Source: an uncultured delta proteobacterium
GTDB lineage: Bacteria > Desulfobacterota > Desulfobulbia > Desulfobulbales > Desulfurivibrionaceae
DNA length: 64,000 nucleotides
Direction of reading: 5' to 3'
Assembly (NCBI GenBank): GCA_903869265.1
Contig: CAIPYE010000015.1
Span: forward strand, 372,001 to 436,000
Shown: piece after piece, positions 1 to 64,000 of the stretch
Layout: every line of letters starts with the position of its first letter
Numbering within the stretch: the stretch's first letter is position 1
Notes under the pieces: model-generated
The model's input: only the letters and a program-made list of their open reading frames with translations
The model's database searches: none
Told to the model about the DNA's origin: nothing
Program-made: the position numbers and the translations under genes

Positions 1-2
1 GC

Positions 3-287
3 AAGAAAGTACTGCTGTACAGCGTGCTCATTGTCACGGTGGTCGGGGCTTGGTCGGTATTCGGGCCGTACGGGGTCTTGAAATATTACGGGGTGACCAA
101 GGAACTCAACGAGATCCTGGCTCAGAATGAACAGTTGCGCGAGGCCAATACCGCGCTGAAACAGGAAATCAACAAGTTGAAACACGACCCGGTCTATTTG
201 GAAGACGTGGCGCGGCGGCAATTCGGCCTCATTAAAAAGAATGAGGTTATCTACGAATTTCCCGAGAAAAAGAAGCGGCACGAATAA
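3..287 (+). CDS. ftsB: FtsB/DivIC-like septum formation initiator (5' partial)
   Basis: Small bitopic cell-division protein of the FtsB/DivIC family, which links early and late divisome proteins in the inner membrane. The frame is open to the window edge, so the true start is probably upstream; the first internal candidate is a GTG at 24. Visible parts are a hydrophobic segment (LIVTVVGAWSVFG), a coiled coil rich in Glu, Asn and Leu (about residues 25-55 of the GTG form), and a C-terminal VYLEDVARRQFGLIKKNEV stretch typical of the family. It is the only + strand gene here before rpsB. FtsL-like proteins are related, but the C-terminal motif favours FtsB/DivIC. Confidence 0.85.
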   Translation, partial: KKVLLYSVLIVTVVGAWSVFGPYGVLKYYGVTKELNEILAQNEQLREANTALKQEINKLKHDPVYLEDVARRQFGLIKKNEVIYEFPEKKKRHE

Positions 288-418
288 CTAACGGGCTCGC
301 AAAAAAGGAAAAAGGCCACAGGTCCGCAACAGAAATCGAAGAGTTACCCAGCAATAACCGTTGTAATCGCGTTTTGTTGCGATTTCAACAATAAGCCCGA
401 CCTCCTCTCCCCAGTATT

Positions 419-994
419 TTACTCCGCCATATCCTGCACAATCCACTGCGCCGCCGCATAGAGATCATCCGCCACATGGGTCGGTTGCACCTGTTGCGCC
501 GGGCCAATGTACTCGTAATCCCCCCGGCCATAGCCGGTGAGCACCAAAACCCCCTTGGCCTGCACCGCCGCCGCCGCCTTGAGATCCGACCAGCGGTCTC
601 CCACCACATAAGAGCGTCCAAGGTCCAGATCAAGCTCCGCCGCCGCCCGAAGAAAAAGCCCCGGCTTTGGTTTCCGGCAGTCGCAAGCAAGACGGAAGCG
701 CTCTTCCTTGGCCTCGGGATGATGGGGGCAGTAGTAAATGCCATTCACCTGGGCTCCACCCTCGGCCAGCGCCCCGTTCATCTTGGCATGCACCTCTCCG
801 ATCAGGCTCTCGGGGAAATAGCCCCGGGCAAGGCCGGACTGGTTACTGACCACCACCACCGGAATCCCCTGTTCGTTAAGCAAACGGATACCCGCCGCAG
901 CCCCTGGCAGCATGACAAAGCGGGAGATGTGGTTGATGTAGCCCATCTGCTCGTTGATGGTGCCATCCCTGTCGAGAAACACGGCCGGTCGCAT
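419..994 (-). CDS. gmhB: D-glycero-D-manno-heptose 1,7-bisphosphate 7-phosphatase
   Basis: HAD-superfamily phosphatase of the ADP-heptose pathway, removing the C7 phosphate from heptose 1,7-bisphosphate in the cytoplasm for LPS inner-core synthesis. The nucleophile motif FLDRDGTINE lies at residues 6-15, motif II at VSNQSG, a Cys/His zinc loop at CPHHPEA and CDCRKPKPG, and the acidic motif at VVGDRWSD. The 191-residue length is normal for GmhB. It starts 4 bases after the stop of waaF on the same strand, so the two form a heptose assembly and transfer operon. Histidinol-phosphatases share the fold, but the zinc loop and the neighbour support GmhB. Confidence 0.93.
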   Translation of the reverse strand: MRPAVFLDRDGTINEQMGYINHISRFVMLPGAAAGIRLLNEQGIPVVVVSNQSGLARGYFPESLIGEVHAKMNGALAEGGAQVNGIYYCPHHPEAKEERFRLACDCRKPKPGLFLRAAAELDLDLGRSYVVGDRWSDLKAAAAVQAKGVLVLTGYGRGDYEYIGPAQQVQPTHVADDLYAAAQWIVQDMAE

Positions 995-998
995 AGTC

Positions 999-2048
999 TC
1001 ATCCCTCCTCGGTTTTCAGAAGTCTACAGGTTGCCGCGTACACCTCATCCACCCCGATCTCCAACATGCAGGCAAAATCGTTCGAAGGGCAATGGGTTTT
1101 CAGGCACGGGCTACAGGGCAGATTCTTGTTCACCACCTCCACCCTGGGAGAGAACGGCCCGGTGGCCACGCTGTCGGTGGAGCCGAATATGGCGACCAGC
1201 GGCGTTTTCTGGGCGGCAGCCACATGCATCAGCCCCGAATCGTTGGTGACAAAGGCATCGCACATCCCGATCAGGGCCATGGCCTGGGCCAGGGTGGTCT
1301 TGCCCGTGAGATCATGCACCTGCCCCACCGCTGCCGCCCCAATCTCCGCCGCAGCCTCGGTATCGGCGGTTGTGCCGAAAACCAACAAGGTCGCCCCCAA
1401 TTCCTCGGCCAGACGCTTGGCCAGCCCGGCATACCGCTCCGCTGGCCACCGCTTGGCCGGGCCGTAGGCTGCGCCGGGATTTAAGCCAACCACCGGCCTG
1501 CCCGCCTTGGCGGCGAGAAAGTCCCTGGCCCAGGCCATGGCGGAATCCGGCAGGGCAAGAAACAGCTCCTGAGGGGCGCACACCAAACCAAGGTCCTTGA
1601 GCATCTCCTGGTAATAATAGACCTGATGCCGCTCCCGGGTGCTTTTCCGAATGGCAATCCCATGACTCAACAGCAGACCGCGACCATCCCGCCGGTATCC
1701 GGCCCGAACCGGTATCCCGGCAATCAGCACCAGCAAGGCGGCAGAAAAGGCATTCTGCAACAAAATGGCCAGATCAAACCGCTGAGCGGCAAGCTCCCGC
1801 CCCAGACGCCACATCCCGGCCACCCCCTTATGCCTGCCTTTTTTCTCATAGAGCATGACCCGGTCCACATGGGGGCTGGCTGTGAAGATATCCGCCACCC
1901 AAGGATAGGCCAGGATGGTTATTTCGGCAGCGGGGAAATTCTCCCTGATGGTCCGCACCGCCGGGGTGGTCATGATGGCGTCGCCGATCCAGTTGGTCGA
2001 GCGGATCAGAATCTTTTTGGGCCAAAGCTGGCTGATTGTTTTTGTCAT
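999..2048 (-). CDS. waaF: ADP-heptose:LPS heptosyltransferase II
   Basis: GT9-family glycosyltransferase that adds the second heptose to the LPS inner core at the cytoplasmic face of the inner membrane. The N-terminal ILIRSTNWIGDAIMTTPA stretch is the acceptor-side signature of WaaF. GLNPGAAYGPAKRWP and the later VTNDSGLMHVAAA and ALFGSTD-like segments form the ADP-heptose binding side. The length of 349 residues is standard. An AGGAACAGGT sequence precedes the ATG. It is the first gene of the waaF-gmhB pair and diverges from rpsB. WaaC/WaaQ paralogues are possible, but the N-terminal motif is the WaaF form. Confidence 0.92.
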   Translation of the reverse strand: MTKTISQLWPKKILIRSTNWIGDAIMTTPAVRTIRENFPAAEITILAYPWVADIFTASPHVDRVMLYEKKGRHKGVAGMWRLGRELAAQRFDLAILLQNAFSAALLVLIAGIPVRAGYRRDGRGLLLSHGIAIRKSTRERHQVYYYQEMLKDLGLVCAPQELFLALPDSAMAWARDFLAAKAGRPVVGLNPGAAYGPAKRWPAERYAGLAKRLAEELGATLLVFGTTADTEAAAEIGAAAVGQVHDLTGKTTLAQAMALIGMCDAFVTNDSGLMHVAAAQKTPLVAIFGSTDSVATGPFSPRVEVVNKNLPCSPCLKTHCPSNDFACMLEIGVDEVYAATCRLLKTEEG

Positions 2049-2471
2049 ACCTGTTCCTGGGATGTATTGCCTGAAGTGAAGATGGGACCTTTGCTTTTTT
2101 TCCCAGAGGCGTCAAGTTTTTTTCTCGACTCAACCATCGACTTTATCCCATTCTGGCCCAAGCCATCTGATACAGGCCATTTCTCTCTCGCTTGATCCGC
2201 ATTGAAAAAAACAACCAACGCCCCTCTTCTTCCTTGCAAAAAATCGCCACTGGTGTTACAAAATTCGGGTTCAAAAATAATCACACCCCTGAAAATGTTC
2301 CTCTGGTGCCCATAATCGGGTTGGAGCGATGGGGTGGAAGCCAAGCCGTTGTTCAATAATAACTGTAACGTTTGACAGGTCGTGATCGGCATAAGTAGCC
2401 GTAACGAAATGGCAAAAAATGTAACAGTTATTTCGTAACGGCTACTAAACCAAAACCAAAGGAGAAGTACC
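2049..2471. other. Divergent intergenic region, waaF / rpsB
   Basis: No convincing gene. A 142-residue minus-strand open frame spans it, but it overlaps the rpsB leader, has no recognisable domain and lacks a good ribosome-binding site. The region should hold the divergent promoters of the LPS pair and of the rpsB operon. A TTGACA occurs at 2372-2377, but no good -10 hexamer follows at 16-18 bases. The right end contains four GTAAC motifs and an inverted repeat, listed separately. Confidence 0.6.
2395..2445 (+). promoter_or_regulatory. 16-bp inverted repeat in the rpsB leader
   Basis: GTAGCCGTAACGAAAT (2395-2410) and ATTTCGTAACGGCTAC (2430-2445) are inverted copies with one mismatch, separated by a 19-base AT-rich loop. 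The right arm ends 26 bases before the rpsB ATG, upstream of its AAAGGAG site. Four GTAAC elements lie at 2365, 2401, 2421 and 2435. In RNA the arms would form a stable stem; in DNA this could be a dimeric operator. No T-run follows, so it is not a simple terminator. The function is inferred only from its position. Confidence 0.5.
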
Positions 2472-3227
2472 ATGTCTTACGTTACCATGAAGGAAATGCT
2501 GGAAGCCGGCATGCATTTTGGCCATCAGACCCGTGGCTGGAACCCGAAAATGAAGCCGTACATCTACGGCGCCCGCAACAAGATATACATCATCAATCTT
2601 GACAAGACCCTGCCGCTTTTCAACAAGGCGTACGAATTTATTGCCAAGACCGCAGCCAAGGGCGGCACCGTGCTTTTTGTCGGCACCAAACGCCAGGGCC
2701 AGGACATCATCAAGGAAGAAGCCGAGCGTTGCGGCATGTACTATATCAACAACCGTTGGCTGGGCGGCATGCTGACCAACCACCAGACCATCAAGAACAG
2801 TGTTGACAAGCTGAAGAAATTCGAAGCCATGCAGGAAGACGGCACCATCAACCATTACCATAAGAAAGAAGCCCTCCAGATCCAGAAAGACGCAGTCAAG
2901 CTGGACCGCAACCTGGGCGGCATCAAGAACATGAAAGGGCTGCCAGCAGCCATTTTCCTCATTGATCCGAAACGGGAAAAGATCGCCATCGAAGAGGCCA
3001 ACCGCCTCGGCATCCCCGTGGTCGCCCTGATCGATACCAACTGTGACCCCAAGGGCATCGATTATCTGATCCCCGGCAACGACGACGCCATCCGCGCCAT
3101 CAAGCTGATCGCCTCAAAAATGGCGGATGCCGTTTTGAGCGGCCAGGAAAAACTTGCCGTAGTCCATCAGGCTGCCACCGATAAGGACATCGAAGCCAAG
3201 GCCGTGGCCGCAAAAGGCGACGAATAA
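2472..3227 (+). CDS. rpsB: 30S ribosomal protein S2
   Basis: Small-subunit protein at the head/body junction of the 30S ribosome. The N-terminus [20 protein letters not shown] and the following [15 protein letters not shown] are S2 signatures, as are [18 protein letters not shown] and [15 protein letters not shown]. The C-terminal half has [19 protein letters not shown] and [14 protein letters not shown]. At 251 residues the length is normal. An AAAGGAGAAG sequence lies just upstream of the ATG. It opens the conserved rpsB-tsf-pyrH-frr cluster, and an inverted repeat in its leader may regulate it. Confidence 0.99.
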
Positions 3228-3247
3228 CCTGCCTCTCTAAAAAGCGC

Positions 3248-3277
3248 CCCGGCTGAACTCTTCTGAGCCCAGCCGGG
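3248..3277 (+). terminator. Hairpin between rpsB and tsf (attenuator-like)
   Basis: CCCGGCTG (3248-3255) pairs perfectly with CAGCCGGG (3270-3277) across a 14-base loop, 21 bases after the rpsB stop. There is no T-run, so it is not a canonical terminator. It may cause partial termination or RNA processing that sets the S2 to EF-Ts ratio. That role is inference. Confidence 0.4.
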
Positions 3278-3330
3278 AACTTCCCCTCCAGAGACGCTTC
3301 CAGATTATACGAGAAAATGAAGGTAGAATC

Positions 3331-4200
3331 GTGAATATTACAAGTCAGATGGTAAAAGAACTCCGCGACAAAACCAACGCGGGCATGATGGATTGCAAAA
3401 AAGCCCTGACCGAGACCAGTGGCGACATGGAAAAGGCCATTGATCTGCTCCGGCAAAAAGGCTTGGCTGTTGCCCAAAAACGTGCTGGCCGGGCAACCAG
3501 CGAAGGGTTGGTGGAGACATACATCCAAGCCGACGGCAAACTGGGCGTGATGGTCGAGATAAACTGCGAAACCGATTTTGTCGCCAAGAGTGACGCTTTT
3601 ATCGAGTTTGCCAAAAATGTCGCTGTGCATGTGGCAGAATCCACGCCCGCTTCCCCTGCCGACCTCCTAGAGCAGAAATTCGTTAAAAACCCCGCCCTCT
3701 CCATTCAGGACATGCTCAACGAACTGATAGCCAAGCTGGGCGAGAACATCGGCGTTAAACGCTTTGCCAAATTCAACGAAGGCGTGAGCGAAACCTACAT
3801 CCATGCCGGCGGCAAGCTGGGCGTCATGGTCGAGATATCCTGCAAGAACGACTCGGTTGCCAAGAGCGCCGATTTCATCGAGTTCGCCAAGAATATCTGC
3901 ATGCATATAGCCGCAGCCAATCCTGTTTCCATCAGCCGCGAAGAGGTCCCTGCGGACCTGGCGGAACGTGAGCGCAACATCTTCATCCAGCAGGCCATCG
4001 ATTCCGGCAAGCCGGCAAACATCGCCGAGAAGATGGTGGGCGGCAAGATGGACCGTTTCTTCGCCGAAAGCTGCCTCCTGGAGCAGAAATTCGTCAAGAA
4101 CCCCGACATCTCGATCCAAGATCTGCTCAAGGAAATGACGGGCAAGCTTGGCGAAAACATCACCATCAAACGCTTTGCCCGTTTTCAGGTTGGCGCATAA
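3331..4200 (+). CDS. tsf: Elongation factor Ts, long form with internal repeat
   Basis: GDP/GTP exchange factor for EF-Tu. It starts with GTG; the UBA-like N-terminal domain is MVKELRDKTNAGMMDCKKAL, the EF-Tu-binding helix motif is CETDFVAKSDAF (residues 79-90), and the length is 289 residues. Residues 62-148 and 153-286 are clearly two copies of one core: ETYIQADGKLGVMVEI versus ETYIHAGGKLGVMVEI, and LLEQKFVKNPALSIQD versus LLEQKFVKNPDISIQD. Copy 1 lacks a segment of about 45 residues present in copy 2 (201-247). In copy 2 the TDFV core has become NDSV. The gene follows rpsB as usual. Long-form EF-Ts is normally pseudo-symmetric, but the similarity here is much stronger than in E. coli. Confidence 0.98.
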   Translation: MNITSQMVKELRDKTNAGMMDCKKALTETSGDMEKAIDLLRQKGLAVAQKRAGRATSEGLVETYIQADGKLGVMVEINCETDFVAKSDAFIEFAKNVAVHVAESTPASPADLLEQKFVKNPALSIQDMLNELIAKLGENIGVKRFAKFNEGVSETYIHAGGKLGVMVEISCKNDSVAKSADFIEFAKNICMHIAAANPVSISREEVPADLAERERNIFIQQAIDSGKPANIAEKMVGGKMDRFFAESCLLEQKFVKNPDISIQDLLKEMTGKLGENITIKRFARFQVGA

Positions 4201-4233
4201 CGCTGTTTTACCAAGGCACCGGATGAGCTGACC

Positions 4234-4962
4234 GTGACCAAAGCCAAATATTCAAGAGTTCTCCTGAAACTGAGCGGCGAAGCCCTTATGGGCGACGCCG
4301 CTTTCGGCATCAGCACCAAGGTGCTTGATTATCTTGCCGCAGAGATCCAGACCCTTATAGACCTCAAGGTGGAAACCAGCCTGGTCATCGGCGCGGGCAA
4401 CATCTTCCGGGGGGTGTCCGGCGCCTCTGCCGGGATGAACCGGACCGCCGCCGACAACATGGGCATGTTGGCCACGGTTATCAATGCTCTGGCCCTGCGG
4501 GACGCCCTGGAAAGAAACGGTATCCCAGCCAGAGTTCTCTCCGCCATCCCCATGCTCACAGTCTGCGAACCCTATTCCCAACAAAAGGCGGTACACCATC
4601 TCCGTAAAGGTCGGGTGGTGATCTTCGGGGCAGGCACCGCCAACCCATACTTCACCACCGATACAGCCGCCGTGCTCCGCGGCCTGGAAATCAATGCCGA
4701 CCTGGTCTGCAAGGCCACCAGGGTCGATGGCGTTTATGACAAGGACCCTCTCAAGCACAAGGAGGCGGTCAAGTTTTCCAGTCTCAGCTTCAGGGAGGTT
4801 CTCCAGCGACGCCTCAAGGTCATGGATTCAGCGGCAATCTCTTTGGCCATGGACAACAACACCTCCATCATGGTTTTCGACATGAATATCTCCGGCAATA
4901 TGAAGAGGGCCATCTGCGGCGAACAGATCGGCACGTTGATACAGGGAGAGGACAATGAATGA
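4234..4962 (+). CDS. pyrH: UMP kinase
   Basis: Amino-acid-kinase-fold enzyme phosphorylating UMP to UDP, usually hexameric and regulated by GTP and UTP. Signatures are RVLLKLSGEALMG near the N-terminus, VIGAGNIFRG, and NRTAADNMGMLATVINALAL. GRVVIFGAGTANPYFTTDTA and ATRVDGVYDKDP follow in the C-terminal half. The length of 242 residues is standard. A GTG start is used. It lies 33 bases after tsf, and its 3' end overlaps the frr start by 8 bases, indicating translational coupling in the rpsB-tsf-pyrH-frr block. Confidence 0.98.
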   Translation: MTKAKYSRVLLKLSGEALMGDAAFGISTKVLDYLAAEIQTLIDLKVETSLVIGAGNIFRGVSGASAGMNRTAADNMGMLATVINALALRDALERNGIPARVLSAIPMLTVCEPYSQQKAVHHLRKGRVVIFGAGTANPYFTTDTAAVLRGLEINADLVCKATRVDGVYDKDPLKHKEAVKFSSLSFREVLQRRLKVMDSAAISLAMDNNTSIMVFDMNISGNMKRAICGEQIGTLIQGEDNE

Positions 4963-5509
4963 GATTATCGATGGACTGAGCGAAAAAATGACGGCAAACA
5001 TCGAGGCCTTCAAGCGCGATCTCACCAAGATCAGGACAGGTCGGGCCACCACCGCCCTGCTTGACGGGGTAAAGGTAATGGCCTACGGTTCGCCGCTACC
5101 GCTCAATCAGGTCGGCGCCGTAACCATCCCGGAAAGCAGAATGCTGGTTATCCAGCCCTGGGACGCCAAGCTCCTTCCTGCCATCGAAAAGGCCATCTTC
5201 TCCTCGGACCTGGATCTCAACCCCTCGAACGACGGCAAGATGATCCGGATCAGCATCCCCCAACTCACCGAAGAGCGGCGCAAGGAGTTGGTGAAAAGCG
5301 TCAAGAAGATCAGCGAGGAGCACCGGGTGGCCGTTCGCAATCTGCGGCGCGAAGCCATCGATGTCCTGAAAAAGCAGAAGAACAACAAGGAAATCCCGGA
5401 AGACGACTTTTTCAGGATGCAGGAAGAGGCCCAACACGCCACCGACAGGTTCATCAAGCAGATCGATGAGATCATGGCTGAAAAAGAAAAAGAGGTCATG
5501 GCGGTTTGA
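4955..5509 (+). CDS. frr: Ribosome recycling factor
   Basis: Splits post-termination 70S ribosomes together with EF-G. The 184-residue protein has the expected long three-helix domain I, with the N-terminal segment LTKIRTGRATTALLDGVKV. The domain II beta region is NQVGAVTIPESRMLVIQPWD. The closing helices are ISIPQLTEERRKELVK and VRNLRREAIDVLKK. GGGAGAGGACA in the 3' end of pyrH supplies the ribosome-binding site, and the start lies inside pyrH. Confidence 0.98.
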   Translation: MNEIIDGLSEKMTANIEAFKRDLTKIRTGRATTALLDGVKVMAYGSPLPLNQVGAVTIPESRMLVIQPWDAKLLPAIEKAIFSSDLDLNPSNDGKMIRISIPQLTEERRKELVKSVKKISEEHRVAVRNLRREAIDVLKKQKNNKEIPEDDFFRMQEEAQHATDRFIKQIDEIMAEKEKEVMAV

Positions 5510-5582
5510 ATCTTTACGACCTGCCCTCCCTTGCTTCAACCGGTTGCAAGCTGTAATCTGCTGAAATTGAGACAACGTCCCC

Positions 5583-6329
5583 ATGCCCAAGCTTGATACC
5601 GCAGCCCTGCCCCGTCATATCGCCATCATCATGGATGGCAATGGCCGCTGGGCCGAGCAGCAGGGCAAACCCCGCATCATGGGCCACCGGGCCGGAGTCA
5701 AATCCGTGCAGAATATTGTCCGTGCCGCCCGGGAACTTGGCATCGGCGTGCTTACCCTGTACGCTTTTTCCACGGAAAACTGGAAACGCCCGCCCCTTGA
5801 GGTGCAGGCCCTCATGGGACTGCTCAAGACCTTTCTGGAAAGCGAGCTGACCACCATGGTCCGCAACAATGTGAGCCTGCGCTGCCTGGGCCAAAAAGAC
5901 CGCATCCCCCCGGAAGTCCGTAAGATTATGGACCGGGTGATACAAGAAACCGCAGGCAACACGGGGCTGGTCCTCAATCTCGCCTTGAGCTACGGCGGCA
6001 GGAGTGAAATCACCCAGGCCGTGCAGGTGATTGCTAAAAAATGCGTGGATGGGACTCTGAGCCCCGAGGCCATTGACCAGGCCTTACTGGAACAGCACCT
6101 GTACACCGCCGGGTTGCCGGACCCGGACCTGATGATCCGCACCGGCGGAGAAACCAGGCTGAGCAATTTCCTTCTCTGGCAGGCCTCCTATGCGGAGCTC
6201 TATTTCACGGAGATTCTCTGGCCGGATTTCAGAAAAAAGGACCTGCTGACCGCCATTCTGGACTTTCAAAAACGGCAGCGGCGTTTTGGCAAAACAGGCG
6301 AACAGGCGCAACAGCCGCACGACCATTGA
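5583..6329 (+). CDS. uppS: Isoprenyl (undecaprenyl) diphosphate synthase
   Basis: Cis-prenyltransferase that elongates FPP to the C55 lipid carrier for peptidoglycan, LPS and other glycans. The catalytic IMDGNGRWAEQQG at residues 16-28 contains the Asp that binds the isopentenyl substrate. GHRAGV, LYAFSTENWKRP and the C-terminal DLMIRTGGETRLSNFLLWQ are the other diagnostic blocks. At 248 residues the length is normal. It is followed closely by cdsA, dxr and rseP, the usual lipid and envelope continuation of the rpsB cluster. A His-rich tail (QQPHDH) is not conserved in the family. Confidence 0.97.
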   Translation: MPKLDTAALPRHIAIIMDGNGRWAEQQGKPRIMGHRAGVKSVQNIVRAARELGIGVLTLYAFSTENWKRPPLEVQALMGLLKTFLESELTTMVRNNVSLRCLGQKDRIPPEVRKIMDRVIQETAGNTGLVLNLALSYGGRSEITQAVQVIAKKCVDGTLSPEAIDQALLEQHLYTAGLPDPDLMIRTGGETRLSNFLLWQASYAELYFTEILWPDFRKKDLLTAILDFQKRQRRFGKTGEQAQQPHDH

Positions 6330-6366
6330 TCATAGGCCGCAGAAATGAGCTTATGACAGGACCAGC

Positions 6367-7173
6367 ATGAAACGACTCATTACCGGTGTTATGGCAAGCG
6401 CGGCTTGGCTGCTCCTTCTTTTTCTGGGGCCGTTTCCGCTATTCTGGCTGGTCATCACCGCCCTGGCCGGTGTGGCGCTGTCCGAGTACCTGACCATTGT
6501 CCTACCCAGCCTCAGCAAGGGGGCAAGACCGCCCTTCATCCTCTTCGGCCTGTTGCCCCTGGTTGGTGCCTATTCCGGCGAAGCCACCGGCCTGCTCTGC
6601 GGCCTTACCCTTGCCCTGGTTGCCCTGCTGCTGTACACCCTTTTCCGTTACGCCAGCTTTGCCCAGCCCTACGACATTATCAGCCGGGGAGGCTTTGGCT
6701 ACCTCTACCTGGGCCTATGCACCGCTTATTTGGTGCTGCTCATGGCCCTGCCGCAAGGCCGTGCCTGGCTGCTGCTGCTTACCGCCATCACCGCCGCCTC
6801 AGATACCGCCGCCTTTTACACCGGCAGCAAATTCGGCAGGCACAAAGTCTGCCCCGCCATCAGCCCCGGCAAAACCTGGGAAGGCTTTGCGGGCGGCTTG
6901 GTCGGCAGCCTTGGCGCGGCCCTGCTTGTCCGGCACTTTTTTCTGCCCGAGCAAGGTCTGGTCTGGATCTGCTTCATCGTTCTCCTGCTGGGCTGCCTCG
7001 GCGCAGCCGGGGATCTTTCGGAATCGGTCATCAAGCGGGCCTTTGGGGTAAAGGATTCCGGCAGCCTCCTGCCAGGACACGGCGGATTGCTGGACCGCAT
7101 CGACTCCCTACTGCTCACCGCGCCGGTGCTCTATTACCTGCTGTATCTTCAAACAGGACTGTGCTTACCGTGA
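6367..7173 (+). CDS. cdsA: Phosphatidate cytidylyltransferase
   Basis: Integral inner-membrane enzyme forming CDP-diacylglycerol from phosphatidic acid and CTP, the branch point to all phospholipids. The 268 residues form about seven hydrophobic segments. The C-terminal signature GDLSESVIKRAFGVKDSG, followed by LLPGHGGLLDRIDSL, carries the catalytic Asp residues and marks the CdsA family. PGKTWEGFAGG occurs at about residue 160. The gene lies 37 bases after uppS, consistent with one transcript. Confidence 0.97.
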   Translation: MKRLITGVMASAAWLLLLFLGPFPLFWLVITALAGVALSEYLTIVLPSLSKGARPPFILFGLLPLVGAYSGEATGLLCGLTLALVALLLYTLFRYASFAQPYDIISRGGFGYLYLGLCTAYLVLLMALPQGRAWLLLLTAITAASDTAAFYTGSKFGRHKVCPAISPGKTWEGFAGGLVGSLGAALLVRHFFLPEQGLVWICFIVLLLGCLGAAGDLSESVIKRAFGVKDSGSLLPGHGGLLDRIDSLLLTAPVLYYLLYLQTGLCLP

Positions 7174-7229
7174 ACCATGCGGTTGCAAGCCCCTGCTGAA
7201 AACCATTTTTCAAGAGAACAGAATACCCC

Positions 7230-8465
7230 ATGAAAAATATCTCCCTGCTTGGCTCAACCGGCTCAATCGGCCGCAATGTTTTGGAGGTTGTCCGCCAGTT
7301 TCCCGGCCATTTCCGCATTGTGGGGCTGGCCGCCGGCGCCAATGGCCGCCTGCTGCGCGAGCAGATCGAGGCCTTCAATCCGGAAATAGTCTCTATCGGC
7401 AACGCAAAACTGGCAGGCGAACTGGCCCAAAGTCTGCCCCCCGGCTGGTCTGAAAAAATACTGATCGGCAAGGAAGGCAATGTCGCCGTTGCCTCTCTCC
7501 CCAGCGCAGACACGGTTGTCTCCGCCATCGTCGGCGCCGCCGGGCTCACCCCCACCATGGCCGCCATCGAAGCCGGAAAAAACATCGCCCTGGCCAACAA
7601 AGAAACCCTGGTCATGGCCGGGCACCTGGTCATGGAGGCAGTAAAACGGAGGAAAGTAACCCTGCTGCCCATTGACAGCGAACACAGCGCCATTGCCCAG
7701 GCGCTGGAGGCCGGAAAAAAAGCGGATGTCAGCAAGCTTATCCTCACTGCCTCCGGCGGACCGTTCCGCAATCTTGCCGACCGTGATCTCTGGGCAGTCA
7801 CCCCGGAACAGGCTTTGAATCATCCCAACTGGGACATGGGCAGAAAAATCTCCATCGACTCCGCCACCCTGATGAACAAAGGGTTGGAGGTCATCGAGGC
7901 CCGCTGGCTTTTTGATATCGAGGTCGAGGATATCGAAGTGCTCATCCACCCGCAGAGCATCGTCCATTCCATGGTGGAATACGTTGACGGCTCGGTGGTC
8001 GCCCAACTGGGGGTGCCGGACATGCGCATCCCCATTGCCTATGCCCTGTCCTACCCGGAACGTCTGCGGATGAATCTGCCGCGCCTCAACCTGGCGCAGG
8101 CATCGGACTTGAGTTTTTCCCGCCCGGATTTTGAAAAATTTCCCGCCCTGAAACTCGCCTATCAGGTGTGCAAACGGGGCGGCAGCCTGCCTGCCGTGCT
8201 CAATGGTGCCAACGAAGTAGCGGTTGATGCCTTTCTCGCTGGCACCATCCGTTTTCCGGAAATCGCCCTGGTGGTTGCGGAAACAGTAAGCCGGTTGCCC
8301 AGGGAAGAGGCCGCCAGTCTGACCGCAGTCCTTGACGCCGACCTTGCCGCCCGGATGCAGGCGGCTTCCATCATTGAAGCCCTGCGTATGCAAACCCAGC
8401 AGCGCCTTGGCAAAGACGTTCTCAGTCCGGAGCTGCCGCCCGGACACACAACCTTAACCATTTAA
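7230..8465 (+). CDS. dxr: 1-deoxy-D-xylulose 5-phosphate reductoisomerase
   Basis: Second enzyme of the MEP isoprenoid pathway, converting DXP to MEP with NADPH and a divalent metal. The N-terminal Rossmann motif is [27 protein letters not shown] and [11 protein letters not shown] carry metal and substrate ligands, and [10 protein letters not shown] is the flexible loop region. [20 protein letters not shown] and [15 protein letters not shown] complete the active site. The length of 411 residues is slightly above the E. coli enzyme. A probable ispE fragment at the right edge of the window belongs to the same pathway. Confidence 0.98.
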
Positions 8466-8473
8466 AAGAGACT

Positions 8474-9544
8474 ATGAACTCTATCCTTGCCTTTATCCTC
8501 GTCCTCGGCCCCCTGATCTTTATCCACGAATTCGGCCATTTTCTCTGTGCCAAGCTGTTCGGCATCCGGGTTCTCAAATTTTCCCTGGGCTTCGGCCCCA
8601 AGGTATTTGGCCGCACCGTAGGCGACACCGAATACCTGGTGAGCGCCTTCCCCCTTGGCGGCTATGTGAAGATGTACGGCGAGAGCCTCAACGATGAGGT
8701 GGCCAGCGACCAGGAATGTTTTTCCTTTTCGCATAAGGCCATTTGGCAGCGTTTTCTGGTGGTTTTTGCCGGCCCGCTTTTTAATCTCATTTTTGCGGTC
8801 CTGCTTTTTTCCTCCATCTTTGCGGTCATGGGCATCTCCCAGCCGGTCAAGGAAGCCAGGATCGGCGGAGTTACCGTAGATTCTCCTGCGGCCAAGGCCG
8901 GCCTTGCGGCAAACGATCTTATCCTAAACATCAATGAGGCCCAGGTCCAGGAATGGACCGATGTCGCGCGCCTCATCAAACTCAGCGGAGGAAATCCCGT
9001 GACCCTTGTGGTCCAACGGGGCGACCAGACCCTGACCATTACCGGGCAGCCGAAAATGGAACAGGACAAGAATATCTTCGGCGAGGTGATCGACACCCGC
9101 TACATGCTCGGCATCCGGGTGGCCGACGAACTGATCCATATTTCCCCTGTCGAAGCGCTGCAGACCGGCGCGCTGCACACCTGGACCCTGATCAAGATTA
9201 CCCTCCTGGGCATTGTCAAGATCATCCAGAAGGTGGTCCCGGCCAGCGAATTGGGCGGCCCCATCCGCATCGCCCAAATCGCCGGACAACAGATGGCGGC
9301 GGGTTGGGTCAACCTGCTGCATTTCACCGGCCTGCTCAGCGTCAGCCTCGGGGTATTGAATCTTTTCCCCATTCCCATCCTGGATGGCGGGCATCTTGTC
9401 TTTTTCGCCGTTGAGGCCATCCGCCGCAAACCCCTGAGCGTGGAAACCCGGGAACGCCTGCAGACCATCGGTCTGGTGCTGCTTATCTCCCTGATGCTCT
9501 TTGTCTTCTACAACGATTTCCGTTTCCTCGGCAACGGGGGCTGA
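8474..9544 (+). CDS. rseP: RIP metalloprotease RseP (site-2 protease)
   Basis: Intramembrane zinc metalloprotease that cleaves anti-sigma factors and signal-peptide remnants in the inner membrane. The HEFGH motif at residues 18-22 sits in the first transmembrane segment, and NLFPIPILDGGH near residue 295 carries the third zinc ligand. One PDZ domain follows at about residues 115-190 (VDSPAAKAGLAANDLILNI). At 356 residues it is shorter than E. coli RseP (about 450 residues, two PDZ domains); single-PDZ forms are common elsewhere. It starts 8 bases after dxr and is followed 8 bases later by tsaB. Confidence 0.96.
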   Translation: MNSILAFILVLGPLIFIHEFGHFLCAKLFGIRVLKFSLGFGPKVFGRTVGDTEYLVSAFPLGGYVKMYGESLNDEVASDQECFSFSHKAIWQRFLVVFAGPLFNLIFAVLLFSSIFAVMGISQPVKEARIGGVTVDSPAAKAGLAANDLILNINEAQVQEWTDVARLIKLSGGNPVTLVVQRGDQTLTITGQPKMEQDKNIFGEVIDTRYMLGIRVADELIHISPVEALQTGALHTWTLIKITLLGIVKIIQKVVPASELGGPIRIAQIAGQQMAAGWVNLLHFTGLLSVSLGVLNLFPIPILDGGHLVFFAVEAIRRKPLSVETRERLQTIGLVLLISLMLFVFYNDFRFLGNGG

Positions 9545-9552
9545 TCCAGGCA

Positions 9553-10275
9553 ATGCCCTCCTCCGCAGCTCCCCCCGTTATCCTCGCCCTGGAAACCGCC
9601 ACCACCTGCGGCAGCCTGGCCCTGGTTGCGGAAGACCGCTGCCTTGGTGAGTATTCCCTCAACACCTCAGCCACCCACTCCCGCAGTCTGTTGGCCGGAA
9701 TACACTGGCTCCTTGCCCAGTGTGACTTGAGCTGGCCCCAGATCGGAGCCATTGCCGTCAGCCTAGGCCCAGGAAGTTTTACGGGGTTGCGCATCGCCTT
9801 GAGCACGGCCAAAGGGTTGTGCATGGCTGCGAAAAAACCACTCATCGGGGTGGAGACCCTGGCCGGACTCGCCAGCCAGTTTCCCTTTTCCTCCCTGCCC
9901 ATCTGTCCGGTGATTGATGCCCGAAAAAACGAGATCTACACCGCCCTGTACCGTTGCAACCAGCAAGGTCTCCTGGAAAAAACCGCCGAACCCATGGTCA
10001 TTAAGCCCCAACGTTTGCCGGAATTCATAACCACCCCCACCCTGCTGGTGGGCGACGGTCTGCCCCTCTATGGCCGGATGCTCAAGGAACTGCTGGGAGA
10101 ATCCGCCCTGCTCGCGCCCCCGGAGATCTGCTTTGCACGGGCAGCCTCCATTGGCTCCGCAGCCTGGCATCTTTTCCGACAGGGCTCTTTCCTGGCCCCG
10201 GCCACGGCGGTGCCCATCTACGTTAGAGCCTCGGACGCGGAACTGCAGTTTGGCGAAAAAAAGATGCAGAGGTAG
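9553..10275 (+). CDS. tsaB: tRNA t6A threonylcarbamoyladenosine biosynthesis protein TsaB
   Basis: ASKHA-fold partner of TsaD in the complex that makes t6A37 in ANN-decoding tRNAs. The N-terminal ILALETATTCGSLALV, then HSRSLLAGIHWLLAQ and the AVSLGPGSFTGLRIALSTAK block, are diagnostic of TsaB. The VIDARKNEIYTALYR segment follows. At 240 residues the length is normal. It is the last gene of the + strand block beginning at rpsB; the next gene is convergent. No obvious terminator hairpin follows. Confidence 0.95.
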   Translation: MPSSAAPPVILALETATTCGSLALVAEDRCLGEYSLNTSATHSRSLLAGIHWLLAQCDLSWPQIGAIAVSLGPGSFTGLRIALSTAKGLCMAAKKPLIGVETLAGLASQFPFSSLPICPVIDARKNEIYTALYRCNQQGLLEKTAEPMVIKPQRLPEFITTPTLLVGDGLPLYGRMLKELLGESALLAPPEICFARAASIGSAAWHLFRQGSFLAPATAVPIYVRASDAELQFGEKKMQR

Positions 10276-10313
10276 AGGGGGAGATGGTGTCAAAAACTGG
10301 GATAGGCTGGGGT

Positions 10314-10679
10314 TTACGATTTCTTCCCTAATACGGCCGCTTGGTAGTTGGCCAATACTTGCGGGTCTTCAATTGACCCGTGATGGTGCGACTGCTTCCA
10401 GCGGCCGTTGACTTTCCTGAAAATACGGCTGGTTCGGATGGCAAGTGCTATTTCTTCTCCGTCCAAACGGAAGTACCCGCGCTCCCTTCCGACGGCATAG
10501 AACATCTCTGCCGTCTCGTGAATGGTATAATCGAAATACTCGACAGAGACTTCCGCCGGACCGTTAAAAATGCGCTCATATACCGGCTGAATCTCTTCCC
10601 AGCCGCGTTTGATGCCGCCCAACGGGTTGTCCATGGCGATATCGTCTGATTGCCACCAATTTTCTGACATCATTTCCAT
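10314..10679 (-). CDS. SnoaL/NTF2-like protein, possibly with a non-standard start
   Basis: Small cystatin-like alpha+beta-barrel protein of the SnoaL/DUF4440 type; substrate unknown. The 121 residues from the first ATG include NPLGGIKRGWEEIQPVYERIF and end in RKVNGRWKQSHHHGS, the usual core of the fold. The frame stays open upstream to 10778 and encodes SLVQFYCAVNSGDMEMMSE, exactly the first helix expected for this fold, so the ATG at 10679 is probably internal. No ATG, GTG or TTG exists in that extension. An ATT at 10742 is preceded by GGAAGAGA. Either a rare ATT start is used or the 5' end has been damaged. Confidence 0.7.
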   Translation of the reverse strand: MEMMSENWWQSDDIAMDNPLGGIKRGWEEIQPVYERIFNGPAEVSVEYFDYTIHETAEMFYAVGRERGYFRLDGEEIALAIRTSRIFRKVNGRWKQSHHHGSIEDPQVLANYQAAVLGKKS

Positions 10680-10835
10680 GTCGCCGGAGTTAACGGCGCA
10701 ATAGAACTGAACAAGCGACTGATACGGCGTGCTGGTTACAATTTTTCTCTTCCAATACCGGTAAGTTATAACTGCCTTTCAGTCCTGGCAAATATCTGCT
10801 CCCTAGTTTTAACAGCAAAGCATATTCTCGTTTTT

Positions 10836-11279
10836 CTACAGAAGGGCAATCAAAGCGATACCACCACCGATAACCGCAAGGTTACTCACAGCCGATACTC
10901 CATGCAATTTTCTGAACTGGACACGAAGTGGATCGTCTTTTGAAGTAGTTTCAAACGACGGGATTTCCTTTTTTAGTGCTGCTGCCTTGGGCTCAATCAC
11001 AAATGCCTGCACCGAGGTGATGGCAAGCATAACTGCGATGATGACTGCAGCGATGGTTTTGTGTTTGACGGTTGATGACATGAAAATGGTGGCAAGAGCG
11101 ATCACTCCGCAAACCAAACCCCATTTGAAATATCCTGGGAAGAGAACACCGACAATTCCTCCTGCCATATCCCGGTTGTATGATGTGAAAATGGTGGGGG
11201 TAAGGACAAAGGTGAAAAGGGATGCTCCGCCAACCCAAGACGCGATAGCGAGTCGATAAAGAAATGTAGGTATCTGCAT
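10836..11279 (-). CDS. DUF4149-like small integral membrane protein
   Basis: Four-helix membrane protein resembling the DUF4149/TMEM205 family; no function is assigned. From MQIPTFLYRLAIASWVGGAS the hydrophobic segments include a VLTPTIF stretch, LVCGVIALATIFMSS, TIAAVIIAVMLAITSV and a final NLAVIGGGIALIALL. A FRKLHGVSAVSNL segment near the C-terminus is typical. I chose the start at 11279 because AAAGGAGCTT directly precedes it and the domain begins there. Longer starts at 11336 and 11396 are possible. The surrounding DNA is visibly richer in A/T than its neighbours. Confidence 0.7.
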   Translation of the reverse strand: MQIPTFLYRLAIASWVGGASLFTFVLTPTIFTSYNRDMAGGIVGVLFPGYFKWGLVCGVIALATIFMSSTVKHKTIAAVIIAVMLAITSVQAFVIEPKAAALKKEIPSFETTSKDDPLRVQFRKLHGVSAVSNLAVIGGGIALIALL

Positions 11280-11614
11280 AAGCTCCTTTGATGTTCCGTT
11301 CAGGTTCGCCAGCTTTTTTTCCAATTCCCCCAACATAAAAATACAGCCTTGCAAATTATGATGCAATTGTGGTCGGGCGTAACTTTCATGAGGCATAACA
11401 GTGCAATAAGTGGAATCTTGTCCGTCATATCACCCCCTATGGGCGGACGGAATTTACGCTTATTCTTATATGACGATTGAAATATGAAAAATCACCCAGT
11501 TTTCTGTCCGCTTATTGCATTCTCGCGGGTTGATTTCCATATATTGCGATATTATGTGATTAGGAAATGGAAAGTCAAAAGAAAATCTGATCAGACGCGC
11601 TACATGCGCAGGTA
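11280..11614. repeat. Intergenic region with nested inverted repeats
   Basis: No gene is visible between the small membrane protein and hrpA. TGCAATAAGTGGA (11402-11414) and TCCGCTTATTGCA (11507-11519) form a 13-base inverted pair with one mismatch about 90 bases apart. Inside them, TCCGTC/GACGGA (11421/11446) and GTCATAT/ATATGAC (11424/11468) are also inverted. The layout resembles a short MITE-like element or a complex operator. No flanking target duplication was recognised. Confidence 0.45.
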
Positions 11615-14600
11615 TCATCCCTGAAGCGGCTCTATTTCCCGCCATTTCTTATCAAGGCGCTTTTCCGAAACAGGATAGGCAGTTCCCAATTCCTGGGCGA
11701 AGAGCGACACCTTGAACTCCTCGATCATTTCCCAATATTCCCTCAGATGTTCCCTGAGGTCCGCGGAGAGGTTCTCCCCACCCATGGCCTTACCATAGCG
11801 CGCCTCATGGATGGCGATTTGCCCGGCTTTGAGCGCGTCCTTGGCCGGGGAAAGATGGGCCCGCTCCACCCGGATGCGCAGCCCCTTGAGATAACGACAC
11901 ATCGCCGGCAGACGTGGCCTGGCGACCCATTGCAGGAAATCAGCCGGCACAATCAGGGACACCTGCCTGCGGTACTCGGCAAACCGCCCTGTCTGCTTAG
12001 GACCGCCTGGCTTGCCGGGCAGAGCGGCATATTTGGCAATGGCGTCCAGGGTTGCCCGCCGTTCCTGCAACACCCGCTCGACCTCGACAAAGATCTCCCG
12101 ACAGAGGGGAGAAAGCCCAAGCTTGCGCAACTCCTCGACCTTGGCACCAAACTGCCCGGCAGAGGGGACCAGGCCGTCACGGATATCAAACACCGCATAC
12201 AAAACAAAATGCCACAGCTCTTCGTTGATCTGCTCGTGGGTGGCAAGCCCCTCATACAGCGCCCAATGCGCGCGGGGAATGGCCAAATCCTTGCGCAGTC
12301 CCTTGATCTGCGGGGAAAACTCATTGGCATAGAGGCGAAGCAGGGTCTGCCTGGTGCTCTGCCGCGCCTCGTCTTCTTTCAAGTAAAGACGCTGCCCCAC
12401 ACCCTCCTGTTCAGCAAAACAGAGGCCGGGATAAACATAGCCCTGCACCCCCCCGCTGGCCCCGGACACCGGCAGGGTGGCAGGCGTCTGATCGAACTGG
12501 GCCGGAGTAATATTCTTTTGTTCCCAGCGCTTCTTCAACTCCGCCATCTGCCCCGGGCTGAAACCCTCACCCTGAACCGTTGCCTCGCCTTGCAGGGCAC
12601 TGAAATCCCTGGTGACGCTGACCTCCCTGCCCTGCCCGTCCACCAGAGCAAAGCGAAACCTGAGATGGGGAGGCAGCTCGGCCAGGGGCCAGTCCCGCCC
12701 GGAGATCCGCAGCTTGTAGGAATCACCGATCACCTGTTCCAGTGCCCGGTACAGGGAGCCCCGGCCAAAGGGCAGATCCCGGACAATCTCCGCCGCGGTC
12801 TGGGGAATGGGCACCAGCTGTTTGCGCAGAGTCTTGGGCAGCCCCTTGAGCAGGAAGACCACTTTTTCGGCAAGCATCCCCGGCACCAGCCATTCAAAAA
12901 GCTCAGGCCGCAGATGGGTTGCCAGAGAGAGGGGAATCCGGGCTGTGACCCCATCGTCCTCCTCGCCGGGGGCAAAGCGGTATAACAGGGGCAGGTCACA
13001 CTCGCCCGCGGCCAGGGTGAGGGGAAACTGCTCCAGGGCCGCGGCCTCCGGCAATTGCCGACGGATATCATCGGCGGTCATGGTGATCCGCGCCTGGGCA
13101 CCGGGAGTTTTCAGCCACTGGTTCAGGCTGCGCTGGTCGCGTACCTCCGGGCCAAGGCGTTCCTCGTAGAAAGCAAAGAGCGCCTGATCGTCCACCATGA
13201 TGGTGCGCAACCGCAGCCGGTCTTCCATATCCTGCAACTGGGCCACCAGCGCCATGTTCGCGGCAAGGAAGGGGTACTCCCCTTTCAGCTCCCCCTCGAT
13301 CAGGGCGGACTGGATAAAGATCTGCCGCGCCTCCTGAGGCTTGATCAGGCCGTAATTAACCTTGCGCCTCGGCACGATGACCAGCCCGAAGAGGCTGATC
13401 TTGGCAAAGGCAACCACCTGGCCCCGCCCCTTTTCCCAGTGGGGTTCGGAGTACGACGACCGGCATAGCTCCCCGGCCAGGGGCTCGATCCACTCGGGGT
13501 TGATCTCGGCCACGGTCCGGGCATAAAGGCGCGAGGTCTCCACCATCTCGGCGGCCATGAGCCAGTCGCCGGTCTTGCCGTACTGCGTTGAGCCGGGAAA
13601 GATCATGACCTCCTTGCCGCCCCCGGTCTGATAGAGGTTTTTCTCCTTCTTCACCGCGATATTTCTGAGATTGCCGCTCAAAATCGCCCGATGGATGGCT
13701 TCGGGCGGGGCGGGCTGCGTGTTCATGACAAAGCCCTCTTCCTCAGCAAGCACCTGACAGATTTGCTCGTGGATATCGCGCCACTCCCGCATCCTCAGGA
13801 AGGACAGATAATGACTCACGCAGAACTTGCGCATCCGGGAAAGGGATTGCAGCTTATCGAAGGTAGTGTGGTAACCATCCCAGAGGGCAAGGAAGAACAA
13901 AAAATCCGAGGGCGTCTTAGTAAAGCGGGCATGGGCCGCGTCCGCCGCCGCCTCCTTGTCCGCGGGCCGGACCCTGGGGTCTTGGATGCTTAAGCCCGCG
14001 GCAATGATGGTCACCTCCCGCAGGGCGTTGTGCTCACGGGCCTCGATGATCATCCGGGCGATCCTCGGATCCAGGGGCAGCCGGGCCATGAGCCTGCCGT
14101 GCGCGGTGAGGTGGCGCTGGCGGTCCAGGGCGCCAAGCTCGGTGAGCAGTCCATAGCCGTCCTGGATGGCCCTCCCCGAAGGCGGGTCGAGAAAGGGAAA
14201 CTTGGCCGGATCGCCCAATCTGAGGCTGATCATCCGCAGGATAACCTCGGCCAGATTGGTCCGCAGAATCTCGGGCGGCGTGTATTCGGGCCGGTTGGCG
14301 TAATCCTCCTCACCATAGAGGCGGACGCAGATCCCTGGCCCCACCCGGCCGCAGCGACCCTTGCGCTGGTCGCAGCTCGCCCGGGAAATCGGAACGATGG
14401 GCAGCTTGCTGGTCCGGGCCCGGACATTGTAGCTCGCCAACCTGGCCAGACCGGTGTCCACCACATAGCAAATGCCGGGCACGGTGATGGAGGTTTCGGC
14501 TACGTTGGTGGCGACCACGATCTTCTGGCCTTTTACCGGCTGAAAGATCTTTTTCTGATCGCCTGGCGAGAGCCTGCCGAACAGGGGCAGCACCACGGGC

Positions 14601-15403
14601 ACGGCTTGCCCCCGTCCATTGCCCAGCCTGGCTTGCAGCGATTCCACGGTTTCCAGTATATCCCGCTCGCTTGGCATGAAGACCAGAATATCGCCAGGAC
14701 CTTCACTTTGGCGCAGGTCACAAACCGCCTGAACCGCCTGGTCCACATAGCTCTGCTCGCCCTCCTCCTCCCTTTCCGGGTCCAGGGGCTGGTAGCGGAC
14801 CTCCACCGGATAGGTCCGACCCGACACCTCAATAACCGGGGCATTGGAGAAATGGCTGGCGAACCGGGCCGTGTCGATGGTGGCCGAGGTGATGAGCAGG
14901 GTGAAATCCGGGCGGCGGGCCAAAAGCTGCTTGAGCAGGCCGAGGAGAAAGTCGATATTGAGGCTCCGTTCGTGGGCCTCGTCGATGATGATCGTATCGT
15001 AGGCGGAAAGATTCCGGTCATGGTGCGCCTCGGCCAGCAGGATGCCATCAGTCATGAACTTGAGACGGGTGTTCCGGCTGGTCTGGTCCTTGAACCGGAT
15101 CTTGTAGCCCACCAGTCCAGCCTGGTCGCCAAGCTCTTCGGCAACCCGTTCGGCCACGGCAATGGCCGCTATCCGCCTGGGCTGTGTGCAGCCGATCCGC
15201 TTGCGTCCGCCGCGTCCAGCCTCAAGGCACATCTTGGGCAACTGGGTGGTTTTGCCGGAACCGGTGTCCCCGGCAACGATCACCACCTGACTGGCACGGA
15301 TCGCCTCAACGATCTCCTGCCGGTGCGCCACGATGGGCAACTCGGCAGGATAGTGCAGGTTTTCTATATTTTCCCTTATCACAGGGGCTTGTTCCTTCGC
15401 CAT
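11615..15403 (-). CDS. hrpA: ATP-dependent RNA helicase HrpA (DEAH family)
   Basis: Large DEAH-box helicase that acts on RNA and, in E. coli, on stalled ribosomes and mRNA processing. From the chosen start the protein has 1262 residues, close to the roughly 1300 of E. coli HrpA. Motif I GDTGSGKTTQ is near residue 45, Ia CTQPRRIAAI follows, II DEAHERS is near residue 141, and III is ITSAT. Motif V is VVATNVAETSITVPG and VI is QRKGRCGRVGPG. A helicase-associated domain and a long C-terminal region typical of HrpA follow. The ATG at 15403 (MAKEQAPVI) is preferred over an unlikely 51-residue extension to 15556. It diverges from the actin-like gene. Confidence 0.95.
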   Translation of the reverse strand: MAKEQAPVIRENIENLHYPAELPIVAHRQEIVEAIRASQVVIVAGDTGSGKTTQLPKMCLEAGRGGRKRIGCTQPRRIAAIAVAERVAEELGDQAGLVGYKIRFKDQTSRNTRLKFMTDGILLAEAHHDRNLSAYDTIIIDEAHERSLNIDFLLGLLKQLLARRPDFTLLITSATIDTARFASHFSNAPVIEVSGRTYPVEVRYQPLDPEREEEGEQSYVDQAVQAVCDLRQSEGPGDILVFMPSERDILETVESLQARLGNGRGQAVPVVLPLFGRLSPGDQKKIFQPVKGQKIVVATNVAETSITVPGICYVVDTGLARLASYNVRARTSKLPIVPISRASCDQRKGRCGRVGPGICVRLYGEEDYANRPEYTPPEILRTNLAEVILRMISLRLGDPAKFPFLDPPSGRAIQDGYGLLTELGALDRQRHLTAHGRLMARLPLDPRIARMIIEAREHNALREVTIIAAGLSIQDPRVRPADKEAAADAAHARFTKTPSDFLFFLALWDGYHTTFDKLQSLSRMRKFCVSHYLSFLRMREWRDIHEQICQVLAEEEGFVMNTQPAPPEAIHRAILSGNLRNIAVKKEKNLYQTGGGKEVMIFPGSTQYGKTGDWLMAAEMVETSRLYARTVAEINPEWIEPLAGELCRSSYSEPHWEKGRGQVVAFAKISLFGLVIVPRRKVNYGLIKPQEARQIFIQSALIEGELKGEYPFLAANMALVAQLQDMEDRLRLRTIMVDDQALFAFYEERLGPEVRDQRSLNQWLKTPGAQARITMTADDIRRQLPEAAALEQFPLTLAAGECDLPLLYRFAPGEEDDGVTARIPLSLATHLRPELFEWLVPGMLAEKVVFLLKGLPKTLRKQLVPIPQTAAEIVRDLPFGRGSLYRALEQVIGDSYKLRISGRDWPLAELPPHLRFRFALVDGQGREVSVTRDFSALQGEATVQGEGFSPGQMAELKKRWEQKNITPAQFDQTPATLPVSGASGGVQGYVYPGLCFAEQEGVGQRLYLKEDEARQSTRQTLLRLYANEFSPQIKGLRKDLAIPRAHWALYEGLATHEQINEELWHFVLYAVFDIRDGLVPSAGQFGAKVEELRKLGLSPLCREIFVEVERVLQERRATLDAIAKYAALPGKPGGPKQTGRFAEYRRQVSLIVPADFLQWVARPRLPAMCRYLKGLRIRVERAHLSPAKDALKAGQIAIHEARYGKAMGGENLSADLREHLREYWEMIEEFKVSLFAQELGTAYPVSEKRLDKKWREIEPLQG

Positions 15404-15746
15404 TGGCACCGCTGTTTTTCTACGCCAAACAATGAATTGGCATACATTCCTGCCCGGCACATTCACCGTGCCCGGAGAAATATTTTTGCTTTTCTTCAAG
15501 AAGAATGCTGAACAGTCCGAAAATAATGTAGAATTTTTGAAATTCCGAAAGTACAATACTCTCCAGTCTCATAAAAAAATACGGCGGCACCGCATATAGT
15601 TTCAGCAATAATACAAATTTTTTCCTAAAAACCCAGGAAAGAACTCGGCGATACAGGCAAAGCAAACGAACATCGACAACAAACAGACAGGCTCTATGTG
15701 GCAAAACCCGCTATCAGGCGAGGAAGAGAGGATAAGGAGGAGAAGG
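15404..15746. other. Divergent intergenic region, hrpA / actin-like gene
   Basis: A 343-base, AT-rich spacer between two divergent genes. Short open frames exist on both strands, but none has a good ribosome-binding site or recognisable protein. It should contain two promoters. I see no clear -35/-10 pair that I would defend. The right end carries the strong AAGGAGG site of the actin-like gene. Confidence 0.5.
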
Positions 15747-16832
15747 ATGACGGAAGAAATGGGAAATATCAACACTGCAATTGAAGCATCACAAAAAACC
15801 GTTGTCTCCCGTGAAAAGGAGACCGGCGAGGATGCCGAACGCCCCAAGGGCCCGGTGGGACTTGATATCGGCACAAGCCATATCGTCATGGCCCAGAACA
15901 AGGGCAAGAACATCCACACCATCAAGCAGCTCAACGCATTCTTCACCATCCCCTACTCAAAATTCACCAAGAAAATTCTGGTGGACAATGAAGTAACCTT
16001 TTTTGAAAAAGGCGAGATGTTTTACATCCTCGGCTATTCGGCAGAAAACTTTGCCAACATGTTCAACACCAACACCCGCCGCACCATGGAGAAAGGGTTG
16101 CTCTCCGCCCGCGAGGACGAGGGGATCAATGTGCTCCAGGCCATTATCGGCACCCTGATCAAGCGGCCCAAAAACCCCGGCGAGGTCATCTGCTTCAGCA
16201 TGCCGGGCACCCCGATTGACAGCGGCCAGTCCGTGGTCTACCACGAATCCATCATCAAGATGTACCTGGCCACCCTGGGCTACAACCCGATCTCCATCAA
16301 CGAGGGGCTGGCCACGGTCATGGCCGAGCTGGCGGAAGACAACTTCACCGGCATCGGCATCAGCATGGGCGGCGGCATGTGCAACGTTTGCCTGGCCTAT
16401 CTCTCCGTGCCGGTCATCACCTACAGCATCCAGAAAGGCGGCGACTACATCGACCAGATGGTTGGAGTCTCGGTGGGCGAGCCTGCCACCAAGGTCAAAA
16501 CCATCAAGGAAAGCACCTTCCGTCTGGCCAAGCCTCCGAAAAACAGGGTGGAAACCGCCCTGCAGATCTATTACGACGACCTGATCCACACCCTGATCCA
16601 CAGCCTTCAGGATGTGCTCCACTCTTCCGACAAAATTCCGAAGATTGCCAAGCCCATCCCCATCGTGCTGGCAGGCGGCACCGCCCTGCCCACTGGCTTC
16701 AAGGAACATTTCGAAAAGGCGCTGAAGGAGTTCAACCTGCCCATCGAGATCTCCGAGGTCAGGATTGCCGAAGACCCCCTCAACACCACGGCCAAAGGCG
16801 CCATGGTCATGGCGCTTTCCGAAGAAATCTAG
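15747..16832 (+). CDS. Actin-fold (MreB/FtsA-superfamily) ATPase
   Basis: A 361-residue protein with the actin/Hsp70 fold. Phosphate 1 is GPVGLDIGTSHIVMAQN (about residues 36-52), phosphate 2 is GIGISMGGGMCNVCLAY, and the adenosine motif is IVLAGGTALPTGF. A 30-residue charged N-terminal tail precedes the fold. There is no FtsA SHS2 signature, no MreB amphipathic N-terminus and no substrate-binding domain of DnaK type. AAGGAGG lies 6 bases before the ATG at 15747; a longer start at 15696 is less likely. It is a single-gene unit closed by a strong terminator. A cytoskeletal or scaffold role is inference, and MamK/ParM-like filaments are possible relatives. Confidence 0.75.
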   Translation: MTEEMGNINTAIEASQKTVVSREKETGEDAERPKGPVGLDIGTSHIVMAQNKGKNIHTIKQLNAFFTIPYSKFTKKILVDNEVTFFEKGEMFYILGYSAENFANMFNTNTRRTMEKGLLSAREDEGINVLQAIIGTLIKRPKNPGEVICFSMPGTPIDSGQSVVYHESIIKMYLATLGYNPISINEGLATVMAELAEDNFTGIGISMGGGMCNVCLAYLSVPVITYSIQKGGDYIDQMVGVSVGEPATKVKTIKESTFRLAKPPKNRVETALQIYYDDLIHTLIHSLQDVLHSSDKIPKIAKPIPIVLAGGTALPTGFKEHFEKALKEFNLPIEISEVRIAEDPLNTTAKGAMVMALSEEI

Positions 16833-16857
16833 CGTCCGGTAAAAAAATAGCCTCCCC

Positions 16858-16892
16858 AAAGGGCGTGGCCGATTGGCCGCGCCCTTTTTTTT
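16858..16892 (+). terminator. Rho-independent terminator of the actin-like gene
   Basis: AAAGGGCGTGGCC and GGCCGCGCCCTTT form a stem of about 13 pairs with one G-U pair around a GATT loop. It is followed by a run of eight or more T, starting 26 bases after the stop codon. Confidence 0.92.
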
Positions 16893-17062
16893 GCACTACC
16901 TCGTCGCATTGCCCCCGCACGCCCTAACGAGAAATTTCCCTTTTTCACAAAAAAATTTCCGCAACGCTCCCTGTTCCTATATAATAGTAACAGTGATCAT
17001 TTTCCTTTTTCTCCAAACGGCAAGCACAGGCAACGCCCACAATGCGGCGATGAAAAGAACCG

Positions 17063-19849
17063 ATGGCCATTCCAATCTCCCCCCAATGCGGCCTGCTCTC
17101 CAGCAATCCTGAGCAGGATCGCGCCGACCTGTACGCAATCCTGCTCAGTCTCCCGACTCCCATAGAAATCTACCTCCCGGACGGCACCCTGCTTTTGGCG
17201 AACACCGCTGCCCGAAGCCTGCCCACTTTCCCCAAAAACGCTGCCGGAGAAAACGGCACGATCGCCATCCATGCCGATGATCGCGCCCCCTTTCTCCGAG
17301 CGATGCAAGATAAAAGCACCTGCCTGGGTCCAGACCGGGGCTGCATTCTCCAAAGTCAGCCGAACACGACCTTTTACTTGCAGACACAGTATGTCCCGGT
17401 CTGTGACGAAAACGGGGAAGTCCGCCATGTGGTGGTGAGCCGGGAAGACGTCACCGCATTGCGAACAGGTGCACGCTTTCAACGGCTGGTGGAAGATGCC
17501 GATGAAGCCATTCTGGTTCTCCAAGACGGTATGATCAAATACTTCAACCGCCGAGCGCTTGAGGTAACCGGCCATTCCCCTGACGCCTACCGTTCACAGC
17601 CTTTTCACGCCTTTATCCACCCGGAAGACCGCGAGATGGTCATCCAGCGCTCCATGCAGAGGCTTCAGGGCATGGAGTTGCCCAATATCTATCAGTTCCG
17701 GGTGATCGACGCCCGGGGAGAGGCGAAATGGCTGCAAATCAATGCCGGAGTCATCGACTGGGAGGGAAGACCGGCCATTCTCGCCTTTCTCCCCGACATC
17801 ACGCAACTGCGCCAGACAGAGATGGCTCTGTGGGAAAGCGAGATCCGCTTCCAGATGATCTCGGAAAACACGGGAGATCTGATCATCCTGAGCAACGGCC
17901 TGGGAAAAACCATCTTCGTCAACTCGGCCCTGAACAAACTCCTCGGTCTTAAGACAGAAGAATTACAAGACAGGCCGATCACCGAAATCATCCACCCTAA
18001 ATACCGTTCTGCCCTCAGCAGGCTCTGGAACCGAATTCTCGCAGGAAAAAACGTCGCCCCGCAGGAAACCATCCTGGTCAGGCAGGATGGGAGCCATCTT
18101 GCCGCGGAAATAAGTTGTTTTGCCATCGCCCAGGAAAACAGCGAGCCATATCTTGGCGCCATCCTGCGCGACATCTCGGCGCGCAAGGAAACGGAGCGTG
18201 AGCTGGAACAATACCGCGACAGCCTGGAAAAAATCGTGGGAGAACGCACCTCCGAACTGACCCAGGCCAATGCCAGACTCCAGCAGACCATCACCAGCCA
18301 AGAACTTGCCGAGGAACACCTTTCCCAAGAAAAGAACACCCTGGAAGCGGTTTTTTCCGCCATGAGCGATGGCCTCTCCATGCATGACCGTGATTTCAAT
18401 ATCCTCTTCCAGAACGCCGTCCTCACCAAACGCTACGGCAATTGCACGGGACAACTGTGCTATGCGGCCTACCACGGACGAGAGACCCCTTGCGAGAACT
18501 GCGGGCTACTGGGCTGCATCAAGGACGGCGCGACCCACTGGTTTAAAATGAATGAAACCACCGGCCAGGAGAATCTGTTCTTTGAACTGGGCGTGAGCCC
18601 GGTCCGCGACGGCAAGGGCGCGATCATCGCGGCGGTGGAGGTGATCCGGGATATAACCGACCAGAAAAGACTGGCGGATCAGCTGCTCCAGGCCCAGAAG
18701 ATGGAGGCCATCGGCACCCTGGCCGGGGGTATCGCCCATGACTTCAACAACATCCTCACCGCCATTCTCGGCTATGCGGAGCTGTCAAAATTCGAGGTCG
18801 ATCCGAACAGCGATCTCTCACGCAATCTTGCCGAGATTATCAGCGCCAGCCGCAGGGCAGGAGATCTTATCCGGCAGATCCTTACCTTCAGCCGCAGGGC
18901 GGAGTTCAAGAAACAGCCGCTGCAGATCCACCCCGTGGTCAAGGAGGCCCTCAAGCTGATCCGGGGCACCATCCCTTCCACCATCGATATCCGGCAGGAG
19001 ATCGCCGGTGACTGCGGAACAATCCTCGCCGATATCACCCAGATCCACCAGGTGATCATGAATCTCTGCACCAACGCCTACCACGCCATGCGGCAACAGG
19101 GGGGCATCCTGATCGTCAGACTGCAAAATACCGTAATCAACAAGGGGGAGACAAGCGAACCGCCGACAGGACTCGCGCCGGGAAATTATGTGCGACTGAC
19201 GGTCTCGGATACCGGGCACGGCATGGACGAATCCACCCTGGATCGGGTGTTCGACCCCTACTTCACCACCAAGAAACAGGGAGAAGGGACCGGGCTTGGC
19301 CTGGCAACCGTGCATGGCATCGTGGAAAACCACGGGGGCGCGATCTCGGTGAAAAGTGCGCTCAACGAGGGAACAATCTTTGACATCTATTTCCCCCAGG
19401 TGGAAACAGCTTTTTCCGCCGCCATAACCGGCTGGAGCGAAACCGGGTCCACCTCTTTTGCGGCCAGAATCCTGCTGGTGGACGACGAAGAAATGCTTAT
19501 CCGACTGGGGAAAAGCATCCTCAAGAAACTGGGACACACCGTGACCGCCTTCAGCAACAGCCAGGATGCGCTGGATTGCTTCCGGAAAGATCCCCTGGCC
19601 TTCGACCTCCTGCTCACCGACCAGATGATGCCCGGCCTCACCGGTCTGGAACTGGCGAAACAATGCCTGGCGCTGCGCCCCGATCTCCCGGTTATCTTGG
19701 CCACGGGCTACAGCGAGGCCACCAGCAAGGAGCAGGCCCTGGCCCAAGGCATCAGGGCAATCCTCTGGAAGCCGGTGACCATCAACACCATGGCCGAGAC
19801 CATCCAGCAGGCCCTCGGTGAAAAAGGGCAACCTGCCAAATCTTCCTGA
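17063..19849 (+). CDS. PAS-domain hybrid sensor histidine kinase with receiver domain
   Basis: A 928-residue soluble sensor; no transmembrane segment is evident. Three PAS domains cover about residues 20-375, a coiled coil about 375-430, and a fourth PAS domain about 430-545 carries a cysteine cluster ([16 protein letters not shown]). The H box [20 protein letters not shown] has His559. The ATPase domain has [10 protein letters not shown] (N box), DTGHGMDES (G1), and [15 protein letters not shown] (G2). A C-terminal receiver has phosphoacceptor Asp853 (LLTDQMMPG) and Lys in LWKPV. It stands alone, so its output partner is unknown. The start has only a weak ribosome-binding site. Confidence 0.93.
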
Positions 19850-19938
19850 AAACCACGGGGATTAACGGCAAGATGCCTCTGCCGCCCTTCGACAGACCAG
19901 AAGCGATCTAACATCTTGGCATCACAGGCCCCGCTGGC

Positions 19939-22503
19939 TCACAAAACCGCACCTTCCGGGGAGAGCCGAACCTCCATCTGCTTGCCCTTCCTGACCTCAA
20001 AGTGCTGCTCGCCGATCTTCCGGTTCTGGTAAAAAAACTGGACCGTCCAGGTTCCATAGATGTTCTGCATTTTTTCCGTGATGGTAAGGGCCTCAACCAG
20101 GCGCTGCATGTACTTGACCTGCTGATTCGAGGTGCGGACCAGCTTTCCATCCGGCCCGTACCATTGGATAACCAGGGGCAGGGTTTGGTCCGCCGGGAGA
20201 AAATTCACCGAATAGAGCGCACCCAGAGTGGCCCCGATTTTTCCGGTAATGTTGTTCGCCCCTCCGGCAAACATCTGCAATTTTTTCATGTTCAACTCGA
20301 TATCGCTGATGTTTTCATAGGTAGCGCTCAATTCGGCAACCTGCTGAAACGGTTGCTGCACAAGGCCTGCGCTTTCGACCTGCAAAGCCCATATTTTCAC
20401 TGGACGTAGCGCGCCTGTCGGTGCTTCCGATTCCTTGCTCTCGTGCCCGGCCATGGCGACTTTTCCGCCAGGCGGAACAGTCGCCGCGCCCAGACTGCTC
20501 TCCGGGCCAGGGGGTTTGAACCCTTTCGCCGTATTGATTTTCTTGGCCCTTTTGATGTTTTTCGTATTCTGCAAAGTGGCCTTGGTCAGGTCGGCGCCTT
20601 CCAGGTTCGTCCTGTTCAGATCGGCGTCATTGAGGTTGGCATTGACCAAAATGGCGTGGGACAGATCGGCATCGGTGAGGTCTGTCCAACGCAAGTCGCC
20701 GTCCCGAAGGTTGGCTCCGATAAGCACGGCATTGGTCAGATCGGCGTTGGCCAGATCCACATTGGCAAGATCAGCCTTGCTCAAATTGGCATCGATGAGA
20801 TTGGCGTTTCGCAGGTCAAGGCTGACCAGCTTCGCATCGCTCAGCACTGTCTCGCGCAGATTCTTGATATCGAAATGCTTGACCACAGTCAGATTGATCC
20901 CGGACAAATTCGCCCCCTTCAGGTCGGCATTGCTGAAATTGGCGTTGGCCAGCTCGGCGTTGCTCAGATCCGCCCGGTTCAGATAGGCATGACTCAGCTT
21001 CGCCCTGGTGAGATCCGCGCCCTGTAGGTTGGCGTTGTTCAGATTCGCCCCATTGAGATCGACTGTATTCAACCTTGCCTTGCGCAAATCGGCATTGGTC
21101 AGATTGGCTTTGACCATGAGAGTGCGGACGCCGAAATCAACCCCGGACAAACGGGCGCCGGTGAGGTTGGCCTCGGTCAGATCAACGCGTCCCATCACGG
21201 CTTTCTCACCGTTGACCTCGGTGAGGTTCGCCTGCTGGAAATTCGCCCCGGAAAATTCTCCGCCAGCCAGGCTGGCCTTGGTGAGATTGGCCCCCCGAAA
21301 ATTGGCCTTTTCGGCGCTCACCCCATTGAGGACCGCGCCATTGAGGTTGGCCTGAGCCAAGACCGTCTCATTCAACTGGGCCTCGCCCAGATTTGTTCCA
21401 TTTAAGCTCGCCTCGGAAAGATTAGCCCCATCCAGGTTCACTCCACGCACATCCGCGCCGTCAAGATTCGCCCGGCTCAAGTTCGCTTTGGTCAGGACAA
21501 TTCTCCGCAGATTGGTGCGGCGCAGGTCCACCTCATTAAGAATGGCGCCGGAAAGCTTCGCCCCCTGGAGAAACGCGGTGCTGAGATTGGTATTCCCCAG
21601 CTTGGCTTCGCTGAGATCTGCCGAGGTAAAATTGGTTTTCGTGAAAGTCCCCCCGGAAAAATCAGCGCCGCGTGCATCGCTTTCGCTGCAATCCGTTTCG
21701 AGCAGGATGGCGCCCGTCAAAATCGCCTGCTGAAGATCCGCCCCCCGGAGATTGCTCCGAGCAAGATCGGCATCGGTCAGGTTCGCCCCGCCAAGCTTAG
21801 CCTGCGACAGATCGGCTTTCCGCATTCTGCCCCCAACCAGAATGGCTCCCCGGAGATCAGCCTCCCGGAGATCGGCATTGGCCAAGTTTGCCTGGCTAAA
21901 ATTCACCCCGCGCAGATCGGCCTCACGCAGATTCGCTCCTTCAAAATTGGCATTCTGAAAATTCAACCCCCGCAGGTTCTTGCCTGCCAGATTCGCCCCA
22001 TGGAAATCCTTGCCCGCGAACCGGGGCGTATCCCTTGCGTCTGTGGCCACGGAAGCTGCACCTTTTTCTTCCGGCCGGGGCTCTTGGAAAGAAACAACCG
22101 GGGCAGTAATAGCGGAAAACCAAGACAACCATCTTCCACCATTGTCCAGGACAAGATACCCGCCACCCCCCACCAGGGCGAAGACCGCAACTGCGGCGAC
22201 CGCCAGCCCGAACCTGGCAAAAAGAGGTCGTCCACCACCCCGCTGATCGGCAACCCGGATAACGGTTTTTTCCGAATGGCATTGCGGGCAGGGCACCTTC
22301 CTGCCGACAACGGCCGACGGCACCATCTTTTGAAATCCGCATTTGTTGCAAAAAAAGATTGCCTGGTCGGCATCCTTTGCCGCCGCAGCCGATTTTTTAC
22401 CCACGACAACGGTATGTTTGCATTTCGGACAAGGCACGGCCTTGCCGGCATGGCGGTCTTCAACCTCTACGGAATACCTGCATTTATCGCAGTAGAAAAT
22501 CAT
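19939..22503 (-). CDS. Giant zinc-ribbon / pentapeptide-repeat membrane protein
   Basis: An 854-residue protein with an unusual order of parts. Two zinc ribbons come first (CxxC at 5/8 and 25/28, then 52/55 and 72/75), followed by one transmembrane segment at about 98-117. A very long A(N/D)LXX pentapeptide array runs from about residue 165 to 675, probably a right-handed quadrilateral beta-helix some 100 repeats long. A C-terminal domain of about 150 residues (VKIWALQVESAGLV to RLSPEGAVL) looks beta-rich and is not one I recognise. The ribbons would be cytoplasmic and the helix periplasmic if the N-terminus stays inside. It is convergent with the kinase gene. Function unknown. Confidence 0.85.
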   Translation of the reverse strand: MIFYCDKCRYSVEVEDRHAGKAVPCPKCKHTVVVGKKSAAAAKDADQAIFFCNKCGFQKMVPSAVVGRKVPCPQCHSEKTVIRVADQRGGGRPLFARFGLAVAAVAVFALVGGGGYLVLDNGGRWLSWFSAITAPVVSFQEPRPEEKGAASVATDARDTPRFAGKDFHGANLAGKNLRGLNFQNANFEGANLREADLRGVNFSQANLANADLREADLRGAILVGGRMRKADLSQAKLGGANLTDADLARSNLRGADLQQAILTGAILLETDCSESDARGADFSGGTFTKTNFTSADLSEAKLGNTNLSTAFLQGAKLSGAILNEVDLRRTNLRRIVLTKANLSRANLDGADVRGVNLDGANLSEASLNGTNLGEAQLNETVLAQANLNGAVLNGVSAEKANFRGANLTKASLAGGEFSGANFQQANLTEVNGEKAVMGRVDLTEANLTGARLSGVDFGVRTLMVKANLTNADLRKARLNTVDLNGANLNNANLQGADLTRAKLSHAYLNRADLSNAELANANFSNADLKGANLSGINLTVVKHFDIKNLRETVLSDAKLVSLDLRNANLIDANLSKADLANVDLANADLTNAVLIGANLRDGDLRWTDLTDADLSHAILVNANLNDADLNRTNLEGADLTKATLQNTKNIKRAKKINTAKGFKPPGPESSLGAATVPPGGKVAMAGHESKESEAPTGALRPVKIWALQVESAGLVQQPFQQVAELSATYENISDIELNMKKLQMFAGGANNITGKIGATLGALYSVNFLPADQTLPLVIQWYGPDGKLVRTSNQQVKYMQRLVEALTITEKMQNIYGTWTVQFFYQNRKIGEQHFEVRKGKQMEVRLSPEGAVL

Positions 22504-22900
22504 CCAGCATCCTCAACAGAACAAAAAAACAGACACCCCACCTGCCTGCCGCCGCAACATGGCAAGCCAGGCTCACGGCAACAGCTACAACAATCATCGA
22601 CAAGAATGAAAGAATACTTCATATATTTATTCGAATCGCTAAAAACAGCTATTACAGCAGAAAGCGACCGGCGACGGGGAATATTTTATCGCACGTTGTC
22701 TCTGCGTTATGGATCTGTGGTCTTTTTTCCTTTTACGAATCCATCATAAATTCCGACAGGACCAAGAGCAGTGCTGTAAAAAATATTCGGATGGGGTATT
22801 ATACCACTTTACCTGATGGGGTAACAGAGTCTTGCCGACTCCAAGGAAGAATCCCCCAACGATGCACACCATGTAGAAAAATCCGAGGCCATAACTTTCC
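22504..22900. other. Divergent intergenic region, pentapeptide gene / PBP gene
   Basis: Nearly 400 bases without a credible gene. Open frames here have no family signature and run into the shadow of the PBP gene. The middle (about 22600-22800) is AT-rich and presumably holds both promoters. I found no riboswitch-like or repeated structure. Confidence 0.5.
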
Positions 22901-25750
22901 GTGGACAAACCAAAGCAACCAGAATCGCCCAAACCAGCGGGCAAGCCCGATACTCAGGAGAAGAAAAAGATCTTCGACCCCAGGGAACAGGCTATCAAAT
23001 ATAAGGCCTACCGTCATATTTTCTCGGACAAGGATGTCAAAAAGGGTCTTGACGAAAAATCCATCATCCGCAAGATCAGAAAAAGTAAAAGCCTGAGCGG
23101 CCGGTATCGCCAATACCTGGAGATGCGGGACGACGACAACCGCGGCAGCCATACCTATCCCTGGCAGAACCCATTCAACCGCTTCCTGTTCTGGACCGCC
23201 TACTGGCTGCCGCGTTTTCTCAAATGGGGCACCCTGCTGTGTCTGGCTCTTTTCATCCTCAACTATCTCCCCGGCCCGACCCAGCATATCATCGAGGTGC
23301 TCATTGCCCGCTCCATCTATGACACCGCCCCCATTGAGCGACTGCCCGACGATCTGGAAACCTATGCCCACTCCGCCGACATCAAAGACAGCCATGGCGC
23401 GATCATCAAGTCCTACGGAAAACGCAAAGTAACCCAGCAGATTCCCGCCGCCGCCCAAAAAGCCCTCCTGGCCTGCGAGGATCATTATTTCCTGCCCCAC
23501 CCCGGCAACGCCTGGTATGAAAACCTCTTTCTGATCCACCCCGGGGTCAGCTGGCTGAACCTGGTCGGCGCGGTAAAAGACACCCTCCAGGGCGATCCCC
23601 GCGGGGCCAGCACCATTGTCATGCAGAACGCCAAGAAAATCCTTGGCAACGAGAAAAGAACCATCGCCAACAAATTGGAAGAGATTATCATCGCCTACAT
23701 GATGGTGGCCAAATTCGGCAAGGAAAAAAATCTCAATTTTTACATCAACACCGTGCCGGTAGGCGCCAATATCTATGGTTTCCCTGCGGCCGCCACCAAC
23801 TATTTCAAAAAAGACCTGGCAGCCCTCAACATGCAGCAACTGGTGACCATCGGCTCCTTTATTCCCAACCACAATCGCCAGGTCGCCTTTTATGAAATCG
23901 TCAACGGCAAAAATTTCAGTGACCTCACCCCTGCCATGCAGGGCCATGCCAAAAGCGCCATCAACAAAATCAATCTCGCCCTCACCCACCTCTGGAAACG
24001 CCATGAAATCCCCGACGATCAGTACCGCAGCTGGCTGCTGAGCGACGAAGAATCCATCCGCCGCATCGGTTTCCGCGATTTTCGCTCCCCTCTGTACGGC
24101 GAGGAGGAGTGGACCTCCTGGAACGTCATCAAGGAGGTCTCTTCCCGGACTTACACCTTCAATGGCCGCGAGGTTACCGGCTCCCAGCTCCTGCTCGACG
24201 AAAAGGGCGAGGTCTCCATCGAGACTGGCACAGACCTGGCTCTGATCGAAAAGATGAAAGAGATCATCGGCGATTTTCTGAATAGCAGTTATTTTAAAGA
24301 AATCCTCTCCACCAGCAACCAGGCCACCTGGCAGCGCGACAAGGAACGCTACACCTCCCGAGGCCTTACCCCGCCCTACACCGATTTCAACAGCTTTCTC
24401 GAATACCTGCAACGCAACATCAACGTCGGCCTCATTGCCGTCAACCAGAAGGGCGAAATCGTCGCCTACGTTGGCGGCAAGGAATTTTTGCAAACCAGGA
24501 ACAACGAAAAAGACGAGGATGAGGAGGACGAGGCGCCCGATCCCAACGAAACCGCGCCCGACAAAAATGCCGGCAAGACCGGCAACCATGACTCCGTGAT
24601 CATCGACATCATGAATAAGAAGGCAAAGATCACCCCCTCCTCAACCATGAAGCCGATCATTGCCTACTACGCCATGGTGGCCAACAATACCAAAATGAGC
24701 GACCGTTTCGCCGACAAGCCCATTGAGTACAAATATGTGGCCAGCACCGGTAGACAGACCTGGCTGCCCCGCAACTGGTACAACTACGACGCCAACCGAC
24801 CCATGGGCCGCGAATACAGTCTGCTGGAAGCGCAGGTGATTTCCATCAACACGATTTTCGCCAGGCTCTACACCAACCCCCTGCTCCGCAACGCCATGCT
24901 CCTCGGTTTTGATCAGGTCGGCTTGGACTACAGCAAGGAAGACGCCAAATACTGGCCTTTCGGCATTGGCGCCTCGGCGGTTTCGGTGCAGCAATGGCTT
25001 GGCATCTACAACGCCTTCCTTGACGGCCAGTACCGCGATCCCTCTTTTGTGCGGAGGATACAGATAAACGGCAAAACCGTGTACGACCGCGACCTCGACG
25101 AGCAGTATGCTAAGATCCCGCTTTTCGACTCCAAGAAGGAACGGGAAGCCGAGATGAACGCCCTGTACGAGGTCTGCAATCGCGGCACCGGCTCGGCCAT
25201 GAAAACCGAGTTCAAGCATCACAAGAATCTGGTTTCTGGCAAGACCGGCACCGCGCCCATGAACAAGTCCGCCCTGTTCATCAGCCATTTTAACCCATAC
25301 CGCGACCGGCAGGCCCACAAAGACCGGACCATCACCATGCTTATCTCCGTCACCACCAATACCGGCGGTTTCAAGAGCGTGGGCACCTCGGGCAACGCGC
25401 CGGCCAAGATTGCCGGCCGCATTTACAACCACCTCTTCCAGCAGGAACTGCAGGAGATGATGGACAAAAACATCGACAAGGCAAAGCGCGAGGATACCCA
25501 TTTCCGCAACAACCAGGTGTATTGGGCCAACGTCAATCGATACATGGACACCCTGCTCACGGGCAAATGCGGCAACAATCTCATCTCTGACAACATCATC
25601 GGGGTTGACGATTACGGGGAGGCCCTGGTGCAGATTCTCAACAGCAACACCAAGATTTACACCGGCCGCGACGATGTTTTCTCCCAACTGGTGCAGTACT
25701 ACTGCGACCAGGAAAAGATGGTTCGGATGGACTCGGCTCCGACACATTAA
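22901..25750 (+). CDS. Class A penicillin-binding protein (transglycosylase/transpeptidase)
   Basis: Bifunctional peptidoglycan synthase, 949 residues, GTG start. A charged cytoplasmic region of about 100 residues precedes one transmembrane segment (about 108-123). The GT51 domain has the catalytic Glu193 in ACEDHYF and a second block, RGASTIVMQNAKK. The transpeptidase domain has the nucleophile Ser581 in STMK, SIN at 648-650 and KTGT at 781-784, so both activities look intact. An acidic insert lies at about 530-560, and about 90 residues follow the catalytic domain. The long N-terminal tail and the late C-terminal extension are not typical of PBP1a/1b. The start lacks a clear ribosome-binding site. 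Confidence 0.9.
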   Translation: MDKPKQPESPKPAGKPDTQEKKKIFDPREQAIKYKAYRHIFSDKDVKKGLDEKSIIRKIRKSKSLSGRYRQYLEMRDDDNRGSHTYPWQNPFNRFLFWTAYWLPRFLKWGTLLCLALFILNYLPGPTQHIIEVLIARSIYDTAPIERLPDDLETYAHSADIKDSHGAIIKSYGKRKVTQQIPAAAQKALLACEDHYFLPHPGNAWYENLFLIHPGVSWLNLVGAVKDTLQGDPRGASTIVMQNAKKILGNEKRTIANKLEEIIIAYMMVAKFGKEKNLNFYINTVPVGANIYGFPAAATNYFKKDLAALNMQQLVTIGSFIPNHNRQVAFYEIVNGKNFSDLTPAMQGHAKSAINKINLALTHLWKRHEIPDDQYRSWLLSDEESIRRIGFRDFRSPLYGEEEWTSWNVIKEVSSRTYTFNGREVTGSQLLLDEKGEVSIETGTDLALIEKMKEIIGDFLNSSYFKEILSTSNQATWQRDKERYTSRGLTPPYTDFNSFLEYLQRNINVGLIAVNQKGEIVAYVGGKEFLQTRNNEKDEDEEDEAPDPNETAPDKNAGKTGNHDSVIIDIMNKKAKITPSSTMKPIIAYYAMVANNTKMSDRFADKPIEYKYVASTGRQTWLPRNWYNYDANRPMGREYSLLEAQVISINTIFARLYTNPLLRNAMLLGFDQVGLDYSKEDAKYWPFGIGASAVSVQQWLGIYNAFLDGQYRDPSFVRRIQINGKTVYDRDLDEQYAKIPLFDSKKEREAEMNALYEVCNRGTGSAMKTEFKHHKNLVSGKTGTAPMNKSALFISHFNPYRDRQAHKDRTITMLISVTTNTGGFKSVGTSGNAPAKIAGRIYNHLFQQELQEMMDKNIDKAKREDTHFRNNQVYWANVNRYMDTLLTGKCGNNLISDNIIGVDDYGEALVQILNSNTKIYTGRDDVFSQLVQYYCDQEKMVRMDSAPTH

Positions 25751-25857
25751 AAACAAAAAAACCACCCCGCACCCACCGCAAAAAAGGATGCATCCACGGC
25801 TTTACAAACCACATCGGGCATGGCATAGTGACACAGTTTGAGGGCCGCGTAACCACT

Positions 25858-25934
25858 GCCCTTCGACAGGCTCATGTCGAACGGACGTTATCTTAACGTA
25901 TTGATATTCCGTTCGTGCTGAGCCTGTCGAAGCA
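25858..25934. repeat. REP-like palindromic element
   Basis: CCTTCGACAGGCTCA at the left and TGAGCCTGTCGAAG at the right are inverted, and CGAACGGA/CCGTTCG extends the stem around a loop of about 25 bases. The core resembles a widespread bacterial REP-type palindrome ending in GTCGAAG. It lies between the PBP and SEC-C genes. The upstream extension of the SEC-C reading frame is this repeat, not protein. Confidence 0.8.
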
Positions 25935-26019
25935 CCTGTTTGAAACAAATTCCGAGTTGTTACGAATCCATCACGCGTTACACAAACATAAAATCATACA
26001 CTCAAAAGAGAGACTCCAT

Positions 26020-26535
26020 ATGGCCAAGATAGGAAGAAATGATCCATGTTTCTGCGGCAGCGGCAAAAAATTCAAGAGATGCTGCCTGGGCACGAACGCC
26101 AACGCCCCGGCCAGAACAGCGCTGCCCTCGGTAAAGATTGAAGTCGAAAAAATCCAGGAAAACGCCAGCGCCAAGAAAGCCGCGGTCCTGGCCCTGGGGG
26201 TTTTCGTGCTGTTCTCCACCACCAGCGGCGACGCCTGGCTCTTGGAGGTAACGGAGATGGATGCCATCCAGGTAGCACAAGGCGGGGAAAAGCTGGCGGT
26301 GCAGATCGAGGAAAATCCTGAAACCATCGAGATCAACTGGACCCACAAGTTCGACGTCAAAAACAAAAAGTTTATCCTCACCTCTTACAAGGACAAAAGC
26401 GAAGAGATTCGGGAAGACTATCCGGTCCACACCATTCTTTCCACGGTGAAAAAGATCCGCAGCCGCATACCGCCGGAGCTGATCAGCACCATCCACCTGG
26501 ACAACGACGAAGAACCCCAAGCACAGGCAGGCTGA
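26020..26535 (+). CDS. SEC-C zinc-motif protein
   Basis: A 171-residue protein with an N-terminal SEC-C motif, KIGRNDPCFCGSGKKFKRCC, the zinc-binding knuckle also found at the end of SecA, where it binds SecB. The remaining 135 residues have a short hydrophobic stretch (VLALGVFVLFS) and a beta-rich tail with an acidic end (DNDEE). I do not recognise this second domain. The ATG at 26020 is preferred; the frame upstream is REP-like DNA. It ends in a strong terminator. It may be an adaptor or chaperone-type protein, but that is only an inference from the motif. Confidence 0.75.
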   Translation: MAKIGRNDPCFCGSGKKFKRCCLGTNANAPARTALPSVKIEVEKIQENASAKKAAVLALGVFVLFSTTSGDAWLLEVTEMDAIQVAQGGEKLAVQIEENPETIEINWTHKFDVKNKKFILTSYKDKSEEIREDYPVHTILSTVKKIRSRIPPELISTIHLDNDEEPQAQAG

Positions 26536-26577
26536 GTCCGAACTGCCCAGCATTCGCTAAAAAACGACAGGAACTTA

Positions 26578-26611
26578 AGGGGCGGGAGATTTCTCGCCCC
26601 TCTTTTTTTTT
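26578..26611 (+). terminator. Rho-independent terminator after the SEC-C gene
   Basis: AGGGGCG and CGCCCCT form a 7-pair GC-rich stem, which can be extended by GAGA/TCTC with a bulge. It is followed by about nine T residues, starting 43 bases after the stop codon. Confidence 0.88.
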
Positions 26612-26655
26612 AAGCATCCGGCCTTGTACCGCCGTAAAAAAACTTACAAAAAAAC

Positions 26656-27444
26656 ATGCGTTATCTCATCATCTGCACCGTGGCTCTTGCGGTCTCCGGC
26701 CTGACCCTCTTCTCCGGCTTCGGCCTGGGCACCCTCCTGATGCCGGTCTTTGCCCTGTTTTTTCCGGTGGAGGTGGCGGTAGGGGCCACAGCCATGGTGC
26801 ATCTGGCCAACAATCTCCTCAAGGCCGCCCTGTTCGGCAAACAGGCCGATCTCGGGGTCGTTGCCAGGTTCGCCCTGCCCGCCGCCCTGGCGGCCATGCT
26901 GGGCGCGTTGCTCCTCAACCGGCTCAGCGGTATGCCCCCGATCAGCCAGTATCACCTGGGCACACACTTGTTCACCATCACCTGGCTCAAGTCGGCCATC
27001 GCGGTGTTGATCATGGGATTTTCCCTGGCCGAGTTATGGCCGGGCCTCAAGAAACTCTCTTTCCCGCCCCGCTATATCCCCATCGGCGGAATCATCTCCG
27101 GCTTTTTCGGGGGATTGTCCGGGCATCAGGGGGCATTGCGCACCGCCTTTCTGCTCCGGGCCGGACTGAACAAGGAAGCCCTCATTGGGACCATGATCCT
27201 CTCCGCCATCGTGGTGGACATCAGCCGGATGCTGATATATGGAACGACCTTTTTCGCCCGTGATTTTGCGGTAATGCAGACGGGAAACGGCTTCGGCCTG
27301 GTAGCGGCAGGCACCCTCGCCGCCTTTCTGGGAACCTTCTCTGCCTCGCGTTTTCTGAAAAAGATGACCCTGCACTCGGTGCAGACACTGGTGGGCGTCC
27401 TGCTTCTGCTGCTGGCTATGGCGCTGGGAACGGGACTACTCTAA
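26656..27444 (+). CDS. TauE/SafE-family membrane permease
   Basis: A 262-residue integral membrane protein of the TauE/SafE group, whose members move sulfite, sulfoacetate or other small organic or inorganic anions across the inner membrane. About seven hydrophobic segments are visible. The duplicated family motif appears as FSGFGLGTLLMPVFALFFP near the N-terminus and GGIISGFFGGLSGHQGALR after the middle. The GHQGALR stretch is typical of the subgroup. In a sulfur-metabolising lineage a sulfur anion is a reasonable substrate, but nothing in the sequence fixes it. A small membrane gene follows 17 bases later. Confidence 0.88.
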   Translation: MRYLIICTVALAVSGLTLFSGFGLGTLLMPVFALFFPVEVAVGATAMVHLANNLLKAALFGKQADLGVVARFALPAALAAMLGALLLNRLSGMPPISQYHLGTHLFTITWLKSAIAVLIMGFSLAELWPGLKKLSFPPRYIPIGGIISGFFGGLSGHQGALRTAFLLRAGLNKEALIGTMILSAIVVDISRMLIYGTTFFARDFAVMQTGNGFGLVAAGTLAAFLGTFSASRFLKKMTLHSVQTLVGVLLLLLAMALGTGLL

Positions 27445-27461
27445 ATGAGGAGAACAACCGC

Positions 27462-27797
27462 ATGAAGGCACTCAGAATGTTGCCGGTGATTTTCAGCATG
27501 CTGCTGCTTGTCGCCCATTTTTACCGGGCAGGACATCTTCTCCTTGCCATGGGAGCGCTGCTTTCCCTTGGTCTGCTCTGTATCCGCAAACCACAAGCGA
27601 TCCGGTTGCTGCAAGGACTGCTCGTGGCAGGCGCAGCGGAATGGCTGGTCACCGCAATCCGGCTGGTCACGGACCGGCAGGCCCAGGGGCTCCCCTGGCT
27701 GCGTCTCGCGCTGATCCTCGGTCTGGTCGCCCTCTGCACCCTCCTTTCCACCCTGCCCTTGCGCACAACAGCGCATTTTCCTCTGGACAAAGATTAA
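27462..27797 (+). CDS. Small hypothetical membrane protein (about four helices)
   Basis: A 111-residue hydrophobic protein with about four predicted membrane segments and a pattern of Arg between them (IRKPQAIRLL, RLVTDRQ). It has no recognised family signature. GAGGAG in the spacer serves as ribosome-binding site, and it lies 17 bases after the TauE/SafE gene. It is therefore probably co-transcribed and could be a partner of that permease, which is inference from context. Confidence 0.65.
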   Translation: MKALRMLPVIFSMLLLVAHFYRAGHLLLAMGALLSLGLLCIRKPQAIRLLQGLLVAGAAEWLVTAIRLVTDRQAQGLPWLRLALILGLVALCTLLSTLPLRTTAHFPLDKD

Positions 27798-27863
27798 GAA
27801 AAGACTTAAATTCAATGTTACATGGAATTGTAAAACCACTCGGCACTTTCCAAGGAGAACCCC

Positions 27864-28079
27864 ATGCCCATCTACGACTACCGTTGCCAGGAATGCAAGA
27901 ACCTGTTTGAAGCCATTCTCACCTCAGCAGAGGCGGTAGCCGAGGTAACCTGTCCGAAATGCGGCAGCAGCGTGGTGAAAAAAACCATCTCCGCCTCAAG
28001 TTTCCGGATTTCCTCCGGCTCAAACTCCATCCCCTCCGGGGCGCTTTCGGGCTGCTCGACAAAATCGGGTTTCTCCTGA
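27864..28079 (+). CDS. FmdB-family zinc ribbon protein
   Basis: A 71-residue protein beginning MPIYDYRCQECKNLFEA, with a second knuckle CPKCGSSVVKKTIS; the four Cys form a zinc ribbon of the FmdB/CxxC regulatory type. The C-terminal half is Ser- and Gly-rich and probably disordered. Members are common small proteins of unclear function, some tied to regulation of amidase or formamide genes. AAGGAGAA is well placed before the ATG. It converges with the outer-membrane barrel gene. Confidence 0.9.
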   Translation: MPIYDYRCQECKNLFEAILTSAEAVAEVTCPKCGSSVVKKTISASSFRISSGSNSIPSGALSGCSTKSGFS

Positions 28080-28137
28080 GCCTGAAAACGATGCGGCCGG
28101 TCCGGCTGCACCATATATTAAGATGCTACTCCGTTGC

Positions 28138-29379
28138 TTAGTAGTATAGCCGCAACGCACAGGCCAAGCTTTTAGGGGCAAGGCCAAATTCAGAGCCGAA
28201 GGTATTGCCTTCACCCGCATCCCCTCTGGGCAGAGACAGGGTAACCGACACCTCCGCCTCGTCGGAGAGCGAATACACCCCGTTGAGGCTCAACAACTGT
28301 GAATGATCGCTCCAGTTGGCAATAAGCAGAGCCTGCCCGGTCAACAGCGGAGAAAACTCGTAGCTTACGCCAAGGGCGGTGTACTCCCGCCCGGTGTATC
28401 CTTCACCCAGGCTACCAGCGACCAGAGCCTGATTCAGGGCCTCACTGGAGCCATACCCCTGGCCATGGTAAAACTGCTCCAGGTGCAGATCAAGGCTGTT
28501 CTCAAAACGATGCTCTATGCCCACACTCACCTCGGTTCCACTGGCAAGCCCGTCTTGTTCCGCAGATGCGTAATGCCCTTCCGCCCGGACGCCCAACCAG
28601 TCGAACAGCTCGCCCTGTAGGGAACCGCCGGTTATGCGATGCTCGCGCACCGTCCCGCCAAGAAGCCCCCATTCCCAATCGTTACGGTTGACGGCAAACT
28701 TGGCCAAGAGAGAGTTCCTGCTCCAGTCGGGCCGGTTGCGCCAGTCAGCATCCCCTGAACTCTCGGGCGAATAGCCCAGCACCCCGACCAGGCTCAGCTG
28801 GGCGAGATTTCCCAATCGGACCTCGACCCGACCGCTGTCCACCCCGGGTTTATAGGTCCGGAAAAAGGTTTGCGCACCAAAGGGGGCAAAAAAATCATTG
28901 GGACTAAAATACATGGTGGTAGCCAGATTGACCGGCTGCCGACCAATGCTCCACTCGATGTTTTCCTGTGTATAATGAAAGGCGGCGGTATCCACACTTA
29001 AGTTTGCCTCAGAGTTGTTGCTGGTATGCTGCTGCCAGGATAGCAGTCCGCTGCGCTCTGCACCAGCCTGCCTGATGCCAAACCCGGGATTCGGGGTGGT
29101 GCGGATATTTTGCAACACGTTCAAATCAAAGCGGGCAGATTCCCGATGGTTCGCCGTAACCAGGAAACGCTGATCCAGGTTCCAGAACAAATCCTCCCGG
29201 CTGTCATACAACGCCGTTTTCTCCGGAGTTCGGCTATAAGCACCGTCCAGCCCGGTAAATCCTCGCAGGCTTACAGATGTATCCTCGGACCGCCACTCGC
29301 TAAACGCTTGCCCTTGGTCAGGACAGAGGAAAACCCCGCCCAAGAAAAGCGCAGGCAATAAGAGAGTACCCCTCCTCAC
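28138..29379 (-). CDS. Outer-membrane beta-barrel protein, last gene of an export operon
   Basis: A 413-residue precursor. A signal peptide of about 25 residues (LLLPALFLGGVFLCPDQGQA) precedes alternating amphipathic strands, and the protein ends in ALRLYY, a C-terminal aromatic of the kind recognised by the BAM complex. WSIGRQPVNL and similar segments resemble DUF1302- or alginate-porin-like barrels, without a definite match. Its start overlaps the end of the ABC ATPase gene by 4 bases. That coupling suggests it is the outer-membrane part of the transporter, or its cargo receptor. Confidence 0.8.
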   Translation of the reverse strand: MRRGTLLLPALFLGGVFLCPDQGQAFSEWRSEDTSVSLRGFTGLDGAYSRTPEKTALYDSREDLFWNLDQRFLVTANHRESARFDLNVLQNIRTTPNPGFGIRQAGAERSGLLSWQQHTSNNSEANLSVDTAAFHYTQENIEWSIGRQPVNLATTMYFSPNDFFAPFGAQTFFRTYKPGVDSGRVEVRLGNLAQLSLVGVLGYSPESSGDADWRNRPDWSRNSLLAKFAVNRNDWEWGLLGGTVREHRITGGSLQGELFDWLGVRAEGHYASAEQDGLASGTEVSVGIEHRFENSLDLHLEQFYHGQGYGSSEALNQALVAGSLGEGYTGREYTALGVSYEFSPLLTGQALLIANWSDHSQLLSLNGVYSLSDEAEVSVTLSLPRGDAGEGNTFGSEFGLAPKSLACALRLYY

Positions 29380-30071
29380 CCGCGCACCTCATCATGCTCC
29401 AATCTGCCATCCCGGAGATGGATAAGCCGCCGAGCCCGATCCATTACCTGCTGGTCGTGGGTGGAAAAGAGAAAGGTTATCCCCTGTTCCCGGTTGAGAC
29501 GCGCCATGAGATCAAGAATCGCATCCGCTGTTGCCGAATCCACATTGGCCGTGGGCTCATCCGCCAGGACAATGGCAGGGTGGGAGACAATGGCCCGGGC
29601 AATGGCAACCCGCTGCTGCTGGCCGCCAGAAAGCTCATCGGGCCTGCGCTGGGCCAGTTCGGCCATGCCGACCTCGGCCAGCACCTCCATGACCCGTTGC
29701 CGCCGTTGGGCTTTGGGGATATTCTGCAGGGCCAGGACAAACTCGGCATTTTCGCAAGCGGTCAGCACCGGATTCAGATTGTAGGCTTGAAACACAAATC
29801 CTATCCGATCACGCCGCAACCTGGCCAAATCACTGCGCCCCAACTCGGCAAGATCGCGCCCTTCCAGCCGCACCGTGCCCAAGGAAGGCGCATCAAGGGC
29901 GCCGATCATATTCAGGATCGTTGTTTTTCCGGAGCCGGACGGCCCGCAGAGCACACTGAATTCCCCGGCCTGGACATTCAGGGAAAAATCCGTCACTGCA
30001 CGGACCCGCACCTTACCCTGCTGGTAAATCCTGCTGACATTTTCGAGCTGCACAAGCGGCGTGTTGTTCAT
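29376..30071 (-). CDS. ABC transporter ATPase (LolD/MacB type)
   Basis: A 231-residue nucleotide-binding subunit of the family that drives FtsX-type permeases (LolD, MacB, FtsE). Walker A is GPSGSGKTT (about residue 43), the Q-loop is FVFQAYNLNPVLTACEN, the signature is LSGGQQQRVAIARAI, and Walker B is IVLADEPTANVD. The H-loop His is in FSTHDQ. It lies between two permease genes upstream and a barrel gene downstream on the same strand. The partner permeases point to mechanotransmission rather than conventional import. Confidence 0.93.
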   Translation of the reverse strand: MNNTPLVQLENVSRIYQQGKVRVRAVTDFSLNVQAGEFSVLCGPSGSGKTTILNMIGALDAPSLGTVRLEGRDLAELGRSDLARLRRDRIGFVFQAYNLNPVLTACENAEFVLALQNIPKAQRRQRVMEVLAEVGMAELAQRRPDELSGGQQQRVAIARAIVSHPAIVLADEPTANVDSATADAILDLMARLNREQGITFLFSTHDQQVMDRARRLIHLRDGRLEHDEVRG

Positions 30072-30110
30072 AATCTGCCCTTTTCTTCTCGTTGCAAGCC
30101 TGACTTTTTC

Positions 30111-31352
30111 CTACCCCTGCTTCAGATTCTCCACCGGCGAGGTTTTGCCTGCCTTAAAGGCCGGGAAAATCCCTGCCACCAGCGTCAGGGAAAACACCGC
30201 GCCGGCTATCCACAAGGCGCTTTCCCTGTAGAGCCGAAACTTCATGACCGGGTCCACGAGAACCCCGCCGGCGCTGTAATCCTCCCCTATCTGACCACTG
30301 AAATCAATGCCGATCCTGGCCATGTAAACAAACCAGGGCGTGGTGATAATCACCCCCAAGGCCAAGCCCAAGAGTGCAAGCCAACAGGATTCCAGCAGCA
30401 CCAGCCGCACAACTTGGCCCGGCATCATTCCCAGCGCCATCATGATCCCGAATTCGCGCCGCCTTTCCATGACGCTCATCAGCAGGGTGTTCGTGATCCC
30501 TGCGGCGATAACCAACCCCACCAAAAACTGGAGTAGATGGTTAAACAGACGATCCACAGCGATAAGCCCGGCGAGATCCGGCTGACTTTGCTGCCATGTC
30601 AGCACGCCGATATCCTGCCTCCCTGCCCACAACCCGACAAGCTTGCTCTTTATGGCCGCAGCCTCCCGGTGATCGGCGAGAAAGATCGCCACCAGGGAAG
30701 CGGCCTTGGGTTCATAGCCGAGAGCCTTGCGCACCAATGTCAGGGGCAAAAGAACCAAAGCCCCGTCAACCGCATCGTCCCCAGTCTTGAAGATGCCGCT
30801 CACCCGGCCGAGTTCGCTGACCAATTCCCCATTTTTGTCCGTCAGGGTAAAAATCAGCTTCTTGCCCAGGCGCAGATTCAGCTTTTCAGCCATCTTCACC
30901 CCGACAACAACGCCATGCTCCTCCTCTGCGGTAACGCACTGCCCCTCAACAAGGGTGCGCAGGAAGATGTTATACGTCGGGGTTTCCTGGGATGGATCAA
31001 TGGCGATAAAGGTGCCGCCCACGCTCTTGGCGCCACTGGCGAACATGGCCTGACCCATGATGCGGACCGATGCGGCATTTACCCCTGGGGTTTGCAAGGC
31101 TTTCCGCTGCACGGCTTCTGCCTCGAGCAAACGCTTGTCCAGAGTCGGCGTATCCTGATACTCCGGATGCTCCACGCTCAGGTGCCCCAATCCCATCACC
31201 GCGCTGGTGTTGATCATGTTGGTGTAGGCATAGTCGCCGGAGGCGGTAAAGGTCACGGACAGCAAGACGCCAAAGGCCACGGAAAAAGCGGTGATCGCAG
31301 TCCGTCGCTTGTTACGCATCAGGCCTCGCCATGCCATGGTTCCAAGCTGCAT
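30111..31352 (-). CDS. FtsX-type ABC transporter permease (second)
   Basis: A 413-residue permease of the FtsX/MacB superfamily. An N-terminal transmembrane segment after RGLMRNKRRTAITAFSVAFG leads into a periplasmic domain of about 220 residues. Three C-terminal helices follow, with the MSVMERRREFGIMMALGM coupling-helix signature. The ATG at 31352 has AAAGGAA upstream; the longer open frame to 31544 would overlap the preceding gene with unlikely protein. It starts 10 bases after the other permease gene. Two different FtsX proteins with one ATPase recall LolC/LolE with LolD. Confidence 0.9.
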   Translation of the reverse strand: MQLGTMAWRGLMRNKRRTAITAFSVAFGVLLSVTFTASGDYAYTNMINTSAVMGLGHLSVEHPEYQDTPTLDKRLLEAEAVQRKALQTPGVNAASVRIMGQAMFASGAKSVGGTFIAIDPSQETPTYNIFLRTLVEGQCVTAEEEHGVVVGVKMAEKLNLRLGKKLIFTLTDKNGELVSELGRVSGIFKTGDDAVDGALVLLPLTLVRKALGYEPKAASLVAIFLADHREAAAIKSKLVGLWAGRQDIGVLTWQQSQPDLAGLIAVDRLFNHLLQFLVGLVIAAGITNTLLMSVMERRREFGIMMALGMMPGQVVRLVLLESCWLALLGLALGVIITTPWFVYMARIGIDFSGQIGEDYSAGGVLVDPVMKFRLYRESALWIAGAVFSLTLVAGIFPAFKAGKTSPVENLKQG

Positions 31353-31362
31353 CAAGGTTCCT

Positions 31363-32586
31363 TTATCGATGAGAGATGGCGGCAAGCGGCTTGAGCATCG
31401 CCGCCTTGAGCGCAGGATACAAAATGGCCAGCCCCGCCACCAGATACAGAAAAAGAATGGGCAGCACCACACTGTTGACGGTGACCACGCAATACCATCG
31501 CGCATCAACGGCGATCCCGGCAATGGTCGAAGAGGATTGGACAAACCCGGAAAAATCGATGGGATGACGGCTGAAGTACAGGGAAAGGGGCAACCCGGCG
31601 GCCAGGGCCAGGAAGACAGCCACGGTGACCTGGAGCATACTCTCCACCACGATCATGGCAAAAAGCCCCCAGGGGGAAAACCCCAGGGCCTTCATCACCC
31701 CAAACTCTGGGATACGCTCAAAAACACTCATCAACAGGGCGTTGAGGGTCAAGATGCCCACGGCGGCATAGGTGATGAGCAGCATAATTACCAGGGAGAC
31801 ATCGCTCATGTTGAAAAGCCGGGCGAGCACCGGCTGGAGCTGCCGCCAGTTGCGCACCTCATACTCAGGCAGCAACTGCGCCAGCCGGTTCGTGGCGGTA
31901 TTGAGATTTTCCGTGGACTGTTGGCGCTTGACCACGATTGCGTGCGCGCCTTGCGGAACCATCATCAGCCTGCGAAAGGCGGCCTCGGTCATAAAAAAAC
32001 CGCTCCGGTCCACCCCCTGAGACACAGACTGCAATATCCCCCGCAGCCGAAACAATTCGTTGGCTGTAGAGCCGTCCGCAGCCTGGGCCACCACCACCAC
32101 CTCATCGCCCACCCTAAGACCGAGGATGCGGGACAGCTTGCGGCCAACCACCACCCCGGTCCGGTCCTGCCCGTCAAGCCATTGTCCCTGCCAGACATGT
32201 TGATTCAGCGCGGTAACCAGCTGCTCCCGGGCCAGATCCACCCCCCGCAACTCTACGCCGCTTGAGGCATTACCCGCCGCAGCCAGCCCGGTTGCGTAAA
32301 GACGCGGAGCCGCCACAAAACCTTTTTCTTGGAGCCGGGCAAGCAGAGCCTCTTGCCCGACAATAACCTTATACAAATCCGGATCGACGCGAAACCCGTG
32401 GACATGGACCTGAAACTCACCGAGATCCATGCCCACCGCATTTTTTTCCATGCCCGCGAGCCAACCTTCCAGGAGGCTTGCATAAAAAATCATGATCGCG
32501 CAGGCAAAGGCCATGGCCCCAACGGTGATCCAGGTTCTGGTCCGGGCGCGGTTGAAATTTCTCAGGGCAAAGCAAAAGATCTGCAC
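31363..32586 (-). CDS. FtsX-type ABC transporter permease (first)
   Basis: A 407-residue FtsX-superfamily permease. LRNFNRARTRTWITVGAM leads into transmembrane helix 1, followed by a periplasmic MacB-like domain and three C-terminal helices with MSVFERIPEFGVMKALGF as the coupling signature. The C-terminal PALKAAMLKPLAAI is also usual for the family. It diverges clearly in sequence from its downstream partner, so the transporter is probably a heterodimer. The LolA-like gene precedes it by 31 bases. Confidence 0.9.
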   Translation of the reverse strand: MQIFCFALRNFNRARTRTWITVGAMAFACAIMIFYASLLEGWLAGMEKNAVGMDLGEFQVHVHGFRVDPDLYKVIVGQEALLARLQEKGFVAAPRLYATGLAAAGNASSGVELRGVDLAREQLVTALNQHVWQGQWLDGQDRTGVVVGRKLSRILGLRVGDEVVVVAQAADGSTANELFRLRGILQSVSQGVDRSGFFMTEAAFRRLMMVPQGAHAIVVKRQQSTENLNTATNRLAQLLPEYEVRNWRQLQPVLARLFNMSDVSLVIMLLITYAAVGILTLNALLMSVFERIPEFGVMKALGFSPWGLFAMIVVESMLQVTVAVFLALAAGLPLSLYFSRHPIDFSGFVQSSSTIAGIAVDARWYCVVTVNSVVLPILFLYLVAGLAILYPALKAAMLKPLAAISHR

Positions 32587-32617
32587 GTTTCACCTCTCCG
32601 CGAACACAGCATCCCGG

Positions 32618-33409
32618 TCAGCGACGTCGTAACTCCAAAAGGGAAAAGAGCGATTCCGGCAGGTCAAGGTCAAAACGCATGGCCTCGTAGACAAGCTCCG
32701 TCTGCTCCCCTGGCTTGTCCGCAGGCACGACCTTGAGCACCGCAGGAAGGAGCCTCCCCCCCATGTTTTTGATCTCGCTGAAATAAATGGTGCGGGCCAG
32801 GACGTTGTCCTCATCATAGTAAGTGGCGAGCAGCGGGAGATGGCCCTGGGCCGTAACGGTCATGACAATCCTGCCCCAGACCACGGCGGCATCCTGGTGC
32901 GGCTGCAGGGTGAATTCGATGATCTCCCTACCGTCCCTTTTCCCCCGAAAGGTAATGCGCGGGTCATAATCCTCGGAAAGCCGCGATTCCTTGACCAGAT
33001 CGTCGTTGGTGAAATGGCTGCCCATCCAGGAACTCATCATCATGCTGGAGGTGAGCCGGATGGTGCGATCGGTCTTAGGGAGATAGGTGTACATGGTGTT
33101 GCCGGTCTTCAGGCTGGCCGTATCCTTTTCCTTAAGCGGGGAGACGATGCGGACCAGGGATTTATCCTTGCCCTTGGACCAAATCTCCATGCGCATGGTC
33201 CGGGTGTAATTGGCGGTTTGCACCTCCATGCGCACCATCCCCTGGGAGCTGGTGGCACGCCAGAGGTCGTCGATCTCAAGGAGAATGGCGCGGGCTTCCT
33301 GTTGGTCTTGGGATAGGGCGGAAACAGCGGTCCCTGTCGGCCCAAAAATCCCCCAGCCCACACCCAGCAGGACCAGAAAGATGCCGACTCGGAAGGCTGC
33401 CCGGTTCAC
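32618..33409 (-). CDS. LolA-like outer-membrane lipoprotein-sorting protein
   Basis: A 263-residue exported protein of the COG2834 LolA-like group. An N-terminal hydrophobic segment (VGIFLVLLGVGWGIFG) is followed by the half-barrel pattern: MRMEIWSKGKDKSLVRI, then MYTYLPKTDRTIRLTSSM and SHFTNDDLVKESRL. These proteins bind acyl chains of lipids or lipoproteins in the periplasm. Its start overlaps the U32 stop by 4 bases, and it precedes two FtsX permeases. Together they could form a non-canonical Lol-like path; no LolB was seen. Confidence 0.88.
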   Translation of the reverse strand: MNRAAFRVGIFLVLLGVGWGIFGPTGTAVSALSQDQQEARAILLEIDDLWRATSSQGMVRMEVQTANYTRTMRMEIWSKGKDKSLVRIVSPLKEKDTASLKTGNTMYTYLPKTDRTIRLTSSMMMSSWMGSHFTNDDLVKESRLSEDYDPRITFRGKRDGREIIEFTLQPHQDAAVVWGRIVMTVTAQGHLPLLATYYDEDNVLARTIYFSEIKNMGGRLLPAVLKVVPADKPGEQTELVYEAMRFDLDLPESLFSLLELRRR

Positions 33410-35694
33410 AACAGGGTCCCCGTATAGTTGAAGGTGCTGAATCGGCGCCCCCCGCGCCCGGGCTGACCAGATTGCCGGAAAGCGGCGACCAGCTCATCGG
33501 GCTTAGGCCGCATGTGGGAAAGATCAACCACACCGAAGGCGACACCCCTGGCGGCAAGCTCGGTACTGTGCGGCAGCAGGGAAAAGGGCTGATCGGCCAC
33601 GACCACGGTTTGGCCCCAGCATTGCTTGAGCACAATCACCTCGCCCTTGGGGCTGACCAGGGGCTGATCGTATTTGAAAAAAGAAGAAGCCAGCCGGGCT
33701 GTGAAAAGCGGGGGCTGAGCATAGATGGTCATGCCCATTGGCAGCGCGTTTTTATGACCAAGGACATCGAAGAGGTTCTGCCGATCGGTTTCAATGGCCA
33801 GCTGGACATTGCTTAGCCCCAAACCGGCCAGGGCCTGTACGCTCATGCTGTTCAAGACATTCAGGGTATAGTCGCCGAAAAGAAGCAGCCTTTCCGCCGG
33901 AGCCTGCTCTTGCCGACCTTTTTTGCGGCCTGGGGGAGGCCCCTTGTCTCCCGCCTCTCTTGGCTGCACCTGGGCACCCACCGCAAACAAGAGGCATTGG
34001 CCGACATGACCGATCTGCCAGGCATTATACCCGCCGCCGCGCAGATGACCGATGGCCTCGCGGTAAAACTCCAGATCATCCTCCAAAATCACCGGGGGCA
34101 ATGCCCAGACCAGCCGCCGCCGATACAGGGTCAAACGCTTCTGCTGGCGGGAGAATTGAGCAAAGGTCTGGCGGGACAGGGTGATGACCAGTCGCGAAGG
34201 CGGTGTGGGCAGCTGCACCTTGAGCAATTCAAAATCGTCGATCTTGAGCCACCACTCCAAGGGCAACTGCACCTGGGACGCGCCCCGACGGCCTTGGGCC
34301 TGAGCCTGGACCTGACCGTGGACCGGAACCTGAGACTTGCCACGGGCAGGTCGTTCCTCCCTGGTCTTGCCCCCAACCGGCCTGTTGACCGGCTTTCCCA
34401 AAAAATGAGAAATCTGCGCGAGCTTGCGGGGATCAACCAGATTGGCTATCCTTTTGCTGAACAACCCCGGCTGGATACCCTTCTTGGCTCCCTGCTGACG
34501 GCGCTCGCCAAGGTCCACCTTGTAGAGGCTGTCGCCCCATTTTGCGCCCGGCGGCAGGTCCAGCTGCACCTTGCTGCCTGCCGCAGCCTTGTCCAAGGCC
34601 ACCTTCCCCTGCCACAGACCTTTGAGGGTAAAGCCCTGCCGCTCGCCCGAGCCTTCCTGGTGGATGCGCAGCCGGTCGCCCAAACGGAGCGGCTCCTTCA
34701 AGGTCATCTGGGCGCGATTGGCAGTGACCTTCTCGATCTTGCCCAAAAACAGACCGACATTGCCCGAGTGCTGCGGAGCGATGATATCCGTTGGTTGAGC
34801 CTTCTTGAAATAGCCAAGCGAGGGTTTGCGGCCCATGGCCTGCTCCAGCAGTTCTTTCGCCTCGGCCAACACCGCAGGCGTCGCGGGATTATCAAGGGCC
34901 AACCGATAAGCCTTGACCACCGAGGCCACATATTGGGGGCTGCGCATCCTCCCCTCGATCTTGAGCGAGCTAACCCCGGCCTGCCGCAGCTGGGGAATCA
35001 GCTCAAGCCCAGCCAGATCGTTCATGGAAAAGAGATACCCCGCCGGAGTCCCCGGCCCGCGGCCCTTGCTGCCCCAAGTGTACCGCCTGCGGCAGGGCTG
35101 GACGCAACGACCCCGCAACCCGCTTTTCCCACCAAGATAGCTGCTGAACAGGCACAGGCCGGAATAGGCGAAACACATCGCCCCATGCACAAACACCTCA
35201 AGCTCCACCGGGCATTGCTTGTGGATTCGCCCTATCTCGTTTAACGTCATCTCCCGAGCCAGAACCACCCGTTTAAAACCCATCTCGGAAAACTGCCGCA
35301 CATTGAGAGAGTTGTGCGCGCCCATGAGGGTGCTGGCATGCAACCGCAGACCAGGAAAGAATTTGCGGGCCAGATAGGAGATGCCCAGATCCTGAATGAT
35401 GAGGGCGTCGGCCTTGAGCGCCTCAAGCGCGGCCAACTCCTCCACCGCCTTGGAGACCTCCTCCTCCTTCATCAGGCTGTTCATGGCCAGATAGACCTTG
35501 ACCCGGTTCCTGTGGGCATGGTCGATCATGGCCGCCACCTCGGCCAGAGAGAAATGCCGGGCCAAGGCCCTGGCGTTAAAGGCCGGAGCTCCGATATAGA
35601 TCGCGTCGGCTCCGCTCTCCACCGCCGCCTCAAAGGCCTCGATGGTGCCAGCCGGGGCAAGCAATTCCATGTTCCGTACAGGTTGTTTTTCCAT
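33406..35694 (-). CDS. Peptidase U32-family protein (RlhA/TrhP-like)
   Basis: A 762-residue protein. The N-terminal U32 domain begins MELLAPAGTIEAFEAAVESG. The hallmark EVFVHGAMCFAYSGLCLFSS and the following GRCVQPCRRRY carry cysteines that may hold an iron-sulfur cluster. Members include the RNA hydroxylases RlhA (23S C2501) and TrhP (tRNA U34), so protease activity is doubtful. A variable middle and a C-terminal region resembling longer RlhA forms follow. The ATG at 35694 is chosen over 35805 because homology starts there. Its stop overlaps the LolA-like start, an odd partnership with the export genes. Confidence 0.9.
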   Translation of the reverse strand: MEKQPVRNMELLAPAGTIEAFEAAVESGADAIYIGAPAFNARALARHFSLAEVAAMIDHAHRNRVKVYLAMNSLMKEEEVSKAVEELAALEALKADALIIQDLGISYLARKFFPGLRLHASTLMGAHNSLNVRQFSEMGFKRVVLAREMTLNEIGRIHKQCPVELEVFVHGAMCFAYSGLCLFSSYLGGKSGLRGRCVQPCRRRYTWGSKGRGPGTPAGYLFSMNDLAGLELIPQLRQAGVSSLKIEGRMRSPQYVASVVKAYRLALDNPATPAVLAEAKELLEQAMGRKPSLGYFKKAQPTDIIAPQHSGNVGLFLGKIEKVTANRAQMTLKEPLRLGDRLRIHQEGSGERQGFTLKGLWQGKVALDKAAAGSKVQLDLPPGAKWGDSLYKVDLGERRQQGAKKGIQPGLFSKRIANLVDPRKLAQISHFLGKPVNRPVGGKTREERPARGKSQVPVHGQVQAQAQGRRGASQVQLPLEWWLKIDDFELLKVQLPTPPSRLVITLSRQTFAQFSRQQKRLTLYRRRLVWALPPVILEDDLEFYREAIGHLRGGGYNAWQIGHVGQCLLFAVGAQVQPREAGDKGPPPGRKKGRQEQAPAERLLLFGDYTLNVLNSMSVQALAGLGLSNVQLAIETDRQNLFDVLGHKNALPMGMTIYAQPPLFTARLASSFFKYDQPLVSPKGEVIVLKQCWGQTVVVADQPFSLLPHSTELAARGVAFGVVDLSHMRPKPDELVAAFRQSGQPGRGGRRFSTFNYTGTLL

Positions 35695-35965
35695 GCCCCC
35701 ACTGTAACAGATTGAGAGCCGATCCGCCTCTGGCAAAATCAGCTCACAGGGCTTTCGCTTTCCTTGTTGGGGGTCTCCTTTTTTTCCTGATTGACAGCAT
35801 CGCAAGAATTCTTCATGCTAATAAAAAGACGTTTAGCAGGAAGATGTTATAACGATAAATCGTGCAAATAGACCGCACTCGGCAACAACAGGGCTTTGCC
35901 CCATATACCCCATGGAGGGGAGGGGGTTTTAGCATTCTCTGTCAACCAAACGTACAGGAGGCACT

Positions 35966-36355
35966 ATGCTGAAAAAAATGATGCTGCTGTCGGCACTAAT
36001 CGGAGCCATGACGTTTTCTCTCACCATCGCGGGAGCGGCCGAGCAAGAAAGTACCCAACAACAAAAACAAATCCAAACCCAAAAACAAGTTTATGGCAGC
36101 CAGATGATGACGCCGCAAGAACGCAAGGAATACCGACTGAGACTGCGCACCGCAAAAAGCGCGGAGGAACGCGAACAAATCCGAAAGGAACACCACGAAC
36201 GGATGAAGGCCCTGGCCAAGGAACGCGGCATTACCCTTCCCGATGAGCCGCCGGCAAGGGGTGGGGGCATGGGCCCGGGCGGTGGCGGGATGGGACCTGG
36301 CAGCGGCATGGGTCCGGGCGGTGGCATGGGTCCTGGTGGAGGGCGCGGTCGCTGA
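35966..36355 (+). CDS. Secreted Gly-Met-Pro-rich small protein
   Basis: A 129-residue precursor with a signal peptide ending near GAA. A charged helical middle follows (MMTPQERKEYRLRLRTAKS, then EEREQIRKEHHERMKALAKE), somewhat like the LTxxQ helices of Spy/CpxP proteins. A C-terminal tail is built from GGGMGPGG-type repeats. AGGAGG is well placed before the ATG. Met, Glu and His content suggests metal or periplasmic stress functions, but this is speculation. It stands alone on the + strand between minus-strand genes. Confidence 0.75.
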   Translation: MLKKMMLLSALIGAMTFSLTIAGAAEQESTQQQKQIQTQKQVYGSQMMTPQERKEYRLRLRTAKSAEEREQIRKEHHERMKALAKERGITLPDEPPARGGGMGPGGGGMGPGSGMGPGGGMGPGGGRGR

Positions 36356-36360
36356 GTAAT

Positions 36361-36403
36361 AAAAAAACAGCTGCGACACGAATCAGCTCCCAATGGAGCT
36401 GTT
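36361..36403 (-). terminator. Possible terminator of the yggS-tatD pair
   Basis: Read on the minus strand, AACAGCT and AGCTGTT can pair around a 24-base loop that contains its own CAGCTCC/GGAGCTG hairpin. A run of seven T follows. It lies about 55 bases after the yggS stop and just beyond the convergent gene. The long loop makes this only a moderate candidate. Confidence 0.4.
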
Positions 36404-36457
36404 ACACCCACCGTATAAGTCAAAATTATTCCTGACCAGGCGGCCACCAGCCCCCTC

Positions 36458-37168
36458 TTAAACCGCCTGGTCCCTCTCGCCAAATAACGCCGTGCCCACC
36501 CGCACCAAAGTGGCGCCTTCCTCTATGGCCACCTCGAAATCACCGGACATGCCCATGGAGAGTTCCATTGGCCCATGCTGGCCGAGGAACCCCTGGACCG
36601 CAAGCTCTTCCCCCAACAGACGAAGCTGCCGGAAATAGCCCCGGCTTTCCTCCGGATTCTCGACAAAGGGGGGCATGGTCATGAACCCTTGCAGTCTCAG
36701 GTGCGGGAACTGTTGCAGCTCGCGGCACAGCTGCTCGGCCTTTTCTGGAGAAACCCCAGCCTTCTGCCCCTCCCCGCCCACGTTGACCTGCATCAGAACC
36801 GGCATGGTCTTGCCCAGTTCGGCGAGCCTGCTTTCCAGTCCCTTGGCCAGCTTGAGCCGGTCGAGGGTTTCAATGCAGTCAAAAATCTCCGCCGCGATCC
36901 GGGCCTTGTTGGACTGCAGATGCCCGATGCAATGCCAGACCAGACCCTGGCCAAGGGCCGCGACCTTAGTTTCTGCCTCCTGCAGATAGTTCTCGCCGAA
37001 AACCATCTGCCCGGCACCCATGGCCTCGCGGATTACCTCAAGGGGTTGGTGCTTGCTGACCGCCACCAGCCGCACCGAACGCGGATCGCGCCCGGACCGC
37101 TCTGCCGCAGCCCGAATTCTGGCTCGGATTGCCTCGATATTTTCAGCCACCGTTCCCATCTGTCTCAT
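36458..37168 (-). CDS. yggS: PLP homeostasis protein (YggS/PROSC family)
   Basis: A 236-residue single-domain alanine-racemase-fold protein that binds pyridoxal 5'-phosphate and maintains vitamin B6 and amino-acid homeostasis. The PLP Lys is in LVAVSKHQP (about residue 39). FGENYLQEAE, WHCIGHLQSNKAR, and the C-terminal SMGMSGDFEVAIEEGATLVRVG are family blocks. Its start overlaps the end of tatD by 4 bases, so the two are translationally coupled. Confidence 0.95.
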   Translation of the reverse strand: MRQMGTVAENIEAIRARIRAAAERSGRDPRSVRLVAVSKHQPLEVIREAMGAGQMVFGENYLQEAETKVAALGQGLVWHCIGHLQSNKARIAAEIFDCIETLDRLKLAKGLESRLAELGKTMPVLMQVNVGGEGQKAGVSPEKAEQLCRELQQFPHLRLQGFMTMPPFVENPEESRGYFRQLRLLGEELAVQGFLGQHGPMELSMGMSGDFEVAIEEGATLVRVGTALFGERDQAV

Positions 37169-37995
37169 CGTCCTTCCAGGCCGAAAAGGTGCACGGCATT
37201 CACGGTGGTTTGCCTTGCCACCTCGTCAAGGGAGATGCCTTTCAGTTCCGCCACCTTCTGGGCAGTGTAAAGCATAAGCTGCGGCTCGTTGCGTTTTCCG
37301 CGGCTGGGCACCGGGGCGAGAAACGGCCCGTCCGTCTCAAGCACCAACGAACCGAGGGGAATCTCGCGCACCGCCTCCTGGAGCATCTCGGCCTTGGCAA
37401 AGGTCACGACCCCTGGGATGGAGATATGAAAACCCAGGGCAAGCACCCGCCGGGCAAAAATGGCATCCCCGGAAAAGCAGTGCATCACCCCTCCGGCGGG
37501 AAAGGGGCCAGCCCCCTCAAGGATTTCCATGATATCCTCATGGGCCTCGCGATCATGGACCACCAGGGGCAACTGCAGTTCCTTTGCCAGGGCGACCTGC
37601 CGGGCAAAATGCTCCTTTTGCAAAGCAATTGGCGCATAGTTTTTCACATAATCAAGACCGATCTCGCCGTAGGCCACAACCTTTGCGTGGCGGCACAGGG
37701 TCTGCAACTCGGCATAATCAGCCTCGCCGAGTTCCGCGACATTATGGGGATGCACCCCCACCGTGGCATAAATGCCTTGGCGCTGTTCGGCCAGCCCAAT
37801 GGCCCGGCGCGAAGTTTCCAGATCGATGCCCACGCTGATGATCCGGGTCACCCCCGCCGCCAAGGCCCGAGCCAGCACCGCCTCAAAATCAGCCTCATAG
37901 GCCGACATATCGAGATGGCAATGGGTATCGATCAGCGCTGCCCCGTGGCCGAGAACCGGCAGGGGTCTCTCTGTTTTTTTGGTCTCTTTTTCCAT
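37165..37995 (-). CDS. tatD: TatD-family metal-dependent hydrolase
   Basis: A 276-residue TIM-barrel hydrolase; relatives are 3'-5' DNA/RNA exonucleases or D-aminoacyl-tRNA deacylases. Metal ligands are in IDTHCHLDM, GEIGLDY, the His of VVHDREAH and of VMHCFSGD, and LETDGPFLAP, so all expected sites are present. I chose the ATG at 37995 because GGAGG lies 5 bases upstream; a start at 38007 is less supported. It is followed by yggS with a 4-base overlap. Confidence 0.94.
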   Translation of the reverse strand: MEKETKKTERPLPVLGHGAALIDTHCHLDMSAYEADFEAVLARALAAGVTRIISVGIDLETSRRAIGLAEQRQGIYATVGVHPHNVAELGEADYAELQTLCRHAKVVAYGEIGLDYVKNYAPIALQKEHFARQVALAKELQLPLVVHDREAHEDIMEILEGAGPFPAGGVMHCFSGDAIFARRVLALGFHISIPGVVTFAKAEMLQEAVREIPLGSLVLETDGPFLAPVPSRGKRNEPQLMLYTAQKVAELKGISLDEVARQTTVNAVHLFGLEGR

Positions 37996-38168
37996 GCAAG
38001 CCTCCATGGCCGCAGGTTCTAACAGTTTTTCATTTCTTGCGCAATATGGACCATCCGTGGAAACCGTTTGACAAGCTCGTGTTCAAGCGGCTATAATTTC
38101 TTTAAATTTCACGGTGTTCCGAATAGTTGTTCCGATAATCACTACAACGCGACCTGCTCTCAGCCCCC

Positions 38169-38678
38169 ATGCCTTCGCCGATTCTTATTGCCATCGAACA
38201 GCGACGCAGTATCAGAAACTTCACCGAACAGACGGTGGACATCAAGGCGCTCTACGAAATCATCCAGGCCGGGGTCTGGGCGCCTTCCGGTCTGAACAAT
38301 CAGCCCTGGCGCTTCGTCATTATCACGGATGCACCAATCCGCACCCAGTTGGCCGAGCAGACCACCTACGGCCATATCGTCCTGGCCGCCCCTGCCCTGA
38401 TCGCCGTATATCTTGACCGGGAGGCCATGTACGATGACCTTAAGGACGCACAATCAGCCGGGGCCTGCATCCAGAACATGCTGCTGGCCGCCGAGGCCCT
38501 TGACCTGGGGGCCGTCTGGCTCGGGCAGATTCTGAAAAATCGGGTGAAAGTCGGCGAGATCCTTGACTTGCCTGCAAATCTGGAGCTGATGGCAGTTATT
38601 GCCATCGGCCACCCAAGCCGACGCGACCAGCAATCACAGAGAAAACCATTGGCGGAATTCATCGTCAAAGAGTTATAA
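38169..38678 (+). CDS. Nitroreductase-family flavoprotein
   Basis: A 169-residue FMN-binding protein of the nitroreductase superfamily. The N-terminal IAIEQRRSIRNFTEQTVD contains the FMN phosphate-binding Arg-Arg-Ser pattern, and VWAPSGLNNQPWRFVII is the second FMN block. The middle GACIQNMLLAAEALDLGAVW and the GHPSRRD end are typical. The small size places it among compact nitroreductases whose substrates are not predictable. It starts a + strand run with a lipoprotein gene and coaBC. Confidence 0.9.
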   Translation: MPSPILIAIEQRRSIRNFTEQTVDIKALYEIIQAGVWAPSGLNNQPWRFVIITDAPIRTQLAEQTTYGHIVLAAPALIAVYLDREAMYDDLKDAQSAGACIQNMLLAAEALDLGAVWLGQILKNRVKVGEILDLPANLELMAVIAIGHPSRRDQQSQRKPLAEFIVKEL

Positions 38679-38717
38679 CCGTAATGTACTGCACACCATT
38701 ACCTTAGGAGGCTTTTC

Positions 38718-39260
38718 ATGACAACGCCACGTAAACCGTTTCGCACCGTGTTCCTCTCAACCGTTCTTGCACTCGCCAGTCTTGTCGCCCTCAGCGGCTG
38801 CGCCGAGTTGGGCCTGGGCGGCAGCAGCGATCAAGGAGCTGCTTCCTCCGATCCCTTCGCTTCCTCTGCCTCTTCCCCTGGGGAACAGCCGTACCGGGCC
38901 AACGAGTTTTCCGATTTGCTGCTTCCCAGCGAGCTTTCCTGGGACCGGGAAAAAAGCATGCTTGTCCGGACCGACTCCTTTGCCGGCGGGGTGTTGCAAT
39001 ACTCCGGGCGGGTCGACATCACTTCCTTGTCCGATTTTTTCTCAAACAACATGCCTAAAAACGGCTGGAAGCTTGCCGGTTCCGCCAAATACAAAAATAT
39101 CCTTCTCGCCTTTGTCAAGTCGAACAAAACCTGCACCATTCTCTTGTCCGAGGACAAGCTGCTCATGAAGACGCAGGTTGCCATCTATATCGCCGAGGAT
39201 ATTGCGGCAGGACGCGCAGGCACCGGCAAACAGGCCAACCCCTTCGGCTCTGGAATGTAA
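38718..39260 (+). CDS. Conserved-type lipoprotein (function unknown)
   Basis: A 180-residue precursor with a lipoprotein signal peptide: hydrophobic VFLSTVLALASLVALSGC, lipobox LSGC with Cys28. A Ser-rich linker follows, then a compact domain (LLLPSELSWDREKSMLVRT, DFFSNNMPKNGWKLAGS, KTCTILLSEDKLLMKTQV). The FFSNNMPKNGWKL pattern is reminiscent of small outer-envelope proteins that I cannot name with confidence. TTAGGAGG precedes the ATG. It lies between the nitroreductase gene and coaBC. Confidence 0.8.
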   Translation: MTTPRKPFRTVFLSTVLALASLVALSGCAELGLGGSSDQGAASSDPFASSASSPGEQPYRANEFSDLLLPSELSWDREKSMLVRTDSFAGGVLQYSGRVDITSLSDFFSNNMPKNGWKLAGSAKYKNILLAFVKSNKTCTILLSEDKLLMKTQVAIYIAEDIAAGRAGTGKQANPFGSGM

Positions 39261-39282
39261 GGATACAGACGACGCGAACGCC

Positions 39283-40500
39283 ATGTCTCTTCTGACCGAC
39301 AAAAAAATTCTTCTCGGTATTACCGGAAGTATCGCCGCCTACAAGGTGGCGGACTGGGTTCGCGCCCTGCGCCGGGAAGGCTGCCAGGTTACCGTGGTCA
39401 TGACCGAGGCAGCCTGCCGGTTCATCAGCCCCCTGACCATGGCGGCCCTTTCCGGCAATCCGGTGCACACCACCATGTTCGCCGCCGAAGCGCCGGAAAC
39501 CATTCCCCACATCAGCCTGGCCAGGGAGCACGACCTGCTGGTCGTTGCCCCGGCCTCGGCCCAGACCATCGCCTGCCTGGCCCATGGCCTGGCCGACAAT
39601 CTGCTCACCACCATCGCCCTGGCCTCATCCGGGCCAATCCTGGTCTGCCCGGCCATGAACAGCGTCATGTTCCAGCATCCGGCCACCCAGGCAAACCTTG
39701 CCACCATCAAATCATACGGCTATCAGGTTCTCGAGCCCGACTGCGGGACACTGGCCTGCGGCGAAGAAGGCCCGGGCCGCCTGACAGACTGGGAAAACGT
39801 GCGGCAAGCCATCCTCACCGCCTTTGCCCCCAAAAACCTTGCCAACGAAAACGTGCTCATCACCGCCGGTCCCACCAGGGAAGCATTTGATCCGGTACGT
39901 TTTTTGAGCAATCCCTCCACCGGCAAGATGGGCTATGCTCTGGCGGCCACGGCCAGACAACGGGGAGCAACGGTCACCCTGATCAGTGGGCCCACCGCCC
40001 TGGCCGCCCCGCCGGGAGTTCGGCGCATCCAAGTTACCTCCGCCGTGGAAATGCAGGCAGAAGTCATGAACTGTCTCGACACGGCCACCATTGTCGTCAA
40101 GGCTGCGGCTGTCTCCGACTACCGCCCCGCCAAAAAAGAGCCCCACAAGGTAAAAAAAGGACAGGCCTCACTCTCCCTGACGCTGGTCGCCAACCCGGAC
40201 ATCCTCAAGGAGCTGGGAAAACGCACGAAGAAATCGCCGAAATCCCCCCTGCTCATCGGCTTTGCCGCAGAGAGTCGGGATCATCTCAAGGAAGGGGCGA
40301 GAAAACTTAAGGAAAAGAATCTTGACCTGATCGTGGTCAATGATATTGGGGGAACGGAAACCGGCTTTGGTGCCGACACCAACAGAGTCACCCTGCTTGA
40401 CCGCAATGGCGCGCAGGAAGAGGTGCCGCTTCTCAGCAAGGAAGAAACTGCCCACCGAATCTGGGATGCAGTGGGCAGGCTGATGACGGACAACCGCTGA
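39283..40500 (+). CDS. coaBC: Bifunctional phosphopantothenoylcysteine decarboxylase / PPC synthetase
   Basis: Coenzyme A biosynthesis enzyme, 405 residues. The N-terminal CoaC flavin domain begins KILLGITGSIAAYKVADWVR and contains the catalytic His in ETIPHISLAREHD plus LVCPAMNSVMFQHPATQ. The C-terminal CoaB domain begins NVLITAGPTREAFDPVRFLSN, with STGKMGYALA, VVKAAAVSDYRPA, and LIGFAAES. The ATG at 39283 fits the family start; the frame upstream overlaps the lipoprotein gene. The later gene coaE in this window acts at the end of the same pathway. Confidence 0.97.
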   Translation: MSLLTDKKILLGITGSIAAYKVADWVRALRREGCQVTVVMTEAACRFISPLTMAALSGNPVHTTMFAAEAPETIPHISLAREHDLLVVAPASAQTIACLAHGLADNLLTTIALASSGPILVCPAMNSVMFQHPATQANLATIKSYGYQVLEPDCGTLACGEEGPGRLTDWENVRQAILTAFAPKNLANENVLITAGPTREAFDPVRFLSNPSTGKMGYALAATARQRGATVTLISGPTALAAPPGVRRIQVTSAVEMQAEVMNCLDTATIVVKAAAVSDYRPAKKEPHKVKKGQASLSLTLVANPDILKELGKRTKKSPKSPLLIGFAAESRDHLKEGARKLKEKNLDLIVVNDIGGTETGFGADTNRVTLLDRNGAQEEVPLLSKEETAHRIWDAVGRLMTDNR

Positions 40501-40592
40501 CAACAACTGTTTCCGCAATAAAACTACACGCTGTTACAACTCCTCCTGAAATCTTCGTATCCCATTTTCTGACACAGTTCGGACACAGACTT

Positions 40593-41651
40593 CTACATAA
40601 CCGGCGGTCCGACCACATCCCCCCGGCGCACCTCATGACCGCTCCGTTTCGTCACCACGGCCGCGGCAGTGGTTGGTGAAACCCGCAGGATCATGATTTC
40701 GCCGGAACTCCTGCCTTCGGCTTGATCCGCCGCTACCACCGACAACAGGTCGCCGGGCGCAAGTCCCTGATCCGCACCGACATTCAGGTACAGGATGTCA
40801 TCGGGACCGGCGAGCTGACGCATGAACTGAAACGCCACCACCGCCCCTTTGACCGTGGTCGTCCCTGCCTGAGCCGGACGGGCGGAAACCGTGGGCCGTT
40901 CCGGAATCTGCCCCAGGACATCATCGGTTTTTACCGCATCATAAGCGCGGCGGATAACCGCCTCTTGCCTGGAGGCATCCGAGGCGATCACCTCGACAAT
41001 GGCAATATCCGCCAACAAATGGCCGGGACTTTTGCTGAAATAGGCCAGGGATTCGACCTTGCCCATATCCCGGTATACGCCAAACTGCTGGCCAACCTGC
41101 GCGCCAGGGGCAGAGATCAGAATGGTCTCGCCGAGAGCGGCGCTCTGCCAACCCTGTTCGGTACGCAGCACCCTGCCACCATTGGGGATATCGTTGGTGA
41201 CCATGCCGATTCCCCGATCATAATATTGGGCCGGATCATTCACCTGAGCCGCCTTGGCCTGTCCGCCAGTCTGGGGCAAATCTTTTTTTACCACCATGAT
41301 GGGCAACGGCTCGGAGGAAGAAGCCTGTCCTGCCCGAGCTAGAGGTGAATTCCCAGATTCCACCGGAACAATAACCCTCTCCACGGCCACTTCTCTGGCT
41401 GGGGTATTCCCCATGCCTGGAAGCTTGATGATCTGACCCGGCTTGATCCAGTGGGGGTTGGCGATCCCAGGATTTATCTTCCAGATTTTCGGCCAGAGCA
41501 GTGGATTATTGAGGTACTCCCCGCTCAAATCCCAGAGGGTATCCCCTTTTTGCACCGCATGACTGGCGATATTTTCCCCCCGGGCGTCCCTGCCGCTAAA
41601 AACTCCGCAGGCAGAAACGATAATCACCGCTGTTACGACAAATTTTCTCAT
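40593..41651 (-). CDS. Secreted LysM-domain protein
   Basis: A 352-residue precursor with a signal peptide (VVTAVIIVSACGVFSGRDARG) and one LysM domain (HAVQKGDTLWDLSGEYLNNP, then LLWPKIWKINPGIANPH), of the form often seen in Desulfobacterota and related envelope proteins. The rest is an unassigned region of about 250 residues with repeated Val/Gly-rich beta segments (AALGETILISAPGAQVGQQ). GAGGAG lies 8 bases before the ATG at 41651; an in-frame extension to 41771 is less likely. A peptidoglycan-bound role is inferred from LysM. Confidence 0.85.
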   Translation of the reverse strand: MRKFVVTAVIIVSACGVFSGRDARGENIASHAVQKGDTLWDLSGEYLNNPLLWPKIWKINPGIANPHWIKPGQIIKLPGMGNTPAREVAVERVIVPVESGNSPLARAGQASSSEPLPIMVVKKDLPQTGGQAKAAQVNDPAQYYDRGIGMVTNDIPNGGRVLRTEQGWQSAALGETILISAPGAQVGQQFGVYRDMGKVESLAYFSKSPGHLLADIAIVEVIASDASRQEAVIRRAYDAVKTDDVLGQIPERPTVSARPAQAGTTTVKGAVVAFQFMRQLAGPDDILYLNVGADQGLAPGDLLSVVAADQAEGRSSGEIMILRVSPTTAAAVVTKRSGHEVRRGDVVGPPVM

Positions 41652-41795
41652 TGGGATGCTCCTCTCGAACCAGACACGATAACAACGGAACCGACCGCAA
41701 ACTCCACGGGCAATACTATCATCTACGCAAGCTTTCAAAAAATTGTCAAGACGATGCTGTGCTTCGCCCATATTTAGACCGATGGCGCTTACACC

Positions 41796-44294
41796 CTAAT
41801 TGTGGCCCGGCGGGCTAAAAAAGCGCAAACGCAGGGCATTGGAAACCACGGAAACCGAACTCATGGCCATGGCCCCCCCTGCAATCATGGGGTTTAAGGT
41901 CGGCCCGCCGAAAAGGTGCAGAACCCCTGCGGCCACCGGAATGCCAATGATATTGTAGATAAAGGCCCAAAAGAGATTCTGCTTGATGTTGCGCATGGTG
42001 GCTCGGCTTAAGGAGAGCGCGGCCAACAGGCCGGAAAGATGCCCCTTCATCAGCACGATATCACCGGACTCGATGGCTACGTCGATGCCGGTGCCCATGG
42101 CAATGCCGACATCGGCCTTGGCCAGGGCCGGGGCGTCGTTGATGCCGTCGCCCACCATGGCGACCCGGAACCCCTCTGCCTGCAAGGCCGCCACTTTTTC
42201 CACCTTCTGGTCCGGCAATACCTGGGCAAATACCTCGCTGATTCCGGCCTGATCGGCAATGGCCCGGGCTGTGATCTCATTATCGCCGGTGAGCATGAAG
42301 ATCTGGATACCCATTCGTTCCAGGGCGCTGATAATCGCAGGCACCTCGGTTTTTAACCGGTCGGCAATGGCCAAAAGCGCGATGAGCTTACCATCCGCCG
42401 CACAGTAGAGCGCGGTCTTGCCCGCCCCGGCAAAGCCATGGGCGATTTGCTCAACCACCAACCCCAATCCCGTAACATCCTGCTCCACCATGAACTCATG
42501 GTTGCCAAGCAGCACATTTTCACCCCGCACCATGGCCCGGATACCCCGACCGGGAACCGCCTCAAAATGCGAAGGCTCTGCCAGGGTCAGCTCCTTTTCC
42601 CTGGCCGCGTTGACAATGGCCTCGGCAAGGGGATGTTCCGAGCCGCTCTCGGCGCTGGCCACCAGGGACAAAATTTGGGCGACATCCATCCCCGGCGCCA
42701 CCGGTTGCACGTCGGTCAATTCCGGGCGGCCATGGGTCAGGGTGCCGGTCTTGTCAAAGACGATGGCGTCAATCTTCTGCGCCATCTCCAAGGCCTCGCC
42801 GCTCTTCACCAGCACCCCCAGCTGGGCTCCGCGCCCGGTGCCGACCATAATCGAAGTCGGGGTGGCCAGACCCATGGCGCAGGGACAGGCAATGACCAGC
42901 ACGGCGATGAAGATCCGCAGAGCAAAGGAAAATTCTGCCTGACCGATGAAATACCAGGCTAATCCGGCAAGAATTGCCAGCACGATAACAGTGGGCACAA
43001 AGTAGAGGCTGATGCGGTCCGCCAGATTGGCGATGGGCGCCTTGGAGCCCTGGGCCTCGCGGACCATGGTGATGATCCGGGCCAGCACCGTGTCCTGCCC
43101 CACCTTCTCGGCCCGCACCTGCAAGAGGCCGTTCTTGTTCAGGGTGGCGCCCACCACCGGATCGCCGACCTCTTTGGAAACCGGCAGGGATTCGCCGGTG
43201 AGCATGGACTCATCCACGCTGGAACGGCCCTTGACCACCGCACCGTCCACGGGAATGCGCTCGCCCGGCTTGACCAGCAGGATATCGCCGACCTCGATCT
43301 CGGCCACGGGAATCTTTTTCTGCTCTTCATTTACCAGCAGGGTGGCCTCCTCCGGGGTCAGGGCCATGAGCTGACGGATGGCGTCCGAGGTGCGCACCTT
43401 GGAGCGGGTTTCCAGATACTTGCCCAGGGAAACCAGGGCGATAAGCACGCCGGCCGACTCGAAATACAGATCCATGACCCTGGCCATGACCTCGATACCC
43501 AGGCCGATCTCGATCAGGTTCCAAGTGCTGTAGACAAAGGCGGCGCCGGTGCCGATGGCGATGAGCGAATCCATGTTGGGCGCCCCGCGCCACAAAGCAG
43601 GAAACCCGAGCTGATAAAAATTGCGGCCCGACCACATGATGGGCAAGACCAGAAGAAACTGGACAAACCCGAAGGTGAACGGCGACTGATGGGGGGCCAG
43701 AAACGAGGGTAACGGCAGACCGACCATCTCACCCATGGAGAGAAGCAGCAGCAAAACAGCAAAGGTGAAGGCCGGATACAAACGCTTTGCCATGGCCGCA
43801 AGCCGAATGATGGCCTCTTCCTGCTGGCGCTCAAAATCAGACCCCCCGGCCAATCCAGCCACCTGGGCCTTGAAGCCAAGGCGCTCGATGGCCTCGCGGA
43901 TCAGCCGCTGGCTGGCAACCTCGGGATCAAAGATGACTATTGCCGACTCCGTGGCCAGATTCACCTGCATGCTCCGCACCCCGGCCATACCCCCCACCAC
44001 TTTTTCAATCCGGGCGGCGCAGGAGGCGCAGGTCATGCCTGCAATGGCCAGCGTCAACCTGACGTCTTTTTCCGGCAGCACCAACTCAAAACCAAGCCCC
44101 TTGACGATCCCGGCAATATCCGCAAGGCTGAGCCGACCCGGCTCCCACTCCACCTCCAGGCTCTCGGCGGCAAGATTCACCGCTACTGCCCGAACACCCT
44201 CGGTGGAACCAAGCACTTTTTCGATGCGGGCAGAACAGGAGGCACAGTGCATGCCCCGGATGGCGACCCGCTGCTTTTCGGTTGACGGCGTCAT
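41796..44294 (-). CDS. copA: Copper-translocating P-type ATPase
   Basis: A P1B-1 ATPase of 832 residues that exports Cu(I) from the cytoplasm. Two N-terminal heavy-metal domains have GMHCASC (Cys17/20) and GMTCASC (Cys89/92). Membrane helices carry the CPC ligand motif in [15 protein letters not shown]. The phosphorylation motif is DKTGTLTHG, the phosphatase motif is LTGES, and [10 protein letters not shown] is the hinge. HP is present in SEHPLAEA. The ATG at 44294 starts just before domain 1; a GTG at 44333 with AAAGGAA inside it is possible. It diverges from copZ. Confidence 0.96.
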
Positions 44295-44371
44295 ATGTGC
44301 ATTGCTCCGGTGTTGATTGTTTTTTCCTTTCACGGTAGGTTGCGCATGTGTCTAAAAAAAATCATTTGCGC

Positions 44372-44399
44372 CTGACAACACTTTAGTTTTTAATATAAT
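44372..44399 (+). promoter_or_regulatory. Sigma70-type promoter of copZ
   Basis: CTGACA (44372-44377) and TATAAT (44394-44399) are separated by 16 bases, within the copA/copZ divergent spacer. The predicted transcription start lies about 38 bases before the copZ ATG. The spacing is slightly short, as in MerR-type targets where a metal sensor twists the DNA (those spacers are often 19-20 bases, so a CueR site is not clearly supported). Confidence 0.6.
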
Positions 44400-44443
44400 C
44401 CTTTATAGCCTTCAATCACAAAAACACACCTAAGGAGTCCCCC

Positions 44444-44644
44444 ATGCCAACCATCCAAATCAAGGGTATGCGCTGCGGCCATTGTAGCGCCTCGGTTACT
44501 TCGGCGCTCAACGCCATCAACGGCATCAGCGATGTGACCATCGCCTTGGACAAAGGCGAGGCCACCTTCAACCAAAGCAAGGATGTGTCCATGGACGCCA
44601 TCAAAAAAGCCATCGCAGCCATCGGCTTCGAGGTGGTGGGGTAA
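44444..44644 (+). CDS. copZ: Copper chaperone CopZ-like (HMA domain)
   Basis: A 66-residue heavy-metal-associated domain protein. MPTIQIKGMRCGHCSASV has the MxCxxC metal-binding core, with His between the cysteines; the fold ends with KAIAAIGFEVVG. Such proteins carry Cu(I) to CopA-type ATPases in the cytoplasm. AAGGAG precedes the ATG. It is divergent from copA, a common arrangement for a copper detoxification module. Confidence 0.92.
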   Translation: MPTIQIKGMRCGHCSASVTSALNAINGISDVTIALDKGEATFNQSKDVSMDAIKKAIAAIGFEVVG

Positions 44645-44654
44645 CACAAACAGA

Positions 44655-44683
44655 CCGCGCCGCCCGAACAGGGTGCGGCGCGG
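44655..44683. terminator. GC-rich hairpin between convergent genes
   Basis: CCGCGCCGC (44655-44663) and GCGGCGCGG (44675-44683) are perfect inverted copies of 9 bases. On the minus strand they are followed by a T-rich segment (TCTGTTTGTGTT). The + strand side has an A-run instead. It probably separates copZ from the convergent DUF493 gene. Confidence 0.55.
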
Positions 44684-44691
44684 CAAAAAAC

Positions 44692-44958
44692 TCACAGCAC
44701 CATGACCACTGCCGGATGCCCCTTAAAGGCACAATACTGGGCCTCCCGGTCCTCACCGCTGAGCACGACAAGTTCCACGTCCAAACAGAGGTATTTGCCG
44801 CCGCTGCTCGAATTGGACAGGGAGACCAAACATTCCCGCGCCTGAACCACCTCAGCGATGGCCGCCCGCAGCTCCCCCTGCTCCCTGCCGATGATCTTGT
44901 ACACCCATGAACAAGGGTACTCCAGTTCGAGCTTTTGCTTACAATTATTCAACAACAC
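44692..44958 (-). CDS. DUF493 (YbeD-like) family protein
   Basis: An 88-residue protein. EYPCSWVYKIIGREQGELRA, then a variable loop (SSGGKYLCLDVELVV), and the C-terminal FKGHPAVVMVL match the small ferredoxin-like YbeD fold. GTG at 44958 with GGAGG 6 bases upstream is chosen, giving the length of E. coli YbeD (87). The open frame continues upstream without support. YbeD lies near lipoate genes in E. coli; no such neighbour exists here. Confidence 0.8.
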   Translation of the reverse strand: MLLNNCKQKLELEYPCSWVYKIIGREQGELRAAIAEVVQARECLVSLSNSSSGGKYLCLDVELVVLSGEDREAQYCAFKGHPAVVMVL

Positions 44959-45182
44959 GACCAGCCTCCGTATTGTACTTCTTTCGCACGCCACAGAAAC
45001 ACGCACCCTAAAGCCCATCATACCAGACCCACCACCCTTCGCCAACACACTCCACCAGAAACCTTATGAGTTATCACCCCCCCAAAAAAACCTTGAACTC
45101 CTCACCCTCATTCTGTCATAGTAACTTAGAGTAAATTCATTGTTTTTTTTGGCCTTACCACTGAATCCTTACAGGTATGCCC

Positions 45183-46511
45183 ATGGCACAATCACGATTC
45201 TTTGCTGTGTTACTGATGATTGCCCTACACCTCTCCCTGGCCCAAGCCGCGGTCGCTGAAGAGCTGCCCCCTTCCTACTCCCAGGGCAAACAGTATATGG
45301 ATCAGGGCCGGTTCGAGGAAGCGTACACGGAGCTACACAAGGCCTTTCTCTTAGAGCCAGGCCACCCAGACCTCAATTTCCAGCTTGGCCGGGCCGCCTT
45401 TGAAACCGGACGATTCGAGGAAGCGGTCATGGCCTACGAACGGGTTCTCATGGCCGACCCGGAGGCATCCAGGGTCAAACTCGAACTGGCCCGCGCCTAT
45501 CTCCAACTCGGCACCAAGGAAGTAGCCAAACAGTACTTCAAGGAAGTTCTCGCCACCAACCCGCCGGAACAGGTTTGGAAGAATATTGAAACCTTCCTCG
45601 CCAACATCGACGCCTCCGAGCAAAAACATTTTGTCAACGGCACCTTCACCCTGGGCCACGCTTGGGATGACAACGCCCGTTCTGCCCCGGTAAGCAACCT
45701 GATCTCCGCCTCTGGTTTTGAATTCCAGCTCACCGGTGCGAACGCCACCCCCCAGAGCGACCAGATCAACAACGCCACCCTGGTCCTCAATCACATCTAT
45801 AAAAACGAAGAATACCCCTTCATGTGGAAAACCGCAGCAACCTCCTACAATGCCCTGTACCAGAGCCTCCACGACCTTGACGTGAACTATCTTGGCCTAG
45901 CCACCGGCCCGGTTTTCCAGAAAGACGGCTACATCTGGGATGTGCAGGCGCTCGGCACGTACATTGACGTTGAGCATGACCGCTACCAAAGCTCCTTTGG
46001 GGCAGCCTCCTCCCTGACCTACTTTTTTTCGAAAAATATCATGGGTACCTTTGCCTTCAAGGCCGAGGAGAAAAACAATTACGTTGATCCTGATCGGGAT
46101 GCACTCAATCTCATGTTTTCTGCCGGGCCGGTTCTGGTGGTTGACCAGAATCGGCTGAGCCTCCTGTTCAACAAAGAAAAAGAAAACGCCGACAATGAGG
46201 TCAACAGCTACGACCGCTTCGGCTGGAAACTCCGCTACGACCGGAGCCTGCCCTACGACTTTGCCGCTTTTGCCGGACTGGGCTACACCATGACCGATTA
46301 TGATGCCACGCATCCATTTTTCGGGGTCACCCGTAGCGACGAGGTACAGGAACTGACTGCAGGGGTCTCCCGCCTGCTCTGGCAGGATACCGCCCGAAAT
46401 CAGGCGCTCATCATGCAGTTGGCGCACACCTATACCAACTCGGATTCCAATATTAGTCTGTACACCTACCGCAAGAATGTAACCGAACTCAACCTCACCG
46501 TGAGCTTTTAA
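45183..46511 (+). CDS. TPR plus beta-barrel outer-membrane protein, Slam-like
   Basis: A 442-residue precursor: signal peptide (VLLMIALHLSLAQAAVA), two to three TPR-like units (about residues 30-135, LNFQLGRAAFETGRFEEAV), then a beta-barrel of about 290 residues beginning with FTLGHAWDDNARSAP and ending in LNLTVSF, a C-terminal Phe. TPR followed by a barrel with a 'G..(D)N.....P' entry is the plan of surface lipoprotein assembly modifiers (type XI secretion). The AGGT before the ATG at 45183 supports this start; 45177 is possible. A weak TTGAAC(18)CATAGT promoter lies at 45093-45122. The next gene, 15 bases on, encodes a candidate cargo. Confidence 0.75.
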   Translation: MAQSRFFAVLLMIALHLSLAQAAVAEELPPSYSQGKQYMDQGRFEEAYTELHKAFLLEPGHPDLNFQLGRAAFETGRFEEAVMAYERVLMADPEASRVKLELARAYLQLGTKEVAKQYFKEVLATNPPEQVWKNIETFLANIDASEQKHFVNGTFTLGHAWDDNARSAPVSNLISASGFEFQLTGANATPQSDQINNATLVLNHIYKNEEYPFMWKTAATSYNALYQSLHDLDVNYLGLATGPVFQKDGYIWDVQALGTYIDVEHDRYQSSFGAASSLTYFFSKNIMGTFAFKAEEKNNYVDPDRDALNLMFSAGPVLVVDQNRLSLLFNKEKENADNEVNSYDRFGWKLRYDRSLPYDFAAFAGLGYTMTDYDATHPFFGVTRSDEVQELTAGVSRLLWQDTARNQALIMQLAHTYTNSDSNISLYTYRKNVTELNLTVSF

Positions 46512-46526
46512 GCAGCGAGGACCGTC

Positions 46527-48590
46527 ATGAAAAAAACCGCCTTCTTCCAGACCATCGTCCTGCTCATCATGCTGTGCTTGGCGGCGCCCCTCTCATCCGC
46601 CTACGCCGAAATCCAGGGGGTGGCCACGGTTGTCGCCCTCCGTGGCACGGTTGTCGCGCAAGGCAAGGGTGGCGCAGCTCGCAATCTGAGCCTCAAAAGC
46701 CAAATCTTCCAAGAAGATGTTCTGAAGACCGACAAAACCGGTCAGTTACAGATCATGTTCACCGACAACAGCATCATCAGCCTGGGCCGCGACAGTGAAA
46801 TGAAGATCGCCGAATACCGCTGGCAGCCAGAGCAAAAAGACGGTGCCCTTAGAACCCAAGTCAAAGAGGGAACCTTCCGGGTGATGGGCGGGGCACTGGC
46901 CAAGGAAGCCCCTCAAAACTTCAAGACCGAAACCCCCACCGCAACCATCGGTATCCGTGGCTCCATGTATACGTTTGTGGCGACCAAGGACTCCCTTTCT
47001 GTTCTCTTCCAAGGCGGCAAAGGCATAGAAATCTTCAACGACCTGGGCAAGGTAACCATCACCGTTCCTGGCTTCGGCACCCATGTTTTACTGAACGCCC
47101 CACCTGCACGTCCTTCCAAATTCACGGAACAGGAACTCAACAACCTGAATCGGGGGCTTAATGGAAACGGTGGCAGCTCAGGCAGCGGCGGGCCTCCGCT
47201 CTCGGATACCAACCAGGCTCCCAAACCACCTATCCCTCCTGTTCTACCTCCAACCAATGAGTTTCCGACAGCGCCGGACTTTACCCTGCCCCCGCCCCCG
47301 CCGAGCGATGGCATCTATGCATTTGAAGGAACGATTGGCGGCGTTTCCACCGGCTTGATTTCTCCGTATGTGGGGATTACAGACACCTTCATTAACAACA
47401 TGTCGATGGGAGTAAACTGGCATAACCATCGAATTTTTGGCGTAGCCTACGACAATCAGAACAACAACAATGTATTCTTTTTCGGTTCGGTCAACGGATC
47501 TACCGTCACAGATCTTACAATTTTAGGAATTGACACCTACGGGCAAAATTATGATCCGGGAGTCATTTCCGGATCCGGCATGGGCGTCTTTGCTGGCACG
47601 GCCTACGACTTTTTCGCATTTGCCGCTACGGGAAGCACTGCCCTCATAAAAAATCTAGCACAACCCCATGACACCTGGCTCGCGGCCGGCGGCGGCCAAC
47701 AAACACCAGGCGTTATAAACCCGGTTTCCCCCACGGGTACTGAAACCTGGAAGGGCTTTGCCGTTGGCACGAGTGTCGATCTTGCTGCCCCTTACAGCTC
47801 TTCCGTTGCAATGTATCAAAGTGCCCCTAATGACTTTTCCATGACGGTTAATAAGGATATTGGCACAATCAGTGGAACCTTGACTCCTGGGGTTGAACTC
47901 CAAACATCATTTGATACTATTTCCGGCCTGGTGATCGGACACGCCACCGATCTAACCAAGTCAGTTTATCTCCGCGACGATCTCATAGCCGCGCTGTTTA
48001 ACCCCGTTGGCGGTTCCCACACCTTAAAACCCTATGGCAATTTCATGGTTGTTGCTGATCCTTCAGAGCAATTCTCCAGCTATGTTACCTGGGGCTACTG
48101 GCAGATTGCCTATACCGACACTTATGACGGCACAACAGAACGCCTTATGACCGCCCCCTATTCTCTGTGGATTGCGGGCAATCCAACTTCGAATATAGAC
48201 ATGGCCGCTCTTAATGGCTACAAAGGAACATACAACGGCAACGCCATTGGCACAGAAATCAGCACAAACGGCGCCAAGTCTTCCATATCCGGCACTTGCG
48301 TACTTAACGCCGACTTTACAAACGGCTGGGTCGACGGCAACATCATTTTACCGGGGACTACTCTGCCCTTTTCCTCGGTTCCTATTACTACAAATTCTTT
48401 TACGGGCAACATCTCTAACGGCAGTAACATCTCCGGCCAGATCAAGGGAGGGTTCTTCGGACCAGCGGCCATTGCGGTGGGAGGCAACTTCAATGCGACA
48501 AAGACTGGCCAAACCATGCCCGATACCAAGCAGTATCTCGGCATCTTTGGAGGCAACCGCGGAGCCTTGACCACATCATCACCAAATTAA
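46527..48590 (+). CDS. FecR domain / TbpB-like C-terminal fusion, candidate secreted cargo
   Basis: A 687-residue precursor with a standard signal peptide (LCLAAPLSSAYA; the internal Cys is not a proper lipobox). A FecR domain follows (TVVALRGTVVAQGKG, FTDNSIISLGRDSEMKI, VKEGTFRVMGGALAK, ETPTATIGIRGSMYTFV), then a Pro/Gly linker at about residues 210-263. The C-terminal 420 residues are beta-rich and end with GQIKGGFFGPAAIAVGGNF and a YLGIFGGNR close, very like the barrel signature of TbpB-type Slam cargo. The 3' part is visibly richer in A/T than the 5' part, possibly a different origin. Confidence 0.8.
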   Translation: MKKTAFFQTIVLLIMLCLAAPLSSAYAEIQGVATVVALRGTVVAQGKGGAARNLSLKSQIFQEDVLKTDKTGQLQIMFTDNSIISLGRDSEMKIAEYRWQPEQKDGALRTQVKEGTFRVMGGALAKEAPQNFKTETPTATIGIRGSMYTFVATKDSLSVLFQGGKGIEIFNDLGKVTITVPGFGTHVLLNAPPARPSKFTEQELNNLNRGLNGNGGSSGSGGPPLSDTNQAPKPPIPPVLPPTNEFPTAPDFTLPPPPPSDGIYAFEGTIGGVSTGLISPYVGITDTFINNMSMGVNWHNHRIFGVAYDNQNNNNVFFFGSVNGSTVTDLTILGIDTYGQNYDPGVISGSGMGVFAGTAYDFFAFAATGSTALIKNLAQPHDTWLAAGGGQQTPGVINPVSPTGTETWKGFAVGTSVDLAAPYSSSVAMYQSAPNDFSMTVNKDIGTISGTLTPGVELQTSFDTISGLVIGHATDLTKSVYLRDDLIAALFNPVGGSHTLKPYGNFMVVADPSEQFSSYVTWGYWQIAYTDTYDGTTERLMTAPYSLWIAGNPTSNIDMAALNGYKGTYNGNAIGTEISTNGAKSSISGTCVLNADFTNGWVDGNIILPGTTLPFSSVPITTNSFTGNISNGSNISGQIKGGFFGPAAIAVGGNFNATKTGQTMPDTKQYLGIFGGNRGALTTSSPN

Positions 48591-48591
48591 A

Positions 48592-50835
48592 TTGGACACC
48601 GCCCGACTCAACTCATACATTACCCTGTCCCCCTTCAAGGTCGGCTGCCTGGTTACCCTGGCAGCCGCCTTGCTTTTCTCTTCCTTTGGCCAGCAGAAAC
48701 CGGACGTTCTTGAAACCCTTGACAACCGGCTCACCGACACCATGTTCCGCTGGCGGGGCGTGGTCAAGCCTGTCCAACCCATCGTCATTGTCGATATCGA
48801 CGAAAAAAGCCTGCGCGCCATCGGCCAATGGCCCTGGCCCCGCAACACCGTAGCCAAGATGATCCGTAATCTCGGCGCAGGCGGGGCAAAGGTGATCGGC
48901 CTGGATATCGTCTTTGCCGAGACGGACCGCACCTCGCCGAAAAACTTTGTGGACGAACTGCGCCAGCTTCTCCCAGCGCAGCTTCCGCCGGAGGCGCTGG
49001 CGGCGCTGAAAGCCAAGGAAAGCCTGGACCACGATCTCGCTCTGGGCAAGGCCCTGGCCGCAACGCCGTCGGTTTTGGGCTATGTCTTCCAGACCCAGGA
49101 TGACGGCCTGAAAAACCAGACGGATATGCCCTTCCCCTCCGGCGCCACCCGCCTTGTTCCAAGCAACCTCCGCTACGGGGATATCTCCCTGCTCCGGGCC
49201 TACCGGGCCATCACCAACGTGGCCGCTGTGGCCCAGGGCCAGAGCGAAGGTTTTTTCAATGTGTTCCCCGATGCCTCGGGCACGGTGCGCAAGGTTCCGC
49301 TCTTCATGATGATGGACGGCATCCCCTACCCGTCCCTGGCTCTGGAAATATTGCGCATCGGTCTTGGCGCGCAGGAGGCGACCATCCAGGTTTCCCGACA
49401 GGGACAAACCAATCCCAGGGACATCCTTGGGGTTGCCGTGGGCTCAACCTTTATCCCCACCGATGAAAAAGGCCAGATCACCATCAATTTCAGAGGGCCT
49501 GGCCAGACCTATGCCTACCTTTCCGCAGCGGACATCCTGGCAGGCAAAAATCTGGATCGGGTGCAGGGCAAGTTTGTTCTCATCGGCACCTCCGCCGCCG
49601 GTCTTCTTGATCTCAGAGCCACGCCTTTTTCCAACATCTATCCAGGGGTTGAGGTCCACGCCAACATCATCGACAACATCCTGAGCCACGACCCCTTCAC
49701 CCATGACATCTTCACCGAAATCGGCATCACCTACGCCCTGCTTCTGGTGGGCGGCCTGGGTTTAAGCGCGCTGCTCGCCTATGCCACCCCTTTGCTCGGC
49801 GGCCTGGGCGGCCTGCTGCTCGTTGCAGGCACTCTTGTGGGCAACTATTTTTTCTTTTTCAGCCATGGCCAGCTTGTCGGCCTCTCCTATCCGCTGCTGA
49901 CCATCCTTGCTATTTTCCTGGTGGTCACCCTGTTCAACTATTTTTTTGAAGGCCAGAAAAAACGTTTCATCAGCTCGGCATTCGGCCACTATGTCTCCCC
50001 GCAAATCGTGCACCAGCTCATGGAGCACCCGGAAAGGCTCTCCCTGCAAGGAGAACAAAAAACACTCACTGTGCTTTTTTCCGACATCCAGGGATTCACC
50101 TCCCTCTCCGAAAAAATGACCTCCGAAGAGCTTGGCCGGTTTATGAATGAATACCTCACGGCCATGAGCAATATAGTGCTGGAATACAAGGGAACCGTTG
50201 ACAAGTTCATCGGCGACGCGGTCATGGCCATCTGGGGCGCACCCCTTGAAGATGGTGACCACGCTGCCAACTGTGTGCGGGCAGCGTTCAGAATGATGGC
50301 AAGGCTCGAAACCCTCCGGGCGGATTGGCAGAAACGGGAGCTGCCCGGAGTAAATATCCGCATCGGCATCAACACCGGCATCATGAGCGTGGGCAACTTC
50401 GGCAGCGACCAGCGCTTTGACTACACGGTCATGGGCGACAGCGTTAATCTTGCCTCCCGGCTGGAAGGCGCGAACAAAACCTACGGCACCAATATTGTCA
50501 TTTCAGAATACACTAAGGCTGCCCTGGGAAAAGGGTTTTACTGCCGGATGCTTGACATGGTTCGGGTCAAGGGTAAGGATGTTCCGGTGCTCATATATGA
50601 ACCCCTCTGCGAGGGCGAACCGGCACCGGAGGTGCGGCAGGCAACAGAGTCCTTTACCAAGGCCCTGGAGCATTACGCAAACCGTGGGTTTCAGGAGGCA
50701 ACGGAAATCGTCCAAGCCCTCAACACCACAGCGCCCTCACAGCTTTACGGCCTTTACCTCGACCGCCTCGCCCATTTCGCGGTCAGCCCGCCGCCGGAAG
50801 ACTGGGACGGCGTATTCACCTTTACCACCAAATAG
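48592..50835 (+). CDS. CHASE2-domain class III adenylate cyclase
   Basis: A 747-residue membrane-bound cyclase. One N-terminal transmembrane segment leads to an extracytoplasmic CHASE2 domain (about 45-350, DIDEKSLRAIGQWPWPR), three membrane helices (about 375-460), and a class III cyclase domain with metal-binding FSDIQGFTSL (about 497), DKFIGDAVMAIWG, and YTVMGDSVNLASRLEG. Both metal Asp residues are present. A TTG start begins one base after the preceding stop and has no visible ribosome-binding site, so translation may be coupled. cAMP as product is inferred from the family. Confidence 0.9.
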   Translation: MDTARLNSYITLSPFKVGCLVTLAAALLFSSFGQQKPDVLETLDNRLTDTMFRWRGVVKPVQPIVIVDIDEKSLRAIGQWPWPRNTVAKMIRNLGAGGAKVIGLDIVFAETDRTSPKNFVDELRQLLPAQLPPEALAALKAKESLDHDLALGKALAATPSVLGYVFQTQDDGLKNQTDMPFPSGATRLVPSNLRYGDISLLRAYRAITNVAAVAQGQSEGFFNVFPDASGTVRKVPLFMMMDGIPYPSLALEILRIGLGAQEATIQVSRQGQTNPRDILGVAVGSTFIPTDEKGQITINFRGPGQTYAYLSAADILAGKNLDRVQGKFVLIGTSAAGLLDLRATPFSNIYPGVEVHANIIDNILSHDPFTHDIFTEIGITYALLLVGGLGLSALLAYATPLLGGLGGLLLVAGTLVGNYFFFFSHGQLVGLSYPLLTILAIFLVVTLFNYFFEGQKKRFISSAFGHYVSPQIVHQLMEHPERLSLQGEQKTLTVLFSDIQGFTSLSEKMTSEELGRFMNEYLTAMSNIVLEYKGTVDKFIGDAVMAIWGAPLEDGDHAANCVRAAFRMMARLETLRADWQKRELPGVNIRIGINTGIMSVGNFGSDQRFDYTVMGDSVNLASRLEGANKTYGTNIVISEYTKAALGKGFYCRMLDMVRVKGKDVPVLIYEPLCEGEPAPEVRQATESFTKALEHYANRGFQEATEIVQALNTTAPSQLYGLYLDRLAHFAVSPPPEDWDGVFTFTTK

Positions 50836-50845
50836 AGGAGACATC

Positions 50846-51787
50846 ATGCCGGACTCCACCCCCCACGACCTCATCATCATCGGCGGCGGCCCAGGCGGCT
50901 ATACCGCAGGCATCTATGCCCAACGGGCCGCCCTGAAAACAGTGCTCATCGAAAAGGGCATCCCCGGCGGCCAGCTGAACAATACCGATGAGGTAGAAAA
51001 CTGGCCCGGCACCGAAAAAATCAGCGGCTCGGAACTGGCCCTGAAGTTTTCCCAACATGCCGCCGTTTATGGCCTTGAGGTGATGAACCGCGAGGTTGTT
51101 GGTGTTGAACCGGGGCTTGGGTTTCACACCGTCACCCTCGATAACGGGGAAATACTCGCAACCCACGCGGTTATCCTTGCCACCGGCGGCAGCCCCAAAA
51201 AACTGGGCATTCCTGGGGAAGACAAATATTATGGCAAGGGAGTTTCCTACTGCGCGGTGTGCGACGGCTTTTTTTTCCGCGACAAGACCGTGGTGGTGGT
51301 GGGCGGGGGTGACAGCGCTCTGGAGGAATCCCTGTACCTGGCCAAGCTGGCCAAGCGGGTATACATTGCCCATCGTCGGGACGCCTTCCGGGCCGGGATG
51401 ATTCTGCAAAAAAGGGTGGCAAACGAAAAACGGATCACCGTGCTCTGGAACACGGTGCTGGCGGAGATTCAGGCCGATGCCCAAGGGGTGAACGGGGTGA
51501 TCACCAAGAATACCCTGGATGGCGCAACCGCCACCCTTGCCACCGACGGGGTATTCGTCTTTATCGGCTTTGAACCGAACAATGGGCTGGTTCCGGCGGG
51601 CACCAGAATGAATGCCAACGGCTATGTGATTGGTGATGACAAATGCGAAACCAACACGCCGGGTATCTTTGCCATTGGCGATCTCAAGGAAAAATACGCC
51701 AAGCAGATCGTCACTGCCGCAGCGGATGGCTGCACCGCTGCTCTGGCTGCGGCCCATTATGTGGAAAGCAAAAAAGGCGGGGCATAA
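50846..51787 (+). CDS. trxB: Thioredoxin reductase family flavoprotein
   Basis: A 313-residue two-domain FAD/NAD(P)H disulfide reductase that reduces thioredoxin. FAD motif is IIGGGPGGYTAGIYAQRA, redox cysteines are Cys136/139 in SYCAVCDG, the NAD(P)H motif is VVVGGGDSALEESLYL, and the terminal FAD contact is GIFAIGDL. GAGGAG lies before the ATG at 50846, 10 bases after the cyclase stop. A thioredoxin gene is not in the window. A ferredoxin- or NADH-linked variant cannot be excluded. Confidence 0.93.
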   Translation: MPDSTPHDLIIIGGGPGGYTAGIYAQRAALKTVLIEKGIPGGQLNNTDEVENWPGTEKISGSELALKFSQHAAVYGLEVMNREVVGVEPGLGFHTVTLDNGEILATHAVILATGGSPKKLGIPGEDKYYGKGVSYCAVCDGFFFRDKTVVVVGGGDSALEESLYLAKLAKRVYIAHRRDAFRAGMILQKRVANEKRITVLWNTVLAEIQADAQGVNGVITKNTLDGATATLATDGVFVFIGFEPNNGLVPAGTRMNANGYVIGDDKCETNTPGIFAIGDLKEKYAKQIVTAAADGCTAALAAAHYVESKKGGA

Positions 51788-51811
51788 CCAAAAATAATAC
51801 AGCCCTGCTGA

Positions 51812-52510
51812 CTACAGCCACACCTGCCCTGACTTTTTCGCCCCTCGTTTGAAAAAATACAGCAACATCACCCCGGCCACAAAGCCGCCGACATGGGCCC
51901 ACCAGGCCACCCCGCCCTCGACCAGCCTGCCCACCGCAGCCTGCTGGGCAGCGCCTTGCAAAAACTGCATGAGAAACCAAACGCCGATGAAAAAGTAGGC
52001 CGGGATTTCAACCAAATAAAACAAAATAAAGATCGGGATAAAGGTGAGGATCCGGGCACGGGGAAAGAGAAAAACATACGCGCCCAGCACCCCGGAAATG
52101 GCGCCGCTCGCCCCGATCATCGGCGCCCGGGATTGGGGATTGGCCCAGAACTGGGCAAAGGCCGCAGCAACCCCGCAGAGAAGATAAAACAACAGATAAC
52201 GGCCATGCCCCATCCGGTCTTCCACGTTATCGCCAAAGATCCACAGCATCCAGAGGTTGGAAAAGACATGGAGCAGGCCGCCATGAAGAAACATGGCGCT
52301 GAAAATCGGGGCATAGCTGCCAAGGGACATGGCGTTTCCCGCCTGTTCGGCGGCAAAACGGGCCGGGACAAAGCCATGGGTCACGATGAAACTTTCCAGC
52401 TCCTGACCAAGGCTCAGCTGATAGACAAAGCAAAGGATATTGACGATGATGAGCCAGAGATTGACAACCGGGAAGTGGCGGGAGGGGATATCATCTTTTA
52501 GAGGGAACAT
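51812..52510 (-). CDS. Rhomboid-family intramembrane serine protease
   Basis: A 232-residue membrane protein of the rhomboid family. The catalytic Ser lies in MIGASGAISGVLGAYVF, the catalytic His in WWAHVGGFVAG, and the FLHGGLLHVFSNLWMLWIFG stretch holds the conserved oxyanion-helix residues. MFPLKDDIPSRHFPVVN is the usual N-terminus of this subgroup. About six membrane segments are present. It may process membrane-anchored proteins; the substrate is unknown. It is convergent with trxB. Confidence 0.93.
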   Translation of the reverse strand: MFPLKDDIPSRHFPVVNLWLIIVNILCFVYQLSLGQELESFIVTHGFVPARFAAEQAGNAMSLGSYAPIFSAMFLHGGLLHVFSNLWMLWIFGDNVEDRMGHGRYLLFYLLCGVAAAFAQFWANPQSRAPMIGASGAISGVLGAYVFLFPRARILTFIPIFILFYLVEIPAYFFIGVWFLMQFLQGAAQQAAVGRLVEGGVAWWAHVGGFVAGVMLLYFFKRGAKKSGQVWL

Positions 52511-52527
52511 GCCGCGGCAATTCCGCT

Positions 52528-53928
52528 TCAGGTCCGGTCAGCAGGGACGTTGTCCGGATCAGAAAGAGGCAGGATGAAATAAAAGTTGTTCCCCTCTTCC
52601 GTGGCCTCATAGCCAGCCACGCCGCCATGGATCTTCACCACCTGCTTGACAAAGGCCAACCCATGCCCGGTTCCGGGTAAGGCTCGACTCTTTTCTCCTC
52701 GGACGCCATCGGCAAAAACAGTTTTCGCCTCGACCTCGGAAAGATGCTCTCCGGTGGTGAAGACATTGAACTTGACCGCAGGCTTGCCAGGGCCGAAATA
52801 TTCAGCCAGCAACTCGCGGCCATAGGCCACGGCTTTCCTGGTCTTTCTGTCGCGGTTCGTTATCTCGCCGGTGTACTTTACGGCGTTGGAAAAAAGATTG
52901 GCGTACACCTGGGAAAGCAAGCCGACATCCACCCGCAGAAAAAGTTCCTCCTCCTGCATATCCTCGGGCTTTTCCACCGCAATGCCCCGGGCACTGAATC
53001 GGCTCAAGAAATGATCAAGTTGCGGAGAGACAATCTCACGATCAATGGAACATCTCCGGGGATGCAGCACGAAATGGCCCTGGGCAAAATGATCCCGTCG
53101 AAACAGGCTCTCCAGAAAAAGGCTGTAATTGGCATGGTGCTCCAACAATTCCCGGTGGTTCTCAAGCAGGCTCCGATGCAGGGAACTCACCTTGCCGATC
53201 ACCAGCTCGCAGCTTCCGCTGGGCACCCCTTGGGCGGCTTTGAACCCGGCAATCAATTTTTCCAGCTCGTCGATATCCCCGATGCGGGCTTTGAGCTGGT
53301 TGAACAGATGCTTGAAATACATGTTGGGGGTGATGACGTTATGCTCGATGTCCATCACCAGATTGTTGATGAACCGAAGATGCCTTATATTTTCGTGTGA
53401 AATCAAACGGTTGTGCAGATTGTAGCCGATGCGGTTTGCGTATTTGCGCAGAAAAAACCGATCGGCCGGGGAAATCTTTTCCAGGGGATATACTTCCAAA
53501 ACCCCCATTACCTGTAGGTTGATCGGTTGCTTTCCTTCCTCTTGCGTGTCAGGGGAGGGCTTGCAATGGACCGGCACCAAGAGAGAATCATCGCTCTCGT
53601 AATTCTTAAAGGTCAAGCGCACATGGTCCGGGGCAGCAGCTGGCTTCGGCAGCAGCCCTTTCTGGCTGTCGCAGACAAGAACCAGCTTTTCTCGAGTTTT
53701 GTCAAAAAAATAGAGCCGACTGCGCAAGCCGAGAAACTCGGAAAGGGCGGCAACGCAGACCCTGTAAAAATCCTCGTTGGAATCGAATTCCTGGGCGAGA
53801 TCGAAAAAGGCGCGCAGCAGATCGCTCTGGGCCGGACTAAGGTTGTAGCTCGCGTAGCTCCGCTGCTTTTCCCTGATCCGCAGCCGGATTTGCTGCAAAT
53901 CCATGCATGAATGGGGTTCCTGACTCAT
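52528..53928 (-). CDS. GAF-like sensor histidine kinase with a divergent H box
   Basis: A 466-residue soluble kinase. A GAF-like sensor region (about residues 45-175, FYRVCVAALSEFLGLRSRL) precedes a dimerisation helix whose likely phosphoacceptor is His in NLVMDIEHNVITPNMYF, replacing the usual SHELRTP. A second coiled helical region (SLLENHRELLEHHANYS) follows. The ATPase part has VYANLFSNAVKYTGEI (N box) and GTGHGLAFVKQVVKIHGG (G2). The ATG at 53928 with AGGGA is preferred to a TTG at 53946. No response regulator is adjacent. Confidence 0.85.
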   Translation of the reverse strand: MSQEPHSCMDLQQIRLRIREKQRSYASYNLSPAQSDLLRAFFDLAQEFDSNEDFYRVCVAALSEFLGLRSRLYFFDKTREKLVLVCDSQKGLLPKPAAAPDHVRLTFKNYESDDSLLVPVHCKPSPDTQEEGKQPINLQVMGVLEVYPLEKISPADRFFLRKYANRIGYNLHNRLISHENIRHLRFINNLVMDIEHNVITPNMYFKHLFNQLKARIGDIDELEKLIAGFKAAQGVPSGSCELVIGKVSSLHRSLLENHRELLEHHANYSLFLESLFRRDHFAQGHFVLHPRRCSIDREIVSPQLDHFLSRFSARGIAVEKPEDMQEEELFLRVDVGLLSQVYANLFSNAVKYTGEITNRDRKTRKAVAYGRELLAEYFGPGKPAVKFNVFTTGEHLSEVEAKTVFADGVRGEKSRALPGTGHGLAFVKQVVKIHGGVAGYEATEEGNNFYFILPLSDPDNVPADRT

Positions 53929-54014
53929 GATTTCCCTGACCAACAAGAACGTATCGCATACTTCCTGATTTTCAGAAAGTACCTTATCACATGGGGCGTA
54001 GTCCGGGTAAAAAA

Positions 54015-54551
54015 CTAATTCCGGCCAACAAGCACGATTTCATCGGCCCCGCTTTTTTCGGCAAGACGCACATGCACATGTTCACCGGCTTTGACCGGGA
54101 TGTCCATTCCCACATAATCGGGCTGGATCGGCAACTCCCGCCCGCCCCGATCCACCAAAACGGCGAGTTGGATGCACTGGGGCCGACCGATGTCCATCAG
54201 GGCGTCCATGGCGGCCCGGATGGTGCGGCCAGTGAAAATAACATCATCCACCAGAACCACGACCATCTCCTCCATGGGAAAGGCGATGCTGGTTTTTTTG
54301 ACCACCGGATTCTGGCTGGCCAGACTCCAGTCATCCCGGTAGAGCGTGATGTCCAGGGTGCCGGTGGGAAGCTCGATCTTCTCCCGGTCCTGGATCAACT
54401 TCTGGATACGGTCGGCAAGAAAGACCCCGCCCGTATGGATGCCGATTATGGCCAGGTTGGCGACTCCGTGGTTGTTTTCCACAATTTGCAAGGCGATCCG
54501 GTGCAATGACCGGTCTATATCCTCTGCCGACATGATCCGTTTTTCCATCAT
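54015..54551 (-). CDS. pyrR: PyrR, uracil phosphoribosyltransferase/attenuation regulator
   Basis: A 178-residue type I phosphoribosyltransferase. The PRPP loop is VVVLVDDVIFTGRTIRAAMD, and LHRIALQIVENN, GIHTGGVFLADRI and LYRDDWSL are PyrR blocks. It binds pyr mRNA in Gram-positives and has UPRTase activity in other lineages; an RNA target here was not sought in detail. GGAGG precedes the ATG at 54551. It follows purN on the same strand by 25 bases, so purine and pyrimidine genes are adjacent. Confidence 0.93.
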   Translation of the reverse strand: MMEKRIMSAEDIDRSLHRIALQIVENNHGVANLAIIGIHTGGVFLADRIQKLIQDREKIELPTGTLDITLYRDDWSLASQNPVVKKTSIAFPMEEMVVVLVDDVIFTGRTIRAAMDALMDIGRPQCIQLAVLVDRGGRELPIQPDYVGMDIPVKAGEHVHVRLAEKSGADEIVLVGRN

Positions 54552-54576
54552 TTTTCCTCCAGGGATTAAGAGAGGT

Positions 54577-55143
54577 TTACGGCCAGAAAGAATCGATGCC
54601 CCGCGCGATCACCGAGTTGATCGCCTCGGGATACGCTTCGCATTCCGCGGCAAAAACCCGGGCCGCGATATCCTCTGGCGTATCACGATCATCGATGGCC
54701 ACGCAGCGCTGGACCACAATCGGCCCCTCGTCATACACCTCGTTGGCAAAGTGAACCGTACAACCGCTCACCTTAACCCCACGGGCCTTGACCGCCCGAT
54801 GCACCCGCATGCCGTACATCCCCGCCCCGCAAAAGGAAGGAATCAACGAGGGGTGGATATTGAGCACAGCCCTCCGCAGATGGGGTGGTGGCTCATAGAG
54901 CTTCAGATACCCGGCCAGCAGCACCAGTTCGACCCCGTACTCTTGCAGGATGGCGTTGGTGGCACCGTTGTCCTTGGCATGAAAGGCCGGATATCCGTAG
55001 TTTTTGGCCTTGGTCAGACCAAGGGCGTCGGGCAGGTTGGAGATCACCACCTCGATGCTCCCCTGCATGGCGCCAGAGGCAATCCGTTCATGGAAGTTAT
55101 CGAGGGTTCTGCCGGAGCCGGAGAGCAATACCGCCATTCTCAT
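54577..55143 (-). CDS. purN: Phosphoribosylglycinamide formyltransferase
   Basis: A 188-residue GAR transformylase of purine synthesis using 10-formyl-THF. RMAVLLSGSGRTLDNF is the N-terminal loop; NIHPSLIPSFCGAGMYG contains the catalytic Asn-His pair; GCTVHFANEVYDEGPIVVQ follows with the catalytic Asp region. The ATG at 55143 is used because AGGTGG lies 5 bases upstream; a GTG at 55152 has none. The gene starts within ten bases of the purH-type stop, so both are coupled. Confidence 0.95.
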   Translation of the reverse strand: MRMAVLLSGSGRTLDNFHERIASGAMQGSIEVVISNLPDALGLTKAKNYGYPAFHAKDNGATNAILQEYGVELVLLAGYLKLYEPPPHLRRAVLNIHPSLIPSFCGAGMYGMRVHRAVKARGVKVSGCTVHFANEVYDEGPIVVQRCVAIDDRDTPEDIAARVFAAECEAYPEAINSVIARGIDSFWP

Positions 55144-55152
55144 TGGTGCCAC

Positions 55153-55767
55153 CTACTTGAAACAGGGATTGGTTTCGACATCCACGGTGTTCAGCCACTT
55201 GACAATGGCGGTGTCGTAGGTGCTGGTCAGGGCAAAAACCTTTACCGCCAAGCGGAAACGGGTCTTGAGCATGGTGTTGCCGGTGGCCTTGATCTCGGCC
55301 AGCACCTGGGGGTAGTCCGCAGGATCGACGATCACGGTGACATCCTGGAAATTCTTGGCGCTTGAGCGCAACATGGTGGGGCCGCCGATGTCGATGTTTT
55401 CAATGGCCTCCCCCAAGGTGCAGGCCGGATTGGCCACGGTTTTCTCGAAGGCATAGAGATTGACCGCCACCAGATCGATGGGTTGCAAGCCATGCTCCTG
55501 CATCTGCCTGACATGGTCCGGGTTGGTTTTCTGGGCCAGGATGCCGCCATGCACCTTGGGGTGCAGGGTCTTGACCCGACCGTCGAGCATCTCGGGAAAG
55601 CCGGTGAATTCGGAAACATCCTTGACCTTGATGCCGTTATCCCGCATCTTCTTGGCCGTGCCGCCGGTGGAGAGGATTTCGATCCCCAATTGCTCAAGCT
55701 CCCTGGCAAACCCTTCGATCCCGGATTTGTCTGTGAGACTGATCAATGCCCTTTCTATCTTTTTCAT
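55153..55767 (-). CDS. purH: Stand-alone IMP cyclohydrolase (N-terminal half of PurH)
   Basis: A 204-residue MGS-fold domain catalysing closure of FAICAR to [36 protein letters not shown], and [19 protein letters not shown] are the signatures of the cyclohydrolase half of bifunctional PurH. The AICAR formyltransferase half (about 320 residues) is absent and the downstream DNA encodes purN directly. The end DVETNPCFK is a natural stop, not a truncation mid-domain. AGGAGA precedes the ATG. A separate formyltransferase must exist elsewhere, if the pathway is complete. Confidence 0.92.
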
Positions 55768-55803
55768 GGTTTTCTCCTGAATCCTGAAATCATCTCGAAA
55801 TAA

Positions 55804-55864
55804 CCTCTGCGTCTAGCGCAGACCTTGAACCGACACTGTAACGCAAAGAGGCGAAGACGCAAAG
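55804..55864. repeat. Palindrome with tandem octamers (ACGCAAAG type)
   Basis: CCTCTGCGT (55804-55812) is an approximate inverted copy of ACGCAAAGAGG (55841-55851). The right side consists of three tandem near-octamers, ACGCAAAG, AGGCGAAG, ACGCAAAG (55841-55864). TCTGCG/CGCAGA adds a 5-base-loop hairpin inside. It lies in the purH to hslR spacer and looks like a dispersed non-coding repeat. Confidence 0.55.
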
Positions 55865-55913
55865 CAAACAGATGGCCCGGAGAAAAAAAGCAGCCAGTGC
55901 CGCACCTCCGGCC

Positions 55914-56306
55914 TTATTCCTCTTTTTTGGTAAACCTCCTGATCAACCGCCTATCCCGCTTGCCTGGACGCCCTGGCGGGGCAGCGCCAACGACCCGCAG
56001 AAGACGCCGGGTTTCCTTGGACTCGGCGCGGGCAGCGATACTTTCCGGGGTCTCCTCATAGAGCAGTTGCGCTTCCGGCGCCCCCCGTCGCTGGCCGCTT
56101 ATGGCCCGGACAACGATAACGAATTCGTCCTGTTCCTTCTGGATCCGCAGCCCATCGCCCACAGCCACCTGCCGGGATGGTTTTACCCTCAAGCCAGCCA
56201 CCTGCACCTTGCCACCGGCCACCGCCTGGGAGGCCTGGGCGCGGGTTTTGAAAAAACGGGCAGCCCACAGCCATTTGTCCAGCCGGACCTGTGTCTCCTC
56301 ACTCAT
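55914..56306 (-). CDS. hslR: S4-domain RNA-binding protein (HslR-like)
   Basis: A 130-residue protein with an N-terminal S4 domain: VRLDKWLWAARFFKTRAQAS, then GGKVQVAGLRVKPSRQVAVG. A basic C-terminal tail (APPGRPGKRDRRLIRRFTKK) follows. E. coli HslR (Hsp15, 133 residues) binds 50S subunits carrying stalled nascent chains and recycles them. The ATG at 56306 gives the family length; the open frame to 56375 does not. It diverges from folE2. Confidence 0.9.
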   Translation of the reverse strand: MSEETQVRLDKWLWAARFFKTRAQASQAVAGGKVQVAGLRVKPSRQVAVGDGLRIQKEQDEFVIVVRAISGQRRGAPEAQLLYEETPESIAARAESKETRRLLRVVGAAPPGRPGKRDRRLIRRFTKKEE

Positions 56307-56445
56307 CGTTCTTTCCCCCGCCTCCTCAGCACTTTTCAAGCCTACCACAGTTCGCACCTTGGGGCCAAGCCCCATCCCGCGCCCTAGCGCTCTCCCCGTT
56401 TACCGCTTTCCGGCCCGATCCAAATGGTGTATATATCTGTGCATC

Positions 56446-57183
56446 ATGAAACTCAATACCGTCGGCATAAAAGATATCAGGTATCCGGTTCGGGTGCGCG
56501 AAAAATCAGGGGGCATGCAGGAGACCGTGGCCAGCATCAGCCTCCAGGTGAGCCTGCCGAGCCAGTACCGGGAATCCTGCGTCTCCACCTTCATCAAGGT
56601 TCTGAACACCTACCAGGACGAGATGAGCAATCGGATTTTCAGGAATCTGCTGGCCGAGATGAAGGAAGAGTTACGAGCGGAATCAGCCCATGTGGAAATG
56701 ACCTTTCCCTATTTTCTGGAAAAAATAGCGCCTGTCACCGGCACGGCGGGTCTCATGGAATATACCTGCCGGTTCACCGGCGGCATCGGCAAAGATGAGG
56801 ATTTTATCCTGGCGGTGTGGGTGCCGGTAACCACCCTGTGCCCCTGCTCAAGGGAGATCAGCGATTGCGGCGCCCACAACCAGCGGGGCGAGGTAAACCT
56901 CACCGTCAAATATTCGAAGTTTATCTGGATGGAAGATCTCATCGCCATGGCCGAGACAGGCGGTTCCTGCGAGGTGTATTCCCTGCTGAAAAGGCCGGAT
57001 GAGAAATACGTGACGGAAAAGGCGTACAACAACCCGATGTTCGTCGAAGACGCGGTGCGCAAGGTGGCGGAACAGGCCATGGCCAATCCAGCCATCACCT
57101 GGTTTTCCGTGAGCGTGGAGAGTTTTGAATCCATCCACAAGCACAGCGCCTATGCCTATGTGGACAGCGATGAAATCCGCTGA
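56446..57183 (+). CDS. folE2: GTP cyclohydrolase IB (FolE2)
   Basis: A 245-residue enzyme that makes dihydroneopterin triphosphate from GTP in folate and related synthesis, using a metal other than zinc. The hallmark is VPVTTLCPCSREISDCGAHN followed by QRGEV. Near the start, VGIKDIRYPVRV is typical, and the end is NPAITWFSVSVESFESIHKH. At 245 residues it is slightly short but complete. No ribosome-binding site is visible; a TATATA at about 56430 lies only 11 bases before the ATG, so the mRNA could be nearly leaderless. Confidence 0.94.
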   Translation: MKLNTVGIKDIRYPVRVREKSGGMQETVASISLQVSLPSQYRESCVSTFIKVLNTYQDEMSNRIFRNLLAEMKEELRAESAHVEMTFPYFLEKIAPVTGTAGLMEYTCRFTGGIGKDEDFILAVWVPVTTLCPCSREISDCGAHNQRGEVNLTVKYSKFIWMEDLIAMAETGGSCEVYSLLKRPDEKYVTEKAYNNPMFVEDAVRKVAEQAMANPAITWFSVSVESFESIHKHSAYAYVDSDEIR

Positions 57184-57191
57184 TCTCCGAC

Positions 57192-58553
57192 TCAATCCGC
57201 CCGCCGCACCAAATTACGTCCGGCGGACTTGGCGGCATACAATGCCTTGTCCGCCCGCTTGATCAGGGCAGCCATGCTCTCTCCTGGCCGTGACCCGGCA
57301 AGTCCGCAACTGATGGTAATCCCCTGGGGCAGATGCTCGACCTGTTGCCGCAACTTTTCGGCAATGGTGACCGCGTCATCCGCCATGGTTTGCGGACAGA
57401 GCACCATGAACTCATCGCCACCCCAGCGCCCCAGCACATCCGTCGCCCTGATCTGCTTTGCCACCGTGGCGGCAACCTCTTTCAATGCCTGATCCCCGCT
57501 GGAATGCCCGAGGCTGTCGTTGATCTTCTTGAAACCGTCAATATCAAAGAGGATAATGGTCATGGGGCTTCCATAGCGGGCAGTCCTGATAATTTCCTGC
57601 TGCAGCGATTCCTCGATCTTGCCGCGATTGCATATCCCGGTCAAAGGATCGGTGGTGGCTAGCCGGGTGAGCGCCTCTTCCATCTTTTTGTGCTCGCTGA
57701 GGTCATGCAGGGTTTCAATGACGGCAACAAGCTCCTTAGCGTGGTTGTAAATCGGTACGGCATCGACGGACAGGTAGCGGCGCGTCCCGCCCACCGCATC
57801 CAGCCACTCTTCGGCGTGAATGCCCTCCTCCTTCAACTCCGAATTTCTAGCGGCAGTATACAAATCGGCGAGATTATGCCGGTCTGCGGAATCAATAACC
57901 ATATCGGCCAGGCACGGACGTTTTTCACCATAAAAAGCCTGCCAATGGTTCGCTGTTCCCACCATTTCTTCTGCGGGAATGGTGGTGAGCATCTCGCAGG
58001 CCCGGTTCCAGTATGTGACTCGGTGCTGTGGGTCCAAAACGAAAATAGGCACTGCGGAGTAGCGGATCATTTTTTCCGTAAGCAGCTTCTGATTCCGCAA
58101 CAGATTTTCAGCCTCTTTCCGCTGGCTGATGTCGCGAAAGATCCCCATGGTCGCCACCAGTTTGCCACCCTTGAATTCGGTGTGGATCTTGCCTTCCACC
58201 GGAATCCTGCGCCCGCTCTTGGCGACAAAGACCACCTCGTAGGTATGGGAGATCTTGCCCTCTACGATATCACGAAACAGGGTGATGCAATGCTCGCGGT
58301 ACTCCGGCTCAATGATATCAAAAATAGTGAGCGCGCCAATTTCGGCCTCATCATAACCCAAGGTCTCCTGCCACGCCTTGTTGACATAGAGGAATCTCCC
58401 CTCCCGGTCGATGCTCTGGATCAAATCATTGGCGCAATCCAGAAAAATCTGCGAAAACCTGCAGTCAGCAAAAAAGGCCTTTTCCGCCCGCGGCTGCTGC
58501 GCTGGATCATTTTCCGAAAACGTATGTGTCCGATCCATCTCTGTATCTGCCAT
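57192..58553 (-). CDS. PAS-PAS-GGDEF diguanylate cyclase
   Basis: A 453-residue soluble protein. PAS 1 (about 35-145, LIQSIDREGRFLYVNKAWQ) and PAS 2 (about 155-285, PIFVLDPQHRVTYWNRA) are followed by a GGDEF domain (about 295-450). TDPLTGICNRGKIEESL opens it; RWGGDEF is the active site, and RATD five residues earlier is a complete RxxD inhibitory site. Both support an active, feedback-controlled c-di-GMP synthase. It is convergent with folE2. Confidence 0.95.
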   Translation of the reverse strand: MADTEMDRTHTFSENDPAQQPRAEKAFFADCRFSQIFLDCANDLIQSIDREGRFLYVNKAWQETLGYDEAEIGALTIFDIIEPEYREHCITLFRDIVEGKISHTYEVVFVAKSGRRIPVEGKIHTEFKGGKLVATMGIFRDISQRKEAENLLRNQKLLTEKMIRYSAVPIFVLDPQHRVTYWNRACEMLTTIPAEEMVGTANHWQAFYGEKRPCLADMVIDSADRHNLADLYTAARNSELKEEGIHAEEWLDAVGGTRRYLSVDAVPIYNHAKELVAVIETLHDLSEHKKMEEALTRLATTDPLTGICNRGKIEESLQQEIIRTARYGSPMTIILFDIDGFKKINDSLGHSSGDQALKEVAATVAKQIRATDVLGRWGGDEFMVLCPQTMADDAVTIAEKLRQQVEHLPQGITISCGLAGSRPGESMAALIKRADKALYAAKSAGRNLVRRAD

Positions 58554-58779
58554 TGAATGCTGAAAATCCTTATTGCAAAAAGGACGCCGCCTTGTATTCA
58601 GGATTGTTGTATATCATTCTTTACCGCAACCGCCCATGCGGTATGTTGTCGCGTCAACTTACAACTATTAATTAAATACTTAAACACTTTTTTCCTCCCG
58701 CAATCTGTTCCAAAAAAATACTCTAGAGGTGAAAAAGCGAGTATATCTACGGACTGCAACAGGCTGCGGGCTGTACCTG

Positions 58780-58977
58780 TTACATCGAGATTTTTTTAAT
58801 TTCTGAGCGATATGGGGGGGGAGACAGATGGTGGGAGAAAAAAGCAAGAACCCGCATAATGCCAAGTTCGCCCAAAAAGATCACAACAAGGGCAATGACA
58901 AAAGTACAGGTCGGTGATTCTTTTCGTGCCGGTTTGCCCGATGCGCCGCCTCTTTTGCCAGCAAATGGATTGTCCAT
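58780..58977 (-). CDS. Small single-helix membrane protein
   Basis: A 65-residue open frame: polar N-terminus (MDNPFAGKRGGASGKPARKE), one transmembrane helix (CTFVIALVVIFLGELGIMRV), and a basic tail. TAAGGAAG lies just before the ATG. It sits 85 bases after coaE on the same strand, in a spacer that otherwise has no gene (58554-58779 and 58978-59062). It has no recognised family. Confidence 0.55.
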   Translation of the reverse strand: MDNPFAGKRGGASGKPARKESPTCTFVIALVVIFLGELGIMRVLAFFSHHLSPPPYRSEIKKISM

Positions 58978-59062
58978 GCCACTTCCTTACGCTTGCAAGC
59001 GACGATAGTTTTCGATCTCTGGAACTTGCCAGCAGCTAAGCGCCGGAGTCAACGCCAAGCCC

Positions 59063-59683
59063 TTACCAAAGGAGGTTTCGCAGATGCACAATCTGCAAAC
59101 AGGTATCCGACCAAGCGCCACTGTTGTCAATAACATGATCTGCGAGAAGGGCTTTGTGCGGCAAGGACATCTGCGCCGCAATAGCTTTTTCGGCCTCGGC
59201 CTCGCTTACCCGGTCGCGGAGCATGATTCTCCGTTGGCAGGCAGTTGCATCTGCATACGCCACCACAACTTGGGAAAAGTCCTGCTCCCAGTGCGCCTCA
59301 TACAGCAGGGGCACTTCAACCACGAACCGTGCCTGGGCATCGGAAAGATGTGCCCGCTCCTTTTCGATACAGTCGGCTATTTCGTTCCGCACCAGGGGAT
59401 GAAGAAGAGTATTGAGCTCCCGACGAAATTCGTGATCCTCAAAAAGAACCTTGCGCAACAGAGAACGGTCAATGCGCTGATCCGCCAAGAAAAATCTCTC
59501 GCCAAACGCCTTGCGCACGGACAACCAGCCGAAAGCCCCCGGCTCAAGAAGCTGGCGGCAAACAGCATCGGCACTGAATCCCCTGGCTCCACCGATCTCG
59601 CACAGATAGGCAGCCACGGAACTCTTGCCAGAGCCCATTCCTCCGGTGATGGCAACCACCGATGCTTGCTCCCGTTGCGTCAC
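59063..59683 (-). CDS. coaE: Dephospho-CoA kinase
   Basis: A 206-residue P-loop kinase for the last step of coenzyme A synthesis. AITGGMGSGKSSVAAYLCE is the P-loop; FSADAVCRQLLEPG and the DHEFRRELNTLLHPLVR CoA-binding region follow; VVEVPLLYEAHWEQDFSQV and RIMLRDRVS complete the fold. It lies 21 bases after the rluD-type gene on the same strand. coaBC occurs earlier in the window. Confidence 0.94.
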   Translation of the reverse strand: MTQREQASVVAITGGMGSGKSSVAAYLCEIGGARGFSADAVCRQLLEPGAFGWLSVRKAFGERFFLADQRIDRSLLRKVLFEDHEFRRELNTLLHPLVRNEIADCIEKERAHLSDAQARFVVEVPLLYEAHWEQDFSQVVVAYADATACQRRIMLRDRVSEAEAEKAIAAQMSLPHKALLADHVIDNSGAWSDTCLQIVHLRNLLW

Positions 59684-59704
59684 TGGCTCCCTCCCCCAAG
59701 TAAT

Positions 59705-60640
59705 TTAAGCGCCGCCCGCCTGCCGCAACAACGCCAGTGTATACAGCATATCCGGCCAGAGCGGCGCGGTAAATTGTAAATTCTCACCGGTTCGAGGATG
59801 AGAGAAGGCCAAAGTATGCGCGTGCAGACATTGACGGGTTATCCCCATTTCCAGATACAGAGGATTCTTCCGACCATACACGGAATCACCGGCGACAGGA
59901 CAAGACAGGGCAGCCATGTGCACCCGGATTTGATGGGTGCGGCCGGTTTCCAGGCCAAGTTCAAGGAGAGTAAACCCCTGGACAAACCGTTCCAGAACCC
60001 GCCAATTGGTCACGGCCTCCCGGCCATCTTCCCGAATCGCCATTTTTTTCCGATGGATCGGGTGGCGGCCGATGGGCAGATCAACTCTGCCGGATTGCAG
60101 GGTCGGCTTGCCATCCACAAGGGCTTGATATATCTTTTTCACCTGACGCCGCTTGAACTGGGCAGCCAGTGCTTGGTGGGCAAAATCACTTTTTGCAACC
60201 ACCATGACGCCGGAGGTATCTTTATCAAGGCGATGGACGATACCAGGGCGCAACTCCCCATTGATCCCGGACAACCCGCCGCAATGGTGGAGAAGCCCAT
60301 GCACCAGGGTGGCCGAACTGTGGCCAGCGGCTGGATGCACCACAACGCCGGGAGGTTTAGCCAGAACAATGAGATCATCATCTTCATACAGAGCATCAAA
60401 GGCGACAGGTTCGGCGACCAACTCGGAAGGGGTTTGCGGCGGGATTGTGACCGTGAGCCTGTCCCCGGCCTGGAGAAGATACTTGGCTTTCCGGGGAGTC
60501 TCGTTCACCAAAACCATTTCGGTCCGGATAAGCTGCTGAATCCGCGAACGCGTCAACCCTTCATGGTCGAATTGGCTTGCCAGATACAGATCAAGACGCT
60601 GCCCTCCCCTCTCAACGATAAAAAGGCAATTCTGGTTCAT
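59705..60640 (-). CDS. rluD: RluA-family pseudouridine synthase (RluD-like)
   Basis: A 311-residue enzyme making pseudouridines in 23S rRNA. The N-terminal S4 domain is RLDLYLASQFDHEGLTRSRI. The catalytic Asp is in GIVHRLDKDTSGVMVVAK, and LGLETGRTHQIRVHMA is the second core block. The size and S4 domain fit the RluD/RluC type; RluD is preferred, not proven. It precedes coaE and a possible small membrane gene as one minus-strand run. Confidence 0.9.
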   Translation of the reverse strand: MNQNCLFIVERGGQRLDLYLASQFDHEGLTRSRIQQLIRTEMVLVNETPRKAKYLLQAGDRLTVTIPPQTPSELVAEPVAFDALYEDDDLIVLAKPPGVVVHPAAGHSSATLVHGLLHHCGGLSGINGELRPGIVHRLDKDTSGVMVVAKSDFAHQALAAQFKRRQVKKIYQALVDGKPTLQSGRVDLPIGRHPIHRKKMAIREDGREAVTNWRVLERFVQGFTLLELGLETGRTHQIRVHMAALSCPVAGDSVYGRKNPLYLEMGITRQCLHAHTLAFSHPRTGENLQFTAPLWPDMLYTLALLRQAGGA

Positions 60641-60705
60641 AGGCTCACGGGGAAGGGAAAAAACGATGTCTTGTTTAGGAGGGGGGGGAAAAGAATCAAC
60701 GCACC

Positions 60706-60742
60706 AAAAAAAACGCCTGTGCTACCGAAGATAGCACAGGCG
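60706..60742 (-). terminator. Rho-independent terminator of carD
   Basis: CGCCTGTGCTA (60714-60724) pairs perfectly with TAGCACAGGCG (60732-60742) around a 7-base loop. Read on the minus strand it is followed by a run of eight T. It lies about 55 bases after the carD stop. Confidence 0.95.
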
Positions 60743-60795
60743 AAAACACACCAAAAAATATCACTAAAGAACACCATCGGCCAGCCCAACCAGGA

Positions 60796-61305
60796 TCAGG
60801 AAAAAATCTGCTCGATATTCTTTTCCACCTGGGTCTCGGTTTCGTTAAATTCGTTGGCCAAGGCAATTTCTTTCACCAGGAGACTTTTGGCGGTGTCCAT
60901 CATCTTGCGTTCGCCAAAAGAAAGATCCTTGTCCACGCGCAAGAGAAAAAGATCACGAAGCACCGAGGCAATCTCGTAGACCGAACCGGTCTTGATCTTT
61001 TCCATGTACTCCCGATAGCGCTGGTTCCAAGGCTGGGAGACGATTGCCATACCTCTTTCGTTCAGGATGTCGTAGATTTTGCTCACATCCTGGGAGCTGA
61101 TGATATTTCTCAGGCCCACATTTTGACAGCTGATCGTTGGAATCATGATAACCATGCTTGAATCAAGAATCTTCATCACATAAAAGGATTGTTTCTTGTC
61201 CCCGACCTGCCGCTGCTCGATGGATTCTATTTTGCCAACGCCATGGGCCGGATATACTGCCATATCACCAACGTTAAACACACGTGCCTCCCTTTCGTCA
61301 GCCAT
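60796..61305 (-). CDS. carD: CarD/CdnL-family transcriptional regulator
   Basis: A 169-residue regulator. The N-terminal RNA-polymerase-interacting domain is FNVGDMAVYPAHGVGKIESI, shared with the TRCF/Mfd RID. The helical C-terminal part contains WNQRYREYMEKIKTG and a LSFGERKMMDTAKSLLVKEI stretch. Such proteins stabilise open complexes at rRNA and other promoters. A strong terminator follows. Pth, rplY, prs and tRNA-Gln lie upstream on the same strand. Confidence 0.94.
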   Translation of the reverse strand: MADEREARVFNVGDMAVYPAHGVGKIESIEQRQVGDKKQSFYVMKILDSSMVIMIPTISCQNVGLRNIISSQDVSKIYDILNERGMAIVSQPWNQRYREYMEKIKTGSVYEIASVLRDLFLLRVDKDLSFGERKMMDTAKSLLVKEIALANEFNETETQVEKNIEQIFS

Positions 61306-61439
61306 GGGACACCCAGTTCCTATTTCTACAAGGAAGCATTCCGAAACCGACGAAGAAATGAAGATTAGGGGGCACTATACCACACATCACAGAATTATCA
61401 ATTCAAACTTAAAAAATAATGATATTACAATAGGTTATA

Positions 61440-62009
61440 CTACACCTGCTCTGAATTAATCCGGTTCATGGCAACGGACAGCCCCTCTTCCATGACAAGA
61501 CGCACCCCGACCTCAATGCGCTGCAGTTCCTCAAGCACCATCTCCGCTTCCTCCTGTCCGAAGCGAGAAAGGACAAAATCGCTCACCCTTTCTGCATTGT
61601 CCGGACGCCCGATCCCAACCCGCACCCGGGCGAAATCATTGGTGCCGAGATGCTCCATCAGGGATCGGATACCGTTATGGCCGCCAGCACCCCGATTCAC
61701 CATAATTTTGGTGCGTCCCAAGGGAAGATCAAGATCGTCGTGAATCACGATGATCTTGCTGGAATCGACCTGATAAAAATCGGCAATCGCCCTTACCGCA
61801 GCACCGCTTCGGTTCATATAGGTCTGCGGTTTGACAAAAAGGACAGGATACCCCCAGGACAAATCTTTCGCCGTTTCCGCCTGCCATTTTGTTCCCTTGA
61901 AAGTGAACCGGTATTTTTCCGCCAGATAATCAAGAAAAATGAAACCGATATTATGCCGGGTAGTAGCATACTCTTTCCCAGGATTTCCCAAGCCAACCAC
62001 GACGTACAC
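61440..62009 (-). CDS. pth: Peptidyl-tRNA hydrolase
   Basis: A 189-residue esterase freeing tRNA from dropped-off peptidyl-tRNA. VVGLGNPGKEYATTRHNIGF contains the catalytic His; FVKPQTYMNRSGAAV, IIVIHDDLDLPLGR and GAGGHNGIRSLMEHLG are the other core blocks. GTG is the start, with GAGGGA about 7 bases upstream. It follows rplY after a terminator. Confidence 0.97.
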   Translation of the reverse strand: MYVVVGLGNPGKEYATTRHNIGFIFLDYLAEKYRFTFKGTKWQAETAKDLSWGYPVLFVKPQTYMNRSGAAVRAIADFYQVDSSKIIVIHDDLDLPLGRTKIMVNRGAGGHNGIRSLMEHLGTNDFARVRVGIGRPDNAERVSDFVLSRFGQEEAEMVLEELQRIEVGVRLVMEEGLSVAMNRINSEQV

Positions 62010-62076
62010 GATATATCCCTCTATGCGATCAAACTACCAGAAAACGCCTTCCATTCCTGCCTGCCCAGAAAAAGAA

Positions 62077-62111
62077 AAAGCCGAAAAAAGGAAGCTCCTC
62101 TCTTCGGCTTT
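62077..62111 (-). terminator. Rho-independent terminator of rplY
   Basis: AAAGCCGAA and TTCGGCTTT form a 9-pair stem around a 17-base loop; on the minus strand a T-rich run (TTTTTCTTTTTC) follows. It lies about 38 bases after the rplY stop and just before pth. Confidence 0.85.
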
Positions 62112-62148
62112 AACCACGCTGTATTGGCAAAATACTATTCCGGGCGTT

Positions 62149-62718
62149 TTACTCTGCCGCCCCGGAGATAGACACACAAACAGTATCAGGATCTGTCACG
62201 AGGCTCACGCCTGCGGAGAGGCCGAGATCCTTGCAGGTCAAGGCAGCACCCCGATCAAGGGGAGCAACATCAACCTCAATGAGATCGGGGATATCAAGCA
62301 GCTTTCCCGAGACAGCAACCTTGTTTTTGACAATGGTCATATCGCCGCCCAGGTCAACGCCCTTGGCCTTACCGACATACTTGAGCGGCACCTGGAATAC
62401 CATGGGCTTATCAAGGGAAACCTCATAAAAATCGGCATGCAAAACGGTATCCTGAATCGGATCCGTCTGAATCTCACGGGTAATAACATGCCGGAGGGTT
62501 TTCTTGCCGTCTTCATCAATCTCCAAATTGATGAAGGCATTCTTTCTATGGATGGAGAGCAAACCCTGGGTGAGATCCTTGGTATTGCATTCCAAGGAAA
62601 TAGGCGCTCCCTGCGGACCATAAATAACAGCAGGGGTGTTCCCTGTCTTGCGCATTGTCCTTGCCGCACCTTTGCCAACAGTTTTACGGACTCGCGCCGT
62701 CATCTCGATTTGCAACAT
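62149..62718 (-). CDS. rplY: 50S ribosomal protein L25/general stress protein Ctc
   Basis: A 189-residue two-domain L25 (TL5/Ctc form) that binds 5S rRNA. The N-terminal L25 domain begins LQIEMTARVRKTVGKGAART and continues TGNTPAVIYGPQG; the C-terminal beta domain has VDLGGDMTIVKNKVAVSG. The ATG at 62718 is supported by GAGGAGG 8 bases before it. An upstream ATG at 62739 encodes part of that site and is unlikely. It lies between prs and pth, the usual arrangement. Confidence 0.96.
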   Translation of the reverse strand: MLQIEMTARVRKTVGKGAARTMRKTGNTPAVIYGPQGAPISLECNTKDLTQGLLSIHRKNAFINLEIDEDGKKTLRHVITREIQTDPIQDTVLHADFYEVSLDKPMVFQVPLKYVGKAKGVDLGGDMTIVKNKVAVSGKLLDIPDLIEVDVAPLDRGAALTCKDLGLSAGVSLVTDPDTVCVSISGAAE

Positions 62719-62816
62719 TGAACTGACCTCCTCATGCACTGATTCTCATAACAAAAAACCAGCAACGGCCACAATAGTAGCGACCTCCGGTTGTATAGAT
62801 ATCTCTGCCTTACTCA

Positions 62817-63755
62817 CTACACAAATAATGAACTGACAGAATCCTCACTATGAATTCGCTTTACCGCCTCACCCAACAGTTTGCAAACGGAAAGCACTTT
62901 AATTTTCTTGCAGTTCCGGACAGCCTCACTAAGGGGAACACTGTCGGTAATGACCAGAGTTGTAATCTTAGATTTTTCCAGCCGTTCAATGGCCGGTCCG
63001 GAAAGAACCCCGTGGGAGCAACAGGCATATACTTCCTTGGCACCTGCCTCCATAAGGGCGTCAGCCCCCGCGCACAGGGTTCCGGCAGTGTCAACCATGT
63101 CGTCCAACAGGATCGCGGTTTTTCCGGCAACCTCACCGATAACATTCATCGCCTTGCATTCGTTGGCCCGGTCGCGCCGTTTGTCGACAATGGCCAGACT
63201 GGCATTCAACCGTTTGGCGAACGCCCGGGTTCGCTCCACTCCGCCGGCATCCGGGGATACCATCACCACGTCATTTTGTAATTTTTGCGAAATGAAATCA
63301 AGCAGGACCGGGGCGGCAAACAGGTTGTCCACCGGGATGTTAAAAAAGCCCTGAATCTGTCCGGCATGGAGGTCCATGGTCAGCACCCGCCGCACCCCGA
63401 CAACCATCATCATCTCCGCCACGACCTTGGCGGTAATGGGAACCCTGGGCGCCACCTTGCGATCCTGCCTGGCATAACCATAATAAGGAAGAACCGCGGT
63501 GATCCGCCGGGCAGAGGCGCGCCGCAAGGCGTCAACCATTATCACCAACTCCATGAGATGGTCATTCACGGGCGGACAGGTCGGCTGAATGATAAAGACA
63601 TCACGGCCACGGACATTCTCGCCGATCTCGACAAAGATTTCCCCATCGCTGAACCGACGGACTTCCGCCTTGGACAGGGGAACCCCTATATAGTTACAGA
63701 TATCCTCAGCCAGAGCTGGGTTCGCGTTACCGGCAAACACCTTCATGTCTTTCAT
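62817..63755 (-). CDS. prs: Ribose-phosphate pyrophosphokinase
   Basis: A 312-residue enzyme making PRPP from ribose 5-phosphate and ATP for nucleotide, His and Trp synthesis. [51 protein letters not shown] and [18 protein letters not shown] carry metal, ATP and ribose-phosphate contacts. [14 protein letters not shown] is the PRPP loop. PurN, PurH and PyrR, which use PRPP or its products, are encoded in this window. Confidence 0.98.
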
Positions 63756-63836
63756 TCTGTTGCCTGAAGTTCAAGTTATCTTGTTTCCGCCGCTTCGAAT
63801 TGCCGCCGCAAGCCTTGCACGCCAATGGATATGAAA

Positions 63837-63911
63837 TGGCTGGGGCGGCAGGATTCGAACCTGCGAGTGCAAGAGTCAAAGTCTTGTGTCTTACCGCTTG
63901 ACGACGCCCCA
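63837..63911 (-). tRNA. tRNA-Gln (anticodon UUG)
   Basis: On the minus strand the gene runs from TGGGGCG to CGCCCCA with an encoded GCCA end. The seven-base acceptor stem is complete, the T arm contains GGTTCGAATCC, and the anticodon arm CAAGA-CTTTGAC-TCTTG gives anticodon TTG. It lies between prs and the partial gene at the right edge. Confidence 0.97.
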
Positions 63912-63916
63912 ATGCC

Positions 63917-64000
63917 TTAAAGCTTTGCCTGTGTGCTCAGTGGTCGTGCAAGAAAGACATTCCGACCGAAACGCTTTGCAAATCGAGCAAGGCTCTTTTG
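63917..64000 (-). CDS. ispE: 3' end of a CDS, probably ispE
   Basis: The last 27 codons of a minus-strand gene that continues past the window: QKSLARFAKRFGRNVFLARP followed by LSTQAKL and a TAA. The 'RNVFLARPL' type ending fits 4-diphosphocytidyl-2-C-methylerythritol kinases, and ispE precedes tRNA-Gln and prs in some related genomes. The fragment is too short for certainty. Confidence 0.45.
   Translation of the reverse strand, partial: QKSLARFAKRFGRNVFLARPLSTQAKL

Follow-up and report, generated by a model that had tools for sequence, protein, structure and literature searches.

A conserved operon encoding a Slam-like outer-membrane protein, a FecR-TbpB-fold protein and a CHASE2 adenylate cyclase: a possible trans-envelope sensor

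Introduction

Little is understood of how Gram-negative bacteria convey events at the cell surface through both membranes when no TonB receptor takes part, and the signal sensed by CHASE2 domains is not known (PMC5192318). Does a three-gene locus in the genome of an uncultured member of the Desulfobacterota, found in a 64,000-nucleotide stretch of DNA (hereafter, the window), encode such a relay? The operon offers a testable answer: a surface protein that would be placed by a T11SS and would carry its own periplasmic relay domain, and whose gene adjoins that of a CHASE2 cyclase.

Operon layout and genomic context

The locus consists of three genes:

45177..46511, + strand: gene 1, probable Slam/T11SS-type outer-membrane protein (signal peptide, TPR domain, predicted 14-stranded barrel), 444 aa
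46527..48590, + strand: gene 2, FecR-linker-TbpB-fold protein, predicted T11SS cargo and sensor, 687 aa
48592..50835, + strand: gene 3, CHASE2 transmembrane adenylate cyclase, 747 aa, TTG start

Genes 1 and 2 are separated by 15 bases and genes 2 and 3 by a single base, and this tight spacing makes co-transcription likely, an inference from sequence alone. The three tightly spaced open reading frames that an earlier, sequence-only reading of the window had described as an operon are thus upheld, except that the start of gene 1 moves from 45183, the second in-frame ATG, to 45177. A promoter and terminator scan gave no usable signal over background, and Rfam matches within the window were limited to a single tRNA. 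In the whole 2.8-Mb genome the FecR, TbpB_B_D and CHASE2 domains each occur exactly once. Because these sole copies all lie inside the operon, their grouping is not due to chance.

Gene 3 encodes a CHASE2 cyclase with an intact active site

Two domains were delineated in the protein encoded by gene 3:

48673..49761, + strand: extracytoplasmic CHASE2 domain, residues 28-390 (Pfam; hydrophobic stretches on either side, residues 10-33 and 373-454)
50059..50580, + strand: class III cyclase catalytic domain, residues 490-663 (Pfam; conserved catalytic residues)

The Pfam matches are strong, both to CHASE2 (E-value = 3.8e-64) and to the class III cyclase domain (Guanylate_cyc; E-value = 1.3e-27). 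The catalytic set (the metal Asp pair, the substrate Lys and Thr, and the transition-state Asn and Arg) is invariant in 60/60 cyclase homologs. By its sequence, gene 3 encodes a CHASE2 class III adenylate cyclase with an intact active site; that the enzyme is active is inferred.

Gene 2 joins a constant FecR half to a variable TbpB-like half

The protein encoded by gene 2 begins with a hydrophobic segment that we read as a Sec signal peptide, without a lipobox, and continues as follows:

46614..47153, + strand: FecR domain, residues 30-209 (fold match), predicted to act as a relay in the periplasm
47154..47300, + strand: disordered Pro-rich linker, residues 210-258 (pLDDT <50 for residues 214-252)
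47301..48572, + strand: TbpB-like half, residues 259-682 (fold match), made up of a barrel, a handle and the C-terminal barrel and predicted to lie at the surface
48213..48572, + strand: C-terminal 8-stranded TbpB_B_D barrel, residues 563-682, predicted T11SS export signal (Pfam and fold)

Pfam assigns both FecR (E-value = 5.6e-8; 33.6 bits, cut-off 24) and, over residues 568-678, TbpB_B_D (E-value = 1.8e-8, over cut-off), and the two occur together in all 18 of 18 gene 2 homologs. The FecR domain matches the folds of the PupR cell-surface-signalling domain (6ovk; Z = 15.5) and of an anti-sigma factor (4m0n; Z = 15.6). Gene 2 is nevertheless not of the FecR/PupR anti-sigma type: it has a signal peptide only, without a cytoplasmic anti-sigma part, and its neighbors are an exporter and a cyclase, with no sigma factor partner adjoining.

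The N-terminus of the FecR domain resembles a LapA-type retention module, with a match to NCBIfam retention_LapA (E-value = 4.3e-7) that at 30.2 bits remains under the cut-off of 50, and the gene 2 family profile shows the same likeness by matching PDB entry 5ix9 (E-value = 6.9e-6). In LapA/MpIBP-type adhesins, the N-terminal retention module is held in the periplasm and the remainder is displayed (PMC13090378). The similarity in sequence lies in that N-terminal domain. The adhesins rely on TolC/T1SS or type Vb export and on LapG proteolysis, whereas the window operon has a Slam-like barrel.

The TbpB-like half matches TbpB (3ve1; Z = 15.4 over 310 aligned residues, with a high inter-domain rmsd) as well as FHbp and NHBA (Z = 16-17), and its C-terminal barrel matches that of FHbp (4ayn, Z = 16.8) and entry 6cuj (Z = 16.7). 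These structural matches (Z = 14-17 across TbpB, FHbp and NHBA), together with the profiles, uphold the initial description of a secreted FecR protein ending in a TbpB-like barrel. In 49/49 cargos the barrel ends 2-12 residues from the C-terminus, where T11SS targeting has been placed (PMC12282271). The C-terminus also matches NCBIfam NF041636, 'Slam-dependent surface lipoprotein', at 48.1 bits, under the cut-off of 80. The linker is likewise found in 49/49 cargos, with a length of 46-542 aa, and long cargos of the family carry repeated TbpB units. Iron or transferrin sensing, suggested by the name TbpB, was considered and dropped, as no particular ligand is supported by the data.

The two halves differ in how fast they vary. 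Among close orthologs of gene 2, the FecR domains are 86-93 per cent identical versus 50-65 per cent for the TbpB-like parts, and among tandem cargo paralogs the corresponding values are 77-88 and 42-52 per cent. Distance matrices of the TPR, barrel, FecR and CHASE2 domains correlate at 0.79-0.85, whereas those of the TbpB part reach only 0.57-0.60. Gene 2 therefore consists of a constant FecR half and a variable TbpB-like half.

Gene 1 is probably a Slam/T11SS-type outer-membrane protein

The AF2 model of the gene 1 protein (pLDDT 92.7) contains two domains:

45270..45617, + strand: periplasmic TPR domain, residues 32-147 (helices at residues 32-147 in the AF2 model; TPR structures match with Z = 17-18)
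45627..46505, + strand: predicted 14-stranded outer-membrane barrel, residues 151-443 (14 long high-pLDDT strands in the AF2 model; the protein ends at F444)

The N-terminal domain, which matches Pfam TPR_19 (E-value = 2.3e-17), fits the T11SS criterion of a periplasmic TPR domain of ~140 aa. The Slam-specific profiles give a weaker signal on the window protein itself: SlipAM/DUF560 (PF04575) scores 24.0 bits, over the cut-off of 22, TPR_Slam scores 30.6 bits, under the cut-off of 35.2, and DUF2860 outscores SlipAM. Among the homologs, SlipAM is matched by 25/27 (E-values up to 0.01, the best being 2.9e-17) and TPR_Slam by 24/27. Moreover, the gene 1 family aligns over almost its full length with a Sphingomonas T11SS-type protein (E-value = 5.9e-12) that adjoins its own TbpB_B_D cargo.

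On its own, a SlipAM score of ~24 bits lacks specificity, given that 26.7 bits are reached by a BBP2_2 porin from a polysaccharide locus of the same genome; the Slam assignment thus rests on the homologs and the architecture. We considered that porin, the second SlipAM match of the genome, as another T11SS and rejected it on account of its identity and locus. No Slam chain was among the matches returned by the PDB structure search, so that only sequence profiles could set the barrel against Slam; a solved Slam outside those matches is not excluded. Of the solved structures, CymA (Z = 22.3) and OmpG (Z = 21.1), both 14-stranded porins, match best.

Could gene 1 then encode a polysaccharide-export or general porin barrel of the BcsC/AlgE/BBP2_2 type, and not a protein translocator? 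In favor of this reading, BcsC is the top Foldseek match, and the BBP2_2 porin shares the SlipAM signal. Against it, the 14 predicted strands equal the number predicted for Slam (PMC7857515), SlipAM is widespread among the homologs, and the nearly full-length Sphingomonas alignment far exceeds the match of the gene 1 family profile to the BBP2_2 porin (E-value = 2.7e-5, partial barrel only). We consider the porin reading very improbable; strand number, profile and cargo together led us to set aside a role in polysaccharide export. The Slam-like gene of TPR domain and C-terminal barrel claimed in the sequence-only reading accordingly stands as the likely assignment, with the strand count predicted by a model and translocation inferred.

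The three genes are conserved together across phyla

Dozens of loci in Desulfobacterota hold the trio, which also occurs in Campylobacterota and on alphaproteobacterial plasmids; gene order is the same in a Helicobacteraceae MAG (Campylobacterota; locus L123), Paracoccus aminophilus pAMI5 and Shinella p1. Gene order is kept in 40/42 usable FecR-TbpB homologs, so that the joint conservation on which the sequence-only reading made its proposal depend was confirmed. Where a FecR-TbpB gene has an adjacent exporter, the CHASE2 cyclase gene comes next in 37/42 cases; three further FecR-TbpB genes are the first of tandem cargos, with the cyclase after the pair. The apparent absence of the TbpB part from L123 was rejected, since a run of N merely interrupts the gene, which does contain the part. 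What looked like FecR naturally fused to the CHASE2 cyclase (locus L056) was also rejected, its joint being a run of N in the scaffold; by our own topology reasoning, such a fusion would moreover leave CHASE2 at the wrong face of the membrane.

At loci with an adjacent TPR gene, the exporter barrel and the TbpB half are both present in 43, the barrel alone in 6, the TbpB half alone in none and neither in 6 (Fisher's exact test; P-value = 3e-5). The loci are not independent, and because they share ancestry such statistics overstate the number of independent events. It is nonetheless likely that the exporter barrel and the TbpB part have mostly been gained or lost together. The TbpB half is not indispensable, as one locus (L110) has the exporter and the cyclase with a FecR-only partner. 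In barrel-less loci, a FecR-only protein is paired with a TPR protein. Relatives of the TPR-FecR pair of the window operon lie beside TolC and DUF4347 genes in three loci (L125, L126 and L129).

One could argue that the operon is an ordinary FecR-CHASE2 pair beside an unrelated T11SS, without functional coupling. FecR-CHASE2 pairs without a T11SS are indeed known: in the BiofilmReg operon of Burkholderia and P. aeruginosa (PMC5192318), a periplasmic FecR protein is encoded beside a CHASE2 sensor, but the output is a histidine kinase, LysM stands in place of TbpB and there is no exporter. The union of FecR and TbpB in a single polypeptide and the gene order fixed across phyla all but exclude the uncoupled pair.

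Comparison with described systems

The sequence-only reading knew of no described system with this combination, which holds only in part, as there are two precedents. In Sinorhizobium meliloti, a surface signal (the uL2 protein) has been shown experimentally to raise cAMP via NsrA and CyaK (PMC7529298, PMC13001267). There, FecR, TPR and an outer-membrane barrel work with an adjacent CHASE2 adenylate cyclase, modules that the window operon also has. By our computed domain composition (locus L172), however, NsrA holds FecR, TPR and barrel in one chain without a TbpB-fold domain, whereas in the window operon these modules are split over two genes, with a T11SS-like TPR-barrel protein and with FecR on a separate protein bearing the TbpB-like half. 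The NsrA barrel gave no alignment with the Slam-like family; the FecR domain aligned, and the TPR region did so weakly.

The second precedent is a Campylobacterota cluster of CHASE2 adenylate cyclase, FecR, TPR and phosphodiesterase genes (PMC9239204). The gene types are the same, and L123 shows the same three-gene layout, but in that work the TPR protein was not identified as Slam-like, the TbpB barrel of the FecR protein was not identified and no export model was given. Its cluster also includes the phosphodiesterase gene, for which we made no systematic search. No link between these two precedents and T11SS was found in the literature searched.

Among T11SS (Slam1-TbpB, HrpB-HrpC and NilB-NilC; PMC8406197, PMC12282271), the likeness lies in the TPR domain with a 14-stranded SlipAM-type barrel and in a neighboring cargo with an SPI signal peptide and a C-terminal TbpB_B_D barrel. 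The window cargo differs in its N-terminal FecR signalling domain, which is not among the cargo architectures of PMC12282271. The operon also differs in ending with a cyclase and in occurring mostly in taxa outside the animal-associated T11SS cluster 1.

The NsrA precedent suggests a receptor without secretion, in which the gene 1 barrel would itself be the surface receptor and gene 2 would remain entirely periplasmic, its TbpB-like half docking on the barrel or the TPR domain. NsrA is such an outer-membrane FecR-TPR-barrel receptor for CyaK and lacks a TbpB part (PMC7529298), and L110 combines a barrel, a FecR-only protein and a cyclase. Against this reading, the TbpB-fold C-terminal barrel is a hallmark of T11SS cargo (PMC8406197, PMC12282271), and the TbpB half diverges more quickly than the exporter barrel, contrary to what one would expect of a module that serves internal docking alone. 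We regard it as unlikely.

A trans-envelope sensor model

We favor, as slightly more likely than not, a trans-envelope sensor, with the TbpB-like half at the surface, FecR in the periplasm and cAMP as the output via CHASE2. In this model, Sec would carry the gene 2 protein over the inner membrane, and the TPR domain of gene 1 would bind it in the periplasm. The TbpB-like half, its C-terminal barrel leading, would reach the cell surface through or along the 14-stranded gene 1 barrel. The FecR domain would fold and remain on the periplasmic side, with the disordered linker spanning the outer membrane. Binding of a ligand of unknown identity by the surface half, or a shift in export state, would be the trigger; FecR, presented beside the TPR domain, would then engage the gene 3 CHASE2 domain differently and so switch cAMP synthesis.

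The model rests on domain composition, predicted folds, conserved order, module co-variation and the intact cyclase active site. These support the original proposal of a unit that exports a sensing protein and couples it to cAMP, but export and its direction, FecR retention, the FecR-CHASE2 contact, the ligand and the sign of the response are inferred only, without experimental evidence. Retention finds some support in the sub-cut-off likeness to LapA-type modules, and the model as a whole in the analogy to NsrA-CyaK; the weak SlipAM score of the window protein, outdone by DUF2860, the FecR-only partner in L110 and the lack of alignment between the NsrA barrel and the Slam-like family count against the model.

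Since gene 2 has no lipobox, the whole protein might be merely secreted if FecR is not retained. Under an export checkpoint, gene 1 would secrete or display the entire gene 2 protein, and the cyclase would sense, via FecR, periplasmic gene 2 protein not yet exported, reporting secretion load and not an external ligand. The missing lipobox, the likeness of the FecR fold to anti-sigma signalling domains, and the close gene spacing with likely co-transcription all agree with a checkpoint. However, the variable TbpB half beside a constant FecR half and the repeated TbpB units look like ligand or adhesive diversification, and the barrel-less loci fit a permanent periplasmic role, so that we find the checkpoint improbable.

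Implications

If the trans-envelope sensor model is true, T11SS would gain a part in signalling, the range of T11SS cargo would reach well past the host-associated bacteria from which verified cargo comes, and the Campylobacterota cyclase cluster, reported without a mechanism, would receive a parts list. A bolder reading, which we judge slightly less likely than not, is that the secretion system is itself the receptor: the T11SS barrel would thread a bipartite cargo, with a diversifying TbpB-like domain outside and a periplasmic FecR domain controlling the CHASE2 cyclase. If true, the operon would represent an outer-membrane-spanning sensory class in Desulfobacterota, Campylobacterota and some Alphaproteobacteria.

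Operon structure and conservation

The operon comprises three genes, separated by gaps of 15 bases (genes 1 and 2) and 1 base (genes 2 and 3):

45177–46511, plus strand: gene 1 (predicted exporter), TPRs followed by a SlipAM/DUF560 barrel at 24.0 bits against a cut-off of 22
46527–48590, plus strand: gene 2 (predicted cargo), FecR (5.6e-8) and C-terminal TbpB_B_D (1.8e-8)
48592–50835, plus strand: gene 3, CHASE2 (3.8e-64) and class III cyclase

The 2.8-Mb genome (99 per cent complete) encodes FecR, TbpB_B_D, and CHASE2 domains once each, every one of them in this operon, and it has just two class III cyclases. By its named homologues, the window belongs with Desulfobulbales-like Desulfobacterota. 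Seven cNMP-binding domains, one within a 227-aa open frame of CRP/FNR size, are possible readers of cAMP. Signalling genes abound in the window, which encodes a PAS hybrid histidine kinase (17063–19849) and a PAS-GGDEF diguanylate cyclase (57192–58553); pentapeptide repeats make up most of an 854-aa protein (19939–22503).

Of 58 relatives searched for the FecR protein, 39 gave a match. The system is patchy, since under strict limits the FecR-domain profile matched only 46/243 genomes of the order and 19/296 of the phylum. The order exporter, FecR-TbpB cargo, CHASE2 cyclase repeats across the neighbourhoods examined. Enough flanking sequence to see the next gene was available for 42 FecR-TbpB genes that have an exporter beside them. 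The cyclase is directly next in 37 (one, L056, has a run of N within the gene), three come first in a tandem cargo pair ahead of the cyclase, and two (L039 and L108) have no cyclase. The sequence-only reading had described a tight three-gene operon and named conservation in related genomes as a test; both points held on the evidence of ORFs, domain matches, and neighbourhoods. The trio is very likely real, non-random, and conserved, and probably a single functional unit.

The layout extends to a Helicobacteraceae MAG (L123) and to the plasmids pAMI5 of Paracoccus aminophilus (L173:2401–8046) and p1 of Shinella (L174:1855–14022), with TbpB matches on both plasmids below the Pfam cut-off. A MAG labelled Planctomycetota (L102) carries a complete trio, and two Lentisphaerae-labelled loci (L106 and L116) the exporter only. 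NHLP bacteriocin exporter genes lie directly downstream of the Shinella trio, and a gene upstream of the Paracoccus trio encodes a cNMP-binding patatin-like protein. At L103:12915–18144, a second, more divergent CHASE2 cyclase/TPR/FecR set adjoins a canonical trio on the opposite strand. At L108:10193–16339, exporter and cargo are followed by two hybrid histidine kinases, of which one has a Cache sensor domain, and by a sigma-54 response regulator, which could represent an output swap in place of the cyclase. At L122:9854–13005, the exporter barrel is lost, the TPR runs into FecR, and the TbpB, CHASE2, and cyclase frames are broken; this trio may be decaying.

Predicted folds and family membership

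Gene 1 had also been read as Slam-like. The profile check is positive but weak alone: this genome also encodes, in a polysaccharide locus, a BBP2_2 porin that reaches 26.7 bits against SlipAM, so the 24 bits of gene 1 are unspecific. Stronger support comes from its homologues, 25 of 27 of which match SlipAM (best 2.9e-17), and from the family profile, which aligns nearly full-length, from TPR through C-terminus, with a Sphingomonas T11SS-type (type XI secretion system) protein (E 5.9e-12) whose gene adjoins its own TbpB_B_D cargo gene. With the BBP2_2 porin, the same profile aligns along part of the barrel alone (2.7e-5). The gene 1 model (pLDDT 92.7) predicts a TPR solenoid at residues 32–147 and then exactly 14 long strands, the last reaching the C-terminal Phe; its top solved-structure matches are the 14-stranded porins CymA (Z 22) and OmpG (Z 21), along with TPR proteins. 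Slam has been described as TPRs with a predicted 14-stranded barrel (PMC7857515). Gene 1 is likely a T11SS member, its export function being inferred.

The reading of gene 2 as FecR plus a TbpB-like part held, with Pfam matches to both and a model (pLDDT 85.7) predicting three parts. The FecR domain resembles the cell-surface-signalling domain of PupR (6ovk, Z 15.5), and residues 214–252 form a Pro-rich, disordered linker. Residues 259–682 match the N-lobe barrel and the C-lobe handle and barrel of TbpB (Z 15.4, 310 residues aligned, with high inter-domain rmsd), and the C-terminal barrel is near FHbp and NHBA (Z 16.7–16.8). Against PDB sequences, a profile of 31 homologues matched TbpB, NHBA, and hemophilin at the C-terminus and 'Antifreeze protein' 5ix9, which is the membrane-retention region of the Marinomonas adhesin, at the N-terminus. 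The NCBIfam LapA retention module gives a further match in that part, below its cut-off. In each of the 49 cargos examined, FecR is followed by a linker of 46–542 residues and the TbpB barrel lies 2–12 residues from the C-terminus, and several long cargos carry two or three repeats of the TbpB-like unit.

The cyclase catalytic positions of gene 3 are invariant in 60/60 homologues, including Lys and Thr. This pair is expected in IIIb-type adenylate cyclases. The residue set fits an adenylate cyclase, an activity inferred from sequence.

Constant and variable parts of the cargo

Between the window proteins and three close orthologues, identity is 86–93 per cent for FecR, 78–95 per cent for TPR, exporter barrel, CHASE2, and cyclase, 54–65 per cent for the middle part of gene 2, and 50–61 per cent for the TbpB barrel. 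Tandem paralogous cargos are 77–88 per cent identical in FecR and 42–52 per cent in the remainder. Such duplications, with FecR conserved and TbpB halves diverged, lie at L053:6748–11612, L055:2655–7345, and L059:5873–12048, the last also covering the exporter. For TPR, barrel, FecR, and CHASE2, pairwise distances correlate with one another at 0.79–0.85; the TbpB part, which is short and noisy, correlates with these four at 0.57–0.60. This is the pattern expected if a fixed inner relay carries a diversifying surface domain, the surface location being inferred.

Co-occurrence of exporter barrel and TbpB part

Loci in which a TPR gene adjoins FecR have both exporter barrel and TbpB in 43 cases, barrel only in 6, TbpB only in 0, and neither in 6 (Fisher p 3e-5, indicative only, as the loci share ancestry). 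L123 was rejected as a 'barrel only' locus, being a sequencing-gap artefact. A true exception is L110 (9863–14381), which encodes an exporter barrel (SlipAM 4e-14), a FecR-only 285-aa protein, and a CHASE2 cyclase, without any TbpB part; it offers a natural test of the need for the surface half.

At the six 'neither' loci, the TPR protein lacks the exporter barrel and its partner is FecR-only. In three, this pair is flanked by a TolC-type outer-membrane protein on one side and a giant DUF4347/LEPRIMFD-type protein on the other:

L125:324–9530 (genome region shared with L038): barrel-less relative
L126:7651–20315: barrel-less relative
L129:8246–20327: barrel-less relative, TPR fused to TolC

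Further along L129 come two HlyD-type proteins, of which one matches Peptidase_M50, and a CHASE2 gene. Given both T11SS-type and TolC-type loci, the TPR-FecR pair adjoins two different outer-membrane export systems; the TolC loci seem to be a T1SS-like form of the module.

Precedents and proposed mechanism

Sinorhizobium uses NsrA, an outer-membrane receptor, together with CyaK, a CHASE2 cyclase, to turn a protein signal from outside the cell into cAMP (PMC7529298, PMC13001267). NsrA (S. meliloti, L172:1811–5383) is a single chain with FecR, TPR, and barrel regions, and its gene overlaps cyaK by 1 base; we assigned nsrA to the FecR gene upstream of cyaK by position and by the barrel span of residues 600–1200 (PMC7529298). 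The NsrA FecR aligns with the gene 2 FecR family, but no alignment was found between the NsrA barrel and the Slam-like family of gene 1. Given the composition of NsrA and the cyclase gene next to it, the window operon seems to be this same relay split among three genes and extended by a T11SS-type cargo domain. FecR, TPR-barrel, and CHASE2 cyclase would form the relay, and the cargo domain would be its surface part.

For Campylobacterota, a cluster of TPR, FecR, CHASE2-cyclase, and phosphodiesterase genes was reported in 2022 (PMC9239204); a pair of FecR and a CHASE2 kinase has been described from Burkholderia (PMC5192318). A 2025 survey of T11SS cargos gives none with FecR (PMC12282271), unlike the window cargo, and our search of the open-access literature, which excluded subscription papers, turned up none that links T11SS to FecR or cAMP. 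The initial idea of an exported sensing protein coupled to cAMP remains an inference, with NsrA-CyaK and the Campylobacterota cluster as precedents. On balance, we lean towards a specific mechanism, a trans-envelope sensor with a surface-exposed TbpB-like half and a periplasmic FecR signalling through CHASE2 to cAMP, in which export, retention, and cAMP coupling are all inferred.
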